The notes under the pieces were generated by a model. It did not search any database, was not told the origin of the DNA, and saw only the letters and a program-made list of their open reading frames with translations. The translations under genes and the position numbers were made by a program. Shown here piece by piece: positions 1-64,000 of a DNA stretch of 64,000 nt. The stretch's first letter is position 1. The number at the start of each line of letters is the position of its first letter. The DNA is from Methanococcoides methylutens (GTDB lineage Archaea; Halobacteriota; Methanosarcinia; Methanosarcinales; Methanosarcinaceae): NCBI RefSeq assembly GCF_000765475.1, contig NZ_JRHO01000014.1:699687-763686 (forward strand). Direction: 5' to 3'.

Positions 1-60
1 GCTGCTACATGGACTTTGGAAGAGGAAGTGGGAAGCAGCCAAGACCAGATATTTACATAA
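1..60 (+). other. possible 3' end of an upstream gene
   Basis: Frame 1 is open from the window edge to a TAA at 58-60 and gives a short acidic tail ending in QDQIFT. It could be the C-terminus of a gene that starts outside the window. Nineteen residues are too few to recognise a family, and chance openness cannot be excluded. Confidence 0.2.
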
Positions 61-270
61 TGAGATTTGACAGAAGGAAATAAGACAATCCTTCCTGTCA
101 GCAACGCCTTTTTTCAGGAAAGTTCCGAAAGGTTTATGAAGGATTTCAGATAATCCCCACCATCTTACGTTAGTCTATGCCATAATTATAGACATGGCTG
201 AATTATCGAAGGACGTGCAGTATTTCGCACTTATACATATCGATTTAGAACTAGGAAGGAGGATAAATAA
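61..270 (+). promoter_or_regulatory. leader and promoter region of the mtr operon
   Basis: This AT-rich stretch precedes mtrE. A T-run at about 108-113 may end the upstream transcript. AT-rich promoter-like segments lie around 180-192 and 228-242, and I cannot decide which one is used. A strong Shine-Dalgarno GGAGG at 258-262 is correctly spaced from the mtrE ATG at 271. A long untranslated leader is possible. Confidence 0.45.
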
Positions 271-1176
271 ATGGAACCACTCATGGGCATGGGTGTTTTA
301 GCACTTATGGGTGCTGCCGCAACTATTGCTGGCACAACTGAGGATCTTGAATCTGATGTCGGATCTCAGAGTAACCCAAACTCACAAGTGCAATTAGCAC
401 CCCAGATGATGTACCCACACAGGATCTATAATAAGGCAATTTCCGGTGAACCACCATCGAATGCATTGATCTGCGCTATTGGCGGAACCGTGGCATCTGT
501 ATTGATGACCGCTGGTCTGTCCGTGGTCTTTGCTATCGCTGTTGGTGCGCTTATTGCCACAGCAGTACATGGAACATATTCTATTACGTCTTACATGGGA
601 CGTACTGCAAGTCAGAAGCGTTTCAGACAACCAATATATCTTGATATTATCCGATCACACACGCCGGTGATCATGGGATATGCATTCATTACAACATTCT
701 GTATCCTTGTTGTATCATACATTATGGTAGCTGTTCTCGGACACCCATTCCCACTTGCACTCATTGCATTCATTTGGGGAATCACCGTCGGAGCTATCGG
801 ATCATCAACTGGTGATGTTCACTATGGTGCAGAACGTGAATTCCAGAACGTCGAGTTCGGATCAGGTCTTAATGCTGCAAACTCCGGTAACATTGTAAGG
901 AAAGGAGAAGCAGGACTTCGTAACGGTATCGACAATTCATGGTTCTGTGCAAAGTTCGGAGGACCAGTCACTGGTCTCGCATTCGGTATGACCGTTTTCT
1001 TAAGCGGTTGGATCACAGTTGTTTTTGACCCTGCAATGAGCCTCACAATGGGATGGCTTTCAGTTGTAGCAGGAGCAGTTCTTGTATTACTTATGATCAT
1101 CTGGAACAGAAGGATCGAAGTAGCAGCACGTGAGGCATACGGACCTTACAAGGAAGACGAGGAGGTCGCTGCATGA
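271..1176 (+). CDS. mtrE: tetrahydromethanopterin S-methyltransferase subunit E
   Basis: MtrE is an integral membrane subunit of the Na+-translocating methyl-tetrahydrosarcinapterin:coenzyme M methyltransferase. This complex couples methyl transfer to sodium export, or runs in reverse during methylotrophic growth. The 301-residue product has several hydrophobic segments and a charged C-terminal tail (about 280-301), and it opens with the family-typical start MEPLMGMG. A strong GGAGG Shine-Dalgarno fixes the start. The gene opens the mtrEDCBAFGH operon, and its last four bases overlap the mtrD start. C, D and E form the membrane part thought to carry the Na+ path; that role is family knowledge. 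Confidence 0.97.
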
Positions 1177-1892
1177 TAGATATAGCAGGAATTCTCGCAG
1201 AGAATATAGCATACATAGTAATGGTCACCCTTGGTGGCATGTTAATTTCATGGAGTGTTCACTTCGTACCTGTAGGTGGAGCACCTGCAGCTATGGCACA
1301 GGCAACTGGTATTGGTACCGGTACTGTCCAGCTGGCAGCAGGAGCAGGTCTTACCGGACTTGTCACCGCAGGAGCAGTTATGAACGTCAGTGACAGTGTT
1401 GCACTGGTAGTCGCATCAGGAGCAGTCGGTGCAATGATCATGATCGCTGTAACAATGATCGTCGGTACATGGGTATACGTTTATGGAGTTGGTGTACCAC
1501 CAGCATCCGCAAAGGTAGACTACGACCCGATCACAAAGGACAGGCAGGACCTCTATGTATCCCAGGGTACAGAGGGACACGGACTTCCAACCGTTTCATA
1601 CGTAAGTGGTGTTATCGGTGGAGCTCTTGGTGGTATTGGCGGAGCTATGATCTACTACGCACTTATGAGCACAAGCACAACCCTGAGCCAGAGTGACCTT
1701 GTAGCACTCGCAAGTATATTCGCAGTGGGTATCTTCTTCGTTAATGCGGTTATCCCTTCATACAACATTGGAGGAACCATCGAAGGATTCCACGACCCTA
1801 AGTTCAAGAAATGGCCAAAGGCAGTAGTCGCATCCTTTGTAGCAACATTGATGTGCGCATTTGTCGGTGTAATGGCAATCGGAGGTCTCTAA
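1173..1892 (+). CDS. mtrD: tetrahydromethanopterin S-methyltransferase subunit D
   Basis: MtrD is a polytopic membrane subunit of the Mtr sodium pump. The 239-residue product is rich in Gly/Ala/Val, with about six hydrophobic segments separated by a polar loop near residues 105-135 ([19 protein letters not shown]). The ATG overlaps the mtrE stop in an ATGA arrangement, which indicates translational coupling, and mtrC begins one base after its stop. Length and position match MtrD of other Methanosarcinales. Confidence 0.97.
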
Positions 1893-1893
1893 G

Positions 1894-2706
1894 ATGTCAG
1901 CAGGAGGAGCTGGTGGAGAAGCCACCGGAGGCATTCCACAGAACACATTGATCGCTGTTGGAGCACTTGGCGGACTCATTGCCGCATACGCAGGACACTT
2001 CCTTGTACAGGCTGCAGGGCCAGCATTCGCATTTATTGGCGCTCTTGGAGCGATCTGTGCGATCGTTTGGGGCGGTGCAGCAGTAAGACGTGTAGCAAGC
2101 TATGGTCTTGGTACCGGTGTACCATCCATTGGTATGATGGCACTTGGTATGGGAGTTGTCGCATCTATGTTCGGACTTGCCGTTGGTGGCATTGCCGGAC
2201 CTATCGTCGCATTCATAACAGCATCCATTATTGGACTCGTTATTGGTGCACTCGCTAACAGAGTACTTGGAATGGGCATTCCTATTATGGAACAGTCCAT
2301 GACAGAGATCGCTGGAGCAGGCGCACTTACCATCATTGGACTCAGTGTCGCAATGACAGGTACTTTCATGTTCGATGCTGTACTGGAAACCGTTGTAGCA
2401 ACAGGATACATCGCTGTGATCTTCATCGCAGGCGGTATGGCGATTCTTCACCCATTCAATGCAAACCTTGGTCCTGATGAACAGCAGGACAGGACACTCA
2501 CAACAGGTGTTGAGAAAGGTGCAATCGCAATGATCGTTGCAGGTATCGTCGCAACTGTATCAACCGATGCATCAGCTATACCAACTATCGTGATCGGTAT
2601 TGCTCTGTGGTATGTTGCATTCAGGAAATACGTTGAACTCGTTAACAGGGACGCATACAAGGTACTTGGAACAGGTCTCCTGCCATCCGAGGAGGAATTA
2701 GAATGA
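1894..2706 (+). CDS. mtrC: tetrahydromethanopterin S-methyltransferase subunit C
   Basis: MtrC is the third polytopic membrane subunit of the Mtr complex. The 270-residue product starts with a Gly/Ala-rich stretch ([13 protein letters not shown]) and has about seven to eight hydrophobic segments. Its C-terminal tail is acidic and ends in SEEELE. The tail codons contain a GAGGAGGAA stretch that also acts as Shine-Dalgarno for mtrB, whose ATG overlaps the mtrC stop. It sits in the canonical operon slot between mtrD and mtrB. Confidence 0.97.
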
Positions 2707-3026
2707 GCATGGTACACATAGCACCAGAAGCACATCTTGTATTGGACCCACTTACATCAGTCCTTGCAGAAGAGCGTGAAGACATCATCTGTTACTCAAT
2801 GGACCCAGTCATGGAACAGATCGATGAACTTGACAAGATCGCTGATGATCTGATCAATTCACTCTCACCTGACAGGAAGCTATTGAACTCATACCCAGGA
2901 AGGGAACAGACAGCACTCAAAGCCGGTTTCTACGGTAACACTTTCTATGGTGTTGTTGTCGGTCTGATCTTCTCAGGTATGGTCGCATTGGCTATTTACA
3001 TACTAAGTCTGATCGGAGGATTCTAA
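2703..3026 (+). CDS. mtrB: tetrahydromethanopterin S-methyltransferase subunit B
   Basis: MtrB is a small single-span subunit of Mtr. The 107-residue protein has a soluble N-terminal part (about 1-80) and one C-terminal transmembrane helix (about 83-105, [20 protein letters not shown]). The start overlaps the mtrC stop (ATGA). In the known complex architecture, A, B, F and G each contribute one C-terminal anchor helix, and the visible topology agrees. Confidence 0.96.
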
Positions 3027-3027
3027 T

Positions 3028-3753
3028 ATGGCAGATAAAAGAGAACCAGCAGATGGCTGGCCAACCCTTAAAGGTGAATATGAGATAGGGGACGTTAAGA
3101 ACTGCGTCGCAGTCATCACCTGTGGATCACACCTGCCAGGTGCACCTCAATTAGAAGCAGGAGCTGCTATCACAGGTCCATGTAAAACAGAGAACCTTGG
3201 TCTGGAAAAAGTCGTTGCACAGATCATCTCAAACCCTAACATCAGATTCCTCATTGTAACAGGTTCTGAAGTAAAGGGACACATTACTGGTGAAGCATTC
3301 ATGATGATCCACAAGAACGGTGTCAGTGACAACCGTATTGTTGGAGCAACAGGTGCAATTCCTTACGTTGAAAACCTGAGCGATGAAGCGGTCGAAAGGT
3401 TCCAGCAACAGGTAGAGCCTATCGAAATGATCGGTACCGAAGATATGGGACAGATCGTTGCAAAGATCAAGGAATGTGTAGCAAAAGACCCTGGTGCCTT
3501 TGATGCTGAACCTATGCTCATCGAAGTCGGCGAAGCTGGCGGCGAAGAGGAAGAAGAAGCTGGCGGACTTAAGCCAATGGCAGCTGAGATCGCAACCATC
3601 AGGAACAGGATCCTTGACATTGACAGGGAAATGGTCATTGCCGGTAACTGGAACAAGTACCACGCAGGTGTACACGCGGGTAAGGTCGAAGGTATCATGA
3701 TCGGTCTTGCAATTACGCTGTCACTACTTGGCCTATTGTTATTCGGGAGGTAA
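3028..3753 (+). CDS. mtrA: tetrahydromethanopterin S-methyltransferase subunit A (corrinoid protein)
   Basis: MtrA carries the corrinoid prosthetic group. Its cobalt accepts the methyl group delivered by MtrH and passes it to coenzyme M. The 241-residue product has the N-terminal corrinoid domain (about 1-165) with the conserved segment [12 protein letters not shown], whose His (about residue 85) matches the cobalt-coordinating histidine known in the family. A Gly/Glu-rich linker (about 168-182) and a C-terminal anchor helix ending LLGLLLFGR follow. A degraded copy of the 3' end of this gene lies downstream of mtrH at 5429-5493. Confidence 0.98.
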
Positions 3754-3758
3754 TTGAC

Positions 3759-3995
3759 ATGGCAGAAGAAATAGAAGGACAAGGAGTCCCAATGGTCATC
3801 AGCCCACAGATGGGCGCCATTGAAAGCGTTGTCGAAAGAATTCGATACAGGGCTCAGCTTATCGCAAGGAACCAGAAGCTCGACTCCGGAGTTAATGCTA
3901 CAGCTGCAACCGGTTTCATTGTCGGATTCGCATTTGCAGTGCTGATGGTACTGATACTCCCATTAATCATCTGGCAAGTAGGTGGTGTAATATGA
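3759..3995 (+). CDS. mtrF: tetrahydromethanopterin S-methyltransferase subunit F
   Basis: MtrF is a 78-residue single-span Mtr subunit. A soluble N-terminal part (about 1-45) includes [12 protein letters not shown], and a single hydrophobic helix fills about 47-75. The ATG lies a few bases after the mtrA stop, and the last codon overlaps mtrG. In some methanogens MtrF is fused to MtrA; here it is separate, as usual in Methanosarcinaceae. Confidence 0.95.
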
Positions 3996-4219
3996 GCGAT
4001 GGAAAAAGCGCAACAGCAAGTGTCGTAACAGACCCTGCAGATTTCAACGAGGTTCTTGAGAAGCTCAATGAGATCGATGAAAAGATCGAATTCGTAAACA
4101 GTGAGATCGCACAGAGGATCGGAAAGAAAGTAGGAAGAGATATAGGAATTATATACGGAGCAGTCGCTGGTATATTGATGTTCCTCATCTACATTTCAAT
4201 ATCCCCGATACTCATCTGA
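3992..4219 (+). CDS. mtrG: tetrahydromethanopterin S-methyltransferase subunit G
   Basis: MtrG is a 75-residue Mtr subunit with a charged amphipathic N-terminal part ([19 protein letters not shown], about 17-35) and one C-terminal transmembrane helix (about 52-73). The start overlaps the mtrF stop (ATGA). Order and size are canonical. Confidence 0.95.
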
Positions 4220-4233
4220 TAAGAGGTAATAAC

Positions 4234-5190
4234 ATGTTTAAATTTGACAAGAAACAGGAAGTATTCGAGGTTGGAGGCGTCAAGTTCGGCGGTCAGCCTG
4301 GCCAGTACCCAACAGTTCTGATCGGTTCAATGTTCTACAACAGACACAACATCGTGACCGACGAAGATGAGGGAGTTTTCAACAAGGAAGCAGCAGACAA
4401 TCTCTGGAACCACATGCTTGAGATGACCGACGTAACAGGTAACCCATGCGTTAACCAGATCGTCGGTGAAACACCACAGGCAATCAAGAAGTACATCGAC
4501 TGGTTCGTTGCAGAGGATGACAAGACACCATTCCTTATCGACTCTTCAGCAGGTGAAGTACGTGCAGCAGCAGCTGAGTACGTAACAGAGATCGGTGTAG
4601 CTGACAGGGCTATCTACAACTCCATCAACGGTAGTATCCACGACGATGAGATCGAGGCTATCAGAAAGAGTGACATCGATGCTTCAATCGTCCTTGCATT
4701 CAACGCAACAGACCCAACCGTCAAAGGAAAACTCGAAGTCCTTGAGTCCGGTGGTCCAGGCCAGAGCATGGGTATGCTCGACATCGCAAAAGACTGTGGA
4801 ATCACAAAGCCACTCGTCGATGTAGCTGCAACTCCTCTCGGAGCAGGTGCAGGTGCATCCATGAGAGCAGTCGTCGCTGTAAAGGGACACTTCGGTCTCC
4901 CTGTCGGTGGTGGATACCACAACCTTGCATCCGCATGGGACTGGATGAAAGACTACAAGAAGCAGTTCGAGACAAAGGAACAGCGCAAGGCAGTTTACAT
5001 GCCATCAGATATCGGAACAAACCTTGTCCCACAGACACTTGGTTCAAACTTCCAACTGTTTGGTCCTATCGAGAACACTGACACAGTCTACCCAGCAACC
5101 GCAATGGTAGACATCATCCTTGCTGAGACCGCAAAAGAGCTCGGTCTTGAGATCATGGATGAGAACCACCCAATCAACAAACTGGTTTAA
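4234..5190 (+). CDS. mtrH: tetrahydromethanopterin S-methyltransferase subunit H
   Basis: MtrH is the cytoplasmic subunit that transfers the methyl group between methyl-tetrahydrosarcinapterin and the MtrA corrinoid. The 318-residue product has the family start MFKFDKKQEVFEVGGVKFGG and a TIM-barrel-like pterin-binding layout with conserved segments DSSAGEVRAAA and GAGASMRAV. A GAGGT Shine-Dalgarno precedes the start by a few bases. It is the last operon gene, and its final codons form the left arm of the terminator hairpin. Confidence 0.98.
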   Translation: MFKFDKKQEVFEVGGVKFGGQPGQYPTVLIGSMFYNRHNIVTDEDEGVFNKEAADNLWNHMLEMTDVTGNPCVNQIVGETPQAIKKYIDWFVAEDDKTPFLIDSSAGEVRAAAAEYVTEIGVADRAIYNSINGSIHDDEIEAIRKSDIDASIVLAFNATDPTVKGKLEVLESGGPGQSMGMLDIAKDCGITKPLVDVAATPLGAGAGASMRAVVAVKGHFGLPVGGGYHNLASAWDWMKDYKKQFETKEQRKAVYMPSDIGTNLVPQTLGSNFQLFGPIENTDTVYPATAMVDIILAETAKELGLEIMDENHPINKLV

Positions 5191-5219
5191 ACAAACCAGT
5201 TTCTTTTTTTCTCTTTTTT
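5179..5219 (+). terminator. terminator of the mtr operon
   Basis: A perfect 10-bp inverted repeat (5179-5188 with 5193-5202, loop AAAC) is followed by two T-runs to 5219. The left arm overlaps the mtrH stop codon. Archaeal termination depends mainly on U-runs, which are strong here. Confidence 0.85.
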
Positions 5220-5345
5220 TATTAACTGATATTTCAACTCCCCAATCTCGATCTTGCGATCATTACCAGGATCATAAGAGTCGTGAAACTCCAAGGAATA
5301 TCCAGACAATAAAAGACTCCTTTGTAAAAATAACATTGGATATGA

Positions 5346-5397
5346 ATATTTATTTACACTGTCGCAATTAGTTACACAGCATGAATTCAAATAATTT
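5346..5397 (+). repeat. promoter-start module, copy 1 of 2
   Basis: This 52-base stretch aligns without gaps to 5613-5664; by eye about 38 of 52 positions match. Both copies include an AT-rich TATA-like element and an ATG 35 bases into the alignment, followed by AAT. Copy 2 is the start of the DUF4139 gene. Copy 1 leads into a 31-codon reading frame whose end resembles mtrA. Confidence 0.5.
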
Positions 5398-5476
5398 CCT
5401 AAGTCGAATTATAGTCCTCATAATCGTTCTTGCAATTATAATGTTGCTACTTGGCCTATTGTTATTTGGGAGATAA
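5381..5476 (+). CDS. 31-residue single-span mini-ORF with an MtrA-like C-terminus
   Basis: An ATG at 5381 opens a 31-codon frame ending at a TAA at 5474-5476. The peptide begins MNSNNFLSRIIV and ends [12 protein letters not shown]; the end matches the MtrA anchor helix ([11 protein letters not shown]) at protein level. A TATA-like element about 30 bases upstream would place the start near the transcript end, so a leaderless message is possible. There is no Shine-Dalgarno. It may be a decaying fragment or a small expressed membrane peptide; the retained frame is the only argument for expression. Confidence 0.35.
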   Translation: MNSNNFLSRIIVLIIVLAIIMLLLGLLLFGR

Positions 5477-5520
5477 CTGACATGGCAAAAGAATAGAATC
5501 CAAATAGGAACTCAATGGCC
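5429..5520 (+). pseudogene. degraded duplicate of the mtrA 3' end and mtrF 5' end
   Basis: Positions 5429-5493 align to 3706-3770 with about 56 of 65 identical bases, including an unbroken 20-base run within CTACTTGGCCTATTG and flanks. The copy covers the last MtrA codons, the stop, the spacer and the mtrF start. The mtrF frame is then broken: it reads Met-Ala-Lys-Glu-stop because one base is missing. Weaker similarity continues to about 5520. It lies 3' of mtrH in the same orientation, so it looks like an old partial duplication of the operon. Confidence 0.75.
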
Positions 5521-5647
5521 AACACCCCTCTGCATCCTGATATAATTAAAGCTCCAAAAGCGATTTATAAAAAAATAAGATGTGCCATTCACAAAAATAA
5601 TTACACATCGCGATATTTACTTATACAGTTGAACTTAATTACAACTT
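5521..5647 (+). promoter_or_regulatory. promoter region of the DUF4139 gene
   Basis: This AT-rich spacer contains a TATA-like element at about 5613-5625, about 30 bases ahead of the ATG at 5648. No Shine-Dalgarno is visible, which suggests a very short leader. The 3' part is copy 2 of the repeated promoter-start module. Confidence 0.4.
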
Positions 5648-7099
5648 ATGAATCGAAATAAATTACTAATTATCATCTTTGCCACCATATTCATTGCAGG
5701 CATGATAGCACTGGCACCAAATGCCATCAAAAATGAGGATACACAGACCATATCTCACACATCGGTCGTAGCAAAGACCCATCCATCTGAACTTTTGTTC
5801 GAACTTGCATCAGCAAACCCGATGACCGGCAGTACAGAGGTCACAGTCTATAACCAGGACCTTGCACTTGTCAAGGAAAAGAGGGACATCTCTCTCAAGA
5901 ACGGATACAACCATGTGCAATACAGCGATGTAGCATCCAGGATCGATCCAACCTCAGTGATATTTGAAGCTCCGGATGAACCGGGAATATTCGTGGTAGA
6001 GCAGAACTATGAGTATGACCTTGTCAGCAACAGTAAACTCCTTGACAAATATATCGACCGGGAGATATCAGTCACCGACCCCGAGGGAAATGAATACCAG
6101 GGAACTTTACTAAGCCACGGGGACGGCATGATACTCAAAACCAGAAATGGAGTTGTTACCCTGTCAGAGGTCGCAAAGATAGAGTATCCCGACATTGCAG
6201 GACTGCTGACCAAACCCACACTGGTATGGCAGGTATATTCCCCTGTTTCCGGAAATCGTGACATATTGACATCCTACCTGACCGATGGAATAAGCTGGAA
6301 AGCGAACTATATCATAAAAAGCAATCCGGATGACAGTATGGTTGACATTGACGGCTGGGTAACCATCGACAATCAAGCAGGGACAAACTTCAATGATGCA
6401 AAGCTCAAGCTTATTGCAGGAGATATTAACAGGGAATCAAATGATGTTCCAGCGTTCAGCGGATTTTATTACGATGTAGCAGCAATGGAAGTCCCAATAG
6501 ATCAGTTCGAAGAGGAGTCCTTTTTCGAGTACCATATGTATACTCTGGACCGTCCCACTAATCTGAACGACAACGAAATAAAACAGATATCACTGCTTTC
6601 TGCAAACAATGTTCCGGTCACCAAAGAATACCTGTATGACGGCTTGCAGGAAGATAAGGTAAAAGTCACCCTTGTAATGAACAATTCTGAAGCCAGTGGT
6701 CTTGGAATACCACTGCCAAAGGGTGTTGCCAGGGTTTACAAAGCAGATTCAGAGAACCAACTCCAGTTCCTTGGGGAAGATTCCATCGACCACACACCTG
6801 CTGATGAAAAAGTCAGTGTCTCGGTAGGATATGCCTTTGACATCATCGGCGAAAGGAAAAGAAGCGAGTACAAGAAGATATCAGACCGCATGTACCGTGT
6901 AAGCAACATCATAGAGTTGCGCAACCACAAAGCAGAATCTGCTACCATCACAGTGGTAGAACATCTGAGTGGAGACTGGGAAATGATATCCAATTCACAT
7001 CCTTACACAAAGATAGATTCGAACACCATTGAATTCCAGTTGACAGTACCGGCGGACAGCAGTGCGACCATCACATACACAGAAGAGTATAGTTACTGA
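5648..7099 (+). CDS. DUF4139 domain-containing exported protein
   Basis: The 483-residue product has an N-terminal signal or anchor helix (about 4-25, LLIIIFATIFIAGMIALA), followed by an extracytoplasmic region rich in beta-strand patterns. Segments such as EVTVYNQDLALVKEKRDISL (about 73-92) and LTSYLTDGISWKANYIIK match the DUF4139 family as I know it, which has no established biochemical role. There is no C-terminal anchor, so attachment would be through the N-terminal helix. It is monocistronic and converges with the hdr-like genes. Its promoter-start region is partly duplicated at 5346-5397. Confidence 0.75.
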   Translation: MNRNKLLIIIFATIFIAGMIALAPNAIKNEDTQTISHTSVVAKTHPSELLFELASANPMTGSTEVTVYNQDLALVKEKRDISLKNGYNHVQYSDVASRIDPTSVIFEAPDEPGIFVVEQNYEYDLVSNSKLLDKYIDREISVTDPEGNEYQGTLLSHGDGMILKTRNGVVTLSEVAKIEYPDIAGLLTKPTLVWQVYSPVSGNRDILTSYLTDGISWKANYIIKSNPDDSMVDIDGWVTIDNQAGTNFNDAKLKLIAGDINRESNDVPAFSGFYYDVAAMEVPIDQFEEESFFEYHMYTLDRPTNLNDNEIKQISLLSANNVPVTKEYLYDGLQEDKVKVTLVMNNSEASGLGIPLPKGVARVYKADSENQLQFLGEDSIDHTPADEKVSVSVGYAFDIIGERKRSEYKKISDRMYRVSNIIELRNHKAESATITVVEHLSGDWEMISNSHPYTKIDSNTIEFQLTVPADSSATITYTEEYSY

Positions 7100-7167
7100 A
7101 AAATGTTGAAAAGAAAGGGCGGCCTTTTTGAGCCATCCATTTTCTTTTCTTTTCTTTTCCTTAAAGA
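7100..7167. terminator. convergent terminator region
   Basis: The spacer between the DUF4139 gene and the minus-strand hdrB-like gene carries a long pyrimidine tract rich in T (about 7137-7160) that would serve as a plus-strand terminator. I see no strong hairpin. Confidence 0.4.
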
Positions 7168-8058
7168 TCAGGAATCTGACAGTATCTTTTCAAGAAATTC
7201 AAGGTCCACTACTGCATTAAGGTCGATCCCCAGGTCCTCTAAAGAATAACCAAGAGCTAATCCCAGAAGCTGTGTGTAGTGGAGCACAGGAATATTGTGC
7301 GAGGTACCATTTTTCTCATTAAGGTCCACCTGCCCGGCATCCAGCTGCATATGGCAGAAAGGACATGCATTCACGATGCAATCAACGCCCGCAGATTCGA
7401 TCATGGATAATTTATGACCTGTAAGTGCCAACGCTTCGTCCGGCAATGCAGAGCGCACACCTCCACCGGCCCCGCAACACTCCGTCTTATCAGGATATTC
7501 AATACTTTCCGCACCTGTAGCTTCCACAAGTTCATCAAAGAACGATGGCCTCTCCACACTTGAGCCGACGCGTCCTTTAGAAGGTTTCAAAAGATGGCAG
7601 CCATAATGCACAGCAACTCTCAGCTCCAGTGGATGAGTAATGATATCACGGATCTTCTCCGAACCAACTTCCTTGTACAGAAATTCAGTGATGTGACGGA
7701 CATCATGGCTACCCTTGATGCTCCTGCCAATTTTTCCAAGATGGGAATTTACGTCATTTTTAAGCTGCTCATCTGCCTTGATCTCATGATTTGCATCAGC
7801 AAGTGAGCCATAGCAACCATTGCAGATCGTCAACAGATCGCGATCCAGCTCTTCAGATAATGCAATGTTCCTGCCGGCCAGGGCAAGCCAGGTGGCTTTG
7901 TCAAAGGAACGGAGCACACCCGGAGCAGGACAGCACGATGCGCCTTCCAGGTCAATACAGTCTACCCCAAGCTTATCGAGACAGAGCTTGGTACTCTTTT
8001 CAATACCAGGATATCGGTTAGGAATCACACAACCCAGAAAAAGTGATACATTTGTCAT
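7168..8058 (-). CDS. hdrB: heterodisulfide reductase subunit B-like protein
   Basis: This is a CCG-domain protein of the HdrB family, which carries the noncubane iron-sulfur clusters that reduce the CoM-S-S-CoB heterodisulfide in soluble HdrABC. The 296-residue product has both cysteine-rich motifs: ASCCPAPG with CNGC in the N-terminal half, and HYGCH, TECCGAGGG and CPFC in the C-terminal half. It follows the hdrC-like gene with a 27-base gap, so the pair forms an operon. No hdrA lies in the window; in Methanosarcinaceae the soluble HdrA partner can be encoded elsewhere. A CCG-domain oxidoreductase with another disulfide substrate is the alternative. Confidence 0.88.
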   Translation of the reverse strand: MTNVSLFLGCVIPNRYPGIEKSTKLCLDKLGVDCIDLEGASCCPAPGVLRSFDKATWLALAGRNIALSEELDRDLLTICNGCYGSLADANHEIKADEQLKNDVNSHLGKIGRSIKGSHDVRHITEFLYKEVGSEKIRDIITHPLELRVAVHYGCHLLKPSKGRVGSSVERPSFFDELVEATGAESIEYPDKTECCGAGGGVRSALPDEALALTGHKLSMIESAGVDCIVNACPFCHMQLDAGQVDLNEKNGTSHNIPVLHYTQLLGLALGYSLEDLGIDLNAVVDLEFLEKILSDS

Positions 8059-8085
8059 ATCTTTTCCTCACAGAACTTAAAGACA

Positions 8086-8583
8086 TCATTTTTCGGACAT
8101 CAATTCATCGAACTTACATGATACCAGCAATTTCTTAACCTCTTCCAGCCCTTCAGGGAAACTGTGAACTGTGGGTGGCAGCGGATCAAGCCCCAAAGCT
8201 TCTCTTTTTGCCCTGTTCTCTTCGTTAATGGGGACAGCATGCCCATGTTCCAGCAGCAATTCACCCACCATCCGGTGCTCAGGATAAATGATACCTTCGT
8301 GAACAGCAAGTGTGCGTATCTCGAATATAGCATCAACAATGTCTATCCCACGGGGGCACCTTTCCTGACAATTGTAACAGGTAGTACACATCCACAAGGA
8401 ATCATCAGAAAGAACTGCCGTATCACTGCGTGCCTTCTTCAGGAGCTTTCTGACATTCAGGATTGTATGCCTTCCCGAGGGACAGCTACCGCTGCAGACA
8501 CCACAATGCATACATTTTAAAATATCAGAGCCGGTCTTTTCCATTCGGGAAAGTACATTCGGTTCATTTCTGATAGACATCAA
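8086..8583 (-). CDS. hdrC: heterodisulfide reductase subunit C-like iron-sulfur protein
   Basis: HdrC passes electrons between HdrA and HdrB through two [4Fe-4S] clusters. The 165-residue product shows CMHCGVCSGSCP (about 24-35) and CTTCYNCQERCPRG (about 65-78), the classic paired motifs. Translation may start at the first or second Met. It is the first gene of the minus-strand pair. A TATA-like TTTTATAATG on the minus strand lies at about 8602-8612. It diverges from glnA. Confidence 0.88.
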   Translation of the reverse strand: MMSIRNEPNVLSRMEKTGSDILKCMHCGVCSGSCPSGRHTILNVRKLLKKARSDTAVLSDDSLWMCTTCYNCQERCPRGIDIVDAIFEIRTLAVHEGIIYPEHRMVGELLLEHGHAVPINEENRAKREALGLDPLPPTVHSFPEGLEEVKKLLVSCKFDELMSEK

Positions 8584-8920
8584 AATGAGTTATAATTTCA
8601 TACATTATAAAAGATGCCATTGTACACTTTAGTGAAAACCGTGAAGAGCAATAGTTATATTTGAGTACATTTATAAGATTTATATACTCTGAATGTGACC
8701 GGTAACAGATCATTCACGCAAGCAGAGAAAACTAATAGGCATCGTTTAAATTTATGGTAACTGGGGGGCTTTGACAGATCCAGACGTGTGCTTTTATTGG
8801 CAATAGTAGTAGCGATCAGAATAAAAATCAGATGTTTCGGCTAAAGGTATATAAATAAACAAAATATTTAAATATTATGAGACGGAAGAGAGATTCTGTA
8901 TTCCCAAAGGAAGTGCAGAT
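8584..8920. promoter_or_regulatory. divergent promoter region between hdrC-like gene and glnA
   Basis: The 337-base spacer has a glnA TATA box, TATATAAAT at 8848-8856, preceded by a purine-rich BRE-like AAAGG and about 65 bases upstream of the ATG, so a leader of about 40 bases is likely. A second AT-rich element lies near 8670-8687. An imperfectly understood inverted repeat (TGAATG near 8690 with CATTCA near 8710) sits between the promoters. I see no convincing NrpR-type palindrome next to the glnA TATA box and no ORF of note. Confidence 0.5.
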
Positions 8921-10270
8921 ATGACAAACTCTGACAAAAAGATACAGACCAAGGAAGAAGTTCTGGAAGCAATTACCGAATGTGATGTGAAGTTCATCAG
9001 AACACAGTTCACCGACACATTGGGAATGATCAAAAGCTGGGCGATCCCTTCAGAGAATCTGGAAGATGCCTTCAATGACGGTGTCATGTTCGATGGCTCA
9101 TCTATCGAAGGTTTCACAAGGATCGAAGAATCGGATATGATGCTCATGCCCGACCCGACCACCTTCAACATACTCCCATGGAGACCATCTGAAGGTGCAG
9201 TTGCACGCATCATTGGTGATGTCAAACTGCCTGATGGGACAGCTTTCCAGGGAGATCCAAGATACATCCTCAAGAGAAGTATACAGAAAGCAAAGGACAT
9301 GGGGTTCACCATGAACGTCGGACCGGAACTCGAGTTCTTCCTTTTCAAGCTGGACGAGCATGGCAATCCAACTACTGAACTGACCGACTATGGCGGATAT
9401 TTCGACTTTGCACCACTGGACAGGGCTCAGGACGTTCGCAGGGAGATCGACTATACCCTCGAACACATGGGATTCAAGCTTGAAGCTTCCCACCATGAGG
9501 TCGCACCCTCACAACACGAGATCGACTTTAGGTTTGGAGATGTACTGACCACAGCAGACAGTGTTGTGACATTCAAATACGTGGTCAAGTCCATTGCATA
9601 CCACAAAGGATATTATGCAACATTCATGCCAAAACCACTATTCGGAGTGAACGGCTCAGGAATGCACGCAAACCAGTCCCTGATGACAAATGACGGGAAG
9701 AATGCATTCTACGATCCTGATGCAGAGAACGGTCTCTCGGAGAACGCCAGATACTACATCGGCGGTCTGCTTGACCACATCAGTGAATTTACAGCCATCA
9801 CAAATCCGGTGGTAAACTCTTACAAACGCCTCGTGCCGGGCTATGAGGCACCGATATACATCACATGGTCCGACAGCAACAGAAGCTCACTCATCCGCAT
9901 CCCTGCTGCAAGGGGCAAGGGCACCCGTGTGGAACTCAGGAACCCAGACCCGTCATGTAACCCATACCTGGCATTTGCAGTTATGCTGGAAGCAGGACTT
10001 GATGGTATCAGGAACAAGATCGAGCCCGGAGAATCACTCAGGATGAACATATTTGAGCTTAGTGAAAAAGAAAGAGAGGATATGGGGATCGAGTCACTGC
10101 CCGGCAACCTGAAGGCAGCTATCGACAAAATGAATAAGAGCAAATTCGTGAGAAACGCTCTTGGAGACCATGTATTCGAAAATTATCTCGCTGCAAAGAC
10201 TGCGGAGTGGGATGCTTACAAGGCACGTGTGCATCAATGGGAACTTGACACGTACCTCAGTATATTGTAA
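8921..10270 (+). CDS. glnA: glutamine synthetase type I
   Basis: Glutamine synthetase makes glutamine from glutamate, ammonia and ATP and is the main entry point for ammonium at low concentration. The 449-residue product has the type I motifs: MFDGSSIEGF in the N-terminal domain, a catalytic-core segment NVGPELEFFLF, the ATP-binding HHEVAPSQHEIDFRF, and RIPAARGKGTRVELRNPDPSCNPYLA. I see no adenylylation-type Tyr motif of the beta subclass; length and motifs fit the alpha class that is regulated by GlnK and 2-oxoglutarate in methanogens. It precedes the glutamate synthase genes by 70 bases. Confidence 0.97.
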   Translation: MTNSDKKIQTKEEVLEAITECDVKFIRTQFTDTLGMIKSWAIPSENLEDAFNDGVMFDGSSIEGFTRIEESDMMLMPDPTTFNILPWRPSEGAVARIIGDVKLPDGTAFQGDPRYILKRSIQKAKDMGFTMNVGPELEFFLFKLDEHGNPTTELTDYGGYFDFAPLDRAQDVRREIDYTLEHMGFKLEASHHEVAPSQHEIDFRFGDVLTTADSVVTFKYVVKSIAYHKGYYATFMPKPLFGVNGSGMHANQSLMTNDGKNAFYDPDAENGLSENARYYIGGLLDHISEFTAITNPVVNSYKRLVPGYEAPIYITWSDSNRSSLIRIPAARGKGTRVELRNPDPSCNPYLAFAVMLEAGLDGIRNKIEPGESLRMNIFELSEKEREDMGIESLPGNLKAAIDKMNKSKFVRNALGDHVFENYLAAKTAEWDAYKARVHQWELDTYLSIL

Positions 10271-10340
10271 GGGCATTCACCCTTACACCCTCCGCCCTGG
10301 CAGCAATATGCTGATCATATAGATTTAAAAAGGTGATAAA

Positions 10341-11393
10341 ATGTGTGGAATAATAGGTGTGATCGACAGGAAAAGGGCACTAATGGATGGATCCAGTATT
10401 CGCGATGCACTGAGCCTAATGAATGAAAGAGGAAGTGGAGAAGGTGCAGGTTATGCAGCATACGGAATATATCCTGATTACCAGGACTGCTATGCGATCC
10501 ATGTCTTCTTTGACAACCTTGTGGAACCAAAGTCCCGGGTCGAGGAAATGCTCCATAAGTGGGGCCGCATCGTACACCAGGAAGCCATACCAACATACGA
10601 GCAGGACGGACTTAAAAAAAGCCACATCCCATGGAGATACTTCTTCAAACCTTACAGTGACCTGATGGCAGGAAGTACAACTCCCGAAGATGATGTCATG
10701 AAGTACATCGTCATGGAAACAAATTCCAACATACAGGGAGCACTGATATTCTCATCCGGAAAGAACATGGGAGTTTTCAAAGCTTCCGGCTGGCCTGAGG
10801 ATGTTGCCAACTTCTATCGCATTGAGGACTACAAAGGATACATCTGGCTTGCACACAACCGTTATCCAACCAACACCCCGGGATGGTGGGGGGGAGCACA
10901 TCCGTTCAACCTTCTTGACTGGGCAGTGGTGCACAACGGAGAGATCACCTCATACGGCACGAACAGACGTTATGTTGAAAGCAATGGATACACCTGCAGT
11001 ATGTTCACAGATACCGAAGTAGTGGCATACCTTTTCGATCTTCTCGGCAGAAGACACGGGCTTCCGGAAGACATTGTGGTAAAAGCACTTGCACCACCTT
11101 TCTGGGACGAGATCGACAACATGCCCGAAAAGGAGCAGGAACTCAACCACGCGATCCGCCTTACCTACGGACCTGCCCTCATGAACGGACCGTTCGCAAT
11201 CGTTGTGGCCACACATGAAGGAATAGTAGGATTTACAGACAGGATCAAGCTCAGGCCACTGGTAATCGGAGAGAATGGAAACCGGCTTTACATCTCAAGC
11301 GAGGAAGCTGCCATCCGCGTGATGGACCCTGAAGTACAGAACATTCACATGCCAAGAGCAGGAGAACCTGTCATCGGGAGGTTGAACATATGA
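10341..11393 (+). CDS. glxB: glutamate synthase, glutaminase (class II amidotransferase) subunit
   Basis: This subunit hydrolyses glutamine and passes ammonia to the synthase subunit. The 350-residue product begins MCGIIGV, so Cys2 becomes the N-terminal nucleophile after Met removal. It also shows HNRYPTNTPGWWGGAHPF and HNGEITSYGTN, the class II (Ntn) amidotransferase signatures. In bacteria this domain is fused to the synthase; here it is separate, the archaeal split form. The stop overlaps the next start by four bases. Confidence 0.93.
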   Translation: MCGIIGVIDRKRALMDGSSIRDALSLMNERGSGEGAGYAAYGIYPDYQDCYAIHVFFDNLVEPKSRVEEMLHKWGRIVHQEAIPTYEQDGLKKSHIPWRYFFKPYSDLMAGSTTPEDDVMKYIVMETNSNIQGALIFSSGKNMGVFKASGWPEDVANFYRIEDYKGYIWLAHNRYPTNTPGWWGGAHPFNLLDWAVVHNGEITSYGTNRRYVESNGYTCSMFTDTEVVAYLFDLLGRRHGLPEDIVVKALAPPFWDEIDNMPEKEQELNHAIRLTYGPALMNGPFAIVVATHEGIVGFTDRIKLRPLVIGENGNRLYISSEEAAIRVMDPEVQNIHMPRAGEPVIGRLNI

Positions 11394-12901
11394 GCCTTGG
11401 AAGCGTACCCCTGAAATACAAGGTTACCATCGACCGCGAGCAGTGCATGCACTGTATGAGGTGTATCGATAACTGTTCGTACGGAGTTTACCACAAGGAA
11501 GATGACAGGATAATCATCGATTCACGCAAGTGTACCGCATGCCATCACTGTATCTCCATGTGCCCAAGGGATGCCATATCCCTGAAGGAGAGGCCCGTGG
11601 ATTACCGCAGCCATCCCCTCTGGACAGCCGAGGCACGTGAGGACATCATCAACCAGGCACGTACAGGGAAGATCATCCTTGCAGGAATGGGAAATGCAAA
11701 GCCATATCCGGTGATCTTCGACAGGCTTGTACTAGATGCCTGCCAGGTAACAAACCCGAGTATCGACCCGCTGCGTGAGCCCATGGAGCTTCGGACATAC
11801 CTTGGAAAGAAGCCATCAAGACTTGAGATTGATAAGAAGGACAACGGCGATATCGAGCTGAAGACCAAACTTACCCCAAACCTCAAGCTTGAAACTCCCA
11901 TAATGATCGGGCACATGAGCTATGGTGCCATCAGCCTGAACGCACAGCTAAGCCTTGCAAAAGCTGTGGAAAAGACAGGAACTTTCATGGGAACCGGGGA
12001 AGGAGGACTTCATGAGGCCATCTACCCGTACCAGAAGAACATGATAGTCCAGGTGGCATCCGGACGCTTTGGTGTGGACATCAACTACCTCGAAAGGGGA
12101 GCAGCCATAGAGATCAAGATCGGACAGGGTGCAAAGCCCGGTATCGGCGGACACCTTCCGGGAGAAAAGGTATGTCAGGATGTTTCCTGCACCCGTATGA
12201 TACCCCTTGGAAGTGACGCTATCAGCCCTGCACCCCATCATGACATATACAGCATAGAGGACCTCGCACAACTTGTGAGAAGCCTTAAGGAAGCTACCGA
12301 GTGGAAGAAACCTGTGTTCGTGAAAATAGCAGCTGTGCACAATGCTGCAGCAATTTCAGCAGGTATTGCACGTTCCTCGGCAGATGCTGTGGTGATAGAC
12401 GGCTTCCGCGGAGGTAGCGGAGCAACACCAAAGGTCTTCAGGGACAATGTAGGCATCCCGATCGAGGCAGCCGTTGCAAGTGTTGACCAGAAGCTCAAGG
12501 ACCAGGGGATCAGGAACAAGATCTCGGTCATTGCAAGTGGCGGCATCCGCAACAGTGCGGATATTGCAAAATCCATCGCCCTTGGAGCAGACGCCGTTTA
12601 CATCGGAACTGGAGCACTTATAGCAATGGGCTGTCGTGTTTGTGGCCAGTGTTACAGAGGCATGTGCCCCTGGGGCATTGCAACCCAGAGGCCGGACCTT
12701 GTAGAACGCCTTGACCCTGAGGTAGAATCCGAGCATGTGGCAAACCTCATCCGCTCATGGACACTCGAGCTTAGCGAACTGATGGGAGCTGCAGGCATCA
12801 ACAGTATTGAAAGCCTGAGAAGCAACAGAAGCCGCCTGCGAGGATATATGCTGGACGAAGGGACACTGGATGTCCTGCAGGTCAAACCGGTAGGGGCCTG
12901 A
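11390..12901 (+). CDS. gltB: glutamate synthase, FMN-binding synthase subunit with N-terminal ferredoxin domain
   Basis: This is the catalytic core that reductively transfers ammonia to 2-oxoglutarate. The 503-residue product begins with two [4Fe-4S] motifs (CMHCMRCIDNC about 18-28, CTACHHCISMCP about 48-59). The FMN TIM-barrel follows (GHMSYGAISLNAQLSLAKA, GFRGGSGATP, ASGGIRNSADIAKS), then the cluster motif CRVCGQCYRGMCPWG near residue 417. The domain order is typical of archaeal-type glutamate synthase. No NAD(P)H-oxidising small subunit is nearby; electrons probably arrive through the ferredoxin domain from the FrhB-like protein two genes downstream. Confidence 0.94.
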   Translation: MSLGSVPLKYKVTIDREQCMHCMRCIDNCSYGVYHKEDDRIIIDSRKCTACHHCISMCPRDAISLKERPVDYRSHPLWTAEAREDIINQARTGKIILAGMGNAKPYPVIFDRLVLDACQVTNPSIDPLREPMELRTYLGKKPSRLEIDKKDNGDIELKTKLTPNLKLETPIMIGHMSYGAISLNAQLSLAKAVEKTGTFMGTGEGGLHEAIYPYQKNMIVQVASGRFGVDINYLERGAAIEIKIGQGAKPGIGGHLPGEKVCQDVSCTRMIPLGSDAISPAPHHDIYSIEDLAQLVRSLKEATEWKKPVFVKIAAVHNAAAISAGIARSSADAVVIDGFRGGSGATPKVFRDNVGIPIEAAVASVDQKLKDQGIRNKISVIASGGIRNSADIAKSIALGADAVYIGTGALIAMGCRVCGQCYRGMCPWGIATQRPDLVERLDPEVESEHVANLIRSWTLELSELMGAAGINSIESLRSNRSRLRGYMLDEGTLDVLQVKPVGA

Positions 12902-12905
12902 TAAC

Positions 12906-13649
12906 ATGGAAAAAGTAGAGATCGATGCAAAAGGCATGCACTATACCCCCCTCAATGAGATGATAAGAGAAGCAGTCAGGAATGGTGCAAAAGAGATAAT
13001 TCTGGACAATGTGATAGGCCAGCGGTTCATCGCGGATGGATTGAAAGCTGATGTCACAATCCGGATCAATGGAGTTGCCGGAGGAGACCTTGGGATGTTC
13101 ATGAACGGACCCACCTGCATAGTAAACGGAAATTGCGACCATGCACCCGGCAATACCATGGACGGAGGAACAATTGTGATCCACGGAAGTGCAGGAGATG
13201 CAGCAGCGCATAGTATGCGTGGTGGAAAGCTTTTCGTAAAAAATAACATCGGATACCGCGGAGGCATCCATATGAAGCAGTACGAGGAAGAACGGAAACC
13301 TGTGCTGGTCGTGGGAGGGTCTTCACACGCATTCCTTGGAGAATATATGGCAGGAGGCCTGATCCTTGTACTGGGCATCGGACAGGAAGATCCTGCAAAG
13401 GACCGTGGGATCGGAAGTGGCATCCACGGAGGAATGATAGTTATCCGTGGTGAAGTAAAGGATGAACTTCTGGGCGTGGGTGCCAGAAAGGCAGAATTCG
13501 GAGAAAAGGAACTGGAAATGATCACACCCTATGTAGAAGAGTTCTGCAAATATTTCGATACTGAACCCTCCGGATTGCTTGATATGAACTATACCTGTAT
13601 AGTACCTGCAAGCACCAGACCGTTCGCAGGCAAGTACACATGGGAGTGA
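12906..13649 (+). CDS. glxC: glutamate synthase, GXGXG beta-helix subunit
   Basis: This separate polypeptide corresponds to the C-terminal right-handed beta-helix domain of bacterial GltB, which has a structural role. The 247-residue product shows the repeated Gly pattern (GGDLGMFMNGPTCIVNGNC, GNTMDGGTIVIHG, AHSMRGGKLFVKNNIGYRGG). The same fold occurs in formylmethanofuran dehydrogenase subunit C, but the operon settles the assignment. A distant relative is encoded at 44282-45256. Confidence 0.92.
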   Translation: MEKVEIDAKGMHYTPLNEMIREAVRNGAKEIILDNVIGQRFIADGLKADVTIRINGVAGGDLGMFMNGPTCIVNGNCDHAPGNTMDGGTIVIHGSAGDAAAHSMRGGKLFVKNNIGYRGGIHMKQYEEERKPVLVVGGSSHAFLGEYMAGGLILVLGIGQEDPAKDRGIGSGIHGGMIVIRGEVKDELLGVGARKAEFGEKELEMITPYVEEFCKYFDTEPSGLLDMNYTCIVPASTRPFAGKYTWE

Positions 13650-13653
13650 TAAC

Positions 13654-14670
13654 ATGTATGAGAAAAATTACAATGATCTTGAAGACACCGTATGGCATAC
13701 TGGAAAATGTGCATGTTGCGGCGCATGTGTTGCAGTTTGCCCGGCAAACTCACTTTTCTTTGAAACCGGAGAGAATTCCACACACCCGATGAATGACGGA
13801 TACTGCAAATCAGCTGTTGACGGAGTAGCCTGCGGCGCATGCTATGAGGTCTGCCCAAGGACAGATGAGAGGAAGATCGAAACCATCGGGAATTCCATCG
13901 ACATAGTTGCTGCTTCAGCAAACTTCGATGTTGAGAAGAAGCAAAGCGGTGGTGCGGTCACTGCAATTCTTATGAACGCACTGGAACAGGATCTTGTGGA
14001 TGCTGTCATTAATGTTGCCGAAGACCCATGGAGCCTCAAGCCCAGGTCAACGATCATAACTTCCAGTGAGATGATAACCAAACAGGCCGGAAGCCGGTAC
14101 AACTGGTGGGTACCTCTCCTATCCGCATTAAAGGAAGCCGTCATCACCAAAAAGTATCGTAATATAGCGATAGTAGGTGTACCTTGTGTGGTCCAGGCGA
14201 TCAGTGAGATGCGCAAAAGTGAGCATGACCTGATAAGACCATTCCGGGATTCTATCCGGCTGATGATCGGCCTTTTCTGCACAGAGACATTCGACTATGA
14301 GAAAATGGTAGAGGGAAAGTTCAAGAAAGAGCTTGGTATCGACCCATGGCAGATCAGGCGCCTTGATATTCCCGGAAAATTGGAGATCACCACCGACAAC
14401 GGAGAAATTCACACGATCCCCCTTTCCGAACTTGATGACTGCATACGCCCTGGTTGTGCCATATGTGCAGATCTGACATCACTTGATGCGGATATTTCTG
14501 CCGGGTCCATCGGAAGTCCGCAGGGGCAGACCACACTGATCATACGCACACCTGTGGGAAACAAGTTCTTCATGAGCGCTGTTGATGACGGAAAACTTGT
14601 AGTATCGGACAATGTGGATCTGAAGCCTATAGAAGCGCTTGCGAACAAGAAGGCAAAAAGGAGAGAATGA
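13654..14670 (+). CDS. FrhB-like F420-binding iron-sulfur protein, probable glutamate synthase electron input
   Basis: The 338-residue product belongs to the coenzyme F420 hydrogenase/dehydrogenase beta subunit family. A ferredoxin-like N-terminus (CACCGACVAVCP about 22-33, CGACYEVCPR about 58-67) is followed by the FrhB N- and C-terminal domains (SGGAVTAILMNAL, VGVPCVVQA, RPGCAICADLTSLDADISAGSIG). Members bind FAD and oxidise or reduce F420. It ends the glnA/glutamate synthase block with close spacing, and a homologue sits next to glutamate synthase in Methanocaldococcus. F420H2 as donor is inference; ferredoxin is the alternative. Confidence 0.8.
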   Translation: MYEKNYNDLEDTVWHTGKCACCGACVAVCPANSLFFETGENSTHPMNDGYCKSAVDGVACGACYEVCPRTDERKIETIGNSIDIVAASANFDVEKKQSGGAVTAILMNALEQDLVDAVINVAEDPWSLKPRSTIITSSEMITKQAGSRYNWWVPLLSALKEAVITKKYRNIAIVGVPCVVQAISEMRKSEHDLIRPFRDSIRLMIGLFCTETFDYEKMVEGKFKKELGIDPWQIRRLDIPGKLEITTDNGEIHTIPLSELDDCIRPGCAICADLTSLDADISAGSIGSPQGQTTLIIRTPVGNKFFMSAVDDGKLVVSDNVDLKPIEALANKKAKRRE

Positions 14671-14684
14671 AACTGTATTTATGA

Positions 14685-14713
14685 ATCAGGCACCAGTGCC
14701 TGATGCTTTTTTT
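14685..14713 (+). terminator. terminator after the glutamate synthase operon
   Basis: An 8-bp inverted repeat (14685-14692 with 14697-14704, loop CCAG) is followed by seven Ts at 14707-14713. Confidence 0.85.
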
Positions 14714-14809
14714 ATCAATAACATCCCCAACCCATTACTTTCAATATGCTCACAGCAGGTACAAATAATAAGTACAATATAACGTTATGCGAAGTTGGAG
14801 AAAGTGTCA

Positions 14810-16033
14810 ATGCCTGCCTATACCGTTACGGAACTGAACAATTTTATCAAAAATATCCTGACAAATGACCCGAACCTTAACCAGATCTGGGTACAGGGAG
14901 AGATATCAAATCTCACAAAGCACGGCTCAGGACATTATTATTTTACCATTAAGGATGAAAAGAGCCAGATAAGCTGTGTTAGCTTCAGGTCTGTGAACAG
15001 GGCACTTAGATTCGAGCCTGAAAAGAACATGAAAGTGCTTGTTTTTGGATCCGTGGACGTGTATACCATCCGCGGACAGTACCAGCTGCGTGTGATGGAC
15101 ATGCGGCCTGATGGGATCGGAGAATTATACAAAGCTTATGAGCAGCTTAAGGAAAGACTTCAAAAGGAAGGACTTTTCAGCGATATCCACAAGCAGACCA
15201 TACCTAAATTCCCGAAAAGGGTCGGTGTTGCCACTTCTGCCACCGGTGCTGCAATACATGATATATTGAATATAATAGGGCGCAGATACCCTGTTGACAT
15301 ACTGCTCTCACCTACCATCGTACAGGGAGAAAAGTCTGCAGAAAGTATAGTACATTCCATAGAAATGCTGAACAGGACCGATGTGGACGTAATAATAGTG
15401 GGCCGTGGCGGTGGTTCCCTTGAAGACCTATGGTCCTTTAATGAGGAAGCGGTCGCGAGAGCTATTTTCAACTCAGAAAAACCCATTGTTTCAGCAGTAG
15501 GCCATGAAACTGATTTTACAATATCTGACTTTACGGCCGACCTTCGGGCACCAACACCTTCTGCAGCTGCAGAGCTTGTAGTACCGGACCAGAAGGAATT
15601 GAAAAGACATATGATGAACCTCTCAATGAGGATGGAGAGCGAAATGCGGCACCTCATGTCCGAGAGAAAGAAGCATCTGGAACATCTTCGGGAAAAGATA
15701 GAACCTGAACATTTCAGGGACATGTTAAGACAGGATTACCAGCACCTTGATGAACTCACATCAAAACTGACAACATCCATTGGAAGAATTGTAGATAACA
15801 AGGCATCTGAGCTCAGACTTCATGCTTCCAGACTCAATTCGGTCAGCCCTTTAAACACCATTGGAAGAGGTTACAGCATTGCAGTATCCCCGGATAGCAG
15901 GAGGATCATCACAAACGTTGCCGATGTAAAGAAAAAAGATGCGGTTGATGTAATTGTCAGCGATGGCATTCTGGAATGTAATGTTAAGAGCATAAGTGAT
16001 GATAGGAAAAAATACCTGCTATTTGAGAGGTGA
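14810..16033 (+). CDS. xseA: exodeoxyribonuclease VII large subunit
   Basis: XseA is the catalytic subunit of exonuclease VII, which degrades single-stranded DNA. The 407-residue product has an N-terminal OB-fold (YTVTELNNFIKN, IWVQGEISNL, GHYYFTIKDE), the catalytic domain (GVATSATGAAIHDI, VGRGGGSLEDLWSFNEE, VGHETDFTI, RAPTPSAAAELVVP) and a coiled-coil region that binds small subunits. I chose the ATG at 14810, with a GGAG Shine-Dalgarno nine bases upstream, over the TTG at 14795. Exonuclease VII is a bacterial-type enzyme found in only some archaea. xseB follows immediately. Confidence 0.95.
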   Translation: MPAYTVTELNNFIKNILTNDPNLNQIWVQGEISNLTKHGSGHYYFTIKDEKSQISCVSFRSVNRALRFEPEKNMKVLVFGSVDVYTIRGQYQLRVMDMRPDGIGELYKAYEQLKERLQKEGLFSDIHKQTIPKFPKRVGVATSATGAAIHDILNIIGRRYPVDILLSPTIVQGEKSAESIVHSIEMLNRTDVDVIIVGRGGGSLEDLWSFNEEAVARAIFNSEKPIVSAVGHETDFTISDFTADLRAPTPSAAAELVVPDQKELKRHMMNLSMRMESEMRHLMSERKKHLEHLREKIEPEHFRDMLRQDYQHLDELTSKLTTSIGRIVDNKASELRLHASRLNSVSPLNTIGRGYSIAVSPDSRRIITNVADVKKKDAVDVIVSDGILECNVKSISDDRKKYLLFER

Positions 16034-16037
16034 ACAT

Positions 16038-16319
16038 ATGGGAAAGACGGATACTACCAACGATATTGATGAAGATAATATTAATGAAGAGACCATTGAC
16101 GAACTTACATTTGAAGAAGCGCTTGAAGAGCTGGAAACCATTGTTGAGCATCTTGAGAGAGGGCAACTTACCCTGGATGACAGTATCGGGACTTTCGAGA
16201 AAGGCATGAAGCTGGCACTCCTCTGTAACCGGAAAATCGAGAGCTCTGAAAAGAAGATTGAGCTTCTGATAGAAAAGAACGGCAAACTTTCTACAGAACC
16301 ATTTAGTGAAACGGATTGA
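16038..16319 (+). CDS. xseB: exodeoxyribonuclease VII small subunit
   Basis: XseB is the small helical subunit that binds the XseA coiled coil. The start at 16038 follows GAGAGGTGA. The 93-residue product has an acidic N-terminal extension (DTTNDIDEDNINEETIDE) followed by the family core FEEALEELETIVEHLERGQL and LDDSIGTFEKGMKLALLC. Four bases separate it from xseA, which indicates co-translation. The acidic extension is longer than in typical bacterial XseB. Confidence 0.93.
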   Translation: MGKTDTTNDIDEDNINEETIDELTFEEALEELETIVEHLERGQLTLDDSIGTFEKGMKLALLCNRKIESSEKKIELLIEKNGKLSTEPFSETD

Positions 16320-16440
16320 TCAGGAAGGACGCTAAAAAGGAAGAAACAATAATATAATATGATACAATATATTTTTAATAAGTATATCTATCTGGAATCA
16401 AGAAATTATAAGTAACCCTTTATCCATATGGAAAATTACA

Positions 16441-17823
16441 ATGTCAGAACTTCAAAATATGTCATGCTGTATCGACGGCCTTGATGAGATCCTTGGGGGA
16501 TTCGGGAAACCATCGACAATACTAGTTGCGGGTACGGCAGGGGTTGGCAAGACCACAATGATACTGCAGATGTTATCAAATGCTGCCAAAAAGGGAGAAA
16601 AAACACTATACATACCTCTTACAACGGAAACTGCCGGGAAAACTGAGAGACTGCATTCCATATACCCGTTCCTGAATGAGAATGTCAAAGTATACCCGGT
16701 AAGTCGTCCTGCAGCTGAAAAGGACCCGCTGAGCACATTGATAGATGTAGGAAATGTAATAGCATCGGAAAATCCCGACCGTCTGGCCATTGACCCGATC
16801 ACACCTATAGGATTTGGTTTTGTTGAGCAGGAGAGAAGGCGTTTCTTCTACACGCTGGACTCCATGCTTAAAGAATCAGAAGCCCTTGTGATGCTCACAG
16901 GGGAGCTTCTTGAAGATCAGATACACGAGTATGTTGCCAGCCACCTTACAGATGGCATAATCTACCTTTCAAAAGAGAACTCAGGCTATCATACTGCCCA
17001 CAAACTGAAGGTCCTGAAGATGCTTGCCATCGAACCAAACAACAAGGCAAGATGCACTGCCCGCGAGTACAGTTACGACGTTAGCTCAGAAGGATTTACA
17101 GCATACCCCCGCCTGATCGTTGAAGACGTAGATGAGCTTGCTGAGACCAGGATAAAATCCGGAGTGGAGAACTTCGACCTTATGCTTCACGGCGGCATAA
17201 TTGCTGGCAATAGCACCCTTATTGCAGGTGAGCCCGGAACAGGAAAGAGCATATTTGGATGGCAGTTCCTCATGGAAGGACTGAAGAACGGAGAGAAGGG
17301 GATAATAGTCACATACAACGACCTCCCACAGCAGATCATTCAGGGAGCAGCAAAGTTGGGATATGACATGCAGCAATACGTTGATTCCGGAATGCTGAAG
17401 TTCATCCATTCTAATCCGGAGGAGATCCATCCCGATGAGCATGCCACAAGGATAAAAGAACTTGTGGAAAGCATGGAAGCTACAAGGCTTGTAGTAGATG
17501 GATTGATAAATCTGGAGATCACGTTCCCCGACATCATAAAGCTTCGAGGGTATCTTCAGCGCCTTACAGCCTATCTGAAGACCAGAGGAGTCTCATCGGT
17601 CATTACCACAGAACTGAGCGCCCAGGAAAATGACAGGATCATGAGCAAAGATGCCTCTTTTATCGTTGATACCGTAGTAACGGTCAGGCAGGTCGTATTC
17701 TCAAATGACGTCAAGCGTTACATCAGAATACTCAAATCAAAGGGTACGAAACATGCACTGAACATGCGTGAGTATGTGATATCAGAAACAGGAATAAAGA
17801 TCAACTGCGATGTTATTCTTTAA
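16441..17823 (+). CDS. double KaiC-domain RecA-superfamily ATPase
   Basis: The 460-residue product has two RecA/KaiC-like domains. Domain 1 (about 1-225) has Walker A GTAGVGKTT; domain 2 (about 230-460) has Walker A GEPGTGKS and a Walker B-like LVVDGLINLE. Such dual KaiC-like proteins are common in archaea, where they appear in signal transduction and in regulating motility or surface structures, but no function is established for this branch. The gene is monocistronic with an AT-rich promoter (16350-16400) and converges with a small winged-helix gene. Confidence 0.8.
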   Translation: MSELQNMSCCIDGLDEILGGFGKPSTILVAGTAGVGKTTMILQMLSNAAKKGEKTLYIPLTTETAGKTERLHSIYPFLNENVKVYPVSRPAAEKDPLSTLIDVGNVIASENPDRLAIDPITPIGFGFVEQERRRFFYTLDSMLKESEALVMLTGELLEDQIHEYVASHLTDGIIYLSKENSGYHTAHKLKVLKMLAIEPNNKARCTAREYSYDVSSEGFTAYPRLIVEDVDELAETRIKSGVENFDLMLHGGIIAGNSTLIAGEPGTGKSIFGWQFLMEGLKNGEKGIIVTYNDLPQQIIQGAAKLGYDMQQYVDSGMLKFIHSNPEEIHPDEHATRIKELVESMEATRLVVDGLINLEITFPDIIKLRGYLQRLTAYLKTRGVSSVITTELSAQENDRIMSKDASFIVDTVVTVRQVVFSNDVKRYIRILKSKGTKHALNMREYVISETGIKINCDVIL

Positions 17824-17859
17824 AATGAGCTTTCAATAAACTAAAAATGAAAAAGTAAG

Positions 17860-17891
17860 AGAGCCAGGTGGCTCTTAAATATCTCTTTTTT
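17860..17891. terminator. terminator between the KaiC-like gene and the winged-helix gene
   Basis: A 6-bp hairpin (17860-17865 with 17870-17875, loop AGGT) is followed by a T-rich run ending near 17890. It serves the plus-strand KaiC-like gene and may also affect the convergent gene. Confidence 0.65.
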
Positions 17892-17892
17892 A

Positions 17893-18132
17893 TCAGATAG
17901 CGTGGATCGACCTCTCAACACTTGTTCCGAGCTCCGTGAGGCCGTAAACGCCACCTTCTTCGCTCAATAGTTCTTTTACGACAAGCTCGGCCAGTATCCT
18001 ATCAACAGATGGCTTTACCACATGCATGTTCTTTGCGATGCGTGCTGCGTCCATCTCCCCTTTAGATCCAAGCAGAGCCAGTAATTTCTGCCTGTTCTTG
18101 TTACCTGTTACAAATCCCATTAGTTCATCCAT
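17893..18132 (-). CDS. small winged-helix DNA-binding protein
   Basis: The 79-residue protein matches a single winged helix: an N-terminal helix (LMGFVTGNKNRQKLLALLG), a recognition-helix region (AARIAKNMHVVKPSVDRILAEL, about 31-52) and a wing (GGVYGLTELG). There is no sensor domain. Proteins of this size in methanogens are generally uncharacterised regulators. It converges with the KaiC-like gene and diverges from the SRP RNA. Confidence 0.65.
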   Translation of the reverse strand: MDELMGFVTGNKNRQKLLALLGSKGEMDAARIAKNMHVVKPSVDRILAELVVKELLSEEGGVYGLTELGTSVERSIHAI

Positions 18133-18208
18133 GATATCACCATAACAAAGTGTACTAATGCATCATATAATTATTTACTCACAATTGCCTTTCAACCGAT
18201 TAAGAGGA

Positions 18209-18222
18209 ATACTTTTATTACC
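18209..18222 (+). promoter_or_regulatory. TATA-like element of the SRP RNA gene
   Basis: An AT-rich ACTTTTATTA lies about 25 bases ahead of the inferred RNA 5' end, where archaeal TATA boxes sit. Confidence 0.45.
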
Positions 18223-18239
18223 TGTAATGCATATGTATG

Positions 18240-18560
18240 CGTGGCGGGCTAGTCTGGGTAGGCCGGCGTTACCTGTAACCCGAAATCGCCGATATGCGGG
18301 AGACGAAGCCAAAAGAAGTTGTTTTGATCATTTCCAAACCTGTGATCTCAACTGAGAAGCCCCGTCCTGCTTGGATGGTGTTGGTAGAAGAACTAATTGG
18401 AGAATTGGTCCTCTTATCTTCACCGTGGGAACCAGTCGAGGCCCGGAAGGGAGCAGACCTACCATGGACACTTGTCGCTTGTAGGGCTGCGGGGTGGAGA
18501 AGAGATCACAGATCATTTGGTTATGTGATGGACAGCAACTCACGGCGTGCCCGTCACTTT
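18240..18560 (+). ncRNA. ffs: signal recognition particle (7S) RNA
   Basis: The signal recognition particle RNA scaffolds SRP19 and SRP54 for membrane targeting. The SRP54-binding helix 8 core is clear: GGCCCGGAAGGGAGC at about 18440-18454 and the matching asymmetric-loop side downstream. The two ends pair as helix 1: GTGGCGGGC at 18241-18249 with GCCCGTCAC at 18549-18557. A length of about 320 nt fits archaeal SRP RNA. Exact ends are inferred from helix 1. Reading frames that overlap it are shadows. Confidence 0.93.
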
Positions 18561-18635
18561 GAACTTCAAACGAAAAGCATTAAATAAGGCTATTGCCATT
18601 AAGGAGAACGCGTGGCAATAACATGCTAACCCAAT

Positions 18636-18720
18636 GACGAGATAGCCAAGCCCGGTATGGCGCAGGATTGCTAATCCTGTGGTGCTTTGCGCCTCGGGGG
18701 TTCGAATCCCCCTCTCGTCG
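18636..18720 (+). tRNA. tRNA-Ser (anticodon GCU)
   Basis: The acceptor stem GACGAGA pairs with TCTCGTC (18713-18719), with discriminator G at 18720. The anticodon arm is CAGGA-TTGCTAA-TCCTG, giving anticodon GCU. A long variable arm marks it as class II, and the T-arm has GGGTTCGAATCCC. No intron is present and the CCA is not encoded. A TTAAATA element near 18580 is a plausible promoter, and six Ts directly after the gene are a plausible terminator. Confidence 0.97.
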
Positions 18721-18788
18721 CTTTTTTATACACCATTGAACCCATAATGGATATACAATCGTTTCATTAATCGTTGCAGGCGAAGATC

Positions 18789-19034
18789 ATGCCAAGAACA
18801 AAACCGATAATTTCAGTGCTTAACGAAATGCCAGCAGAGAACAACGTAGCTGAAAAAGCACCCAGCGGGTGCGGAGGCTGTTCAGGCGGTACTTGTGGAG
18901 CTTTTGGTATCAGGGCAGGATCTGAAAAGGACGTAGTGATCAGGAACCTGCTCCTCTTTGCAATTATGGGGATCGGAATGCTCCTTGCAGCGTACCTTAT
19001 TGTAAAGCTCCTGAACATTGTAACAGGAATTTAA
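18789..19034 (+). CDS. small Cys/Gly-rich single-span membrane protein
   Basis: I do not recognise the family. The 81-residue protein begins MPRTKPIISVLNEMP, has a Cys/Gly-rich segment (CGGCSGGTC, about 28-36) and a C-terminal hydrophobic helix (about 53-78). I chose the ATG at 18789 over a TTG at 18774 because AGGCGA precedes it. The three cysteines could bind a metal or form disulfides. It lies between tRNA-Ser and the convergent RNase P subunit gene, overlapping the latter's stop by four bases. Confidence 0.6.
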   Translation: MPRTKPIISVLNEMPAENNVAEKAPSGCGGCSGGTCGAFGIRAGSEKDVVIRNLLLFAIMGIGMLLAAYLIVKLLNIVTGI

Positions 19035-19363
19035 GAATTAACTTTTTTGTCTGCCCTATAAGGATAACGCATCTCTTTTCCACATTTAAGGCAGGTTATT
19101 GTCATATATCTGCCATGAAGCCTTATCCTTGAGCTGTTGCCAGGAACCAGAAAAGAATTGCAACCTTTGCACACCCTCCGCTTTAAGTAAGCAGGAAGCC
19201 TTACCCGATACCTCATCCCGATCCGCCTTGCCAGAGCTACGTATCGGTCACTCCTATCGGGATGGGAACTATAATTCTGCCCTGCAAGTTTGAAAAGATA
19301 TTCGATCCTTTCAGTTGCTATATCCTTTATCAGGTTCTTTTGCTTCTTTTTAATTCGTGCCAT
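19031..19363 (-). CDS. rnp4: RNase P protein component 4
   Basis: Rnp4 (Rpr2/p21) is a zinc-binding protein subunit of archaeal RNase P, which matures tRNA 5' ends. The 110-residue product has a basic helical N-terminus (MARIKKKQKNLIKDIATERI), the conserved RRIGMRYRVRLP stretch, and a zinc ribbon with CKGC (about 66-69) and CLKC (about 92-95). Length and motifs match the family. Confidence 0.92.
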   Translation of the reverse strand: MARIKKKQKNLIKDIATERIEYLFKLAGQNYSSHPDRSDRYVALARRIGMRYRVRLPAYLKRRVCKGCNSFLVPGNSSRIRLHGRYMTITCLKCGKEMRYPYRADKKVNS

Positions 19364-19422
19364 AGAAAAATACCTTTGTGCATCTTACATACATTTACTT
19401 ACTTGCGCACTTCGCTAATTGC

Positions 19423-20088
19423 TTACTGGTCCTGCAGAATTATCACTTCTATGCCGGGAGCCCTTTCGTTCACAAGCTCCTTAAACCTTTGTGGGTCGGA
19501 CTCCGTGCCTTCCACATGACCATAATGCATGGGTATAGCGACCTTCGGACCTATAAGTGCAGCAGCTTCTGCAGCTTCCTCTTCACCCATAGTATAAATT
19601 GTACTGATAGGAAGAAGGACAACATCTGCATTCACGTCCTTCATTTCAGGAATGAGATCCGTATCACCTGCATGGTATATCCTCACGCCATCAAGTTCGA
19701 CAATATAACCCACACCATTCCCACGAGGGTGATTGGGCTTGTCCAGGTTATATGCAGGTACCACTTCGATGTTGACACCTTTTATTGCAAGATCACCGGT
19801 CAGAAGATCGCCTTCAATGATCCGTCTTGCATCACCCTTGAACTGTAAACTCATTTTTTCAGGAATGATAGTTGTAGTCGTGCTTCCACGCACCCTCCTT
19901 ATGGATTCCGGATCACAATGGTCAAAATGTTCATGTGTCAACAATATAATATCTGCATCGCCTTCATATCCAGGGCCATCAGGCAACATATACGGATCGA
20001 TGTATACGATCCTACCCTGACCTTTCAATACAAATCCGGCATGACCGAGCCATTCTATAACGACATTATCAACCTGCGTACTTCTCAT
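19423..20088 (-). CDS. UPF0173 metal-dependent hydrolase (metallo-beta-lactamase fold)
   Basis: The 221-residue product has the metallo-beta-lactamase metal motif LLTHEHFDHCD (about 49-59), a downstream IYHAGDTDL, and a C-terminal IPMHYGH. The start WLGHAGF is typical of UPF0173. Physiological substrate is unknown for the family. The gene stands alone on the minus strand. Confidence 0.85.
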   Translation of the reverse strand: MRSTQVDNVVIEWLGHAGFVLKGQGRIVYIDPYMLPDGPGYEGDADIILLTHEHFDHCDPESIRRVRGSTTTTIIPEKMSLQFKGDARRIIEGDLLTGDLAIKGVNIEVVPAYNLDKPNHPRGNGVGYIVELDGVRIYHAGDTDLIPEMKDVNADVVLLPISTIYTMGEEEAAEAAALIGPKVAIPMHYGHVEGTESDPQRFKELVNERAPGIEVIILQDQ

Positions 20089-20238
20089 CCTATATACTCC
20101 TTAGATAATCGCATCATTACAATTTCATCTTATACCAGAATGTGAGAACAACACGATCCATCTTAAAACTGCCGAATTCTTTTATAGTACTCGTATATCA
20201 GATAATAATACCGTGTAATTTTTTCAACTACCATTCGA

Positions 20239-20273
20239 TAATCTTTATATAGAAGTGGGTGTTGTATATACAA
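20239..20273 (+). promoter_or_regulatory. TATA box and 12-bp palindrome ahead of the DUF1699 gene
   Basis: A TATA box CTTTATATAG lies near 20242-20251. A perfect 12-bp palindrome TTGTATATACAA is centred about 20 bases downstream (20262-20273), at or near the expected transcription start. That placement suits a repressor operator, but a short AT palindrome could also arise by chance. Confidence 0.45.
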
Positions 20274-20349
20274 TAAGAGCAATGTGAAAATATATTTGAA
20301 AGTGTGTTTGAAAAATATAGGCATGCTCTAAAAAAAGGAAGTGACAAAA

Positions 20350-20745
20350 ATGAAGATCAGAGTTGTAAGTTCAAAAGAAGAGATCCAGTCCTTGAGTGAA
20401 AACGAAGAGATTGTACACCTTGCATTCAGACCATCAAACACAGACATATTCTCATTAGTTGTAAAATGCCCTAGTGTAAAAGCACTTCACATACCAAGCT
20501 CATACAAGAAAACAATATCCAAATCCGCCAAGATGTATCTTGAGATGCAGGGCATCAACCTTCTTGAAGGTGACGTATGGGGCCACAGAAAAGACATCAA
20601 TGAGTACTCTGAAGTATCACAGAGCGTCTACGACCGCATAAAAGATTACAGGGCAGAAGGTCTTTCCGAAGAAGAGATCAATGAGAAAATGGTCAGGGAA
20701 ACAAGACTCAGCCCGGATTTCATAGAGTTCCTGATGAAGCAGTAA
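20350..20745 (+). CDS. DUF1699 family protein
   Basis: The 131-residue soluble protein (MKIRVVSSKEEIQSL) matches DUF1699, a small family I know mainly from Methanosarcinales, with no established function. Two parts are visible: an alpha/beta region (about 1-75) and a helical C-terminus (about 85-131) with SQSVYDRIKDYRAEGLSEEE, which could form a helix-turn-helix-like module. I chose the ATG at 20350, with GGAAG upstream, over the GTG at 20341. A TATA box and palindrome precede it. Confidence 0.8.
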   Translation: MKIRVVSSKEEIQSLSENEEIVHLAFRPSNTDIFSLVVKCPSVKALHIPSSYKKTISKSAKMYLEMQGINLLEGDVWGHRKDINEYSEVSQSVYDRIKDYRAEGLSEEEINEKMVRETRLSPDFIEFLMKQ

Positions 20746-20787
20746 TACTGCAACTTAAAAAACGGAAAAAGCTAAAAAACGACAGAG

Positions 20788-20820
20788 GACTGTCCAACAA
20801 CGGACGGTCTTTTCTACTAT
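20788..20820 (+). terminator. terminator after the DUF1699 gene
   Basis: An 8-bp hairpin with one G-T pair (20788-20795 with 20802-20809) is followed by two T-rich runs. It separates the gene from the convergent yjbQ. Confidence 0.7.
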
Positions 20821-20832
20821 TTTTAAATCGAT

Positions 20833-21273
20833 TCACTCACCAACGATCTGAACGACCAATTTGCGTGACCGTGCCTTGTTATCCAGATCTATGAATATTA
20901 TCTGTTGCCAGGTCCCAAGAAGTAACCTGCCATCTATTAACGGGAAAGATTCACTTTGCCCCAGAAAAGATGCACGCACATGTGAATGACCGTTGCCATC
21001 ATGCCATCGCTCGTTGTGCTTATATTCGATATTCTGCGGTGCTATACGTTCAAGTGCCTGCTGCAGGTCATGAATAAGGCCGGGTTCATACTCGAGAGTC
21101 GTAACTGCCACAGTAGAACCTGCCGCAAAAACAGTAACTGTCCCATTACCAATTCCAGATCCACCCACTGACCTGATGACATCGTCAGTTATGTCGATTA
21201 TCTCGGAATTACCTTTTGTACTATATTCCAGATACCTTGTAAGAACCGGCATAATATTGATCTGCTTAGTCAA
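20833..21273 (-). CDS. YjbQ/UPF0047 family protein (secondary thiamine-phosphate synthase-like)
   Basis: The 146-residue product has the UPF0047 signature: EIIDITDDV near the N-terminus, GTVTVFAAGSTVAVTTLEYE in the middle, and the conserved His-rich HNERWHDGNGHSHVRASFLG (about 82-101), then GTWQQIIFIDLD. Some members have weak thiamine-phosphate synthase activity, but their main function is unsettled. It overlaps the small membrane protein gene upstream by eight bases. Confidence 0.88.
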   Translation of the reverse strand: MTKQINIMPVLTRYLEYSTKGNSEIIDITDDVIRSVGGSGIGNGTVTVFAAGSTVAVTTLEYEPGLIHDLQQALERIAPQNIEYKHNERWHDGNGHSHVRASFLGQSESFPLIDGRLLLGTWQQIIFIDLDNKARSRKLVVQIVGE

Positions 21274-21448
21274 TACGTGTTATTTTGATACCAGCAAAAG
21301 AAACAGCCAGTACGAACAACATTAAAGCTGCTGTAAAACCATATCCTTGAGGCTCTATTCCAGCAAGATGCACGAATATAAGCATTACAATAAACATGAG
21401 CACTGAGCCTATGCCCAGAACGATCTCCATTGTTTTCTTGTTCATCAC
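21266..21448 (-). CDS. 60-residue two-span membrane protein
   Basis: I do not recognise the family. The product has two hydrophobic helices (about 8-28 and 36-54) joined by a short loop (IEPQGYG) and a basic start (MMNKKTM). Its 3' end overlaps the yjbQ-like start, so the two genes are translationally coupled. Translation may start at either of the first two Met codons. Confidence 0.6.
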   Translation of the reverse strand: MMNKKTMEIVLGIGSVLMFIVMLIFVHLAGIEPQGYGFTAALMLFVLAVSFAGIKITRID

Positions 21449-21554
21449 ACCCTACATTACATCATTAATACATCAATGTAACGCCGCCTTAAGCGAACAA
21501 CATTTTAAAAGATGCCAATATTATCTAAACAAAAAGACAGGATAAGGTTATGAT

Positions 21555-22055
21555 ATGACAGAATTCGAAAGGGAACTTGTGCAGTCGTTCAATGCTTTTT
21601 TTGAAAAGAATAACGTAAGGGGAATAGCGCATCGTCTCAAACAGCACCGATTCACACCGCAGTTCCTGGATGTCCTGGTAGACTCCCTGAACCCGGACTA
21701 TTATATGGGCATAGAATGCAAGAGCATATCGGTAGAAAAAGGTGCCAATGCACTTTATTTTACCCAACATTTTACAGTAGACAAGAAAGGTTCACACCAG
21801 ATAGACCGCATATCCGACTTCCTGAGAAGATCCGGACGTAACGGATTTCTGGCGGTCGAACTGAGAATGGGAGCCGGATGTGCAAGGAAAGCACATATTA
21901 TCCCATGGGATGACCTTTACAGCAGGTTCCATGATGAGTCATCGCTCAAATACACGGTTGAAGAGATACAAACATACCCACCGATCGAGCGCAAGAGCGG
22001 GCATTATCTTATAGAACCAGTAAAATGGAGAGCAGGAAAAAGGATCATTGAGTAA
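21555..22055 (+). CDS. Hjc-like PD-(D/E)XK nuclease domain protein
   Basis: The 166-residue product resembles Holliday-junction resolvase-type restriction-fold nucleases. The visible core is PDYYMGIECKS (about 49-60), which supplies the Asp and Glu-x-Lys of the active site, followed by FLAVELRMG and a conserved C-terminal basic region. The N-terminal ERELVQSF fits Hjc. Twenty-two bases separate it from the downstream DHH nuclease-like gene, which supports a shared repair role. The exact substrate is inferred. Confidence 0.7.
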   Translation: MTEFERELVQSFNAFFEKNNVRGIAHRLKQHRFTPQFLDVLVDSLNPDYYMGIECKSISVEKGANALYFTQHFTVDKKGSHQIDRISDFLRRSGRNGFLAVELRMGAGCARKAHIIPWDDLYSRFHDESSLKYTVEEIQTYPPIERKSGHYLIEPVKWRAGKRIIE

Positions 22056-22077
22056 TAGATCGTACTGGAGCATATAA

Positions 22078-23466
22078 ATGATTGAAAAAATTCAACAGAT
22101 CAGGTCAAAAGCTTTGAAGTGTTCAGCTGAAATACAGAGGTATGATTCTGTATATGTAGTATCACATATAGATGCTGACGGCCTTACATCAGCAGGGATC
22201 ATTGGCAAAGCTCTTGAAAGGGCAGGCATTGATCATTCCATCCATTTTGTCAAGCAACTGGACGAAGTTGAAATTGAGGCCATAGCCAACCAGAATCCGG
22301 AACTTGCGATCTTCACGGACCTTGGCAGCGGTATGATAGAGTCGCTCAACTCACACGGCATCAATTCGGTAATATCAGACCATCACCAGCCACGGGGAGA
22401 ACTGGAACATCACCTAAACCCCCACCTTTTCGGGTTCAACGGATCATATGAGCTCAGCGGCTCCGGAATGACCTACATGCTTGCAAATGCCCTTGGGGAC
22501 AACAGGGACCTTGCCGACCTTGCCATAGTCGGAGCCATAGGGGACCTACAGCATTTGAAACGAGGACATCTTACAGGAATTAACCGCTACATCCTTGAAG
22601 AAGGCGCAAAGGAAGGCAGCCTGAGTTACGAGAAGGACATAATGCTCTTTGGAAAACAGACACGCCCTGTCTTCAAACTACTCCAGTTCGCATCCGACCC
22701 ATACCTTCCAGGACTTACCGGAAATGAAGATGCATGCATTGGATTTTTGCATGACCTTGGAATACGCTTCAGCGGGGATGAACGCTGGAGAAGATGGATC
22801 GACCTTGAGCAAAATGACAAGCAGAAAGTGGTATCCGCCCTTGTGCAATACTGCCTTCGTTCAGGCTTGCCACCATACAAGATCGAGAGGCTCATAGGAG
22901 AGGTCTACCTGCTCATGAAAGAAAAGGAAGGCACAGAAATGAGAGATGCATCAGAATATTCCACTTTGCTCAACGCCACAGCACGCTACGGACATGCGGA
23001 CATTGGCCTGGCGGTCTGCATGGGCGACCGCGGCAAAGCTTATGAATCCGCCCGCCAGCTGCTGAGCGAGCACCGGCAGAACCTTGTGAACGGACTGATG
23101 TTCGTCAAGGAGAACGGCATCACAGAACTCAACAACCTCCAGTATTTCGATGCAGGATCCAATATCATGGAGACCATAGTTGGCATCATTGCAGGCATGA
23201 GCACATCCATCGCAGGAAACCGCTCCCTCCCCATAATAGCCTTTGCAGATTCGAAGGACGGTGTAAAGGTCTCAGCCCGCGGAACGCAGGACCTGATAAG
23301 GAAAGGACTCAACCTCTCTGAAGCCATGGCGGTGACAACAGCAGAGATCGGAGGCGCAGGAGGAGGTCACGATATCGCAGCAGGCGCCACCATACCATTC
23401 AATGTAAAAGAAGAATTCCTGCAAAAGCTCGATTCCGTCATTGGTGAGCAATTGCGCAAAAAGTGA
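22078..23466 (+). CDS. RecJ-like DHH-family phosphoesterase/exonuclease
   Basis: The 462-residue product has a DHH domain (SHIDADGLTSAGII about 29-42, DLGSGM, SDHHQPRGEL, VGAIGDLQ) and a C-terminal DHHA1 domain with GGAGGGHDIAAGATIP (about 430-445). Archaeal RecJ-like proteins degrade single-stranded DNA or RNA 5' to 3', and some associate with GINS at the replication fork. The length and motif set match that group. It is co-directional with the Hjc-like gene and converges with nrpRII. Confidence 0.88.
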   Translation: MIEKIQQIRSKALKCSAEIQRYDSVYVVSHIDADGLTSAGIIGKALERAGIDHSIHFVKQLDEVEIEAIANQNPELAIFTDLGSGMIESLNSHGINSVISDHHQPRGELEHHLNPHLFGFNGSYELSGSGMTYMLANALGDNRDLADLAIVGAIGDLQHLKRGHLTGINRYILEEGAKEGSLSYEKDIMLFGKQTRPVFKLLQFASDPYLPGLTGNEDACIGFLHDLGIRFSGDERWRRWIDLEQNDKQKVVSALVQYCLRSGLPPYKIERLIGEVYLLMKEKEGTEMRDASEYSTLLNATARYGHADIGLAVCMGDRGKAYESARQLLSEHRQNLVNGLMFVKENGITELNNLQYFDAGSNIMETIVGIIAGMSTSIAGNRSLPIIAFADSKDGVKVSARGTQDLIRKGLNLSEAMAVTTAEIGGAGGGHDIAAGATIPFNVKEEFLQKLDSVIGEQLRKK

Positions 23467-24225
23467 TCAGACAAAATCATCGACGTGTTTCATCTCATCT
23501 ATGTCTATCAAAGTTGACATCGCGTTTGTGCGAACCTCAAAGCCCTGCTCCTTTGCCATTGCCATGGGGTTGGTCCCGCCAATGACAACAACGCCGAGAT
23601 GATCCCGCTCCACCGGCACATCAAGCACCCGGGAGTTTGGCTCCCCAACTTCCATTATTCCGCTGATACCTGCATCCAGCAGATCAGAGAGAATATGATC
23701 GATATCGTCCCTTGCTACCAGTGGCGCTTCACGAAGATTAGCGAGGATCTTGCCAGAGCCTGTTCTTAACATCTGGGATACGGAAGTGACATCCTGCGAC
23801 ATCAGGACCTCAAGAGGATCGATGGTTGTGCTCACATAGGTCACAACATCGGTGAACCTCACCGGATGCCCGTTCTTGATCTGCACGACCCCTCCAAGTT
23901 TAGGGTTGATCATAACACCACCTTTCAAGAGCACACCATCAATGGTGATACTGCAAACTGTGGCAATGCCCACATCACCCTCGGATATCCGGAAATCACC
24001 AATACTTTCCCCAGCTTTGATTATCTTGAGGAAAGGACTGACCGACAATCCGCTCCTGATAGCCAGCGCGTAAACATCGAGAATAGATTCAAGATCTTCT
24101 TCCTTAATGAGAGACAGATTGATAATAACATCACCTGCCATTGCAACCGGGTCGAATGTGGTCCTGAACATAAGGTCTTCAATACGAGATGAAGTGAACT
24201 GGACACTATGTGGTTTGTTGATCAT
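23467..24225 (-). CDS. nrpRII: NrpR regulatory-domain protein lacking a DNA-binding domain (NrpRII)
   Basis: NrpR is the repressor of nitrogen genes in methanogens, with 2-oxoglutarate as inducer. The 252-residue product covers a single NrpR (DUF128) effector domain, with segments [40 protein letters not shown] and [15 protein letters not shown]. It has no winged-helix N-terminus. In Methanosarcina mazei the equivalent NrpRII does not bind DNA alone but works with NrpRI and contacts TBP and TFB. It is therefore probably a co-repressor for glnA-type genes. An operator-like palindrome precedes it. Confidence 0.88.
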
Positions 24226-24251
24226 AGAGACACCTTGTCATTTCCATAAAG

Positions 24252-24267
24252 TAAGGAAATTACCTTA
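24252..24267 (-). promoter_or_regulatory. palindromic operator candidate in the nrpRII promoter
   Basis: TAAGG at 24252-24256 and CCTTA at 24263-24267 form perfect 5-base half-sites separated by six bases. On the minus strand a TATA-like CTATAATA directly abuts the element, which ends 27 bases ahead of the ATG. A repressor bound here would block initiation. The 5-6-5 geometry resembles NrpR operators, so autoregulation through NrpRI is possible. Confidence 0.5.
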
Positions 24268-24316
24268 TTATAGTTTTGTGTGCCCACATACATATAAGAG
24301 ATATAGAAAGAGAACC

Positions 24317-25048
24317 TCAAATTGTGAGGATGCTCTCAAATACCCCCACAAAATCCTGCGGCTGTTTCAGGAAACGTAATTTATCAGTGTCGTTTATAAG
24401 TTCATACATATCCCTGCCACATGTAAGACCAAATTCCGGAATGTCTACAGGAGTAATATATCTTAGCTCAGGAAGGTCCTCATAGCGAGGATTCTTGACA
24501 AAACCTTTATCCAGCAAATAATATGCCCCACCTTCCATATCCCTAAATGGTACATAACTGGAAGCAAAGTCACAACATACCCAGTTAGCCATCTTCAGAG
24601 GTTCATCGGATGCATTGATGGTCACGTGACCATACTCCGGAGGAATGAGTGCAATATCCCCTGCTTTTGCCTTTATTACCACAACATCGATAATATCATC
24701 GACCTCATGCTTCTGCAAAAGGTAGGTTGCCTCACCCTCAAGCACCTGGTACACCTCAGGATAGGATATATCCTCACCCGGAACGTTCGGATGATAGTGA
24801 CCTGCGGTCTTTACAAATTCACGCCCCATCATTCCCGGAGGAATTACCGTGATGTCATAACGCAGGTGTTGCTTGTTGATAGTTTTAAGTTCTGCCTCGG
24901 ACTTGGAAAGATGCCTGAACATATAATAGAGTTCGAAGTCATCAACTGAATCGAACCATTCTCTGTCGCAGACGACCTCTTTCATATCATGAAGCATTCT
25001 GATATCAGGATGCCTTTCAACTCCCCCAAATTCAATATTATAAACCAT
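24317..25048 (-). CDS. pgiA: glucose-6-phosphate isomerase, cupin type
   Basis: Archaeal cupin-type phosphoglucose isomerase interconverts glucose 6-phosphate and fructose 6-phosphate with a bound metal. The 243-residue product has the cupin metal motif TAGHYHP followed by YPEVYQVLEGEATYLLQ (conserved Glu), and a second motif PPEYGHVTIN. The N-terminal YDITVIPPGMMGREFVKT is typical. It is longer at the C-terminus than the roughly 190-residue hyperthermophile enzyme. A hairpin lies just upstream of its ribosome-binding region. Confidence 0.93.
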   Translation of the reverse strand: MVYNIEFGGVERHPDIRMLHDMKEVVCDREWFDSVDDFELYYMFRHLSKSEAELKTINKQHLRYDITVIPPGMMGREFVKTAGHYHPNVPGEDISYPEVYQVLEGEATYLLQKHEVDDIIDVVVIKAKAGDIALIPPEYGHVTINASDEPLKMANWVCCDFASSYVPFRDMEGGAYYLLDKGFVKNPRYEDLPELRYITPVDIPEFGLTCGRDMYELINDTDKLRFLKQPQDFVGVFESILTI

Positions 25049-25071
25049 ATTTAGTACCCTCCTCTAAAACA

Positions 25072-25089
25072 GACCGGACCCCTCCGGTC
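25072..25089 (-). promoter_or_regulatory. hairpin in the leader of the isomerase gene
   Basis: GACCGGA and TCCGGTC form a perfect 7-bp stem with a CCCC (GGGG on the minus strand) loop, ending 24 bases upstream of the start codon and directly ahead of a GGAGGG ribosome-binding site. It could modulate translation, or be the remnant of a terminator. Confidence 0.4.
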
Positions 25090-25249
25090 AATCGATCATG
25101 ATAATAATCGAAATGCCTGCTTAAAATGAGCTTACTCCCTATTAAATTTAACTCATCTAATTAATAAAAAGTGGACATTATTGGCATTACCCCCTCGATA
25201 TAGGAAAAACAACAAGCTTAAAAGTACATGAGAGACTATACAATGGCAC

Positions 25250-26719
25250 ATGGAGAGGGATATCAGAATACTGCATACTGCTGACACACATATCGGATAC
25301 CGGCAGTACCATAGTGAAGTACGCAGGCAGGATTTTATTGATGCTTTTTCCAGGGCCATTGATGATGCCATTGAGATGAAGATGGATGCTGTTGTCCATG
25401 CAGGCGACCTTTTTGATTCAAGGAACCCTACACTTGAGGATATCCTTGACACGATCAATATACTCTCAAAACTAAAACCATACAATATCCCGTTCCTATC
25501 CATAGTGGGAAACCACGAAAGCAAGCAGCATACCCAATGGCTGGACCTGTTCGAAAGCATGGAGATCGCTATTCGACTTGGGACCGAACCATACAGGATA
25601 GAGAATATTGCCATCTATGGAATCGACAATGTCCCGAGATCGAAGATACCGCTTTTTGATTATTCGAAGTTCACAGATGAGAACTGTGGAGAATTCAACA
25701 TTGTAGTAATGCACCAGCTGATGTCCCCATTTCCCTTTGGAGAGTGGGATTGCGAGGAGGTCATCAACGGCCTTCCTTTTGACGTACATGCCATCCTGCT
25801 GGGAGATTATCACAAGAATGAAAAGACCAAGGTCGATCAGACGTGGGTGACCTATTGTGGCAGCACAGAACGTAACAGTGCTTCCGAAAGCGATGCCCGC
25901 ACGTATAACATTATTACGATAAATGATAACGGCATCGAGATCGGTAGACGTAACATCCTCACCCGCGAGTTCCTGTTCATTCCGGTTGAGCTGCGGGACA
26001 GGGATAGTGCCTATGAGCTGATCATCAATACCGTCAAAGAATATGATGTTGCTGAAAAGGTTGTCTTTGTAGACATTTCAGGAAACCCGGAAGTAGCTAT
26101 ATCCTACAATGAGATAGAGGAATTCCTTGCGAACCAGAATGTCCTTGTAACCCGTATAAGAGACCTGAGGCGAGGAGAAGAGATCCAGGAAGATAAAACA
26201 GTAGAGGTTTCCTTTTCAGATCCTGATGAAGCAGTCAAAAAAGAGATCAGGAAAATGACACTTACCAGCGGTGGCATCATGATAGACGAAATAGTAAGGG
26301 ATCCGGGCGTTCCGAAGACAAAGGTCGACCTTGAAGCTGAAACACGAATAGGCAACCTCCTTTCAAGTATTGATTTTATGCAGCCGGGAACCTACATGAT
26401 CCCAAAGGATACAAAAAGCGACGAGGGTACGGAAATCGTAACAGTTGCTGATGAGACTGACATACAGGAAGCAACGGATATTCAGAAGGTTGCAGAAACT
26501 CCCGGAGAATATAGCGTCCACAATGTGGCCGAAAAAGATGCTGCCCCAGGGGAGATCGTGGATAAGGCTGAAACTGAGCCACCAGAAACAGATGATGAAA
26601 CACCCAAACGACCTGACATAACCTCTGATATGACCGAAACATCTGAGACCAATGGTTCAAAGGAAAAGGAAGTTGAAGCCCCGAAACCAAAGCAATACAA
26701 TCTGGGGGACTACCTGTGA
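25250..26719 (+). CDS. mre11: double-strand break repair nuclease Mre11
   Basis: Mre11 is the nuclease of the Mre11-Rad50 DNA-end processing complex. The 489-residue product has all the phosphoesterase motifs: LHTADTHIG, HAGDLFD, VGNHES, VMHQLM, LLGDYHKNE and YCGSTER. The catalytic domain is followed by a capping domain. An acidic, low-complexity C-terminal extension (about 385-489, rich in E/T/D) ends in the conserved-looking YNLGDYL. The stop overlaps the rad50 start by four bases. Confidence 0.96.
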   Translation: MERDIRILHTADTHIGYRQYHSEVRRQDFIDAFSRAIDDAIEMKMDAVVHAGDLFDSRNPTLEDILDTINILSKLKPYNIPFLSIVGNHESKQHTQWLDLFESMEIAIRLGTEPYRIENIAIYGIDNVPRSKIPLFDYSKFTDENCGEFNIVVMHQLMSPFPFGEWDCEEVINGLPFDVHAILLGDYHKNEKTKVDQTWVTYCGSTERNSASESDARTYNIITINDNGIEIGRRNILTREFLFIPVELRDRDSAYELIINTVKEYDVAEKVVFVDISGNPEVAISYNEIEEFLANQNVLVTRIRDLRRGEEIQEDKTVEVSFSDPDEAVKKEIRKMTLTSGGIMIDEIVRDPGVPKTKVDLEAETRIGNLLSSIDFMQPGTYMIPKDTKSDEGTEIVTVADETDIQEATDIQKVAETPGEYSVHNVAEKDAAPGEIVDKAETEPPETDDETPKRPDITSDMTETSETNGSKEKEVEAPKPKQYNLGDYL

Positions 26720-29382
26720 AACTAAAAAGGGTACGTGTTGAGAACATTAGAAGCTACAAAGACCTTGACATAAGCTTTGAGGATGGCGTTACCGTAGTAT
26801 CCGGTGTGAACGGGAGCGGTAAATCAAGCCTGCTGGAAGCATGTTTTACAGGACTTTTCGGTAGCCGCACCCTTTCAAAGGAATTCGTGCTTTCCGACCT
26901 TATCCGCAAGGGTGCAACAAAGGCATCAATTCTTGTTGATTTCGATAATAAAGGGCATGAGTACAACATTGAGCAGGGGTACAAGGTAAATCCTAAAACC
27001 GGAAGTGCATCCAACAACAGGTCGATATTCAAGATCGACGGGGGTATCATGGTCGACCAGGCCAGCCAGACCTATGAAGCTGTAAAAGCACTTCTGAAAA
27101 TGGATGAAGAAGCCTACAAGAACTGCGTGTACATCCGCCAGGGAGAGATCGATGTCCTGATAAACGCAAAGACAAAGGACCGGCAGCGGATGATCGATGA
27201 CCTGCTCCAGATAGGGAAACTGGAAGAATATAGGGAGCGTGCAGGTAGTGCGAGGAAAGGTGTGGGGAGGCACCAAAGAGAAACAGACGCTCGCATCAAG
27301 GACAACGTTGCAGATATTGAAAATCTTGAAAGCTCCAACCCATACCAGGTGCTCAATACAGTTAAAACTGAGATGAATGAGACCGGAGCGAAAATTACTG
27401 ATCTTGAGGCTAAGAAAGAGCGTGCCAGGGGAATTGTGGAATCTATTGAGGAGAAGATAAGCAAATACACAGAAACCCAGGAGCAAAAGAAAGCGATCGA
27501 TCTTGAGATAAAAGGCTTCAAATCAAAGATAACGACAACATACAGTGAAATTGAGAGATCCAGGAACCTTGTTGGTTCCGGCAGGCAGGAAGTCCAACAC
27601 CTTAAAAGTGCAACTGCCGACCTTTCCAAACAGATAAATGTTCCAGAAGATGCTGATATTGAAAATTATAGCGCATCCATAGAGAAAGAGGAAGTCAGTG
27701 CCCGGGATGCTGTCAGCAGCATTGTCAAAAAGAAGGAACTGGCACAAAGCAGTGAGCGATCGCAGAATGAATTCCTGCTTAACCTGAATGAACAGGTAAA
27801 GACGACTTCCATTGCCATACAGAATAAGGAAGACAAGATCAAAACCATCCAGGAAGATATTGAAAGGCTTTCTGCAGAAAGCAGGAAACTGGATGATGAG
27901 AACACTAAAAGATCAAAGGAAGCCTCTGAACTTGGATTCTCTGCTGATAAACTTGAAAATATAGAGGATATTGCTGAACTTCTTAGCATGAAGCAAAAAC
28001 AGCTTCACGGAAAGGAAAGGGAAAGGTCTGCCACCCTTGCAGAGCTTGAGAAAAGGGTGAAGAAAGCCAAGGAGCTACTGGATAAGGGGCTGTGTCCCAC
28101 CTGTGGACAGGACCTTAAAGGCTCAAAGATATGCGAAGAAACAGCAGTGGATGAAGAACAAAAGGCCGGGATGTTGGCCAAGCTCCAGAGCATACGTTCC
28201 GAACAGGCAGATGTGGAAACAAAAGTGGAACGTGTCAGGAAAGCAAAGGAAATTGCAAAAAGCATCGCAGAGAACGATCACCTGACCCAGATAAAGAAGA
28301 AAGACATCGCTGCCAATGAGAAGCTGATCGAAGAGAACCACAGGACCATCAGGGAAGAGAGGAAGAAGGAAAGTGGTCTTAAAGAACAGATCACGGAGGT
28401 CACGATATCGATCAGGAAGATCAGGGAAGAGATTATTTCCCTGGGAAAAGATGAAGCTGCTGCGAGGGATTCTCACAAAGTTGTAAAAGAGAAGCTCGAT
28501 GTTGCAAGAAAGATACGAACTAACCAGCTTGAGATCGGGAAAGTCCAGACCAGTATGCAGCGATTGCAGGATGGGATCAATAACGGACTGGAAAAGGTAG
28601 GACTGTTCGAAGATCAGATAAAGGATAGGAAGCAGCGTCTTGGCCAGCTGGAAAAGGTACTTGGCGATGTCAATATAGATAAGCTCCAGACCGAAAAGAT
28701 GCAGTACGATAGTGCATACAAGGGTATAGTTTCCGAACTGGAAAGATCAAACCTGAGGATAAAGGAGCTTCACAAGGAAGTAGGACGCGTCGAAGGAGAG
28801 ATCAAAAGGCTTAATGAACTTCAGCAAAAGCACAAGTTGCTTACGAACAAGAAGGAGTTCCTGGCGGCCGTTTACAATGACGCGGAAGAACTTGAGACCA
28901 TGTACATACGCCTGCGTGCTGAAATGCGTGCAAAGAATATTGATGCGCTTGACAGGTTACTCAATGAGATATTCTCTTTCATGTACACCAATAATGCATA
29001 TTCGCACATCAAGCTTGACCAGGAGTATAATCTAACCATCTATGAAAAAGATGGCACTGCTCTTGAACCTAAATTGTTGAGCGGAGGCGAGAGAGCGATA
29101 TTCAACCTTGTGCTAAGGTGTGCCATCTATCGTTTATTGTCACATTCGCCCGGAACTACAGGCAGTTCAGAGCTCCCACCGCTGATACTGGACGAGCCCA
29201 CTGTGTTCCTTGACCGCGGGCACGTCCACCAGTTGATAAAGCTCATTGACATGATGCGGGACATCGGTGTTGGACAGATCCTGATAGTATCACACGATGA
29301 ATCACTGATCGATTCTGCAGATCATGTGTTCGTAGTTGAGAAAGACCCCATCACAAATAGTTCTTCCATTTCCGCAAAATGA
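26716..29382 (+). CDS. rad50: DNA double-strand break repair ATPase Rad50
   Basis: Rad50 is the ABC-type ATPase partner of Mre11. The 888-residue product has an N-terminal Walker A (GVNGSGKSS), long coiled coils, a zinc hook CPTC at about residue 460, the ABC signature LLSGGERA and Walker B LILDEPTVFLD. The start is a GTG that overlaps the mre11 stop. Length and layout are standard for archaeal Rad50. Confidence 0.96.
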   Translation: MKLKRVRVENIRSYKDLDISFEDGVTVVSGVNGSGKSSLLEACFTGLFGSRTLSKEFVLSDLIRKGATKASILVDFDNKGHEYNIEQGYKVNPKTGSASNNRSIFKIDGGIMVDQASQTYEAVKALLKMDEEAYKNCVYIRQGEIDVLINAKTKDRQRMIDDLLQIGKLEEYRERAGSARKGVGRHQRETDARIKDNVADIENLESSNPYQVLNTVKTEMNETGAKITDLEAKKERARGIVESIEEKISKYTETQEQKKAIDLEIKGFKSKITTTYSEIERSRNLVGSGRQEVQHLKSATADLSKQINVPEDADIENYSASIEKEEVSARDAVSSIVKKKELAQSSERSQNEFLLNLNEQVKTTSIAIQNKEDKIKTIQEDIERLSAESRKLDDENTKRSKEASELGFSADKLENIEDIAELLSMKQKQLHGKERERSATLAELEKRVKKAKELLDKGLCPTCGQDLKGSKICEETAVDEEQKAGMLAKLQSIRSEQADVETKVERVRKAKEIAKSIAENDHLTQIKKKDIAANEKLIEENHRTIREERKKESGLKEQITEVTISIRKIREEIISLGKDEAAARDSHKVVKEKLDVARKIRTNQLEIGKVQTSMQRLQDGINNGLEKVGLFEDQIKDRKQRLGQLEKVLGDVNIDKLQTEKMQYDSAYKGIVSELERSNLRIKELHKEVGRVEGEIKRLNELQQKHKLLTNKKEFLAAVYNDAEELETMYIRLRAEMRAKNIDALDRLLNEIFSFMYTNNAYSHIKLDQEYNLTIYEKDGTALEPKLLSGGERAIFNLVLRCAIYRLLSHSPGTTGSSELPPLILDEPTVFLDRGHVHQLIKLIDMMRDIGVGQILIVSHDESLIDSADHVFVVEKDPITNSSSISAK

Positions 29383-29492
29383 ACATCTGAAGGGAAATTG
29401 TGACCATAAGATATATTATAGTTTTTACCATTATTACTGGACAGGATAATGGTTTGGTATTAAAAGGGATCAAAAGGTTTGTGAGGTATTGA

Positions 29493-30263
29493 ATGAGCTC
29501 CGAAAACAGGGACTTTGTTATAGAAAGGCTTGAGCGAAAACTGACTGAAAAGGAAGAAGAGATAGAGACGATCAGCACCAAACTTCGTGATTCTATCATG
29601 AAAGAACTTCGCGAGAACCTGAAGAATGACCTCGATATAAACAACCGTCTTGTCATGATCGAGCAGAAGGTTCAGGAGCTTTCAAGCAATTTAAGTGGTG
29701 TTATGGATGAGTTGCTCGACCAGAAATCACAGATCAGGTCAATGAGCACAACCACTCGAAAAGAAAACACTGAACCATTTAAAGTGACAGCAACACAAAA
29801 TCCTTTCAACCCCCCTGCACCAAAACCTGTTGAGGTTTCGGGGAAAAAAGGTCAGCTTGCAGATTCCCTGTTCGGTCAGAAAAAAACCACACCAACCACA
29901 ATTCCCGAAAGGAACATAACTGAACCACCAGTACCAAAGATGACAGCCCCTGAATCAAAAACATCTTCAGGATCACAGTGGAGCAAACTGGTAAACCCGA
30001 ACGAGGTCAACATGGAGATCAGGGAAATAAGGACCGAGGAACCTGTACAGGAGCAAATAAGGGATATACCATCCGAATATATTGTAGCGGATGGGATCGA
30101 TGCGCCCCGGGACAGGAATTATTCAAGACCTCCGAAAGATGAATGTGAATATATCGTTGCGGAGGAAGGCAAACCTTCCCGAACTCGCTCAGAAACAGAG
30201 TATGAGACCGTAGAAGACCGTGATGATGAAGATACTGTCGTCACAACGACCCGCAAGAAATAA
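29493..30263 (+). CDS. coiled-coil protein of unknown function between rad50 and smc
   Basis: I do not recognise the family. The 256-residue product has a heptad-rich coiled coil (about 6-85, ERLERKLTEKEEEIETIS), a Pro/Thr/Lys-rich disordered middle (about 86-165) and an acidic C-terminus in which EYIVA occurs twice (about 190-225), with a related EYETVED near 240. There is no membrane segment or signal peptide. It has its own 110-base upstream spacer and ends 26 bases before smc, so it probably shares a transcript with smc-scpA-scpB. A chromosome-associated adaptor is plausible but inferred. Confidence 0.75.
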   Translation: MSSENRDFVIERLERKLTEKEEEIETISTKLRDSIMKELRENLKNDLDINNRLVMIEQKVQELSSNLSGVMDELLDQKSQIRSMSTTTRKENTEPFKVTATQNPFNPPAPKPVEVSGKKGQLADSLFGQKKTTPTTIPERNITEPPVPKMTAPESKTSSGSQWSKLVNPNEVNMEIREIRTEEPVQEQIRDIPSEYIVADGIDAPRDRNYSRPPKDECEYIVAEEGKPSRTRSETEYETVEDRDDEDTVVTTTRKK

Positions 30264-30289
30264 TTTTAACTCGACGACAGAGGAATCAC

Positions 30290-33200
30290 GTGTACATCAA
30301 AGAAATTGAATTTACAAACTTCAAATCTTTTGGGAAAAAAATAAAAATACCATTCTTTGATGATTTTACCACCATATCCGGACCAAACGGAAGTGGAAAA
30401 TCCAATATCATCGACGGGATACTTTTTGTGCTCGGGCTTTCCAGCTCACGTACCCTGAGGGCTGAAAAACTGACAGACCTTATTTACAATGGTGATAAGG
30501 CAAAAAAGCCTGATTTCGCACAGGTCACGATAAAGTTCGATAATGCCGATCGCGAGATGCCTGTGGACGAGGAAGAGATCACCATCAGCAGGAAGATCAG
30601 GGAAACAGAGAACGGATATTATAGTTATTTCTATTTCAACGGGAAGGCGGTCAGCCTTACAGACATCCACAACCACCTTGCAAAAGCACGTGTGACCCCT
30701 GAAGGATATAATGTGGTCATGCAGGGTGATGTTACCCGTATCATCACCATGACAGCAGGTGAGCGCCGCAAGATCATAGATGAGATCGCAGGCGTTGCGG
30801 AATTCGACAACAAAAGAGACAGGGCTCTGAACGAACTGGAGATCGTAAGGGAGCGTGTCGAAAGGGCTGACATATTAATAGAAGAGGTTGAGAAGCAGCT
30901 GGAGAAGCTCAAGGTCGAGCGTGACCAGGCTGTGAAGTACCAGAGCCTCAAACAGGAAAAAATGAAGTTCGAAGGCTTCGTACTTCTTGCAAAGCTCAAG
31001 GATGCAAGGGTGGAACTTGAGAACGTGAACCTGGACATAGATGCAAAAAAGGAAGTCCAGGAAAAATTGCAGCAAGCCCTTGAACAGAAGCAGGAGAAAC
31101 TGGAAGAGCTTGAGAAAGAACTTCAGGAGCTTACCTCCGAGATCCAGAGGATGGGAGAGGACGAGCAGATCCAGGTCAAGAAGGACATCGAGGAGATAAA
31201 AGGAGAGGTCTCAAGATGTGTCAACAGCATAGAACTTGCAGATAATGAGATCGAAGACATTGATTCCAGGCGTAAGAAAGCGTTCCTTGATATCGAGCAA
31301 ACGAAGAACAGGGTCAATGAGATAGATTCAAAGCTGTCTGAGGAAACACTCCGTAAGGACAGTATCTTTTCAGAGATATCCGAAAGAAAGACCGAGAGGA
31401 TGATCCTGCAAAGCAGGATAGCGGATGTGGATGAGAAGTTCGCCCAGACCAGGGATGAACTTACAACATTCAAGAATGAACTGGAAAATTTCAGGAACGA
31501 CAAGAGCGAGCTGATGCGACAGGAAGATCGCCTGCTTGACTCCCTGAGAAGAAGGTCAGCAGAAGTAAGGGATATCGAAAACGAGATCGAAGATGCAAAG
31601 GTTAAAGCACAATCTTCAGACAGCGATACAAAATCTGCGCAATATGAGATAGAGAAAAATACCGAGCAGATAAATTCCCTGACAAAGGACCTTGATGACC
31701 TTGAAAGCAATCGTTTCCAGATAAAGACCGTAGTAACAGACCTTGAAGCTACGCTCAGAAAACAGCAGCAAGATTACGCAATGCTGGAAGCACGTGTCCG
31801 TGCAGCAGAGGATACAAGCAATTATTCCAAAGCTGTGGACATGATAATCGCCGAGAAGAAACACCACGGACTTCCCGGAATCTACGGTACCATCGCCGAA
31901 CTTGGAAGCGTGGACCAGAAATATTCCACAGCCCTTGGTGTTGCAGCAGGTGGACGTATGCAGGCGATCGTTGTGGAAACTGACCAGGACGCATCACGTG
32001 GCATACAGTTTTTGAAACAGCAGCGCGGAGGACGTGCAACCTTCCTGCCACTTAACAAGATGGAGGCAAGGCGGCCTTACAAGGACCTTTCCGACCGCCA
32101 GGGCGTCATCGGCTATGCCATTGACCTGATCGACTTTGACCCAAGGTTCGAGGCTGCATACTGGTACGTATTCAGGGACACACTTATTGTCGACACACTT
32201 GAAAATGCACGCCGTCTCATCGGCGGTCTTCGCATGGTCACACTCGAAGGAGAGGTCATTGAAAAGAGCGGTGCAATGACCGGCGGGTCCATGCAAAGGA
32301 AGTCAGGACTCTCATTTGCAGCATCTGAAAAGGACAAGCTCATAAAGATCGCTGAAAAACTTACCGAATTTGAGTCAAGACGCAATACTGCGATCAAGAA
32401 GCTGGACAGCGTTGAGAGCCATATTGCAGATATTAACCGTGAGATCCATGAGCTGGAGAAGGAGATCTCAAAGAAGGAAATGATCTTTGAGGAGATCGGC
32501 AGCAGGGCAGAGCGTCTCAGCCAGCTGATCGAAGCCAAGAACAGCGAACTTTCAGAGATAGAAGAACAGCGATCAAAGCTCCGCGAGGAAATGGAACTGG
32601 TCGTTGCCCAAAAGAATGAGAAGGATGAAAGATCCGGGGAACTGGAAGAGAAGATCGCTGTTATTGAGGAAAAGCTTTCCGAATCAGAGATACCTGAACT
32701 TAACAAACAGGCTGAACGCATCGATGAAGAGATGCGCAGGCTGGACGGGCGTATCCGTGACATTGAAGCTGACATCAATGCACTGAACCTTGACCGCGAG
32801 TATGCATCATCCAGGATAGAAGACAGTCGCCAGCTTGTCAAGGAAATGGATGAAAAGAGATCCACACACCGTGAACGTGTGGACGGCTATAAAGCGAAGA
32901 TAACCGAGCTGGAAGCCACCCTTAAGAGCAAGCAGCAGCGTGAACAGGAACTTACGGAAGAACTTAAGGAGATGCAACAGAAGCGCGCCATTAAGCAAAC
33001 CGAGTATAACGCTGCCGAAAAGGACCTTCTTGCCACCAGATCAAGACTGGACGATGCTGACAAGGCCATGATGGCACTGGAAGCCACACTGAGCGCCCTT
33101 GTTGACCAGACAAAGGACCTGAAGGAAGAACTGGACAGGCGCGGCATCGAAGAGGTCGAAGATGTACCAAATTACGAGACCGTCAGCACAAGGATAGCAT

Positions 33201-33814
33201 CCATAGAAAAGGCTATGGAAAGGCTTGAACCTGTGAACATGAGGGCAATTGATGAGTATGACGAGGTTGATGCAAGGGTTGTGGACCTTAAGACCAGAAG
33301 AGCCATCCTCTTCAATGAAAGGGAACAGATCCTCGACCGTATCGACCAGTACGAGACCCTGAAGAAAGATGCGTTCATGGAAACATACAACGGCATCAAT
33401 GAACCTTTCAAAGAGATATTCAACGAGCTTTCCGATGGTAGCGGAGAACTCGTACTTGATGATTACGAAGATCCTTTCAATGGAGGACTGACACTTCGGG
33501 CACAGCCAAAAGAGAAAACGCTCCAGCGACTGGAAGCGATGTCAGGTGGAGAGAAAAGTCTTACGGCCCTGGCTTTCGTGTTCGCTATCCAGCAATACCG
33601 CCCGGCTCCTTTCTATGCATTTGACGAGATCGACATGTTCCTTGACGGTGCAAATGCGGACAGGGTCGCCCAGCGTGTGAAGAAGGCCGGAACAAAAGCA
33701 CAGTTCATTGTAGTATCCCTGCGTAAACCGATGATCGAAGCGGCTGAACGTACCATCGGAGTCACCATGCAGGAGAACAATATCACAAGCATTACGGGTG
33801 TGAAATTACGTTGA
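30290..33814 (+). CDS. smc: chromosome segregation protein SMC
   Basis: SMC is the condensin ATPase that organises the chromosome. The 1174-residue product has Walker A GPNGSGKSN near residue 32, two long coiled coils, a hinge region (about 520-670, GLPGIYGTIAELGSVDQKY to EKSGAMTGGSM), signature MSGGEKSLTALAFVFAIQ and Walker B FYAFDEIDMFLD. The start is a GTG at 30290. The stop overlaps the scpA TTG start. The condensin partners ScpA and ScpB follow. Confidence 0.97.
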   Translation: MYIKEIEFTNFKSFGKKIKIPFFDDFTTISGPNGSGKSNIIDGILFVLGLSSSRTLRAEKLTDLIYNGDKAKKPDFAQVTIKFDNADREMPVDEEEITISRKIRETENGYYSYFYFNGKAVSLTDIHNHLAKARVTPEGYNVVMQGDVTRIITMTAGERRKIIDEIAGVAEFDNKRDRALNELEIVRERVERADILIEEVEKQLEKLKVERDQAVKYQSLKQEKMKFEGFVLLAKLKDARVELENVNLDIDAKKEVQEKLQQALEQKQEKLEELEKELQELTSEIQRMGEDEQIQVKKDIEEIKGEVSRCVNSIELADNEIEDIDSRRKKAFLDIEQTKNRVNEIDSKLSEETLRKDSIFSEISERKTERMILQSRIADVDEKFAQTRDELTTFKNELENFRNDKSELMRQEDRLLDSLRRRSAEVRDIENEIEDAKVKAQSSDSDTKSAQYEIEKNTEQINSLTKDLDDLESNRFQIKTVVTDLEATLRKQQQDYAMLEARVRAAEDTSNYSKAVDMIIAEKKHHGLPGIYGTIAELGSVDQKYSTALGVAAGGRMQAIVVETDQDASRGIQFLKQQRGGRATFLPLNKMEARRPYKDLSDRQGVIGYAIDLIDFDPRFEAAYWYVFRDTLIVDTLENARRLIGGLRMVTLEGEVIEKSGAMTGGSMQRKSGLSFAASEKDKLIKIAEKLTEFESRRNTAIKKLDSVESHIADINREIHELEKEISKKEMIFEEIGSRAERLSQLIEAKNSELSEIEEQRSKLREEMELVVAQKNEKDERSGELEEKIAVIEEKLSESEIPELNKQAERIDEEMRRLDGRIRDIEADINALNLDREYASSRIEDSRQLVKEMDEKRSTHRERVDGYKAKITELEATLKSKQQREQELTEELKEMQQKRAIKQTEYNAAEKDLLATRSRLDDADKAMMALEATLSALVDQTKDLKEELDRRGIEEVEDVPNYETVSTRIASIEKAMERLEPVNMRAIDEYDEVDARVVDLKTRRAILFNEREQILDRIDQYETLKKDAFMETYNGINEPFKEIFNELSDGSGELVLDDYEDPFNGGLTLRAQPKEKTLQRLEAMSGGEKSLTALAFVFAIQQYRPAPFYAFDEIDMFLDGANADRVAQRVKKAGTKAQFIVVSLRKPMIEAAERTIGVTMQENNITSITGVKLR

Positions 33815-34632
33815 ACGATCTTTCTGAAAATATCCAGGAAAGCGAAGGCAATATCCAGAAAATAACTGGCACCTCCGACAGCTCTGTTGACCCGGAATTT
33901 TTGGAAAAACTACGAAGCCTCGGTGTTGATGAATCCCTTATAGAGTTTTCAGATGATGTACTCTGCGAACCCGTGGAGATCTTCGTAAATCTTGCCAAGA
34001 ACGGTGACATCAACCCCTGGGATATCGATATCGTCCAGGCTACAGACAAGTTCCTTGCATACATTGAAGATATGAAGCTCATGGACCTGAGGATATCGGG
34101 CAGAACACTTTTGTATGCAGCCATACTCCTCAGGATGAAATCAACAGGTATCGTTCAGGAAGAAGAGGAGGAAGAGGAAGATTTCCTGGACGACGACATG
34201 GATTTCTATGAAATTGAAGAATACCCGGTCCCAAAACTACCCATCCGCCGTACTGCGACACGCCCTGTAACCCTTCAGGAGCTTATTACGGAACTTAAAA
34301 AAGCAGAGAAGGTCGAGACCAGAAGAAAGGACAGAAGAATACGCCATCGTATCGAGGTAATGGACAGGGCGACCACAGATGATGTCCTTGGTATCGCGCA
34401 TGAGGAAGATATCAGGGGCAGGGTGGACACGCTTTATGAGTATCTCGAAGAGCTGTTCAGGGATCGAGAAGAAGTTCTTTTCTCGGACCTTATCGATAAT
34501 TCCAACAGCCGCTCCGAAAAGATGATGACATACATTTCACTTCTGTTCCTTGCAGCTGAAAAGAGGGTATGGTTATCACAGGAAGAACTTTTTGGCGAGC
34601 TATATGTCCATCAGGGTTGCGCCATCGAATGA
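33811..34632 (+). CDS. scpA: segregation and condensation protein A
   Basis: ScpA is the kleisin that bridges SMC heads. The 273-residue product starts at a TTG overlapping the smc stop. An N-terminal extension of about 55 residues precedes the kleisin core (CEPVEIFVNLAKNGDINPWDIDIVQATDKFLAYI). An acidic linker rich in E/D (about 113-133) is followed by a C-terminal winged helix (VLFSDLIDNSNSRSEKMMTYISLLFLAAEKRVW). It is translationally coupled to smc. Confidence 0.93.
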   Translation: MNDLSENIQESEGNIQKITGTSDSSVDPEFLEKLRSLGVDESLIEFSDDVLCEPVEIFVNLAKNGDINPWDIDIVQATDKFLAYIEDMKLMDLRISGRTLLYAAILLRMKSTGIVQEEEEEEEDFLDDDMDFYEIEEYPVPKLPIRRTATRPVTLQELITELKKAEKVETRRKDRRIRHRIEVMDRATTDDVLGIAHEEDIRGRVDTLYEYLEELFRDREEVLFSDLIDNSNSRSEKMMTYISLLFLAAEKRVWLSQEELFGELYVHQGCAIE

Positions 34633-34648
34633 TTTTGAAGAGGAAAAT

Positions 34649-35752
34649 ATGAACGACAAGGAGATCATAGAAGCCGTACTTTTTGCGGCAGGGGGAGCTG
34701 TTGACACCCAGACGCTCGCGAAGGTCGTTAATAAGTCAGCAAAGAACATCACACCCGTTATCCAGACCCTTATGGAAGAGTATTCAGCAAGGGACTCCGG
34801 CATGGAGATCGTCGACCTTGGAGGACGTTATGTGATGCAGGTCAAACCGAAGTATACCGACCTTGTAAGCCCGGTAGCTCCAAAAGAATTGAGAGCCCCG
34901 ATCCTTCGTACACTTTCCATGATAGCTTACCACCAGCCTGTGGTCCAATCAGAACTTGTGGACATGAGAGGCAATTCAACATACGACCACATACGTGAGC
35001 TTAAAGAAAGAGGATTTATCGAAGCAGTGCCTCACGGAAGGACAAAACTGCTCCAGACAACACCGCTTTTCGCAGATTACTTCGGACTTAGTTCCAACGA
35101 TCCGGAATCCATAAAGAAAAGGATCGTTGACCTTTCCCGGCAGCAGAGCGGGAAAGAAGGGCTTGACAGGTGGCTTGGAAGGAAGTTCGTGGGCATCACC
35201 CCCATGTACAGGTCACTTGCGGATCTTTGCGGGATCAAGGATTACAGGATCATCAATGCCTATAACCCCACAGAAGAAGAGCTTGAGAGCCTTGCCGACG
35301 TGTTTAAGCTGGTAGTCTCCAGAGGCTATGAGGAAAAGGTCAGTAAATTTTACGACGGAGAGATAATCGAGGTCAGGTCCACTACCTTTGGCGACATAAT
35401 CGATTCCATAAACGCACTTGAGAGCGTTGCAGATCCTGAAAAATCAAAGGAGAACATCGAACTGATAACAGATCTGCGTGACAGGTATGTGTCAAAGGCG
35501 CTGGTCATCAGCAAGAAGGTGAAACCTGCAACAGACATGATCGCACGTATCGTCAGCGACCTGAGGCTTGGAGTTTCTGCCGAAGGTTGTGTCATAGCGC
35601 CCGATTATGGTACCTCCAGTGAGGGAGTGAACATCTCCGAGGGAGCCGATATCCTTGTTCCGACACACTCAAAGGTGGAAGGGGACATTGTGGACAGGGT
35701 CTGCAGGAAATATGATGCCATCATAGATGGCCTGAAAGATCTTGAAAAATAA
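34649..35752 (+). CDS. scpB: segregation and condensation protein B with a long C-terminal extension
   Basis: ScpB binds ScpA and contributes tandem winged helices to the condensin complex. Residues 1 to about 165 match ScpB (NDKEIIEAVLFAAGGAVDTQTLAK, LRTLSMIAYHQPVVQSELVDMRG, LLQTTPLFADYFGL). About 200 further residues follow, including DRWLGRKFVGITPMYRSLADLC and a C-terminal VNISEGADILVPTHSKVEG, which I do not recognise. Bacterial ScpB is about 190-200 residues, so the extension roughly doubles it. I chose the ATG at 34649 over an in-frame ATG at 34550 inside scpA because the ScpB core begins right there. Confidence 0.9.
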   Translation: MNDKEIIEAVLFAAGGAVDTQTLAKVVNKSAKNITPVIQTLMEEYSARDSGMEIVDLGGRYVMQVKPKYTDLVSPVAPKELRAPILRTLSMIAYHQPVVQSELVDMRGNSTYDHIRELKERGFIEAVPHGRTKLLQTTPLFADYFGLSSNDPESIKKRIVDLSRQQSGKEGLDRWLGRKFVGITPMYRSLADLCGIKDYRIINAYNPTEEELESLADVFKLVVSRGYEEKVSKFYDGEIIEVRSTTFGDIIDSINALESVADPEKSKENIELITDLRDRYVSKALVISKKVKPATDMIARIVSDLRLGVSAEGCVIAPDYGTSSEGVNISEGADILVPTHSKVEGDIVDRVCRKYDAIIDGLKDLEK

Positions 35753-35865
35753 CAAAATTAACACCTTTTTAAAGGTCTTTTAAATAGATATATAAATAAA
35801 AGGGTATAAGCTTATATACTGTATTGGCAAATATACCCACCCTTAAATACTGAGGATCAAAGAAT
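35753..35865 (+). promoter_or_regulatory. promoter of tbp
   Basis: This very AT-rich stretch contains T-runs (35766-35783) that probably end the scp transcript and several TATA-like elements, including AGATATATAAATA near 35786-35798 and GCTTATATACT near 35810-35820. The second lies about 46 bases before the ATG. Multiple TATA boxes in front of the gene for TATA-binding protein would allow autoregulation, which is inference. Confidence 0.5.
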
Positions 35866-36417
35866 ATGACGGAATATAATATCAAGATAGAGAACGTGGT
35901 TGCGTCAACCAAACTTGCTGAAGAATTCGACCTTGTAAAGATAGAAGCAGAATTCGAAGGCGCAGAATACAACAAACAGAAGTTCCCGGGACTTGTGTAT
36001 CGCGTTACCGATCCAAAAGCCGCATTCCTTGTATTCACATCCGGAAAAGTAGTATGTACAGGTGCAAAGAACGTTGCGGATGTACACACCGTTATTGGAA
36101 ACATGGCAAAGAAACTCAATGGTATCGGAATCGAGACCCTTGCTGACCCGGAAATAACCGTACAGAACATCGTTGCTTCAGCTGACCTTAAAGCAGTGCT
36201 CAACCTTAATGCAATTGCTATCGGACTCGGTCTTGAGAACATCGAATACGAGCCGGAACAGTTCCCGGGTCTTGTTTACAGGATCGATGAACCAAAGGTT
36301 GTCGTACTGATCTTCAGTTCCGGAAAACTTGTGGTCACAGGTGGAAAATCCCCTGAGAACTGCGAGGAAGGAGTCGAGGTCGTAAGACAGCAGCTTGACA
36401 ATATGGGACTTTTGTAA
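35866..36417 (+). CDS. tbp: TATA-box-binding protein
   Basis: TBP recognises archaeal TATA boxes and recruits TFB and RNA polymerase. The 183-residue product has the two saddle repeats: [13 protein letters not shown] through [32 protein letters not shown], and [11 protein letters not shown] through [32 protein letters not shown]. Length and repeat spacing are standard. The glycosyltransferase ATG follows its TAA with no gap. Confidence 0.98.
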
Positions 36418-37347
36418 ATGGATATTCAGATCCCTCTGGACAAGAACGATGTGTGCATCCTCATTCCCGCGCTGAATGAGGAAGCAACTATAAAGCAGCT
36501 CATCGAGGATTTCCAGGCAGAAGGATTTGAGAATATCCTTGTCATCGATGGACACAGCCATGATCGCACCCGCGAACTTGCTGAAGAGAGCGGTGCAAGG
36601 GTAGTGGTCCAGGAAGGAAAAGGCAAGGGCCAGGCAGTTCAGGAAGCTTTCCAGCTTATCGAGGACCCCTACACCGTCATGATAGACGGTGATGGAACCT
36701 ACCTTGCAAGTGACATATATACAGTATTGGGACCGCTTCTTGAAGGAAAGGCTGACCAGACTATCGGCAACAGGTTTGCAAATTATGAGCCGGAAGCATT
36801 TACAAAATTGAACCTGACAGGCAATAAAGTGCTTAACAAGCTTTTTGGCCTGGCATATGGTGTCTGGCTGGAAGACATCCTTACAGGATACCGCGGTTTC
36901 ACACGGAAAGTGATCAAGGGTCTTAGCCTCAACGAGATGGGATTCGAGATCGAGACAGAGATCACGGTCGAGAGTGTTAAGAACGAGATGAAGGTAGAGG
37001 TCGTGCCTATCACATACGTATCGAGACATTCAGCAGCAGCCACCAAACTCAACCCATTCAGGGACGGGATCAAGATCGGAAAGACCATCATCAGGATGGC
37101 AAGATTGCACAACCCGATGTTCTATTTTGGGATCTTCGGCACGATACTGACGCTGGCTGGTGTCGGCACGGGACTTTATGTGGTAAATGAGTGGTTAAGC
37201 GGAGTTACCCGCATACCAATGACAATACTGACCGCCCTATTGATACTTACAGGTATACAGATGTTCGTTTTTGGAATGCTGAGCGACCTCATAGTGTCAC
37301 TACACAGGGAAAATATGCGAATGTTGCGTAAGAACAACGAGCGTTGA
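36418..37347 (+). CDS. AglJ-like membrane-anchored glycosyltransferase family 2
   Basis: The 309-residue product is a GT-A glycosyltransferase of the dolichol-phosphate-mannose-synthase-like group. It shows CILIPALNEEATIKQLI (about 12-28), VIDGHSHDRT, the DGDGTY metal/nucleotide motif, and FEIETEITVE, followed by two C-terminal transmembrane helices (about 235-260 and 268-292). In haloarchaea AglJ adds the first sugar to dolichol phosphate for S-layer N-glycosylation; the match to that group is good but the sugar is unknown. Zero spacing to tbp implies co-transcription with a general transcription factor. Confidence 0.8.
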   Translation: MDIQIPLDKNDVCILIPALNEEATIKQLIEDFQAEGFENILVIDGHSHDRTRELAEESGARVVVQEGKGKGQAVQEAFQLIEDPYTVMIDGDGTYLASDIYTVLGPLLEGKADQTIGNRFANYEPEAFTKLNLTGNKVLNKLFGLAYGVWLEDILTGYRGFTRKVIKGLSLNEMGFEIETEITVESVKNEMKVEVVPITYVSRHSAAATKLNPFRDGIKIGKTIIRMARLHNPMFYFGIFGTILTLAGVGTGLYVVNEWLSGVTRIPMTILTALLILTGIQMFVFGMLSDLIVSLHRENMRMLRKNNER

Positions 37348-37716
37348 TCCTTTTCCCGAACCATCTTTTTTTATGACCTTGTTGCTCAGTGCCGAGCATC
37401 TTTTATTGGGACATTACATCGAAAATATACAACACAAGTAAACTTTACTTGATTATATCTAAAACTAGATGGATTTGTTTCGCAAAGTGCTAACTAAGAT
37501 ACACCCACCAATTGACATCATGCAACAAGATAAAACATCAGCAGATGTTGATTGTTAAATAGATTAACTTCAAATTTATGTCGTATACATATTAATAAGT
37601 AGAAATTGCCTGAGGACACATGCAATTTTACTTTACATACTCTAAAGTTGATTTTTCGAAAATACTTATATAAAATACCTCCTTTTTTATACCAACTGAA
37701 TAACGAGGTTATAATC
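37348..37716 (+). promoter_or_regulatory. intergenic region and thiC leader
   Basis: The first part holds T-rich sequence (37366-37374) that probably terminates the glycosyltransferase transcript. A perfect 15-bp palindrome, AAGTAAACTTTACTT, lies at 37436-37450. AT-rich promoter elements are near 37585-37600 and 37664-37675 (ACTTATATAAAATAC), the second about 45 bases ahead of the thiC ATG. A GAGGTT ribosome-binding site is at 37705-37710. I looked for THI-box consensus elements and found none. No ORF is supported. Confidence 0.5.
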
Positions 37717-39000
37717 ATGACAATAGTAGAAGATGCCCAAGCTGGCCAAATTACAGAGCCAATGAAAGTTGTCGCTGAATTCGAAGGTTTAGAGCCTGAG
37801 TTCATCAGACGTGGAATCGCTGCAGGTAGGATCGTAATCCCAACCTCACCATATAGGGATGTCAAGTACTGTGGTATCGGTGAAGGCCTTACAACAAAGG
37901 TCAATGCATCAATCGGTGCATCCTCAGATATCGTCGACCTTGACATGGAAGTTGAAAAAGCAAAGGCTGCAGAAGCTGCTGGTGCAGACACACTTATGGA
38001 GCTTGGAACCGGCGGAGACTTCCTTGGAATCAGGAAAGCTGTCTGTGACGCAACATCACTTTCCGTTGGATCAGTTCCTTTATACCAGGCATTTATCACA
38101 GCTGCAAAGAGAGACGGTTCTATCATTCACATGACAGAAGATGACCTCTGGCATGCAACTGAAGAACAGGCAAAGCTTGGTACAAACTTCATGGCTATCC
38201 ACACAGGTATCAACAACATTGTTCTCGACAGGCTCAAAGCACACGGTCGTTACGGTGGTATCTGCTCCCGTGGCGGTGCTTTCATGACCACATGGATGCT
38301 CCACAACGAGAAGGAAAACCCACTTTACGCTGACTTCGACTACCTTTGTGAGATCCTCAAGGAGCACGAAGTTGTCCTCTCCACAGGTAACGGAATGCGC
38401 GCAGGTGCTATCCACGATGCTACCGACAGGGCACAGATCCAGGAGCTTATCATCAACTCTGAGTGCGCACAGAAAGCACACGACAAATATGGTCTTCAGG
38501 TAATTGTAGAAGGTCCAGGTCACGTACCACTCGATGAAGTAGAGATGAATGTCAAACTCATGAAGTCAATGAGCGGACACAAGCCATTCTACATGCTCGG
38601 TCCACTTGTAACAGATGTCTCCCCAGGAAGAGACCACATCGTAACTGCAATCGGTGCAGCAACATCCGCATCACACGGCTGTGACTTCCTCTGCTACGTA
38701 ACCCCTGCAGAGCACCTTGCACTTCCAAACAAAGAGGATGTTATCGAAGGTGTAAAGACATCAAAGATCGCAGCTCACGTCGGTGACATGGTCAAACTCG
38801 GAAAGAGGGATCAGGACCTTGCAATGGGCAGGGCACGCAGAGACCTTGACTGGAATAAGATGTTCGATCTTGCACTCGACCCAGAACTCGCAAGAAAGAT
38901 CAGAACCGAGAGAGCTTCAGCAGATGAAGATGCATGCACAATGTGCGGTGACTTCTGTGCTGTGAAGATCGTCAACCAGAACTACAATCTTGCAAAGTAA
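37717..39000 (+). CDS. thiC: phosphomethylpyrimidine synthase ThiC
   Basis: ThiC is the radical-SAM enzyme that turns aminoimidazole ribotide into the hydroxymethylpyrimidine phosphate of thiamine. The 427-residue product has the conserved core (SIGASSDIVDLDMEVEKAK, LSTGNGMRAG, EGPGHVPLDE, GPLVTDVSPGRDH) and the C-terminal cluster motif CTMCGDFC (about 408-415). I chose the ATG at 37717 because it has a GAGGT site and matches the family N-terminus; upstream in-frame codons are AT-rich promoter sequence. It is followed by two hairpins. Confidence 0.96.
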   Translation: MTIVEDAQAGQITEPMKVVAEFEGLEPEFIRRGIAAGRIVIPTSPYRDVKYCGIGEGLTTKVNASIGASSDIVDLDMEVEKAKAAEAAGADTLMELGTGGDFLGIRKAVCDATSLSVGSVPLYQAFITAAKRDGSIIHMTEDDLWHATEEQAKLGTNFMAIHTGINNIVLDRLKAHGRYGGICSRGGAFMTTWMLHNEKENPLYADFDYLCEILKEHEVVLSTGNGMRAGAIHDATDRAQIQELIINSECAQKAHDKYGLQVIVEGPGHVPLDEVEMNVKLMKSMSGHKPFYMLGPLVTDVSPGRDHIVTAIGAATSASHGCDFLCYVTPAEHLALPNKEDVIEGVKTSKIAAHVGDMVKLGKRDQDLAMGRARRDLDWNKMFDLALDPELARKIRTERASADEDACTMCGDFCAVKIVNQNYNLAK

Positions 39001-39050
39001 TGCCATTGGCATTACTTTTATCTTCTTTTTAAAAGACCACCATGGTGGTC
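38996..39050 (+). terminator. tandem hairpin terminators after thiC
   Basis: Hairpin 1 spans 38996-39016 as a perfect 10-base inverted repeat around a single T, and its left arm includes the thiC stop. It is followed by a T-rich run (39017-39030). Hairpin 2 is a 16-bp perfect palindrome (39035-39050, GACCACCATGGTGGTC), followed by another T-rich run. Confidence 0.75.
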
Positions 39051-39125
39051 ATTATATTTTCTTTACAGCCTAACTATTTTTGTATCATATTATATTAAAG
39101 CAAAAAGCCATAGCTATGCTTGAGA

Positions 39126-39169
39126 ACTGTAATTTAAATAGCAGATGAAGACTGTAATTTAAATAGCAG
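39126..39169 (+). repeat. 19-bp direct repeat in two copies
   Basis: ACTGTAATTTAAATAGCAG occurs at 39126-39144 and 39151-39169, identical, separated by six bases. It lies in a gene-free stretch between thiC and a minus-strand unknown gene. An inverted repeat (CACCATTC at 39186-39193 with GAATGGTG at 39201-39208) follows. Two copies are too few for CRISPR; protein-binding iterons are possible. Confidence 0.8.
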
Positions 39170-39252
39170 GATAAAATAAGCGAATCACCATTCCATGTCA
39201 GAATGGTGCTAAACATCGAACTAGCAGAACTTCCCCCCAAAGAAAAATAATA

Positions 39253-39528
39253 TCAGTAAGGGGTTTTAGTTACGTATGAAAGGTCGATCTTTGAAACGTT
39301 GGCTTTCTGAACAAGGAGAATAGACTTCCCATAGTCAGGGTTCTCATAATCGAAGATCAACCATGTGATCTCGTCTTCTAATACTTCACGGCAATCCGTG
39401 ATGTTATCATACCATATGATAGATGATGATGCACCGTCAAGCAAGTAGAGATAACCTGACAGCTCGTGTCCCTCAGGCACATTTTTTATCATTTCAAGAA
39501 TGGAATTAATCATCTTAGTAACACCCAT
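39253..39528 (-). CDS. small protein of unknown function
   Basis: I do not recognise the family. The 91-residue protein is soluble and acidic, with alternating helix and strand patterns (MINSILEMIKNVPEGHEL, SGYLYLLDGASSSIIWYDN, EDEITWLIFDYENPDYGKSILLVQKAN). It contains one Cys and no obvious ligand motif. The gene is monocistronic on the minus strand; codon use looks normal, which supports it being real. Confidence 0.55.
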   Translation of the reverse strand: MGVTKMINSILEMIKNVPEGHELSGYLYLLDGASSSIIWYDNITDCREVLEDEITWLIFDYENPDYGKSILLVQKANVSKIDLSYVTKTPY

Positions 39529-39845
39529 TTAAACAACCCCTGAACGTATAAAATGATTTTGGTGAAAACAACGATGAATACGACATCAGCCTTAACTTTT
39601 TATAAAAATTACCCAGATAACGATATAATATAAAAATTTCTTCGGACAGAAACACCGAACACTCCGACCGTGTGGCTTATGATATAAATTTATCGATAGA
39701 ACTGTAGAAAAGAACAAAATGCCAACCGACAGCAAAAAAACCATAAAATGAGAAGTTGAACCATTATTTTCATATTTCGCTATTTCTTACCTAACAGAAA
39801 CCCTTAAATCCAGATTTGCCATAAATCCCGGTGGGAGACACATTA
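39529..39845. promoter_or_regulatory. divergent spacer before the cyclophilin gene
   Basis: This 317-base AT-rich stretch holds the promoter of the minus-strand unknown gene at its left end. Cyclophilin promoter candidates are the AT-rich ATATAAATTTATCGATAG near 39690-39705 and sequence close to the start. A GGTGGGAG ribosome-binding site is at about 39830-39836. I see no conserved RNA or supportable ORF in it. Confidence 0.35.
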
Positions 39846-40271
39846 ATGAAAAAAGCAATTATTGATACAAACAAAGGTCAGATCGTTTTGGAACTATTCG
39901 AAAAGGATGCACCAAAGACAGTTGCAAACTTTGAGAAACTCATCAAGCAGGGATTTTACAATGGCCTTACCTTCCACAGGGTAATACCAAACTTTGTCAT
40001 TCAGGGAGGATGTCCAAAAGGAAACGGTTCAGGTGGACCTGGATACACCATTAAATGCGAGATAAATCCAAAGAAGCATACAAAGGGTGCCCTTTCCATG
40101 GCACATGCCGGAAAGAATACCGGCGGAAGCCAGTTCTTCATCACACATTCCCCACAGCCACACCTTGATGGAGTGCACACTGTTTTCGGAAAGGTCATTG
40201 AAGGTATGGATGTGGTCAACAAGATCAAAGAAGACGATGTAATGACAAAATTAAGAGTGGAAGAGGAGTAA
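39846..40271 (+). CDS. peptidyl-prolyl cis-trans isomerase, cyclophilin type
   Basis: Cyclophilins catalyse proline isomerisation during protein folding. The 141-residue product is a minimal cytosolic form with [29 protein letters not shown] and [11 protein letters not shown], which carry the catalytic Arg, Phe and Gln residues. I chose the ATG at 39846 over an in-frame GTG at 39831 because the protein then begins [11 protein letters not shown], as in relatives, and a good ribosome-binding site precedes it. Confidence 0.96.
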
Positions 40272-40311
40272 ACTCCTGTTCTATTCCCATCTTTAAAAGA
40301 ACAGAGAGGAA

Positions 40312-40410
40312 ATGAAAGCAATAAGAGGGCGGTCCAACCCATGCAGGACATACCCGGCCATGAGGAAACCAGCTCTCTTGTTGATCATTACCCTCGTATT
40401 ACTATTATAA
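40312..40410 (+). CDS. possible 32-residue peptide ORF
   Basis: An ATG at 40312, preceded by GAGAGGAA, opens a 32-codon frame ending in TAA at 40408-40410. The peptide has a basic N-terminal half (MKAIRGRSNPCRTYPAMRK) and ends in a hydrophobic LLLIITLVLLL. This is a membrane-peptide-like layout, but chance cannot be excluded and the region may just be leader for the next gene. Confidence 0.2.
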   Translation: MKAIRGRSNPCRTYPAMRKPALLLIITLVLLL

Positions 40411-40428
40411 TTATATCTGCGGTGTAAC

Positions 40429-41172
40429 ATGGATAAAAACACGTTCAATCGGGTCAGAGTAGCAGGACTTGTCATCAATGAGATCGAGGACCTTGCACCA
40501 AAAATGTACCCATATGTCGAATTTGTAAAGAACGAAGATGAAAGTGAAGGCAAATATAGTATAACCCCACTCTCAGGAGAAGGGGCGGAAATGCACGAAA
40601 TGATGCTGGACAAATACCGGAAATGGTATGCTTGCGTCCTGGAATTGCTAGAGCAGTATTATCCTGAAAAAGCAGATGATTTCACAAAAGCATATGAAAG
40701 CGCCATCCCTTACGTCACTTTTGAATGCAAACCAAAAGTTCCAAACAGCTTTAAAATGCAATTCGAGTTCATCAAGCACCTGACAGCCCAGAAAACAATA
40801 CTATCCCACCTGTTCTCAAAGATGTCCACCATGGAGATCACTGAAAGCGAACCAGACACCATCGAGAGTGACGAAGTTTGTGAAACAGAAGAAAAGATCC
40901 CACGGGAAATGACGGCTTTACTTTTCAAACAGGCTATCAAACCGGTCCTTGATGAAGAGATCAAGAAATTCACGGACAAGCTGTCCCAGGAGAAGGCCGC
41001 ACTCGATAAAGTTGGAGAACTTTCCGAAGACATAATCACCTCTGATGCTGCAGACATCGAGCAGATAAAAACCAAATGTACCAATCTTCAGCAGACCTGC
41101 CAGAAAGATGACCTTTGTAAAGAGAATATAAAGCAACTGGCACCAATATTCGACATAATAAGCAGACTGTGA
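40429..41172 (+). CDS. uncharacterised 247-residue protein
   Basis: I do not recognise the family. The product is soluble, helical and rich in Glu/Lys, with no signal peptide or membrane segment. The N-terminal half has several aromatic residues (MYPYVEFVKNEDESEG, YRKWYACVLELLEQYYPEKADDF). The C-terminal half looks like coiled coil (DEEIKKFTDKLSQEKAALDKVGEL). C-terminal cysteines (CTNLQQTC, DDLC) are spaced irregularly. Its ATG follows GGTG by a few bases. Confidence 0.7.
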   Translation: MDKNTFNRVRVAGLVINEIEDLAPKMYPYVEFVKNEDESEGKYSITPLSGEGAEMHEMMLDKYRKWYACVLELLEQYYPEKADDFTKAYESAIPYVTFECKPKVPNSFKMQFEFIKHLTAQKTILSHLFSKMSTMEITESEPDTIESDEVCETEEKIPREMTALLFKQAIKPVLDEEIKKFTDKLSQEKAALDKVGELSEDIITSDAADIEQIKTKCTNLQQTCQKDDLCKENIKQLAPIFDIISRL

Positions 41173-41237
41173 GTTCTGCTTATTATACTTCTTTTTATGA
41201 TATTTTAGTATAGCATCTCAAAGGATGGAGAAAGCAG

Positions 41238-41450
41238 ATGAAAATTATAAAATGCAGAGACCTTGGATTTAATTGCAACTTCATGGCAACCGGCAAGGCA
41301 TCTGAAATTGATGATGTGAAACAAAAGATGCTGGATCACATAACTGAGAAGCATCTCTCAGAGAAAAATATGTCAAAAGAAGACCTTGAAGAGCTTACCT
41401 CACGTATCGACATTATGCTGAGCAGAGGTTGCGGCTGCGGAGCTCTTTAA
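41238..41450 (+). CDS. DUF1059 family small protein
   Basis: The 70-residue protein matches DUF1059: an N-terminal KIIKCRDLGFNCNFMATG with two conserved Cys, a middle helix with DHITEKH, and a C-terminal GCGCGAL. The family has no established function; the conserved cysteines suggest metal or redox chemistry. A GGATGGAG ribosome-binding site precedes it. It lies next to the redox/sulfur cluster but is separated from it by the minus-strand HxlR gene. Confidence 0.8.
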   Translation: MKIIKCRDLGFNCNFMATGKASEIDDVKQKMLDHITEKHLSEKNMSKEDLEELTSRIDIMLSRGCGCGAL

Positions 41451-41499
41451 GCAAGCACCGCATACCCCACATAATGATAGTAAGATATAGAAAGTGATG

Positions 41500-41856
41500 T
41501 TATAACTTGCAGTTTTTGCAATTGGAAAGACCGCAGATCTTGTTCTCAAATTTCCATTCAAGTCCCCATTTCTTAATGGACTGAATGATCTCTATGAACT
41601 CTTCTCCGCTTCTTGTCAGGGAATAAGTGTATATCACAGGGTCCTTTGAATCATCAAGTGTCTTCTTCACAAGACCTTCCTGCTCCAGTTCCTTGAGCCT
41701 TATTGAAAGGGTCTTCGGAGTAATGGTCTGTAACTTCTTCTTAAGTTCGTTGAACCTTTTTTCCTCGTTGTTGCCCTTGTAAAGCTCCAACAATATGCAC
41801 AAAGTCCATCTCTTGCCAATTATATCGATCGTTTTGTAGATGGTACAATCTTTCAT
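41500..41856 (-). CDS. HxlR-family winged-helix transcriptional regulator with terminal cysteines
   Basis: HxlR regulators are small dimeric winged helices, many of which sense redox stress or electrophiles through a cysteine. From the internal ATG at 41856, the 118-residue product begins MKDCTIYKTIDIIGKRWTL, the standard HxlR start with the near-N-terminal Cys. It continues with FNELKKKLQTITPKTLSIRLKELEQEGLV (recognition helix) and YSLTRSGEE. It ends in an unusual Cys-rich tail, CGLSNCKNCKL. An N-terminal extension from 41925 is unlikely. It diverges from the sulfite-reductase-like gene. Confidence 0.88.
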   Translation of the reverse strand: MKDCTIYKTIDIIGKRWTLCILLELYKGNNEEKRFNELKKKLQTITPKTLSIRLKELEQEGLVKKTLDDSKDPVIYTYSLTRSGEEFIEIIQSIKKWGLEWKFENKICGLSNCKNCKL

Positions 41857-41877
41857 AGTATCAGGAAAGAAACTGGC

Positions 41878-41907
41878 ATTATATATAGAAGTATCCCAAA
41901 TATACTT
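41878..41907. promoter_or_regulatory. shared promoter and operator candidate between HxlR and sulfite-reductase-like genes
   Basis: A TATA-like ATTATATATAG (about 41879-41888) is followed directly by an inverted repeat, AAGTAT (41889-41894) and ATACTT (41902-41907), with a seven-base spacer. The element sits in the 90-base divergent spacer and overlaps possible promoters in both directions. It is the natural operator for the HxlR protein, by position. Confidence 0.5.
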
Positions 41908-41946
41908 AGTGACGAAAAACAACAAATTTTAAAAGGAGAATACTAA

Positions 41947-42606
41947 ATGACAAAAGATCTACTTGAAAAGGGAGCAATCGTTCAGAGAGACAAGGAAACA
42001 TTCGCTATCGCACCACATATTCCAGGAGGTATTGCATCACCAGACCTGCTCAGGAAGATAGCTGATGTATCCGAGAAATACGGGGCAGCTGCAATTAAGG
42101 TCACATCCTCCCAGAGAATGGCCATTGTAGGCCTCAAGGAAGATGACATTGACAATGCATGGGAAGATCTTGGAATGAAGCCAGGCGCTGCAATCGGCCT
42201 CTGTGTCAGGAGCGTTAAGATATGTCCGGGAACCACATTCTGTAAACGTGGTCAGCAGGACTCTGTCGGACTTGGCCTCAAACTTGATGGGATATACCAT
42301 GGAATGGAACTTCCATCAAAACTCAAGATCGCAGTATCAGGCTGTATGAACTCCTGTGCTGAGAACGCCATCAAGGATATCGGCATCATGGGTACGCCAA
42401 AGGGATTCACCGTCATGGTAGGCGGCAGTGCAGGACTCAAGCCACGTCTTGCAGATACCATTGCAGAAGAACTCGATGAGGAAGAGGTCCTTGCACTTGT
42501 TGACAAGATCATCACATACTACAAGACACACACAAAGAAACAAAGGCTCGGAAAGGTTATTGACGAGATCGGTCTTGAAAACTTCAAGACAGAAGTCGGC
42601 CTCTGA
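41947..42606 (+). CDS. small sulfite/nitrite reductase-like siroheme-type protein
   Basis: The 219-residue product belongs to the low-molecular-weight sulfite reductase-like (Dsr-LP) group of methanogens. It has an N-terminal ferredoxin-like half domain (ITSSQ-type motif: IKVTSSQRMAIVGL, about 49-62), then CVRSVKICPGTTFCKRG (about 85-101) and CMNSCAENAIKDIGIMG (about 129-145), which supply four cysteines for a [4Fe-4S] cluster coupled to siroheme. It has no extra ferredoxin domain. Sulfite or nitrite reduction is possible but unproven for this group. A ferredoxin encoded three genes downstream could be the electron donor. Confidence 0.85.
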   Translation: MTKDLLEKGAIVQRDKETFAIAPHIPGGIASPDLLRKIADVSEKYGAAAIKVTSSQRMAIVGLKEDDIDNAWEDLGMKPGAAIGLCVRSVKICPGTTFCKRGQQDSVGLGLKLDGIYHGMELPSKLKIAVSGCMNSCAENAIKDIGIMGTPKGFTVMVGGSAGLKPRLADTIAEELDEEEVLALVDKIITYYKTHTKKQRLGKVIDEIGLENFKTEVGL

Positions 42607-42627
42607 GCAGACAATTACTACGACTGT

Positions 42628-42650
42628 AGGGGTTCTTTACAAGGACCCCT
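42628..42650 (+). terminator. hairpin between the sulfite-reductase-like and DUF166 genes
   Basis: A 10-bp stem with one mismatch or G-U pair (42628-42637 with 42641-42650, loop TAC) lies 22 bases after the stop. It is not followed by a long T-run, so it may be a partial terminator, processing site or stability element rather than a full stop to transcription. Confidence 0.45.
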
Positions 42651-42739
42651 AAAATCCCCACGAACCGCTTACGAACACGATCTACAGGGTAGTTCGGACA
42701 AAAACCCTGCTTATTTTCCTGATTGATGTAGAGGAGACC

Positions 42740-43528
42740 ATGCAGATCAGCATTTATTATACCGGAGAGTTCGGAAGGAAGGTTATCGGCAATATAGTGA
42801 ATTCCAGCACATTCTGCACATCCTGTGGAGAACTCTGTGACCACTGCAGAGAGAAAAAGAGATCGTATGCTGACCAGATCGTTGATATTTATGAATTCCC
42901 TGCCGACCTGCCACAGTTCATCGAAGAACCTGAAGAATACCTGCCTGAGAACATGGACAAATGTGACCTGCTGATCGCCATGGACCTTCATCCGGACATT
43001 CTTTCCGTCCTGCCGAGGATGGCAGAGATGTCAGGTGCAAAAGCTGTGATCGCGCCCATAGAGGTTCCAAAGCTTGCCCCCGCCGGACTTGTCCAGCAAG
43101 TAAAGGAGACACTTGAATCAAAGGGAATAGACTGCGAATTCCCAAAACCGTTCTGCTCACTTGTAAAAACAGGAAAAACCCTGATCGATGAATTTGTAGA
43201 CATGGGATTTGGCAGACCGCTGCTTGTCATAGAGGTCGATAAAGAAAGGAACATATTCACACATGCAAGGGTCCTGAGGGACGCCCCATGTGGTTCCACA
43301 TGGTATGTCGCCAAAAAACTTGGATGGTCTGATATTGAAATCTACAAGGAAACCGTATCCGGAGCACACCACGCATACCCATGTACTGCAAGCATGGACA
43401 AGGACCCGCAACTCAAAGATACGATCCTGCATGAAGCCGGATACATAATCAGAAAAAGCGTTGAGGAAGCAGCCAGGATCAAAAATGATAATGAAGACGA
43501 AAACGTGTATTCTGAAGATGAAAAATGA
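42740..43528 (+). CDS. DUF166 family protein
   Basis: The 262-residue product matches DUF166, an archaeal family of unknown function (older annotations call it thymidylate synthase-like without support). The N-terminus has a Cys-rich motif, FCTSCGELCDHC (about 26-37), followed by an alpha/beta domain (CDLLIAMDLHPDILSVLPRMAE) and a conserved core (LRDAPCGSTWYVAKKL, SGAHHAYPCTASMDKD). The six or more conserved-looking cysteines suggest metal or iron-sulfur binding. It is followed closely by the CGGC gene, so the two share a transcript. Confidence 0.8.
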   Translation: MQISIYYTGEFGRKVIGNIVNSSTFCTSCGELCDHCREKKRSYADQIVDIYEFPADLPQFIEEPEEYLPENMDKCDLLIAMDLHPDILSVLPRMAEMSGAKAVIAPIEVPKLAPAGLVQQVKETLESKGIDCEFPKPFCSLVKTGKTLIDEFVDMGFGRPLLVIEVDKERNIFTHARVLRDAPCGSTWYVAKKLGWSDIEIYKETVSGAHHAYPCTASMDKDPQLKDTILHEAGYIIRKSVEEAARIKNDNEDENVYSEDEK

Positions 43529-43537
43529 GGTGAGAAC

Positions 43538-43876
43538 ATTACCGAAGATACACCTGTGAAGATAGCGGTCCTAAGATGCGATACAGTGTCCGAGGCATGC
43601 CCGGGAACAGGATGTTTTAAGGCTTTCAATGAACGGAGAGTAAAGTTCGTCGACTATGATAATAATACACAGATGGTTGCTTTCTTCACATGCGGAGGCT
43701 GCTCAGGCAGACGCGTATTCCGCCTGGTGCGCTCCCTGCAGAAGAACGGAGTGGATGTGATACACCTGAGCTCATGCATGCAGATGAAGAACTACCCCGA
43801 GTGCCCGCATATTGATACTATCAAGAAGACCATAGAAAATGCAGGCATCAGGATCGTTGAGGGAACCCATCACTGA
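43538..43876 (+). CDS. CGGC domain protein
   Basis: The product contains the CGGC motif (FFTCGGCSGRRVFRLVRSL) with further cysteines near the N-terminus (RCDTVSEACPGTGC) and in the middle (SSCMQMKNYPECPH), the pattern of a putative metal-binding family. The start is uncertain. A GAGGTGA site at 43526-43532 is well placed for an ATT codon at 43538; the first conventional start is a GTG at 43556 with no clear ribosome-binding site. From the GTG the protein is 106 residues, from the ATT 112. It lies between DUF166 and ferredoxin genes. Confidence 0.75.
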   Translation: MTEDTPVKIAVLRCDTVSEACPGTGCFKAFNERRVKFVDYDNNTQMVAFFTCGGCSGRRVFRLVRSLQKNGVDVIHLSSCMQMKNYPECPHIDTIKKTIENAGIRIVEGTHH

Positions 43877-43906
43877 TAACTAATAATTGAGAATGGAGAG
43901 GATACA

Positions 43907-44275
43907 ATGGTTAAACGAATGATAGTTAAGATCGATGAGGACAAGTGTACAGGCTGTGGACAATGTGTGTCCCCCTGTGCTGAAGGAGCCATACAGATAA
44001 TCGACGGCAAGGCAAAGGTCGTTTCCGAAGACCTCTGTGATGGCATGGGATTCTGTATCGGCGTTTGTCCTGAGGGTGCTATCACCATCGAAGAGAGACA
44101 GACCGTGGAGTTCAATGCTGAAAAAGCAGAAGCACAGCCAAAGAGCACTGATGTATCCATCAGGTGCTTCAGCTGCGGTGCCGGAGAAGATGAGAGGTAC
44201 CTCCTGCCCATGAGGCATAAGATGGAGAGCCTCTGGGTCTGCACACGCTGTCTGCCCCAGCTTATCCATGGGTGA
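43907..44275 (+). CDS. two-cluster ferredoxin with a Cys-pair C-terminal tail
   Basis: The 122-residue protein has an N-terminal ferredoxin domain. The first cluster motif is canonical (CTGCGQCVSPC, about 14-24). The second is CDGMGFCIGVCP (about 44-55), lacking one cysteine of the usual four but typical of a known variant family. After a linker, the C-terminus carries RCFSCGAGED (about 87-96) and VCTRCLP (about 110-117), two CxxC pairs that look like a zinc or rubredoxin-like site. It overlaps nothing and ends six bases before the GXGXG gene. It is the likely electron carrier of the cluster. Confidence 0.85.
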   Translation: MVKRMIVKIDEDKCTGCGQCVSPCAEGAIQIIDGKAKVVSEDLCDGMGFCIGVCPEGAITIEERQTVEFNAEKAEAQPKSTDVSIRCFSCGAGEDERYLLPMRHKMESLWVCTRCLPQLIHG

Positions 44276-44281
44276 ATCAAA

Positions 44282-45256
44282 TTGATAGAGCTTGAACTTG
44301 CCTCAAAAGTGGATCACCTGTGCGATTACACGTTCAATTTTTACTGGCACGAAAAGGAACTTGAACCCGACACAGTGATCCCTTCCCAGAAAAATACTGA
44401 GTATACGTACAGGCAGCTAGTTGACGAGCTCAAGAAAGGCGAGGATGTTCACATAAAGGGAAGTGTTGGCACAAGGTTTGCATATAGCCTCGGAGTTGAC
44501 CTTGCACATTTTGGCGGAACTGGCAAGACCGAGCCTGCCGGACGTATCTTTGTAGACGGAGATATAGGACCGGAATCAGGGATGTCCATGTCAGCAGGTG
44601 CACTTTACCTGACGGGAGATATTGAAGAGCCACTTGGAAATATCATCGAGGTCAGTTCCGATGAGGAAGGATACAGGAAGTTCATTTCCATCACAGAGTT
44701 ACTCTGTAACAACAGCTCCGAAGTCCCCATTGAGAACAGTTTCGATGCAGGAAGCAAGAAACTTGTACTGACAGACAACATCCCTCGTGGGACCCTTGCT
44801 TCAAGATGTAACTGCAATGCAGAGATCATTGTCGAAGGGAATGTTTACAATGGTACAGGACTCCTGATGGAGAGTGGAACCATCACGGTCAAAGGTGATT
44901 CAGGGCTCAATACAGGTGCGCACCTGAACGGTGGCAATGTCGTGATCGAAGGAACGGTTGGTGAATTTGCAGGTGCTTACATGAGAGCCGGCGTCCTGCT
45001 GTTCAATGACGCGAAAGGATATGCTGGTGCAGGAATGCTTGGCGGCACCATTTATTCCAGGAAGAAGATCCCACCAGCGCCCCCTGCTGAGAAAATGAGG
45101 ATGGGAGGCAAAGACAGCTCGACCGTGCGAAAACTTACAGGTGTGGGGCGCGTGGAGTCCATGCTTTACAACAAATACGAGGTCGGTGAGGAGAAAGCGC
45201 AGTATATCAAAGTGCAGATGAGGGACGGTTCCATCGTTTTGCGTAAGGCGGACTGA
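44282..45256 (+). CDS. GXGXG beta-helix protein (FwdC/glutamate synthase C-like), standalone
   Basis: The 324-residue product has a TTG start and two Gly-rich beta-helix blocks: GRIFVDGDIGPESGMSMSAG (about 80-99) and NVYNGTGLLMESGTITVKG through GAGMLGGTIYSRK (about 185-260). These resemble the right-handed beta-helix of formylmethanofuran dehydrogenase subunit C and of GltB. A roughly 60-residue insertion with CNCNAE separates them. It follows the ferredoxin by six bases and ends the cluster. No formylmethanofuran or glutamate synthase catalytic subunit is nearby, so it probably serves a different enzyme. Confidence 0.78.
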   Translation: MIELELASKVDHLCDYTFNFYWHEKELEPDTVIPSQKNTEYTYRQLVDELKKGEDVHIKGSVGTRFAYSLGVDLAHFGGTGKTEPAGRIFVDGDIGPESGMSMSAGALYLTGDIEEPLGNIIEVSSDEEGYRKFISITELLCNNSSEVPIENSFDAGSKKLVLTDNIPRGTLASRCNCNAEIIVEGNVYNGTGLLMESGTITVKGDSGLNTGAHLNGGNVVIEGTVGEFAGAYMRAGVLLFNDAKGYAGAGMLGGTIYSRKKIPPAPPAEKMRMGGKDSSTVRKLTGVGRVESMLYNKYEVGEEKAQYIKVQMRDGSIVLRKAD

Positions 45257-45261
45257 AAGGC

Positions 45262-45279
45262 AGTACTGATACCAGTACT
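45262..45279 (+). promoter_or_regulatory. 18-bp inverted repeat between the GXGXG gene and the DtxR gene
   Basis: AGTACTG and CAGTACT form a perfect 7-bp stem around ATAC, six bases after the stop of the GXGXG gene. No T-run follows, so a terminator is doubtful. It lies about 30 bases upstream of the TATA-like ACATATATAAG (about 45308-45318) of the DtxR gene, so an operator role is possible. Confidence 0.4.
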
Positions 45280-45367
45280 ACTAACACCACCAACTGTTTT
45301 CCTGACATAACATATATAAGACGTAACATTGTATCCTGATAGTATTAGATATACCGAAAAAGGTTGG

Positions 45368-45865
45368 ATGCACTTGACCACTGAGAGAACTGAAGATTAC
45401 CTGAAGGCCATTGACACCATAATTGAGAAGAAAGGATACTCGCAGGTGAAGGATATTGCAAGGTTCCTGAATGTCAGCCCGTCCAGTGTTACCGGAATGT
45501 TCAAAAAGCTCACCAAAGAGGGGTACATCAATTACGAGAAATACGGAGGAGTTACACTCACTCCGGAAGGAAAGAAAGTTGCCAGGAGCACCAAGGAAAA
45601 GTACAGTGTCCTGCATGAGTTCCTTATCCTGCTGGGAGTTGATGAGATCACAGCCGATGACGATGCATGCAAGATGGAGCATGCAGTGACGCCCCAGACA
45701 CTTGAAAAGCTGACAAAGTTCAGTGAATTTGTAAATTCTAAAGATGAAATGCCAAAGTTCTTCCGCCATTTCATGGAGTTCTGTGAAAAAGGTGAGATCT
45801 CCGACTGTAAGAAAATAACTGGAAAGGCATCTTTAAGCAAAAATACCAGAAAAGAATGTGAATAA
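45368..45865 (+). CDS. DtxR-family metal-dependent transcriptional regulator
   Basis: DtxR/MntR regulators bind DNA when loaded with Fe(II) or Mn(II). From the ATG at 45368 (rather than an upstream codon at 45329 inside the promoter) the protein is 165 residues. It begins HLTTERTEDYLKAIDTIIEKKGY, typical of the family, with the helix-turn-helix VKDIARFLNVSPSSVTGMFKKLTKEGYI (about 28-55). A dimerisation domain (DDACKMEHAVTPQTL) carries metal ligands. It lacks the SH3-like FeoA domain. It lies upstream of feoB and is its probable regulator. Confidence 0.88.
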   Translation: MHLTTERTEDYLKAIDTIIEKKGYSQVKDIARFLNVSPSSVTGMFKKLTKEGYINYEKYGGVTLTPEGKKVARSTKEKYSVLHEFLILLGVDEITADDDACKMEHAVTPQTLEKLTKFSEFVNSKDEMPKFFRHFMEFCEKGEISDCKKITGKASLSKNTRKECE

Positions 45866-46081
45866 CTGCCTTAATGTAATATAGTAAAATAAAAGATAAT
45901 CATCTTTTCCAGTTGCTGATTTTAGTTTTAGATAGGCAGTTTTGACTGAATGTAATTTATTTTTAGATCCTGTTTTTTGTTGAGACAGCCCCAGATGCAG
46001 TTTCAAATTTTGCCCTAACCTATCGTTTTTTAACATTGATCAATCTCCAAATCCCTTTATTTTTTAATCAGGCATATATTA
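45866..46081 (+). terminator. spacer between the DtxR gene and the feoB promoter
   Basis: A 7-bp hairpin (AAAAGAT at 45891-45897 with ATCTTTT at 45902-45908) follows the DtxR gene and probably helps to terminate it. T-rich runs follow to about 45990. I see no ORF or structured RNA in the remainder. Confidence 0.5.
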
Positions 46082-46143
46082 TTAGGTATGCCAAAACTTA
46101 TATATGGCTGCTAACAATAGTCCAATAAATTAGGATAGCCTAA
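46082..46143 (+). promoter_or_regulatory. feoB promoter flanked by two DtxR/IdeR-type boxes
   Basis: A TATA box TTATATAT lies at 46098-46105. Box 1 (TTAGG-TATG-CCAAA, 46082-46095) sits directly upstream and box 2 (TTAGG-ATAG-CCTAA, 46130-46143, perfect) sits at the expected transcription start. The half-sites match the TTAGG/CCTAA core of bacterial DtxR and haloarchaeal Idr-type operators. Fe-loaded repressor bound here would block TBP/TFB or the polymerase. Confidence 0.75.
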
Positions 46144-46164
46144 ATATTGGAGGCTTATGAACAA

Positions 46165-48201
46165 ATGTTTACCAAATTAAAAAAGAAAAGGTGTTGCGAT
46201 CTCGAAGACAATGCTGAAAGCGGTCTTGAAAAGATAATTCTTGTAGGAAACCCAAACGTAGGCAAGAGTGTTATCTTCAACCATTTCTCAGACAGCTATG
46301 CAATTGTTTCAAATTATCCGGGAACTACAGTAGCAATAAGCAAAGGGAAGGGGAAAATAGCAGGCAAGGAATACGAGATAATCGATACTCCCGGTATGTA
46401 CTCATTATTGCCGATAACAGAAGAGGAGCGCGTCTCACAGAGTTACCTCTTTGACAGCAAGCCATTTGTTTACCTGCATGTTGTGGATGCCAAAAATTTG
46501 CAGCGCATGCTTCCCCTGACACTCCAGCTAATAGAAGCAGAGGTACCCCTCATACTTGTCCTGAACATGATGGATGAAGCTGCCGAGAGAGGAGTTGAGA
46601 TTAATGAAGCAAAGCTCCAAAATGAGCTGGGAATTCCCGTAATCCGTACGACCTCAATAAAGGGAGAAGGACTTGACAGGCTTGAAAACGCAATCGCCGA
46701 TTATGACATTCAAAATGTCGATAACAAAGTAAAGTATAGCAGGGGAATAGAGTCTGCAATTGAAGAGATATCATCTTTGCTAAGATCTGAATACGGGATC
46801 TCAAAAAGGACACTTGCACAGTTGCTCCTCCAGAATGACAGGGTTGCTTTTGAGAAGATCGTCCAGAACAATGAAGATGTCAGTTCGATCAAGAGTGTAA
46901 TAGAGGAAACGGAAAAAAGCTACACTGATCCACTTAATTATGTCCTTACGATAGAAAGGCAGACCTTTGTCAACGATATTGTCGACCCTGTAATGAGTAC
47001 GACTAAAAAGACAGATACGCTTACAAAAAATACTGAAGATACATCACGAACAACACGAGCATCACTTCGGGAACGTATTGACAGTATCCTTATACACCCC
47101 GTCACGGGAATTCCGATATTGTTCCTGATACTCTACTTTGGGCTGTACAAATTCGTCGGAGGATTTGCAGCAGGGACTGTTGTGGACTACCTTGAAGGAA
47201 CCCTGTTCGGGGAACAGATCAACCCATGGGTGATCGAGAGCTTCAATTCCATTGTCCCATACCCGGTCATCCAGGACCTCTTCGTGGGTGAATACGGTAT
47301 ACTGACACAGGCTGTGACATATGCAATTGCACTGATCATGCCGCTTGTGGGTGCATTCTTTATTGTGTTCTCCATCATAGAGGATACCGGTTACCTTCCA
47401 CGCCTTGCAATGCTGATTGACCGTGCATTCAAGAAGATGGGGATGAGCGGCAGGGCTGTCATTCCGATGGTGCTTGGATTTGGATGTGCCACAATGGCAA
47501 CCATGGTCACACGTACCCTTGAGACAAAAAGGGAGAAGATAATCACAAGCATGCTGCTATCACTGGCGATCCCATGTTCCGCACAGCTTGGTGTCATACT
47601 GGGTATACTCTCGTTCAGCTCAAAAGCACTGTTCATATGGGCTTTTGTCATAGGTGTAGAGCTTGTGTTCATAGGATTCCTTTCATCAAAGGTGTTGCCC
47701 GGGAAAAGCCCCAGTTTCTTCATGGAGATGCCACCACTGAGGCTTCCGAAGGCTTCGAACGTGCTTATCAAGACCTATTCAAGGATGCAGTGGTATTTCC
47801 TGGAGGTACTGCCCCTGTTCGTGATTGCGAGTGTACTGATCTGGATAGGAAGGCTTACCGGACTGTTCGAGCTGGCTGTCAGACTATTCTCATACCCTTC
47901 ACAGTGGATAGGACTTCCAGCTGAGGGCGGAGTTATGTTCCTGTACGGGTTCTTCAGGAGAGATTTCGGTGCTGCCGGATTGTTCGATATGTACAATGCA
48001 GGGATGTTGACCGAGATCAACCTGGTCGTAGCTGCTATCACACTGACATTGTTCATGCCATGTATAGCACAGTTCATGGTAACCGTGAAAGAAAGAGGAC
48101 TTAAGATAGCCCTCGGAATGGCTGCGTTCATCTTCCCGAGCGCTTTTGCTGTGGGATATGTTGTGAACTATGTCCTGACAACATTGGGAGTGGTACTATG
48201 A
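46165..48201 (+). CDS. feoB: ferrous iron transporter FeoB
   Basis: FeoB is the membrane Fe(II) permease with a cytoplasmic GTPase domain. From the ATG at 46165 the 678-residue protein has G1 GNPNVGKS, a G3 region IIDTPGMYSL and G4 NMMD, a GDI-like helical region, and a polytopic membrane domain (about 310-675) with two Gate segments (YLPRLAMLIDRAFKKMGMSGRA, PMVLGFGCATMATMVTR). A short Cys-Cys precedes the G domain. The stop overlaps a small zinc-ribbon gene. A standalone feoA is missing; its domain is fused to the regulator downstream. Confidence 0.96.
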   Translation: MFTKLKKKRCCDLEDNAESGLEKIILVGNPNVGKSVIFNHFSDSYAIVSNYPGTTVAISKGKGKIAGKEYEIIDTPGMYSLLPITEEERVSQSYLFDSKPFVYLHVVDAKNLQRMLPLTLQLIEAEVPLILVLNMMDEAAERGVEINEAKLQNELGIPVIRTTSIKGEGLDRLENAIADYDIQNVDNKVKYSRGIESAIEEISSLLRSEYGISKRTLAQLLLQNDRVAFEKIVQNNEDVSSIKSVIEETEKSYTDPLNYVLTIERQTFVNDIVDPVMSTTKKTDTLTKNTEDTSRTTRASLRERIDSILIHPVTGIPILFLILYFGLYKFVGGFAAGTVVDYLEGTLFGEQINPWVIESFNSIVPYPVIQDLFVGEYGILTQAVTYAIALIMPLVGAFFIVFSIIEDTGYLPRLAMLIDRAFKKMGMSGRAVIPMVLGFGCATMATMVTRTLETKREKIITSMLLSLAIPCSAQLGVILGILSFSSKALFIWAFVIGVELVFIGFLSSKVLPGKSPSFFMEMPPLRLPKASNVLIKTYSRMQWYFLEVLPLFVIASVLIWIGRLTGLFELAVRLFSYPSQWIGLPAEGGVMFLYGFFRRDFGAAGLFDMYNAGMLTEINLVVAAITLTLFMPCIAQFMVTVKERGLKIALGMAAFIFPSAFAVGYVVNYVLTTLGVVL

Positions 48202-48362
48202 AGTGCCCCCTTTGCAGCCATGAGTTCGACCAGCCTGACAAATCAAAGTGCACAGGCTGTGGGAACTTCAGTTCATGCAATATGCAGCGCTGCCCGAAGT
48301 GCGGATACGAGATCCCGCGGGAAACAAAACTGGAAAAGATCATCAGAGGGATATTCAAATGA
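48198..48362 (+). CDS. 54-residue zinc-ribbon protein in the feo operon
   Basis: The ATG at 48198 overlaps the feoB stop, and the stop overlaps the ATG of the downstream regulator at 48359, so it is translationally coupled on both sides. The protein is MKCPLCSHEFDQPD followed by CTGCGNFSSCNMQRCPKCG. It contains CxxC, CxxC, a lone Cys and a final CxxC, followed by a basic helix (KLEKIIRGIFK). It is probably a small metal- or DNA-interacting accessory of iron uptake. The function is inferred from position. Confidence 0.8.
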   Translation: MKCPLCSHEFDQPDKSKCTGCGNFSSCNMQRCPKCGYEIPRETKLEKIIRGIFK

Positions 48363-49012
48363 AAATAAGTGAGAATGCAGAAGAGATCCTGGAAAGAATG
48401 TGGGTATGCATAAACGAGCAGGGCACAGATCCTGTGAGCCTGGGATCTCTCGGACTGGAAGAGGGATCTCCTGAGATACAGGAACTGCTTGAGATAGAGA
48501 ACATCACGCTTTCCGGCTCAGATGTCAGTCTTACAGAGGAAGGTGCTGCAAACGGCAGGACCGTTGTCAGGAGGCATCGCCTTGCAGAGCGACTCCTTGC
48601 AGATGTCCTGAACACCAAGGAAAAGTATGTGCACAGCTCCGCATGTGAGTTCGAGCATATACTTTACCATGGCATCGATGAGAATGTATGTATCCTGCTG
48701 GGACACCCGCGCACATGCCCTCATGGAAAACCGATCCCTGAAGGGGAATGCTGCAGGAAGGCAAAGGAAGAGATCGAGCATGTTGTGGCCTCTCTTTCAG
48801 CTTTGAAGAAAGGCCAGACCGGGAAGATCGCTTACTTCAATATGAGAGAGGAGGAGAAGATGCAGAAGATGCTGGCAATGGGAGTGCTACCCGGCATCCC
48901 GATAAGCCTTGTCCAGTCATACCCTTCCTATGTCTTCGACCTTAACCATACGAGATATGCAGTTGACAGGGAAATTGCCGACAGCATATATGTAAGGATA
49001 AAAAGGGACTGA
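48359..49012 (+). CDS. DtxR-family regulator fused to a FeoA (SH3-like) domain
   Basis: From the ATG at 48359, which overlaps the zinc-ribbon stop, the 217-residue protein has a diverged winged helix (about 1-60, ISENAEEILERMWVCINEQG), the DtxR dimerisation and metal-binding helices (RHRLAERLLADVLN, SSACEFEHILYHGIDENVC, GHPRTCPHGKPIPEGECC) and a C-terminal FeoA domain (about 145-217, LKKGQTGKIAYFNMREEEKMQKMLAMGVLPGIP). In many organisms FeoA is separate and assists FeoB; here it belongs to the regulator. It could sense iron and modulate FeoB. Confidence 0.88.
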   Translation: MKISENAEEILERMWVCINEQGTDPVSLGSLGLEEGSPEIQELLEIENITLSGSDVSLTEEGAANGRTVVRRHRLAERLLADVLNTKEKYVHSSACEFEHILYHGIDENVCILLGHPRTCPHGKPIPEGECCRKAKEEIEHVVASLSALKKGQTGKIAYFNMREEEKMQKMLAMGVLPGIPISLVQSYPSYVFDLNHTRYAVDREIADSIYVRIKRD

Positions 49013-49025
49013 GAACAAATTTAGA

Positions 49026-49343
49026 TCAATAGTGTACAGCTAGCCAGAGGGTTTCTGTCGTGTCACTGGTCCAGATGACCCTGTGTTTGCAGTGGGCGGG
49101 AATATTAATATGGTCGCCGGGATTGAGGTGCACCACCTCCGAATCTTCGAACAGCAACTTCGCCTCCCCCTGCAACACCATGACCCATTCACTGCGGTCC
49201 TGATCGTACCATTGACCCTCCGGAGTCACATGTTTCTTTGAAATAATGCGCTCGACCAATACTCCATCCTGATCCACCAAAGGCTCGAACACTTCATGGG
49301 TTAGATCGGCTGGTATCTGGTTAAAAATATTATGTTTTTCCAT
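49026..49343 (-). CDS. cupin-domain protein
   Basis: From the ATG at 49343 the 105-residue protein is a single cupin barrel: EWVMVLQGEAKLLFEDSEVVHLNPGDHINIPAHCKHRVIWTS. The conserved second cupin motif supplies Gly, Asp, Pro and His. A 22-residue upstream extension (from 49409) is rejected because it lacks similarity to the fold. Substrate is unknown. It converges with the feo operon and stands alone. Confidence 0.8.
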   Translation of the reverse strand: MEKHNIFNQIPADLTHEVFEPLVDQDGVLVERIISKKHVTPEGQWYDQDRSEWVMVLQGEAKLLFEDSEVVHLNPGDHINIPAHCKHRVIWTSDTTETLWLAVHY

Positions 49344-49510
49344 GGTACACCTCATGGACCCTATCAATAAAAAGGGCGCCTTACGGCAACCCTGCATTGA
49401 CAGGATCATCGGGATTGGCTATAAATTAAGGGTTTTGTAATCAACCCCTATCTTGATCGGGAATCAGATAATTTTTTTGATGGCACATATACCGAAAATC
49501 GAGATAAAAC
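49344..49510. other. short gene-free stretch
   Basis: The minus-strand promoter of the cupin gene lies at the left end (about 49360-49430), and the 3' region of the XRE gene lies at the right. I see no other feature. Confidence 0.4.
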
Positions 49511-49705
49511 TCATTCTTCGTCAAAAAAAATGTCTTCAATTAAGCATTCGAAGAATCTTGCCATTTTGAAAGCCAATTTTATACTTGGATCATATTTACC
49601 ACGTTCTATAGCATTGATGGTTTGTCTTGTCACTTCCATTTCCCTGGCTAGATGTTCCTGAGTAATATCTTTCTTTGCTCTCCAGACTTTTAGATTGTTC
49701 TTCAT
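49511..49705 (-). CDS. XRE-family (Cro/C1-type) transcriptional regulator
   Basis: The 64-residue protein is a minimal helix-turn-helix of the YozG type: MKNNLKVWRAKKDITQEHLAREMEVTRQTINAIERGKYDPSIKLAFKMARFFE. No sensor domain is present. It lies 18 bases downstream of a two-gene minus-strand operon partner, the membrane protein. Such XRE-plus-small-membrane-protein pairs occur widely in prokaryotes; regulation of the partner and of itself is likely. Confidence 0.92.
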   Translation of the reverse strand: MKNNLKVWRAKKDITQEHLAREMEVTRQTINAIERGKYDPSIKLAFKMARFFECLIEDIFFDEE

Positions 49706-49723
49706 TCAACATCCATCCTGGAA

Positions 49724-50116
49724 TTACATTTGTCTTTTGTACCAAAAGTAAAATCCCACATATAATATCGCTGTTATAGCAAACAACAAAGACACAATAG
49801 GATAAGCTTGAACATCATATCCTGTAACACCAAGAAGTGCCACTAATATACCTTCAAGAATGATAAGGATCATCAGGCTTTTATGGCTAGATTTCTCAGC
49901 GATTCGAAATATTCTTTCATCTTCTACTATTGTCCCCTTATCCCTAAGTCGGATTTCACGAAGAGTAATTATAATCAGTGAGACACCCCCACCTATGAAT
50001 GCACCACCTACTCCACTCGGATTTATTATCCAGGTAAATTCAAAAGCGTAAAATCCCATGCCTATCAAGGATAATGTGAATCCAACAACTAACATATATA
50101 TTTCTTTGATTTGCAT
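49724..50116 (-). CDS. small four-span membrane protein (DUF2178-like)
   Basis: The product has four hydrophobic segments: two in the N-terminal half (about 6-25 and 33-55) and two near the C-terminus (about 75-97 and 104-124). RDKGTIVEDERIFRIAEKSS lies between them. That inter-helix segment resembles the DUF2178 family commonly found beside XRE regulators. From the ATG at 50116 it has 130 residues; an upstream codon at 50137 falls inside the operator. It forms an operon with the XRE gene. Confidence 0.65.
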   Translation of the reverse strand: MQIKEIYMLVVGFTLSLIGMGFYAFEFTWIINPSGVGGAFIGGGVSLIIITLREIRLRDKGTIVEDERIFRIAEKSSHKSLMILIILEGILVALLGVTGYDVQAYPIVSLLFAITAILYVGFYFWYKRQM

Positions 50117-50126
50117 TTTAATCACT

Positions 50127-50160
50127 ATGTAAAACATACTTTACATTATGTATATAAAAC
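50127..50160 (-). promoter_or_regulatory. perfect operator palindrome and TATA box of the XRE operon
   Basis: ATGTAAA (50127-50133) and TTTACAT (50140-50146) form perfect 7-base half-sites separated by six bases. The minus-strand TATA box TTTTATATACAT abuts it at about 50148-50159. The palindrome therefore lies between the TATA box and the start codon at 50116, the ideal place for a repressor. The XRE protein encoded in the same operon is the likely ligand. Confidence 0.65.
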
Positions 50161-50364
50161 TTTGCAAAAAGAAGAGTATACATTACATCTGATTGGAAAT
50201 CAACTGCATATGTCGTTATCTGTGGGAAAAACAAAAGGCAGGCTTGACCACAAAATATTCTATTAGACCATAAAGAAAGGAATTTGCCCTCAATGTAGGG
50301 GACTTTATGAACAAGCTCTCAATCATCAAAAACTTTATTTGGTTTTCGACACAGACTCCTGCTG
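50161..50364. other. spacer before the CinA-nucleotidyltransferase gene
   Basis: This 204-base spacer holds the upstream parts of two divergent promoters. A weak inverted repeat, TTTGCCCTCAATGTAGGGGAC, lies near 50291. The rest is AT-rich. I see no ORF. Confidence 0.35.
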
Positions 50365-51591
50365 ATGGAGAAAAGAGAAGAACATCCTTCAAGTCAAGGT
50401 GAGGAAGAGCTTTTGCATGAGATGGTCATGCATATCCACGAACAGCCCTGCCGGATCGTTCTTGCAATTACAGGAGGGGGAGTCGGGGCTATTGAACAAC
50501 TCCTGAAATACGGAGGAGGTTCCGCAACCCTTCTTGAAGCTACTATACCATACAGTTCCAAAGCGCTTGATGATCTTATCAGCAGGAAACCCGAGAAATA
50601 TGCTTCACCAATGACCGTAAGGACCATGGCCATGGCAGCATACCGCCGTGCATTATCCCTTACAGAAGATGATGAACTGGTCAGGAACAAAGATCTGATG
50701 GGCGTGGCAGCTTCCTGTAAGCTTTCAGCTGGAAGTGATGAACGTGAAGGTCGCGAACATGAGATATATGTTGGCATCCAGTCCTTTGACAGAACAGTGG
50801 TAATGAGCCTAAGGCTCGGACAGGGTCGTTCAAGGCAGGAAGAGGAGTACATCGCAACCTGCATGATAATCGATTCCATCACTAGGGAATGCGGCTGGGA
50901 TGGGCAAATGCTTCTTAACAGGCTATTGGACAGTGATGAATTCATCGAAGAGAGAGAAGCAAGCGCTTCCGAAGAGGTCGCTAAGATGCTTTCCCGCCCG
51001 GATAGCATCATGAAACGCCCGGACCTCAAGCCCGATGTTGTCAGGTTGAACCTTAAGGATAAGGAAATTACCGATAAACCGGAGATCATCTTTTCAGGCT
51101 CTTTTAATCCATGCCACCGCAACCACATTCTAATGGCTGAGCAGGCATTCCGGAAACTTGGTAAAAACGTCCACTTTGAGATATCCGTCACAAATGTGGA
51201 CAAGCCTCCAATAGACTTTATATCGCTCCAGGAAAGGCTGAATTCGCTTAAAGCCTATAAAGACAGGGATTTCCCCGGAAATATTTACCTCACTGTTGCC
51301 CCCCTTTTCATCCAGAAAGCGCAGATATTTGAGAATGCCACATTCATCATCGGAGCGGATACCGCCAACCGGCTGTTCAAGGTCAGATATTACCGCAACG
51401 AAGATGACATGAAGAACATGCTGGCGGAATTTCGGGAAAAGAACATCCATTTTCTGGTGTTCAGGAGAAAGGATGTGGAACTGAGGATCGAGCCGGAGAT
51501 CAGCGACCTTTGTGAGGTCGTGCCGCTGGAAGATTATGAGGATAATGGCATTTCATCCACTGCGATCAGGAAGGAAATGAACATTGAATGA
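50365..51591 (+). CDS. CinA-like domain fused to a NadD-type nucleotidyltransferase domain
   Basis: The 408-residue product has two recognisable halves. Residues about 12-180 resemble the CinA C-terminal (NMN amidohydrolase-type) domain: AITGGGVGAIEQLLKYGGGSATLLEATIPYSSKAL. Residues about 230-408 are a nucleotidyltransferase: FSGSFNPCHRNHILMAEQAF (GxFxPxHxxH motif) and ISSTAIRKEM (SSTxxR motif) near the end. In between is a linker rich in R/E/D. The combination points to NAD precursor or nucleotide repair metabolism. Which reaction is catalysed cannot be read from the sequence. Start ATG at 50365; later Met codons are possible. Confidence 0.8.
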   Translation: MEKREEHPSSQGEEELLHEMVMHIHEQPCRIVLAITGGGVGAIEQLLKYGGGSATLLEATIPYSSKALDDLISRKPEKYASPMTVRTMAMAAYRRALSLTEDDELVRNKDLMGVAASCKLSAGSDEREGREHEIYVGIQSFDRTVVMSLRLGQGRSRQEEEYIATCMIIDSITRECGWDGQMLLNRLLDSDEFIEEREASASEEVAKMLSRPDSIMKRPDLKPDVVRLNLKDKEITDKPEIIFSGSFNPCHRNHILMAEQAFRKLGKNVHFEISVTNVDKPPIDFISLQERLNSLKAYKDRDFPGNIYLTVAPLFIQKAQIFENATFIIGADTANRLFKVRYYRNEDDMKNMLAEFREKNIHFLVFRRKDVELRIEPEISDLCEVVPLEDYEDNGISSTAIRKEMNIE

Positions 51592-51723
51592 GACCTCTTC
51601 CTGCTTCCTTTTGTAATTTTTAACTTCTAAAATAATAGGGTTGCTGCTATTAAATATTTATATAAATCATTAACCTGAAGACTTGCCAGAACAGCCTGTC
51701 CCCCTAAGATAAAATGAGGACAG
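51592..51723 (+). promoter_or_regulatory. promoter of the giant surface protein gene
   Basis: An AT-rich TATA-like element, TTAAATATTTATATAAATC, lies near 51650-51668. The gene then starts about 55 bases further on. Confidence 0.45.
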
Positions 51724-54700
51724 ATGGCAGGTGGAGCCATGAAAAACGAAGCTTTGCGACACCCACGAACTGCACAGGAAAGAAAAACGAAGCGACCCGC
51801 ATACAAGTGTTGGAGATCACTGAAAAAAGTGAGCTTACTTGCCCGTAATACCGATGCGTACATTCCATTCTCTGTCATCGGCATCTTTGTTATACTCGGA
51901 GCTGTGCTCACCTCAGCATACTTCCTGCAGACGGATTACGACATTGCACAGACGATCTACACCACTGAGAAGACAGATCCTGAAAAGGTAGCTGTCGGAT
52001 TTGCTTCTGCGGACCTGTCCCGATGCCTCAATTATGCAGGGATGGAAGCCCTGAAATGGAAAGGTGAGCACCCGATCATCCAGCCTGTGAACTCGTCCGG
52101 AGGTACGACCACGGAGGATGATTTCATGGTCAACGCCCGCACCCATGACCTTGAGGCCGGGCATACATTAAGTGTCCAGGTCGACCTGCCTTCGGATGTG
52201 TGGTACAGCATATCCTCGCTCTGGAGGGACCAGAACATCATACTGAGGATAAAGGACAGCAATGGCCAGACCATAGATTCCGTGGACTACGGTGAAGCTG
52301 TCAGTATCTGGAAAACGGTATCCTTTGAGGAGAACTTCCTGCTGCCACAGAGCATCGGTCCCGGCTACGGCACCATTGAGCTTGAGTGCGGAGGCAACCT
52401 GAAGGCCACCGACTGGTTCAGCGTTGCCATGAACCCTGTGAAGGACATCTCTGCAAAGCATTTCAACGAGCTGATCACAGGGAACTACCAGTACGAACAG
52501 TATGTCTATGACAAATATGCCATCAACGTGGAGCCGGACATCCACCCACAACAGATACTCATCGAGGAGATCAACGGGACACTTGAAAGGCAGATAAATG
52601 ATGACAACAGGACCTATTCCATCTATTACACATTCTCCATCCTGGACCTGAACTATACCCTTGTTGACCTTGAGACCGGAGAGACCTTCAACCGCAGCAT
52701 TGATATCTCGACACTTGTGACCTCAAGGGAACCGCTGCTTGAAGAGCTTACTACGGAATATGAGCGCTCACTGAACAGTGCTGAGACAGCAAACATCGTC
52801 CTCGGTGCCATGAACATACGCTCGTTCACTTATGGGCCCTGGCAGCACTATGCCAACGGACCGTTGAACATCATCACCAATCCGGCACTGGCATCAGCGG
52901 TCAATGCCGGAACAGCCTATTCCCAGAAGCGGACGTTCGATTCGGTGGACCCCTGGGCACTGATGTACACCACATACTACAATGGCAAGGTATTCTACGA
53001 GGATGTGCACGGAACTGCTGACGAGTATGACATTAACGGCTCTAACAACTCCGTCAACCTGACATCCACCTACGAAAAACTGGCAGAGAACAACTCGTTC
53101 AGCGTGGACATCGAGGAAGGCATTGGCGAGTCGATGACAGAGACCGGCATGACCTTCGAGCAGGTGGATGAACAGTCGACGATCCGGGTGGCAGCATCGG
53201 ATTATATCCCGAGCCTGGTGGACGGCTGGGTTTTCAATGACCATATCTGGACCGATGAGCAGGACCTTGTGCACGATGTTGCCCGGGAGGTATACTTTGC
53301 CGGGGTGCAGGCACAGGTCGTAAGGGATGGTTTTAATGATACTGTTCCGGTGTTCACTGATACCAGAGGAGAGAGGGATTCGTCCTCCTACGACTGGGAC
53401 ACGGTGTCCTGGAAAGCCTCGTATGATATCGAAGGAAACCATACCGGAGCCATCGAACCGTCGTATTCGTGGAATGAAACATGGAGTCGCTCATATGAAA
53501 AAACAATGTCTCCGAAGATCGATCCGCCCCAGGGAAGGCTAACAGGCTGGAAGCTCACAGGTGCCACCGTGTCCCTTGATTCAGTGGAAACCGAGGTCAC
53601 AATAACACCGGTGTTCCGCCACAGGGAGAACGATAATGTCACCGACATGGTGCGTACCGATGGATATCTTGAACGTGAAGACCATGTTTTCGACTGGAAT
53701 GTGACATACAACATCGACTACCGTGTCACTTCGAAATGGAAGATATACTACAGGTATTCCTACAACTACAAATGGAAGGAGATCACCGGCTACCATTCCA
53801 ATGAGTTCGGTGCCAGAATACCGGAATACAGCCACCATTCATCAAGCAGCACAGGATCAAAGACAGAATATATCACGACCACGGACACACGCTCGACGTC
53901 TCACCTTGAGACTGAGACGGAAAACTTAAGCATACTGTACCACAAGCGTCCTCCCACAGGAACCTACGAGGGAATGGCATCCTACACCGACCCGGTGACC
54001 CGGGAATACCGCATTACAAACATAGAGATCAACGGTATCGAGCGCCAGGACCCTGCCTGCAGTGATGCCGCTGACAAGTACAAGGAGCAGTACATAGACA
54101 TCCACCAGATCGAGACCCGCTACATGCTGTTCCCCAATGACTTCTACATCCCGGAGCAGAAGGTGGAGTGCGATATCCCGGACTGGCTCCACAAGATGAT
54201 GGCAGACGAACTACTGGAAATGGTCGGCTCCATTGAAGCAGCGGACCCGACGGTGAACGTCTCCCTGATGGACGATCCCGGTGCAGACCCTACCTTGCTC
54301 AGATACGAGGCCGCAAAGAAGCTGACAGCCGACCTCAAGGATGACACCGAGAGCTACGTGAACAGGCAGCAGTACCTGACAGGTAGTGAAATGTACACCA
54401 GCAGCGATACAGCGCGCTTTATTGTAAAAAATGAGGCTTACCTGAAGCTGATGGATGAGATCGAATCCCAGAACCGGAAGTTGAACAGCGATCTCAATGA
54501 TTACCTGCTGGAGAAGCTAACCGAAGCGAACGTTAACATCCCCGGCCTTGACACCGGAGCACTGGACAGCGTGACCTCCGGCTCACTCTCACTTTTCAAC
54601 AACCCTGCCGTGAGCATGGCAGGCACCGCACTGGGAACCGAGATGGGGATCATCGACACCATGACCATCACAGGCATGCCCGAGAGCAAGTACAACTGGA

Positions 54701-55872
54701 CCGAAGGCATGACGCTTGTGGTGGACCAGTACCCGGATTACCTGTACCATGATCCCAAGTTCGACCTTAATGGACAATACGAACTCAAGGACCCAAAGGG
54801 AATGACCATCTACCCCCTGGGCGTGAAGAACACCTGCGTATTCTCCACCGGCATTGCAGATGACATCGCAGGCCTTCTGGACGAGACCAGCAGCCCGGTA
54901 AAGGAAGCGACCGCACAGATGGTCAGCAGCAGCATCGAGGACCTCAGTACAGAGGTCAAATCACTGGAGCAGAACCTGAGCGAGCAGGCCATCCCCCTTG
55001 ACACCACCGCACTGGACCAGCGGGTCAACGGCCTGACCACCACCTACAGCAGTCAGATGAGAGAGGACGTCCCGGAAATGATCGCAAAGGAAGTGAGAGC
55101 CGACCCTGTGGTATCCCTCTGGATAACAGAAGCTGAGGTCTCAACGATTACTCAGAACCACCTCAACAGCCTGTCAAAAAGTCAGATCATCAACCAGTCT
55201 GCCGACGGAACCCTCCCCACCGGCATCTCTGAAAAACTGAGAGCCGAGGTCATAAAGAACAATCCAACCCTCACCGGCGATGAGATGGATGCGGTCCTGA
55301 ACCGCCTGGACACCGATGTCCGCGTGGGGATTGCCGAAGGCATCAGCGTCGTGATAATAGATAACAGCGCAATGATCGACGCCTCCTTTGATGCAGTCAA
55401 CAACGAATTACAGAAACTGACAGACGATGCCACCACCCAGCTGAGCGAGGATGTCGCGGATAAGGTTAACAAACGTCTGGAAAAGACCATGAAGCACGTC
55501 CCCATGGGACTGCCTGTGCTTCCCCCGCACTGGATGTTCACGGTCAATGTCTGGACGTATGATGTGATCGGCAAGTATGAGTATTTCAGGGTGACCGATA
55601 ACGACAATGAGGTGATTCTGAACACTTATATCGGGCATGAGGGGCAGGTGTATGTGAGGGAAGATGCGCAAGTTTATCATCCATTTAAAACCGATGAGTA
55701 TGGATATTTAGTAGATTTAGGAAAAAATAAACGGATGATGTTCCAGTTCGGAGGATATGCAACAACAATTGTCGGACCAAGCCCAAAAGGTGTTGGAGAC
55801 AAAAGTGGAGAACGTACTGAGGAATCAATTGGTTATACTGATCTTTCAGATGAATTCAAGGTGATAAGATGA
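51724..55872 (+). CDS. 1382-residue membrane-anchored surface protein
   Basis: After a basic cytoplasmic tail (about 1-40), one transmembrane helix (about 44-66, PFSVIGIFVILGAVLTSAYFL) anchors the protein with a very large outside part. There are Asn-x-Ser/Thr sites, a Tyr-rich patch (RYSYNYKWKEITGYHSNEFG), and a helical, coiled-coil-prone region (about 1040-1290). The C-terminal segment HWMFTVNVWTYDVIGKYEYFRV resembles the end of DUF7286-type haloarchaeal proteins found near pilus-like systems; this assignment is tentative. The final 200 bases are markedly AT-richer. The stop overlaps the sarcinarray gene by four bases. I cannot exclude an in-frame start at 51739. Confidence 0.75.
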   Translation: MAGGAMKNEALRHPRTAQERKTKRPAYKCWRSLKKVSLLARNTDAYIPFSVIGIFVILGAVLTSAYFLQTDYDIAQTIYTTEKTDPEKVAVGFASADLSRCLNYAGMEALKWKGEHPIIQPVNSSGGTTTEDDFMVNARTHDLEAGHTLSVQVDLPSDVWYSISSLWRDQNIILRIKDSNGQTIDSVDYGEAVSIWKTVSFEENFLLPQSIGPGYGTIELECGGNLKATDWFSVAMNPVKDISAKHFNELITGNYQYEQYVYDKYAINVEPDIHPQQILIEEINGTLERQINDDNRTYSIYYTFSILDLNYTLVDLETGETFNRSIDISTLVTSREPLLEELTTEYERSLNSAETANIVLGAMNIRSFTYGPWQHYANGPLNIITNPALASAVNAGTAYSQKRTFDSVDPWALMYTTYYNGKVFYEDVHGTADEYDINGSNNSVNLTSTYEKLAENNSFSVDIEEGIGESMTETGMTFEQVDEQSTIRVAASDYIPSLVDGWVFNDHIWTDEQDLVHDVAREVYFAGVQAQVVRDGFNDTVPVFTDTRGERDSSSYDWDTVSWKASYDIEGNHTGAIEPSYSWNETWSRSYEKTMSPKIDPPQGRLTGWKLTGATVSLDSVETEVTITPVFRHRENDNVTDMVRTDGYLEREDHVFDWNVTYNIDYRVTSKWKIYYRYSYNYKWKEITGYHSNEFGARIPEYSHHSSSSTGSKTEYITTTDTRSTSHLETETENLSILYHKRPPTGTYEGMASYTDPVTREYRITNIEINGIERQDPACSDAADKYKEQYIDIHQIETRYMLFPNDFYIPEQKVECDIPDWLHKMMADELLEMVGSIEAADPTVNVSLMDDPGADPTLLRYEAAKKLTADLKDDTESYVNRQQYLTGSEMYTSSDTARFIVKNEAYLKLMDEIESQNRKLNSDLNDYLLEKLTEANVNIPGLDTGALDSVTSGSLSLFNNPAVSMAGTALGTEMGIIDTMTITGMPESKYNWTEGMTLVVDQYPDYLYHDPKFDLNGQYELKDPKGMTIYPLGVKNTCVFSTGIADDIAGLLDETSSPVKEATAQMVSSSIEDLSTEVKSLEQNLSEQAIPLDTTALDQRVNGLTTTYSSQMREDVPEMIAKEVRADPVVSLWITEAEVSTITQNHLNSLSKSQIINQSADGTLPTGISEKLRAEVIKNNPTLTGDEMDAVLNRLDTDVRVGIAEGISVVIIDNSAMIDASFDAVNNELQKLTDDATTQLSEDVADKVNKRLEKTMKHVPMGLPVLPPHWMFTVNVWTYDVIGKYEYFRVTDNDNEVILNTYIGHEGQVYVREDAQVYHPFKTDEYGYLVDLGKNKRMMFQFGGYATTIVGPSPKGVGDKSGERTEESIGYTDLSDEFKVIR

Positions 55873-56285
55873 AATATAGATGCATATTGATTTTTTTAAT
55901 GATTTTATCATTAGCAACTGTGGCATCAGCATATGAAAATCCTTATGGAAAATATTACAGCTATGAAGTTTATTATAACGGAGATGAATTAGAATCAGAT
56001 GCTGCAAAACCGGTTCTCAAAATCGGAGAACCATTTACAGTATCTATTGAAATGACAGTGTATCAAGAGTGCAAAGTGTACATGCAAATTGAAGATCTAG
56101 GAACAGGACTGGATATGGATAATTTCATAGTAGTTGAAGGTCCAAGCCAACTTGGAGAATCAATAAGCAGAATATATGCAGAAAATGAATCACATACTTA
56201 CGAGTGGACTCTGAAACCAACTGAAGAATGGGCAGGCGGAACAATACCAATAGATATCCATTATGAAATAATTGAAAAAGGACAA
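55670..56285 (+). other. AT-rich mosaic patch spanning two genes
   Basis: From about 55670, inside the giant gene, to about 56285, inside the sarcinarray gene, the DNA is visibly richer in A and T and uses AT-ending codons, while both flanks are GC-richer with C/G-ending codons. Reading frames continue across both edges. The pattern suggests recombination or gene conversion from a different donor. Boundaries are judged by eye. Confidence 0.5.
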
Positions 56286-56468
56286 TCCGAGCCTCTCGTG
56301 AACGCTGGATTCACAGCAGTCCTCCCATACATCTCCACCGAATACTACGATGCCCCAGAAACCACTCCAGCAGAACCCCCGGAGACCGATACCAACCAGA
56401 CCCCAGCATTCACTCTCCCGGCTGCCCTGCTGGCAATAGCACTTGTTGCCCTGCGCAAAAAGTGCTAA
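55869..56468 (+). CDS. sarcinarray-family surface protein
   Basis: The 199-residue product has a signal peptide (about 1-21, cleavage near VASA), a beta-rich domain (about 25-155: YYSYEVYYNGDELE, KIGEPFTVSIEMTVYQECKVYMQI, VVEGPSQLGESISRIY, WTLKPTEEWAGGTIPIDIHYEI), a Pro/Thr/Glu linker (about 158-177) and a C-terminal hydrophobic helix plus basic tail (LPAALLAIALVALRKKC). This matches sarcinarray proteins of Methanosarcina, which often occur in tandem; here it is single. The C-terminal layout resembles a sorting signal of the PGF-CTERM type, though a PGF tripeptide is not visible. Start overlaps the previous stop. Confidence 0.75.
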   Translation: MKYRCILIFLMILSLATVASAYENPYGKYYSYEVYYNGDELESDAAKPVLKIGEPFTVSIEMTVYQECKVYMQIEDLGTGLDMDNFIVVEGPSQLGESISRIYAENESHTYEWTLKPTEEWAGGTIPIDIHYEIIEKGQSEPLVNAGFTAVLPYISTEYYDAPETTPAEPPETDTNQTPAFTLPAALLAIALVALRKKC

Positions 56469-56565
56469 CCATTCTTTTTTCGCGTAATCAAACATATTAA
56501 ATACTTTGACAGTAGTGGAATCCTATATATAAGTGAAGACTGCATTATTTATGAGGAGTCGAAAT

Positions 56566-56976
56566 ATGGATTGTCTGTTCTGCAATATAATAAAGGGAGA
56601 TATCCCATCCTACAAGGTCTACGAAGATGAAACGGCCTATGCTTTTCTTGACATAAACCCTTGTTCCAGAGGACACACAGTAGTTGTCCCGAAAACACAC
56701 TACGAAAACTTCACCGACATGCCTGCCGAAAAAGCCGGCGAACTTTTCGCAACCGTAAGGATGATCGCAAGGCTGGTAGAAGATGCTGTATCCGCAGACG
56801 GCTCGAACATCGGCCTGAACAACAAGGCCGCCGCCGGCCAGCTTGTCCCGCATGTCCACGTCCACATCATCCCCAGATTCGAAGAGGATGGCGGCGGTTC
56901 CATGCATTCAATTGTATCCGTAAAGGGCGCGGCGGATGATCTGGAGGAGATGGCGGAACTTTTGGTGATGGAGTAA
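56566..56976 (+). CDS. HIT-family nucleotide hydrolase/transferase
   Basis: HIT proteins hydrolyse or transfer nucleotides from adenylylated or nucleoside-phosphoramidate substrates. From the ATG at 56566 the 136-residue product begins MDCLFCNIIKGDIPSYKVYED with the typical zinc-type Cys pair. It has LDINPCSRGHTVVVPKTHYEN, and the signature LVPHVHVHIIPRF (about 98-110) with the catalytic histidine triad. An upstream in-frame Met at 56551 or a start at 56533 is less like the family. Confidence 0.95.
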   Translation: MDCLFCNIIKGDIPSYKVYEDETAYAFLDINPCSRGHTVVVPKTHYENFTDMPAEKAGELFATVRMIARLVEDAVSADGSNIGLNNKAAAGQLVPHVHVHIIPRFEEDGGGSMHSIVSVKGAADDLEEMAELLVME

Positions 56977-57430
56977 AGGGAATACTGCAGATACTCAAAG
57001 CCTATCTTCAAAAAATCGATGTGAATAATATTTGGCATTTAATATCTCTATTTATCCCAGGTTTGATAATAAAAATATGGGAAGAAATACTGGAAAGGGG
57101 AGTATATCCCTGATAGTATGTTAATAAATTCAAAGCAGGATTCCTTAAAAGGCATAGATAATCCTGATGAATAGTATTTCCCTCTTGCTTTACGCTGGTA
57201 AGCGAACAGTTGTTTATGTTGTTTGCCCCTTTGCTTATTTGTTTCACTTCTGAGGCCACGTTGGTATTTTAAAATACCTGAAGCTACACCAACAGTTCAG
57301 TGGCTTAGCATGTTCTGTTAATGAGCTTACAAACTGTGTTTACTTAGTTTTTTATGATGAGATCTATATGACCATTATTGCCTTATTCGGTTTCAAATGT
57401 ATAACACCATAGATCATGTCAAGCATCATA
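56977..57430. other. 454-base spacer with a 16-bp palindrome
   Basis: No reading frame in this stretch gives a recognisable protein; an 83-codon minus-strand frame (57008-57259) has composition unlike its neighbours. A perfect 16-bp palindrome GGTATTTTAAAATACC lies at 57263-57278. The right end holds a T-run (57435-57443, in the methyltransferase gene end) and AT-rich sequence. Remnants of an older gene are possible, but I cannot support one. Confidence 0.4.
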
Positions 57431-58462
57431 TCAAGTTTTTTTTGAAAAAACAATCATAGAACCATCTTTCAAACGTATTTCCTTGAATACATCAAGACCA
57501 TTTGCCTTCAGAACATCGATGTAGTCATTAAAAGATATACTGTTCTCAAAACTATACCTTGAATTTGCTTTCTTTATATCTTTAAATGTCCACAAATTCC
57601 AATCAAGAGTGAGCAGAGGGTCAGATATTGAGTCCTCATCCGGGACCTGCCTGTTCACAAAAACTCCCCCTTTATTTAGCGCAGAGGTGATCTTTGGAAT
57701 CAGTCCAGGAACTCTCCCTCCCGGGTTGAGCGATGAGAATATGATATCGTAACCATCGCCAATGTCATCAGTAAAAAAGTTACCCGGTATCACATCCACT
57801 CGATTCGCCCCGTATTTTTGAGTGTAGATCTTTGTTTGTTCAACCACCGGAGGCAGATCAAAAACAAATGAATTCAAGTCTTTGTTCAAACTCGCAAAAC
57901 CTATGGCATACAGTCCATGACCTCCACCAAGGTCAAGCATTTTACTTGCATTGTTAAAATCGATGTTTTCAATGACAGTCTGGATAACTTCCTGAAGCAT
58001 TCCACATTTTGCATTCTCTGCCATAGAATGTATTACCCTATCACCAAAGAACTCTTCCTTTTCAACAATGGCAGGACCGTTTTTTATAATATCGTGCAAA
58101 TTTTCCCACAATTTTACGTTACTGTCCATATCTGATAGATAATTTAGTTGTGAATACGGAGAATCACTTAGAATGTAGGTGTTAGATATGCCTGTATTTG
58201 CATAACTATCCCCTTCTTTATAGAGAAGTTCAAATCCACACAGAACATCACAAAGCAATGCTATCATTTTCTGGTTGCAACCTATTTTGTTTGCAAGTTC
58301 TTGCGGTGTTATTGGAACTTTCGTATGTTCGAAAACATTAAGTTCCACAGCCGTAGCTAAGACCTTATAATTTCTAAAACCCTTCATAGAGTCTTCTACG
58401 ATTCTCATAAATTTTTCAGGAGCCACTTCCGGCCTCTTCATTAATTCGATCCCTAAACTCAT
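57431..58462 (-). CDS. SAM-dependent O-methyltransferase (acetylserotonin-type)
   Basis: The 343-residue product has an N-terminal winged-helix dimerisation domain (about 20-95, VLATAVELNVFEHTKVPITPQELANKIG) and a Rossmann methyltransferase domain with the SAM motif ASKMLDLGGGHGLYAIGF (about 173-190), then VFDLPPVVEQTK and VIPGNFFTDDIGDGYDIIF. This is the layout of the plant/puromycin-type O-methyltransferase group. It is common in Methanosarcina genomes with unknown substrate. It lies immediately downstream of an ABC transporter operon on the same strand. Confidence 0.82.
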   Translation of the reverse strand: MSLGIELMKRPEVAPEKFMRIVEDSMKGFRNYKVLATAVELNVFEHTKVPITPQELANKIGCNQKMIALLCDVLCGFELLYKEGDSYANTGISNTYILSDSPYSQLNYLSDMDSNVKLWENLHDIIKNGPAIVEKEEFFGDRVIHSMAENAKCGMLQEVIQTVIENIDFNNASKMLDLGGGHGLYAIGFASLNKDLNSFVFDLPPVVEQTKIYTQKYGANRVDVIPGNFFTDDIGDGYDIIFSSLNPGGRVPGLIPKITSALNKGGVFVNRQVPDEDSISDPLLTLDWNLWTFKDIKKANSRYSFENSISFNDYIDVLKANGLDVFKEIRLKDGSMIVFSKKT

Positions 58463-58512
58463 ACTTTACACCCTTTTTAATATACCAAAGAATTAAAATA
58501 ATACAAAAATAC

Positions 58513-59223
58513 TTATTTCCAGTCCACGATCTTTCCTTTGTCCATTATGGCAATCTCATCACACATCCATTCCACCACATCCATATCATGAGAAATAAAT
58601 AGGTAGCTTATCCCGAATTTTATCTGCAGGTCTTTCAGTAAGTTAAGGATCTGAGCTTGAACCAGAGGATCCAACATAGAAGTGGCTTCATCTGCAACAA
58701 TAAACTTTGGATTCAAACTTAAGATCCGCGCGATCACAACCCTCTGTAGCTGGCCACCACTCAATTCATGCGGGTATCTGAACAAAAGTTCCTCATTCAA
58801 ATTAACAATTTCAATCAATTTGAGAATTTTTTCATTTTCCTCATCTGCACTACATAATTTATGGATCCTTAAAGGTTCTAAAATAGCATCATATATCCTC
58901 ATCCTCGGATTGAGTGAGGATTCAGGATTTTGGAATATTATTTGCATCTCGCACCCCAGGCTTTTCAGTCCCCGGCCCCTTAGCTTTGTAATATCCTTTT
59001 TTTCAAAGACTATACGACCTTCTGTAGGTTCTATCAGGCGCAAAATTGTCCTGGCAACGGTCGTTTTACCACATCCGCTACTTCCTACCAGCCCCAGTGT
59101 TCTACCTTTATTTATTTCAAAATCCACTCCGTCAACTGCTCTTATTTCTTTCTTGTTGAACACCCCGCTATAGTAGTATTTCTTCAGGTTCTCAACTGAT
59201 AGCAAAGTCATTTTTAACCTCAA
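58513..59223 (-). CDS. ABC transporter ATP-binding protein (DppF/NikE type)
   Basis: This is one of two ATPase subunits of the peptide/nickel-type transporter encoded here. The 236-residue product has Walker A GSSGCGKTT (about 49-57), a signature LSGGQLQRV, and Walker B FIVADEATSMLD. It lacks the C-terminal oligopeptide-HPY extension, which fits the F/E-type subunit. The start overlaps the stop of the partner ATPase gene by four bases; a slightly later Met at 59211 is an alternative. It is the last transporter gene of the operon. Confidence 0.9.
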   Translation of the reverse strand: MRLKMTLLSVENLKKYYYSGVFNKKEIRAVDGVDFEINKGRTLGLVGSSGCGKTTVARTILRLIEPTEGRIVFEKKDITKLRGRGLKSLGCEMQIIFQNPESSLNPRMRIYDAILEPLRIHKLCSADEENEKILKLIEIVNLNEELLFRYPHELSGGQLQRVVIARILSLNPKFIVADEATSMLDPLVQAQILNLLKDLQIKFGISYLFISHDMDVVEWMCDEIAIMDKGKIVDWK

Positions 59224-60161
59224 TTTCCTTCATATAGGAAACATCTAACATTCGTCCCTTTTTCAGTCTCTACCAGCACCGGATGCTTTTTTGTGCATTC
59301 ATCCATAACGCATTTACATCTTGGATGAAAACTGCATCCTGATGGAGGTGAACTAAGGCTTGGGCTTTCCCCAACTGTTGGATTCAACCCTCTTTTGGGA
59401 AGTGAGTTCAACAGGTCCTGTGTGTAAGGATGTTTGGGATGAGATAGAATATTCCCAATTGTTGCTATCTCAATAATTTCCCCTGCATACATCACCGCAA
59501 TCCGATCACACATTTTTTCAGCCACGCCAAGGTCATGAGTGATGAGAAGCAGACTCGTATTTCTTTTTTTTACCAGTTCACAGATCAAGTATACTATTTT
59601 ATCTTTCGTTGCAGGATCAAGGCCTTTGGTTGGCTCATCTGCGATCAACAGTCCCGGATTCAAGGCCAGCCCCATAGCTATCATAACCCTCTGTTTCATC
59701 CCCCCACTAAATTGATGAGGATATTCATACATTCTTTTTGGGTCAATTCCAACCATTTCAAGCATTTTAGCTGCTCTAATCCCCGCTTCCTGTTTCTTCA
59801 TATCCCCATGATATCGATAGATCTCTGATATCTGGTCACCAACAGATAAAACCGGATTTAATGCAGCCGAGGGGTTTTGGAGTATGATTCCAATATCTTT
59901 ACCTCTTATCTTTCTCAATCGGTCTTCGGGAAGGCACAATAAATCTTCACCTTTGTAAATGATTTTTCCGGCAAACTCGACATTATCAGAAAGCAGTCTT
60001 ATTATTGCCCTTCCAAGTATTGTTTTTCCACAACCGGTCTCTCCTATCAGGCCCATGACCTCATTTTCTCTGACCTCCAGATCAATACCATTGTTAGCTT
60101 TCACAATTTTGCCTCTGGCATTGAAATGTACCTTTAGGTTCTGTATTTTCAATAAGCTCAT
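59220..60161 (-). CDS. ABC transporter ATP-binding protein (DppD/NikD type)
   Basis: The 313-residue product is the second ATPase: Walker A GETGCGKT, signature FSGGMKQRV, Walker B LLIADEPTKGLD and switch His in LLLITHDLGVAE. It has the C-terminal Cys-rich oligopeptide-type tail (GCSFHPRCKCVMDECTKKHPVL), which can hold an iron-sulfur cluster in this subunit class. It overlaps the permease gene upstream and the other ATPase gene downstream by four bases each. Confidence 0.92.
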   Translation of the reverse strand: MSLLKIQNLKVHFNARGKIVKANNGIDLEVRENEVMGLIGETGCGKTILGRAIIRLLSDNVEFAGKIIYKGEDLLCLPEDRLRKIRGKDIGIILQNPSAALNPVLSVGDQISEIYRYHGDMKKQEAGIRAAKMLEMVGIDPKRMYEYPHQFSGGMKQRVMIAMGLALNPGLLIADEPTKGLDPATKDKIVYLICELVKKRNTSLLLITHDLGVAEKMCDRIAVMYAGEIIEIATIGNILSHPKHPYTQDLLNSLPKRGLNPTVGESPSLSSPPSGCSFHPRCKCVMDECTKKHPVLVETEKGTNVRCFLYEGN

Positions 60162-61024
60162 TCATTCACCAGCGTCATTTCGTTTCCTTTCGGGTCGAGC
60201 ATATCCCTCAAACCGTCACCTAAGAAATTAAAAGCCATTACAGTCACCATTATGGCGGTACCTGGGAAAAAGGTAAGATGAGGAGAGGTTCGAAGATAAG
60301 GGATCCCGGCTTTAAGCATCGAACCCCATTCAGGTGTCGGAGGCTGGATCCCAAGGCCGAGAAAACTCAGGGCGGTCGCAAAGATGATCGCATGTGCGAT
60401 ATCAAGTGTTGCAAGTACAATAATAGGATTGATGCAATTTGGAAGTATATGGCGACGCATAATATAGATATTTGAAGCTCTCAGCGCTTTTGCAGCCTCG
60501 ATAAATTCCTTTTCTCTGAGAGAAAGTGTAATCCCTCTCACAAGTCTTGTATATGCAGGCCAGTGGGTCGCAGAAAGTGCAATTACTACGTTTGAAAAGC
60601 TGGGGCCTAACATCCCTGCAATCACAAGTGCAAGGATTATACTTGGAAAAGCCAGAACCACGTCTACAACTCTCATTATGGTCTCGTCAATTATTCCACG
60701 GCTATAACCAGCAATGATGCCCAAAGCCGTACCGACCAAAGCGGTTATCCCAACAACCGTAACACCAATTGCCAGAGAATAGCTTGTTCCGAAGATCAGT
60801 CTTGAGAGAATGCATCTTCCAAGATCATCTGTGCCAAAGGGATATTCAAAGCATGGCTGAAGAAGCCTGTTTTCCAGTCTTTGTTCCAGAGGGTCATGCG
60901 GACAAAGGAAGGAAGCCAGAATTGCAATTAAGATCAACAGGATAACTATAGCTCCCCCGATTGCAGCCATCCTGTTGTTTCCGGCTTCTTTTAGAACGAT
61001 CATCTTATCATTAACTTTTTTCAT
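60158..61024 (-). CDS. ABC transporter permease (DppC/NikC type)
   Basis: The product has about six transmembrane segments and the EAA-type loop EAAKALRASNIYIMRRHILPN typical of this class. From the ATG at 61024 it has 288 residues; an upstream reading to 61138 overlaps the partner permease and is rejected. The first segment (VILLILIAILASFLC) follows a short charged N-terminus. It overlaps the NikB-type gene by 14 bases and the ATPase gene by four. Confidence 0.9.
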   Translation of the reverse strand: MKKVNDKMIVLKEAGNNRMAAIGGAIVILLILIAILASFLCPHDPLEQRLENRLLQPCFEYPFGTDDLGRCILSRLIFGTSYSLAIGVTVVGITALVGTALGIIAGYSRGIIDETIMRVVDVVLAFPSIILALVIAGMLGPSFSNVVIALSATHWPAYTRLVRGITLSLREKEFIEAAKALRASNIYIMRRHILPNCINPIIVLATLDIAHAIIFATALSFLGLGIQPPTPEWGSMLKAGIPYLRTSPHLTFFPGTAIMVTVMAFNFLGDGLRDMLDPKGNEMTLVNE

Positions 61025-61949
61025 ACCTGATCCTCGGATCCAAAAACGCATACATGATATCCACCGCCAGGTTGGTGAGCGCAAATATGACAGCAATAAA
61101 CAACACACAACCCTGCACCATAGCAAAATCCCTGGCATATATGGAATCTACCAGCAACTTCCCGATGCCGGGCCATGCAAATATCGTTTCAACTATCACA
61201 CTCCCCCCAAGCAAAAAACCCAACTGCAGCCCTGCAAAGGTAATGATAGGCAACATTGCATTTTTTAACGCATGTTTAAAGATTATTGTTTTTTCATCCA
61301 GTCCCTTTGCTCTTGCTGTTACTATGTATTCCTGGCTCAGTACATCCAGCATGCTGGAACGAGTGAGGCGGGTGGTAATGGCAGCCATGGATGTGCCAAG
61401 AGTTACTGAAGGAAGGACAAGATGTTCAATTCCACCATACCCATAACTAGGAAGTATGTGAAGGGTCAGCGCACATAACCAGATCAACAGCAATCCAAGC
61501 CAGAAGTTGGGAATCGATACCCCAAGCAACGCACCGGCCATACATAGATGGTCAATTACTGTATTTTTCCTTACCGCACTAATTATTCCGACAGGAATGG
61601 AGATACACAGGGATATTAATAGACTCGCTGCCGCCAGTTTGATAGTTGCAGGGAGCCTGGTAGTAATTTCTTCCAGGATATCATGAGATGTTACCACTGA
61701 TCTGCCAAGGTCAAGGTGTAAGACGTGCTCAAGCCATTTCAGATACTGGATGTATACCGGGGAATCAAATCCTTCTGTTACCCTGACCCAGTCGATCTGT
61801 TCCTGGGTCAGGTCCTCACCGTACCTAGCCACAGCAATGACCTCAGCAGGGTCACCGGGTGCAAAATGCATTGTAGAAAAGGTTACAAGGGTCACTCCAA
61901 TAACCACGAAAAATACGAAAAACATACGTTTTAGGATATATTTCAGCAT
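61011..61949 (-). CDS. ABC transporter permease (DppB/NikB type)
   Basis: From the ATG at 61949 the 312-residue product begins MLKYILKRMFFVFFVVIGV, the standard start of DppB/NikB permeases, followed by FAPGDPAEV, the characteristic first periplasmic motif, and the EAA-like loop ARAKGLDEKTIIFKHALKNAMLPI. The upstream in-frame reading (to 62003) is rejected. It follows the substrate-binding protein gene after about 100 bases. Confidence 0.9.
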   Translation of the reverse strand: MLKYILKRMFFVFFVVIGVTLVTFSTMHFAPGDPAEVIAVARYGEDLTQEQIDWVRVTEGFDSPVYIQYLKWLEHVLHLDLGRSVVTSHDILEEITTRLPATIKLAAASLLISLCISIPVGIISAVRKNTVIDHLCMAGALLGVSIPNFWLGLLLIWLCALTLHILPSYGYGGIEHLVLPSVTLGTSMAAITTRLTRSSMLDVLSQEYIVTARAKGLDEKTIIFKHALKNAMLPIITFAGLQLGFLLGGSVIVETIFAWPGIGKLLVDSIYARDFAMVQGCVLFIAVIFALTNLAVDIMYAFLDPRIRYEKS

Positions 61950-62053
61950 TCCTTTCCTTTCCTTATGATCAATTTTTCTTAATCCGGCACAGTTAAAGAC
62001 CATTTATCCAAATACAATAAAAAAGAAGGAAGGAGGAGCAATGATCCTGAGAT
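61950..62053 (-). promoter_or_regulatory. spacer between binding-protein and permease genes
   Basis: This 104-base gap contains a purine-rich tract (GGAAAGGAA on the minus strand) that serves as ribosome-binding site. A run on the minus strand of T-rich sequence near 62018-62030 may be a partial terminator, letting the binding protein be made in excess over the permease, as in many ABC operons. Confidence 0.4.
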
Positions 62054-63625
62054 TCATTGCTCTTCTTCGAGGTACACTCCTTCAAGGTTAAGCCACGGAT
62101 CCTCAGCAGTGATCTGGTATCCTTTTACGTAGCTATTGGCTGCGATGATCTTTTCTTCATGCACCAGATAGAATGCAGGCAGTTCTTCAAGTACCATGTC
62201 CTGCAGGTCATAGTACAGCTGTTTCTGCTTTTCAGGATCAACTGTCGAATCTGCTGCATTTGCCAGCTTATCATACTCCGGGTTATTGTAATGTGAATAT
62301 GGACAATAGGACTGATGGACAAAGAAATGGCGTGGGTAGGGTCCCCATACAAAATATCCTGTCCTGAAGATCACATCAAACTGACCTTCATTTTCAAGCT
62401 TATTAATAGCTCCACTTTCCAGTACCTGTATATCCGCATCCATTCCTACCTTTTGCAACGTGCCCTGAATGGCTTCAGCCATTGGAACATGACGGGATGC
62501 CCAGACGCCTTTTCCAACAACGATCGTTGCCTTAAGAGGTTCTCCGTTCTTCTCAAGAACTCCATCATTATCAGAGTCCTGCCAACCGGCTTCGTATAAT
62601 ATATCCCTGGCTTTTTCCACGTTATATTCGTATAGGTCAAGTTCGGGGTTTGAATACATCATCACAGGAGAGAAAGCCCTGCCCTTGGCCGGAGATCCAA
62701 TGCCTTCCAAAACCGTATTTACCATCTGCTCAGTATTAATGGAGTATGCCACAGCTTTTCTTACTTCCTTATCCTTGAACACTCCGCTATTGCAGTTGAA
62801 TTGTAAAAAGTCCGTGAAGGTCGTTAATTTCCTGTATACATCAACATCAGGTTCTTCTTCCAGTCTCGAAACGTCATACTCAGGCAGTTTTATGGCCATG
62901 TCGACTTCTTTTGTTTCAAGTGCCATCACACGGGTGGTGGCTTCAGGTATGACTTTGAAAGTGACAGTTTCAAGAGCTGGTTTGTCACCCCAATATTTGT
63001 CGTTCCTGACAAGCACGATCTCTTGGTCAGTGACCTGTTTCTCAAATTTAAAAGGACCTGTTCCAATAGGTTCTGCAAAATTCCCATTCTCATGAACACA
63101 GCTGGGACTCATGATGGGCCAGGCCACATGTGTAAGATAAAATGGCAATGGCATTGGTTTGTTCATGACGAATTTCACTGTGTTCTCATCGATGATCTCA
63201 ATATGATCCAGAGCTCTTAAAGCCCCCATCTTTTTGACATAAGATTCATTGCTGTAGGAAAATACAACCGAGTTCGCATCAAATGGTGTGCCATCATGGA
63301 AATATACGTCATCCCTCAGGTGGAATATCCATGTTTTCCCATCATCCGGTGTTTCCCATGATTCTGCCAATCCCGGCACTATGTTGAGATCTGTGTCCAG
63401 TCTTACAAGAGTTTCATATACCTGTGACCACACAAATCTGCCATCCCCATCGGGGAATTTGTCGAGATACCAGTTGTTTACATCGGTACTTATGCCAACT
63501 ACAAGTTCGTTTGTAGCATCATCTTCTTGCGGGGCTGTGCAACCAGCTGTTAATAAGACAGTCGCAATAAGCCCGCCCATAATTAGAAAGGTCAGGAAAT
63601 TACTCTTTTTATTCACCGCTATCAC
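62054..63625 (-). CDS. ABC transporter substrate-binding lipoprotein (family 5: peptide/nickel)
   Basis: The 523-residue product has a hydrophobic leader and a lipobox-like LLTAGC (about 24-29), suggesting a membrane-anchored binding protein. Family-5 motifs are clear: ESWETPDDGKTWIFHLRDDVYFHDGTPFDANSVVFS (about 84-119) and KAVAYSINTEQMVNTVL. Members bind peptides, nickel complexes or metallophores, and sequence alone does not tell which. It overlaps the adjacent methyltransferase gene by 17 bases, so the methyltransferase belongs to the operon. Confidence 0.92.
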   Translation of the reverse strand: MIAVNKKSNFLTFLIMGGLIATVLLTAGCTAPQEDDATNELVVGISTDVNNWYLDKFPDGDGRFVWSQVYETLVRLDTDLNIVPGLAESWETPDDGKTWIFHLRDDVYFHDGTPFDANSVVFSYSNESYVKKMGALRALDHIEIIDENTVKFVMNKPMPLPFYLTHVAWPIMSPSCVHENGNFAEPIGTGPFKFEKQVTDQEIVLVRNDKYWGDKPALETVTFKVIPEATTRVMALETKEVDMAIKLPEYDVSRLEEEPDVDVYRKLTTFTDFLQFNCNSGVFKDKEVRKAVAYSINTEQMVNTVLEGIGSPAKGRAFSPVMMYSNPELDLYEYNVEKARDILYEAGWQDSDNDGVLEKNGEPLKATIVVGKGVWASRHVPMAEAIQGTLQKVGMDADIQVLESGAINKLENEGQFDVIFRTGYFVWGPYPRHFFVHQSYCPYSHYNNPEYDKLANAADSTVDPEKQKQLYYDLQDMVLEELPAFYLVHEEKIIAANSYVKGYQITAEDPWLNLEGVYLEEEQ

Positions 63626-64000
63626 ATCCTTTTTCCCACCACATCTTCACACGCGTGGTCAATCCTCTCAGGATAACGGCGCCATCATCATCTTCTTCAA
63701 GGTGGTCTTTAAGGTAGTCTCTTAGGATTGCATCCTGATGTTGTTCAGTGATGTTAAAATAAGACTTAAAATGGTCAACAGACTCTTCCTCGGAGGAAAA
63801 ACGGTGGACATGCTCAAATGGAATGACATTTATGTGCGGATAAATACCCATCCGGTAAAGCACATTATAAAGAATGTCGCATTTCGGTGCAGGATAATAA
63901 TTGGTCCCATGAAGGGAAGGCCACAATGCTTTAAAGTTAGCGTCCCATGAGGTTTCTCCTGCAAACCAGTAAATGTAAACATATCTTGAGGAGGCTGCCT
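63609..64000 (-). CDS. SAM-dependent methyltransferase, C-terminal part (gene runs off the window)
   Basis: The minus-strand frame is open from its stop at 63609 to the window edge at 64000 without a break, so the gene starts outside. The visible 130 residues include YVYIYWFAGETSWD, LWPSLHGTNYYPAPKCDILYNVLYRMG and end GLTTRVKMWWEKGCDSGE. This resembles the C-terminal region of class I methyltransferases often seen beside Nik/Opp-type ABC operons in Methanosarcinaceae. The SAM-binding motifs lie outside the window, so the assignment rests on the C-terminal resemblance. Confidence 0.6.
   Translation of the reverse strand, partial: AASSRYVYIYWFAGETSWDANFKALWPSLHGTNYYPAPKCDILYNVLYRMGIYPHINVIPFEHVHRFSSEEESVDHFKSYFNITEQHQDAILRDYLKDHLEEDDDGAVILRGLTTRVKMWWEKGCDSGE

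Follow-up and report, generated by a model that had tools for sequence, protein, structure and literature searches.

A small helix-and-tail protein encoded directly upstream of smc across most sampled smc-bearing Halobacteriota

Introduction

Very little is known about the physiological roles of SMC proteins in archaea, according to a review (PMC9764264), and the loading and regulation of archaeal condensin are largely unknown. The window analyzed here, a 64,000-nucleotide stretch of the Methanococcoides methylutens genome, holds a gene for a 256-residue protein between rad50 and smc, raising the question of which of these neighbors, if either, the protein serves. A sequence-only reading of the locus had described a coiled-coil protein whose acidic tail carries two EYIVA repeats and knew of no described partner of this kind; our literature search likewise found no published description of such an SMC partner and no paper naming DUF7518, the Pfam family (PF24362) of which the protein is a divergent relative. 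What is new is an SMC-linked family that spans most of the sampled smc-bearing Halobacteriota and carries a short tail signature.

Results

smc is the constant neighbor

The position of the gene between rad50 and smc is borne out by the ORF coordinates (Table 1): its stop codon lies 26 bp before the GTG start codon of smc, and a 110-bp gap separates it from the end of rad50 at position 29382. The smc and scpA genes overlap by 4 bp and are followed by scpB, whose true start probably lies later than the first possible start codon used here. A scan with a sigma-70-type promoter model, which is unsuited to archaea, returned no promoter.

Table 1. Coordinates of the SMC-linked gene, its parts and its neighbors in the window
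Feature	Position	Strand	Basis or remark
mre11-rad50	25250..29382	+	neighbors in some Methanosarcinaceae only; outside the conserved unit
SMC-linked helix/tail protein	29493..30263	+	ORF, ATG start, 256 aa, stop codon included
N-terminal helix motif RDFVIERLERKL, residues 6-17	29508..29543	+	alignments A1, A2, A3
Coiled-coil segment, residues ~47-89	29631..29759	+	heptad test p<2e-4; AF2 helix 3-89
GVMDELLDQK, residues 69-78	29697..29726	+	best conserved block
Variable linker, predicted disordered, residues 90-173	29760..30011	+	AF2 pLDDT 40-50; highest dN
MEIREI, residues 174-179	30012..30029	+	Methanosarcinaceae tail motif, alignment A3
Tail motif copy 1, EYIVA, residues 195-199	30075..30089	+	sequence; family-wide motif
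Tail motif copy 2, EYIVA, residues 219-223	30147..30161	+	sequence; family-wide motif
Acidic C-terminus, ETEYETVEDRDDEDTVVTTTRKK region	30195..30260	+	weak beta hairpin, AF2
smc	30290..33814	+	TIGR02169, 1323 bits; GTG start at 30290
scpA (kleisin)	33811..34632	+	PF02616
scpB	34550..35752	+	PF04079; coordinates from first ATG/GTG/TTG of ORF, overlapping scpA

A single-sequence search detected relatives in 51 of the 60 Methanosarcinales genomes, and inspection of the DNA next to smc revealed the gene at each of the 50 smc loci retrieved, also where the sequence search had missed it (no complete smc was obtained for the genomes G021 and G059). Among the named relatives are Methanococcoides vulcani, Methanolobus, Methanosalsum natronophilum, Candidatus Methanoperedens nitroreducens and Candidatus Argoarchaeum; the other family labels used below, written with "-like", are inferred rather than recorded names. 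In 77 of 80 named loci smc lies directly 3′ of the gene, and the other three run off contig ends. Between the gene and smc there is often an overlap or a spacing of a few bases (-1 to 12 bp in several families), as in operons. The refuting condition set by the sequence-only reading, a lack of conservation beside smc, is contradicted: the adjacency extends through Methanosarcinales and most of Halobacteriota.

The other neighbors vary. The order rad50-gene-smc is seen in the window, Methanococcoides, Methanolobus and others, and of 78 named loci, 28 have rad50 adjacent upstream. The upstream place is taken by other genes, with smc kept, in Methanosarcina-like, ANME-2-like, Methanoperedens, haloarchaeal and Archaeoglobi-like genomes. 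In families f2-f5 (ANME-2-like, Methanoperedens and Argoarchaeum-like), scpA is on other contigs or, in a one-contig genome, 650 kb away, and the SMC-linked gene still touches smc. Since adjacency to rad50 and to scpA varies and adjacency to smc stays, smc is the one constant neighbor. The gene often found upstream in f2-f5 and in Archaeoglobi-like genomes is, as we read its sequence, presumably an aspartyl-tRNA synthetase, which suggests that the mre11-rad50 pair upstream is a local arrangement.

Three side observations concern these upstream genes. The aspartyl-tRNA synthetase-like gene lies directly upstream in L083, L086, L088, L221 and L222, and upstream of smc itself in L230; these loci represent several deep lineages, and this order may be ancestral. 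In one draft genome (locus L068, G022) the upstream rad50 carries an internal TAA and is split into three ORFs, through either decay or sequencing error. Mre11 of the window ends in QYNLGDYL (positions 26693-26716, the end of mre11), a form, Q(Y/H)NLGD(Y/F)(L/F), that is kept in 14 of 14 relatives and that resembles a PCNA-binding (PIP) box at the C-terminus.

The family is phylum-wide and includes DUF7518

Beyond the order, we sampled 148 Halobacteriota genomes, 122 with smc and 26 without detectable smc. By either of two profiles, PF24362 or A2, the gene was found 5′ of smc in 96 of the 122 smc-bearing genomes (~80%), and three more (G068, G077 and G182) have a candidate gene by eye. Of the PF24362 matches, 62 of 64 lie within 0.7 kb 5′ of smc. 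The same holds for 91 of 97 matches to the A2 profile, which was built without halobacterial rows and recovers the same haloarchaeal ORFs; the chance of such a position is ~2e-4 per match, a rough estimate from genome size. The 26 genomes without detectable smc gave no match to PF24362 and one to A2, which leaves the gene absent from smc-less genomes save for one orphan 74-aa copy, in genome G071. Families f6 (Methanotrichaceae-like), f11, f12, f17 and f20-f22 lack the gene and keep smc and scpA, so the gene is in principle dispensable for SMC function.

The orphan copy (L256:1605-1829) ends in SIIICD and comes from a genome of 1.2 Mb, 99% complete, in which neither smc nor scpA is detectable and AT-rich non-coding DNA lies where smc would follow; either condensin was lost recently or the assembly has a gap. 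In family f10, represented by mostly high-completeness genomes, both smc and scpA are missing.

DUF7518 is recorded in Pfam as a haloarchaeal family with no function, and our control search with the Pfam profile detected it in Haloferax volcanii. The window protein scores 19.0 bits against it, below the Pfam gathering cut-off of 27, and is therefore a divergent relative rather than a formal member. Bridging relatives score above the cut-off (L064, at 35.6 bits, and relatives in G030, G017, G014, G027 and G040), and an hhalign comparison of the Methanosarcinales and haloarchaeal sets gave a probability of 93.7% over 41 ungapped columns of the coiled-coil core, where GVMDELLDQK aligns to GLTEELVExK of the haloarchaeal proteins. 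Because genomic position is independent of sequence, chance matching between coiled coils is no longer a doubt, and haloarchaeal DUF7518 and the window protein belong to one family, of which DUF7518 is the short end. The family is not confined to Methanosarcinales: it also takes in DUF7518 and short Archaeoglobi-like proteins. The family is real, constrained and wider than the sequence-only reading supposed, and an anonymous Pfam family is joined to a much wider one.

One helix, a variable linker and a constrained tail

AlphaFold2 (AF2), run with 35 relatives, predicts a single helix at residues 3-89 (pLDDT ~90), disorder at 90-237, in keeping with the disordered middle foreseen from the sequence, and a weak hairpin at 238-253 (strands 238-242 and 249-253, pLDDT ~70). 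The claimed N-terminal coiled coil holds in part: canonical heptads are confined to residues ~47-89, where 10 of 12 a/d positions are hydrophobic and none of 5000 shuffles was as good, whereas residues 3-46 are helical without a heptad pattern (p=0.37). The family consensus of the N-terminal motif is RD(F/I/L)(V/L)(I/V)ERLE(R/K/Q)(K/Q)L, with R12, L13 and E14 invariant in all three alignments. In the tail, MEIREI has the counterpart FNIR[DE][VA] in relatives, and a C-terminal ExREDED...I is conserved (both alignment A3). In six Methanosarcina-like loci (L063, L067, L075, L079, L252 and L253) the N-terminal helix is enlarged by two to four copies of an S(I/V)(L/I)xELRxE(L/M) repeat.

Pairwise comparison with a relative at 87% identity gave an overall dN/dS of 0.18, indicating purifying selection, with 0.07 in the helix, 0.38 in the linker and 0.18 in the tail; with ratios this low, the ORF encodes a real, constrained protein. 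Searches of solved structures, PHROGs and viral contigs gave no match or relative for the window protein, and PADLOC gave generic coiled-coil matches only. A match to SKA2 (PF16740), at 17.7 bits against a cut-off of 30.1, is typical coiled-coil background and was rejected.

A five-residue tail signature

The window protein has exactly two EYIVA copies, as had been noted from the sequence. The repeat by itself is no more than mildly unusual, since shuffling the tail of this protein yields some repeated 5-mer with p~0.02, and it is the family-wide count that lies far beyond chance. A loose motif, (D/E/N)(Y/F/I/L/M/V/E)I(V/I)(A/C/V), is present in the tails of 88 of the 103 members, whereas shuffled tails would give 0.95. 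A strict form occurs 107 times against 0.14 expected; the set includes close relatives, so that these counts are not independent, and a few ORFs that were probably mispicked or mistrimmed (e.g. L115), and the gap is still two orders of magnitude. EYIVA is therefore a repeat in the window protein and, beyond that, one unit of a phylum-wide signature.

The signature takes the forms EYI[VI]A, DIIVA-stop and DIIVCD-stop, and its place and number vary: two internal copies in the window protein, three copies in Methanohalobium-like genomes, and one copy that forms the very C-terminus in haloarchaea (DIIVA-stop) and in Archaeoglobi-like genomes (DIIVCD-stop or a variant of it). Each of five haloarchaeal genomes has a single DIIVA-stop, always in the SMC-linked gene. 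In the genome of the window the only tail copies of EYI[VI]A are the two in the SMC-linked protein; the other in-frame EYI[IV]A hits are one in a long ORF that we take, from its sequence, to be a lysine 2,3-aminomutase, and a fourth in a 27-codon stretch. A docking code common to several proteins is not supported, the motif being essentially confined to the SMC-linked protein within genomes. The suggestion that the repeated motifs look like docking motifs is supported, and the signature may be a docking peptide.

The Methanocellales-like members (family f14: L233, L234, L235 and L251) keep the N-terminal helix and have lost the tail motif. Three of these four tails end in RFFHM- or RFFHL-like sequences, which are perhaps a replaced docking motif, and L233 ends in SFFKVSRNT.

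Discussion

A proposed accessory of SMC-ScpAB

With smc adjacent at each of the Methanosarcinales loci inspected and rad50 in only about a third of loci, the partner to consider is SMC rather than Rad50. From the gene, its conserved modules, its linkage to smc across the phylum and its motif, we infer self-association, docking on SMC and a role in loading or clustering, and the reading toward which we lean is that of a dedicated SMC-ScpAB (condensin) accessory, with a coiled coil for self-association and a tail for docking. The N-terminal helix and coiled coil would mediate self-association, and the long, disordered, acidic tail would offer one to three copies of the docking peptide (E/D)(Y/I)I(V/I)A, which most likely adds a strand to a site on the SMC complex or fits into a groove there. 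The dimer could then tether SMC complexes to each other, or to another partner that the conserved N-terminal helix binds, and such tethering may control where or how condensin loads. By analogy with ParB, we tentatively suggest that the family could be a loading or positioning factor of euryarchaeal condensin whose tail docks on SMC-ScpAB, although we rate this as improbable. An AF2 model of a read-through fusion of a relative to SMC residues 1-950, a weak test given the shallow alignment of 15 paired rows and the missing half of the SMC head, left the motifs disordered (pLDDT ~30), and comparing SMC columns between lineages with and without the partner revealed none that marks a binding site.

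The competing accounts can be weighed against the same observations. The absence of an SMC site in the conservation analysis would suit a tether to some other machine (the replisome, division ring, nucleoid or membrane), co-expressed with SMC and binding a different partner by its tail in the manner of the SSB or FtsZ tips, as would the two conserved ends, N-terminal helix and tail, around a spacer, and the haloarchaeal and Archaeoglobi-like members whose very last residues form an acidic-hydrophobic tip (SDIIVA-stop, DIIVCD-stop). We consider such a tether unlikely: the presence of the gene tracks smc in nearly all genomes, and other proteins of the genomes tested do not share its motif, whereas tips that bind hubs are often shared between proteins. 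It is doubtful, too, that the protein serves the assembly or stability of SMC, as a small chaperone with a coiled coil or a regulator of stoichiometry, with no action on DNA, that keeps the long nascent SMC coiled coil soluble or sets the SMC level. Its coiled-coil region, the solubilizing role that a disordered acidic tail could play, and its translation always just before smc, often with overlapping or nearly overlapping ends, agree with this idea, which leaves unexplained why a five-residue motif persists amid a diverging tail and is duplicated to two or three copies; SMC, moreover, manages without such a factor in the lineages that lack the gene.

Two further accounts fare worse. That the protein is a subunit or regulator of Mre11-Rad50, its place beside smc being incidental, draws on the gene order of the window, Methanococcoides, Methanolobus and others; given the minority of loci with rad50, the many lineages in which other genes stand upstream of an unchanged smc and the gap of 110 bp in the window itself, we regard it as very improbable, and synteny leads us to reject the Rad50-Mre11 partnership that the sequence-only reading had considered. 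An ORF that hitchhikes with smc, non-functional or fast-evolving, might have accounted for a linker so variable in length and sequence, and has almost no probability left: it is refuted by purifying selection (dN/dS of 0.07-0.18 in helix and tail), by residues invariant across families and by a motif conserved from Halobacteria to Archaeoglobi-like genomes.

For the favored accessory of SMC-ScpAB, a small gene adjoining smc, kept across most of the phylum with a five-residue signature, is a direct handle on condensin, and the family is present in Haloferax volcanii and in Methanosarcina-like genomes, both genetically tractable. In H. volcanii, loss of smc removes nine domain boundaries (PMC9764264). 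Phenotypes may be mild, since smc itself (HVO_0689) can be deleted there (PMC11276520).

Comparison with known systems

The archaea-specific SMC-related proteins Sph and ClsN are ATPases with Walker motifs (PMC9389158); the window protein shares their coiled coil and chromosome context and differs in having no ATPase domain. The role proposed here, in placing or organizing SMC complexes, would be analogous to that of ParB and of SegB, which is known from Sulfolobales (PMC12284271), whereas Pfam and NCBIfam searches found neither a ParB CTPase/HTH nor a SegB ribbon-helix-helix match in the window protein, in which no DNA-binding domain is seen and AF2 predicts one helix and disorder. Like ScpA and ScpB, the protein is a small non-SMC protein encoded with smc; unlike them, it has no match to PF02616 or PF04079 up to E 0.1, and replacement of ScpA by it is rejected because the same genomes also carry ScpA. 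HP24-Sph1 of Halobacterium is a possible precedent.

The C-terminal tips of SSB and FtsZ are acidic-hydrophobic docking peptides, and the tail may work in a like manner, as it too is disordered and acidic with a short hydrophobic motif; there is no homology, and the motif differs. The nearest likeness is to DUF7518, with which the window protein shares the position directly 5′ of smc, the coiled-coil block and a form of the tail motif; it differs in its extra N-terminal helix, its long linker and its two internal EYIVA motifs, with none at the C-terminus, where DUF7518 has a single DIIVA-stop.
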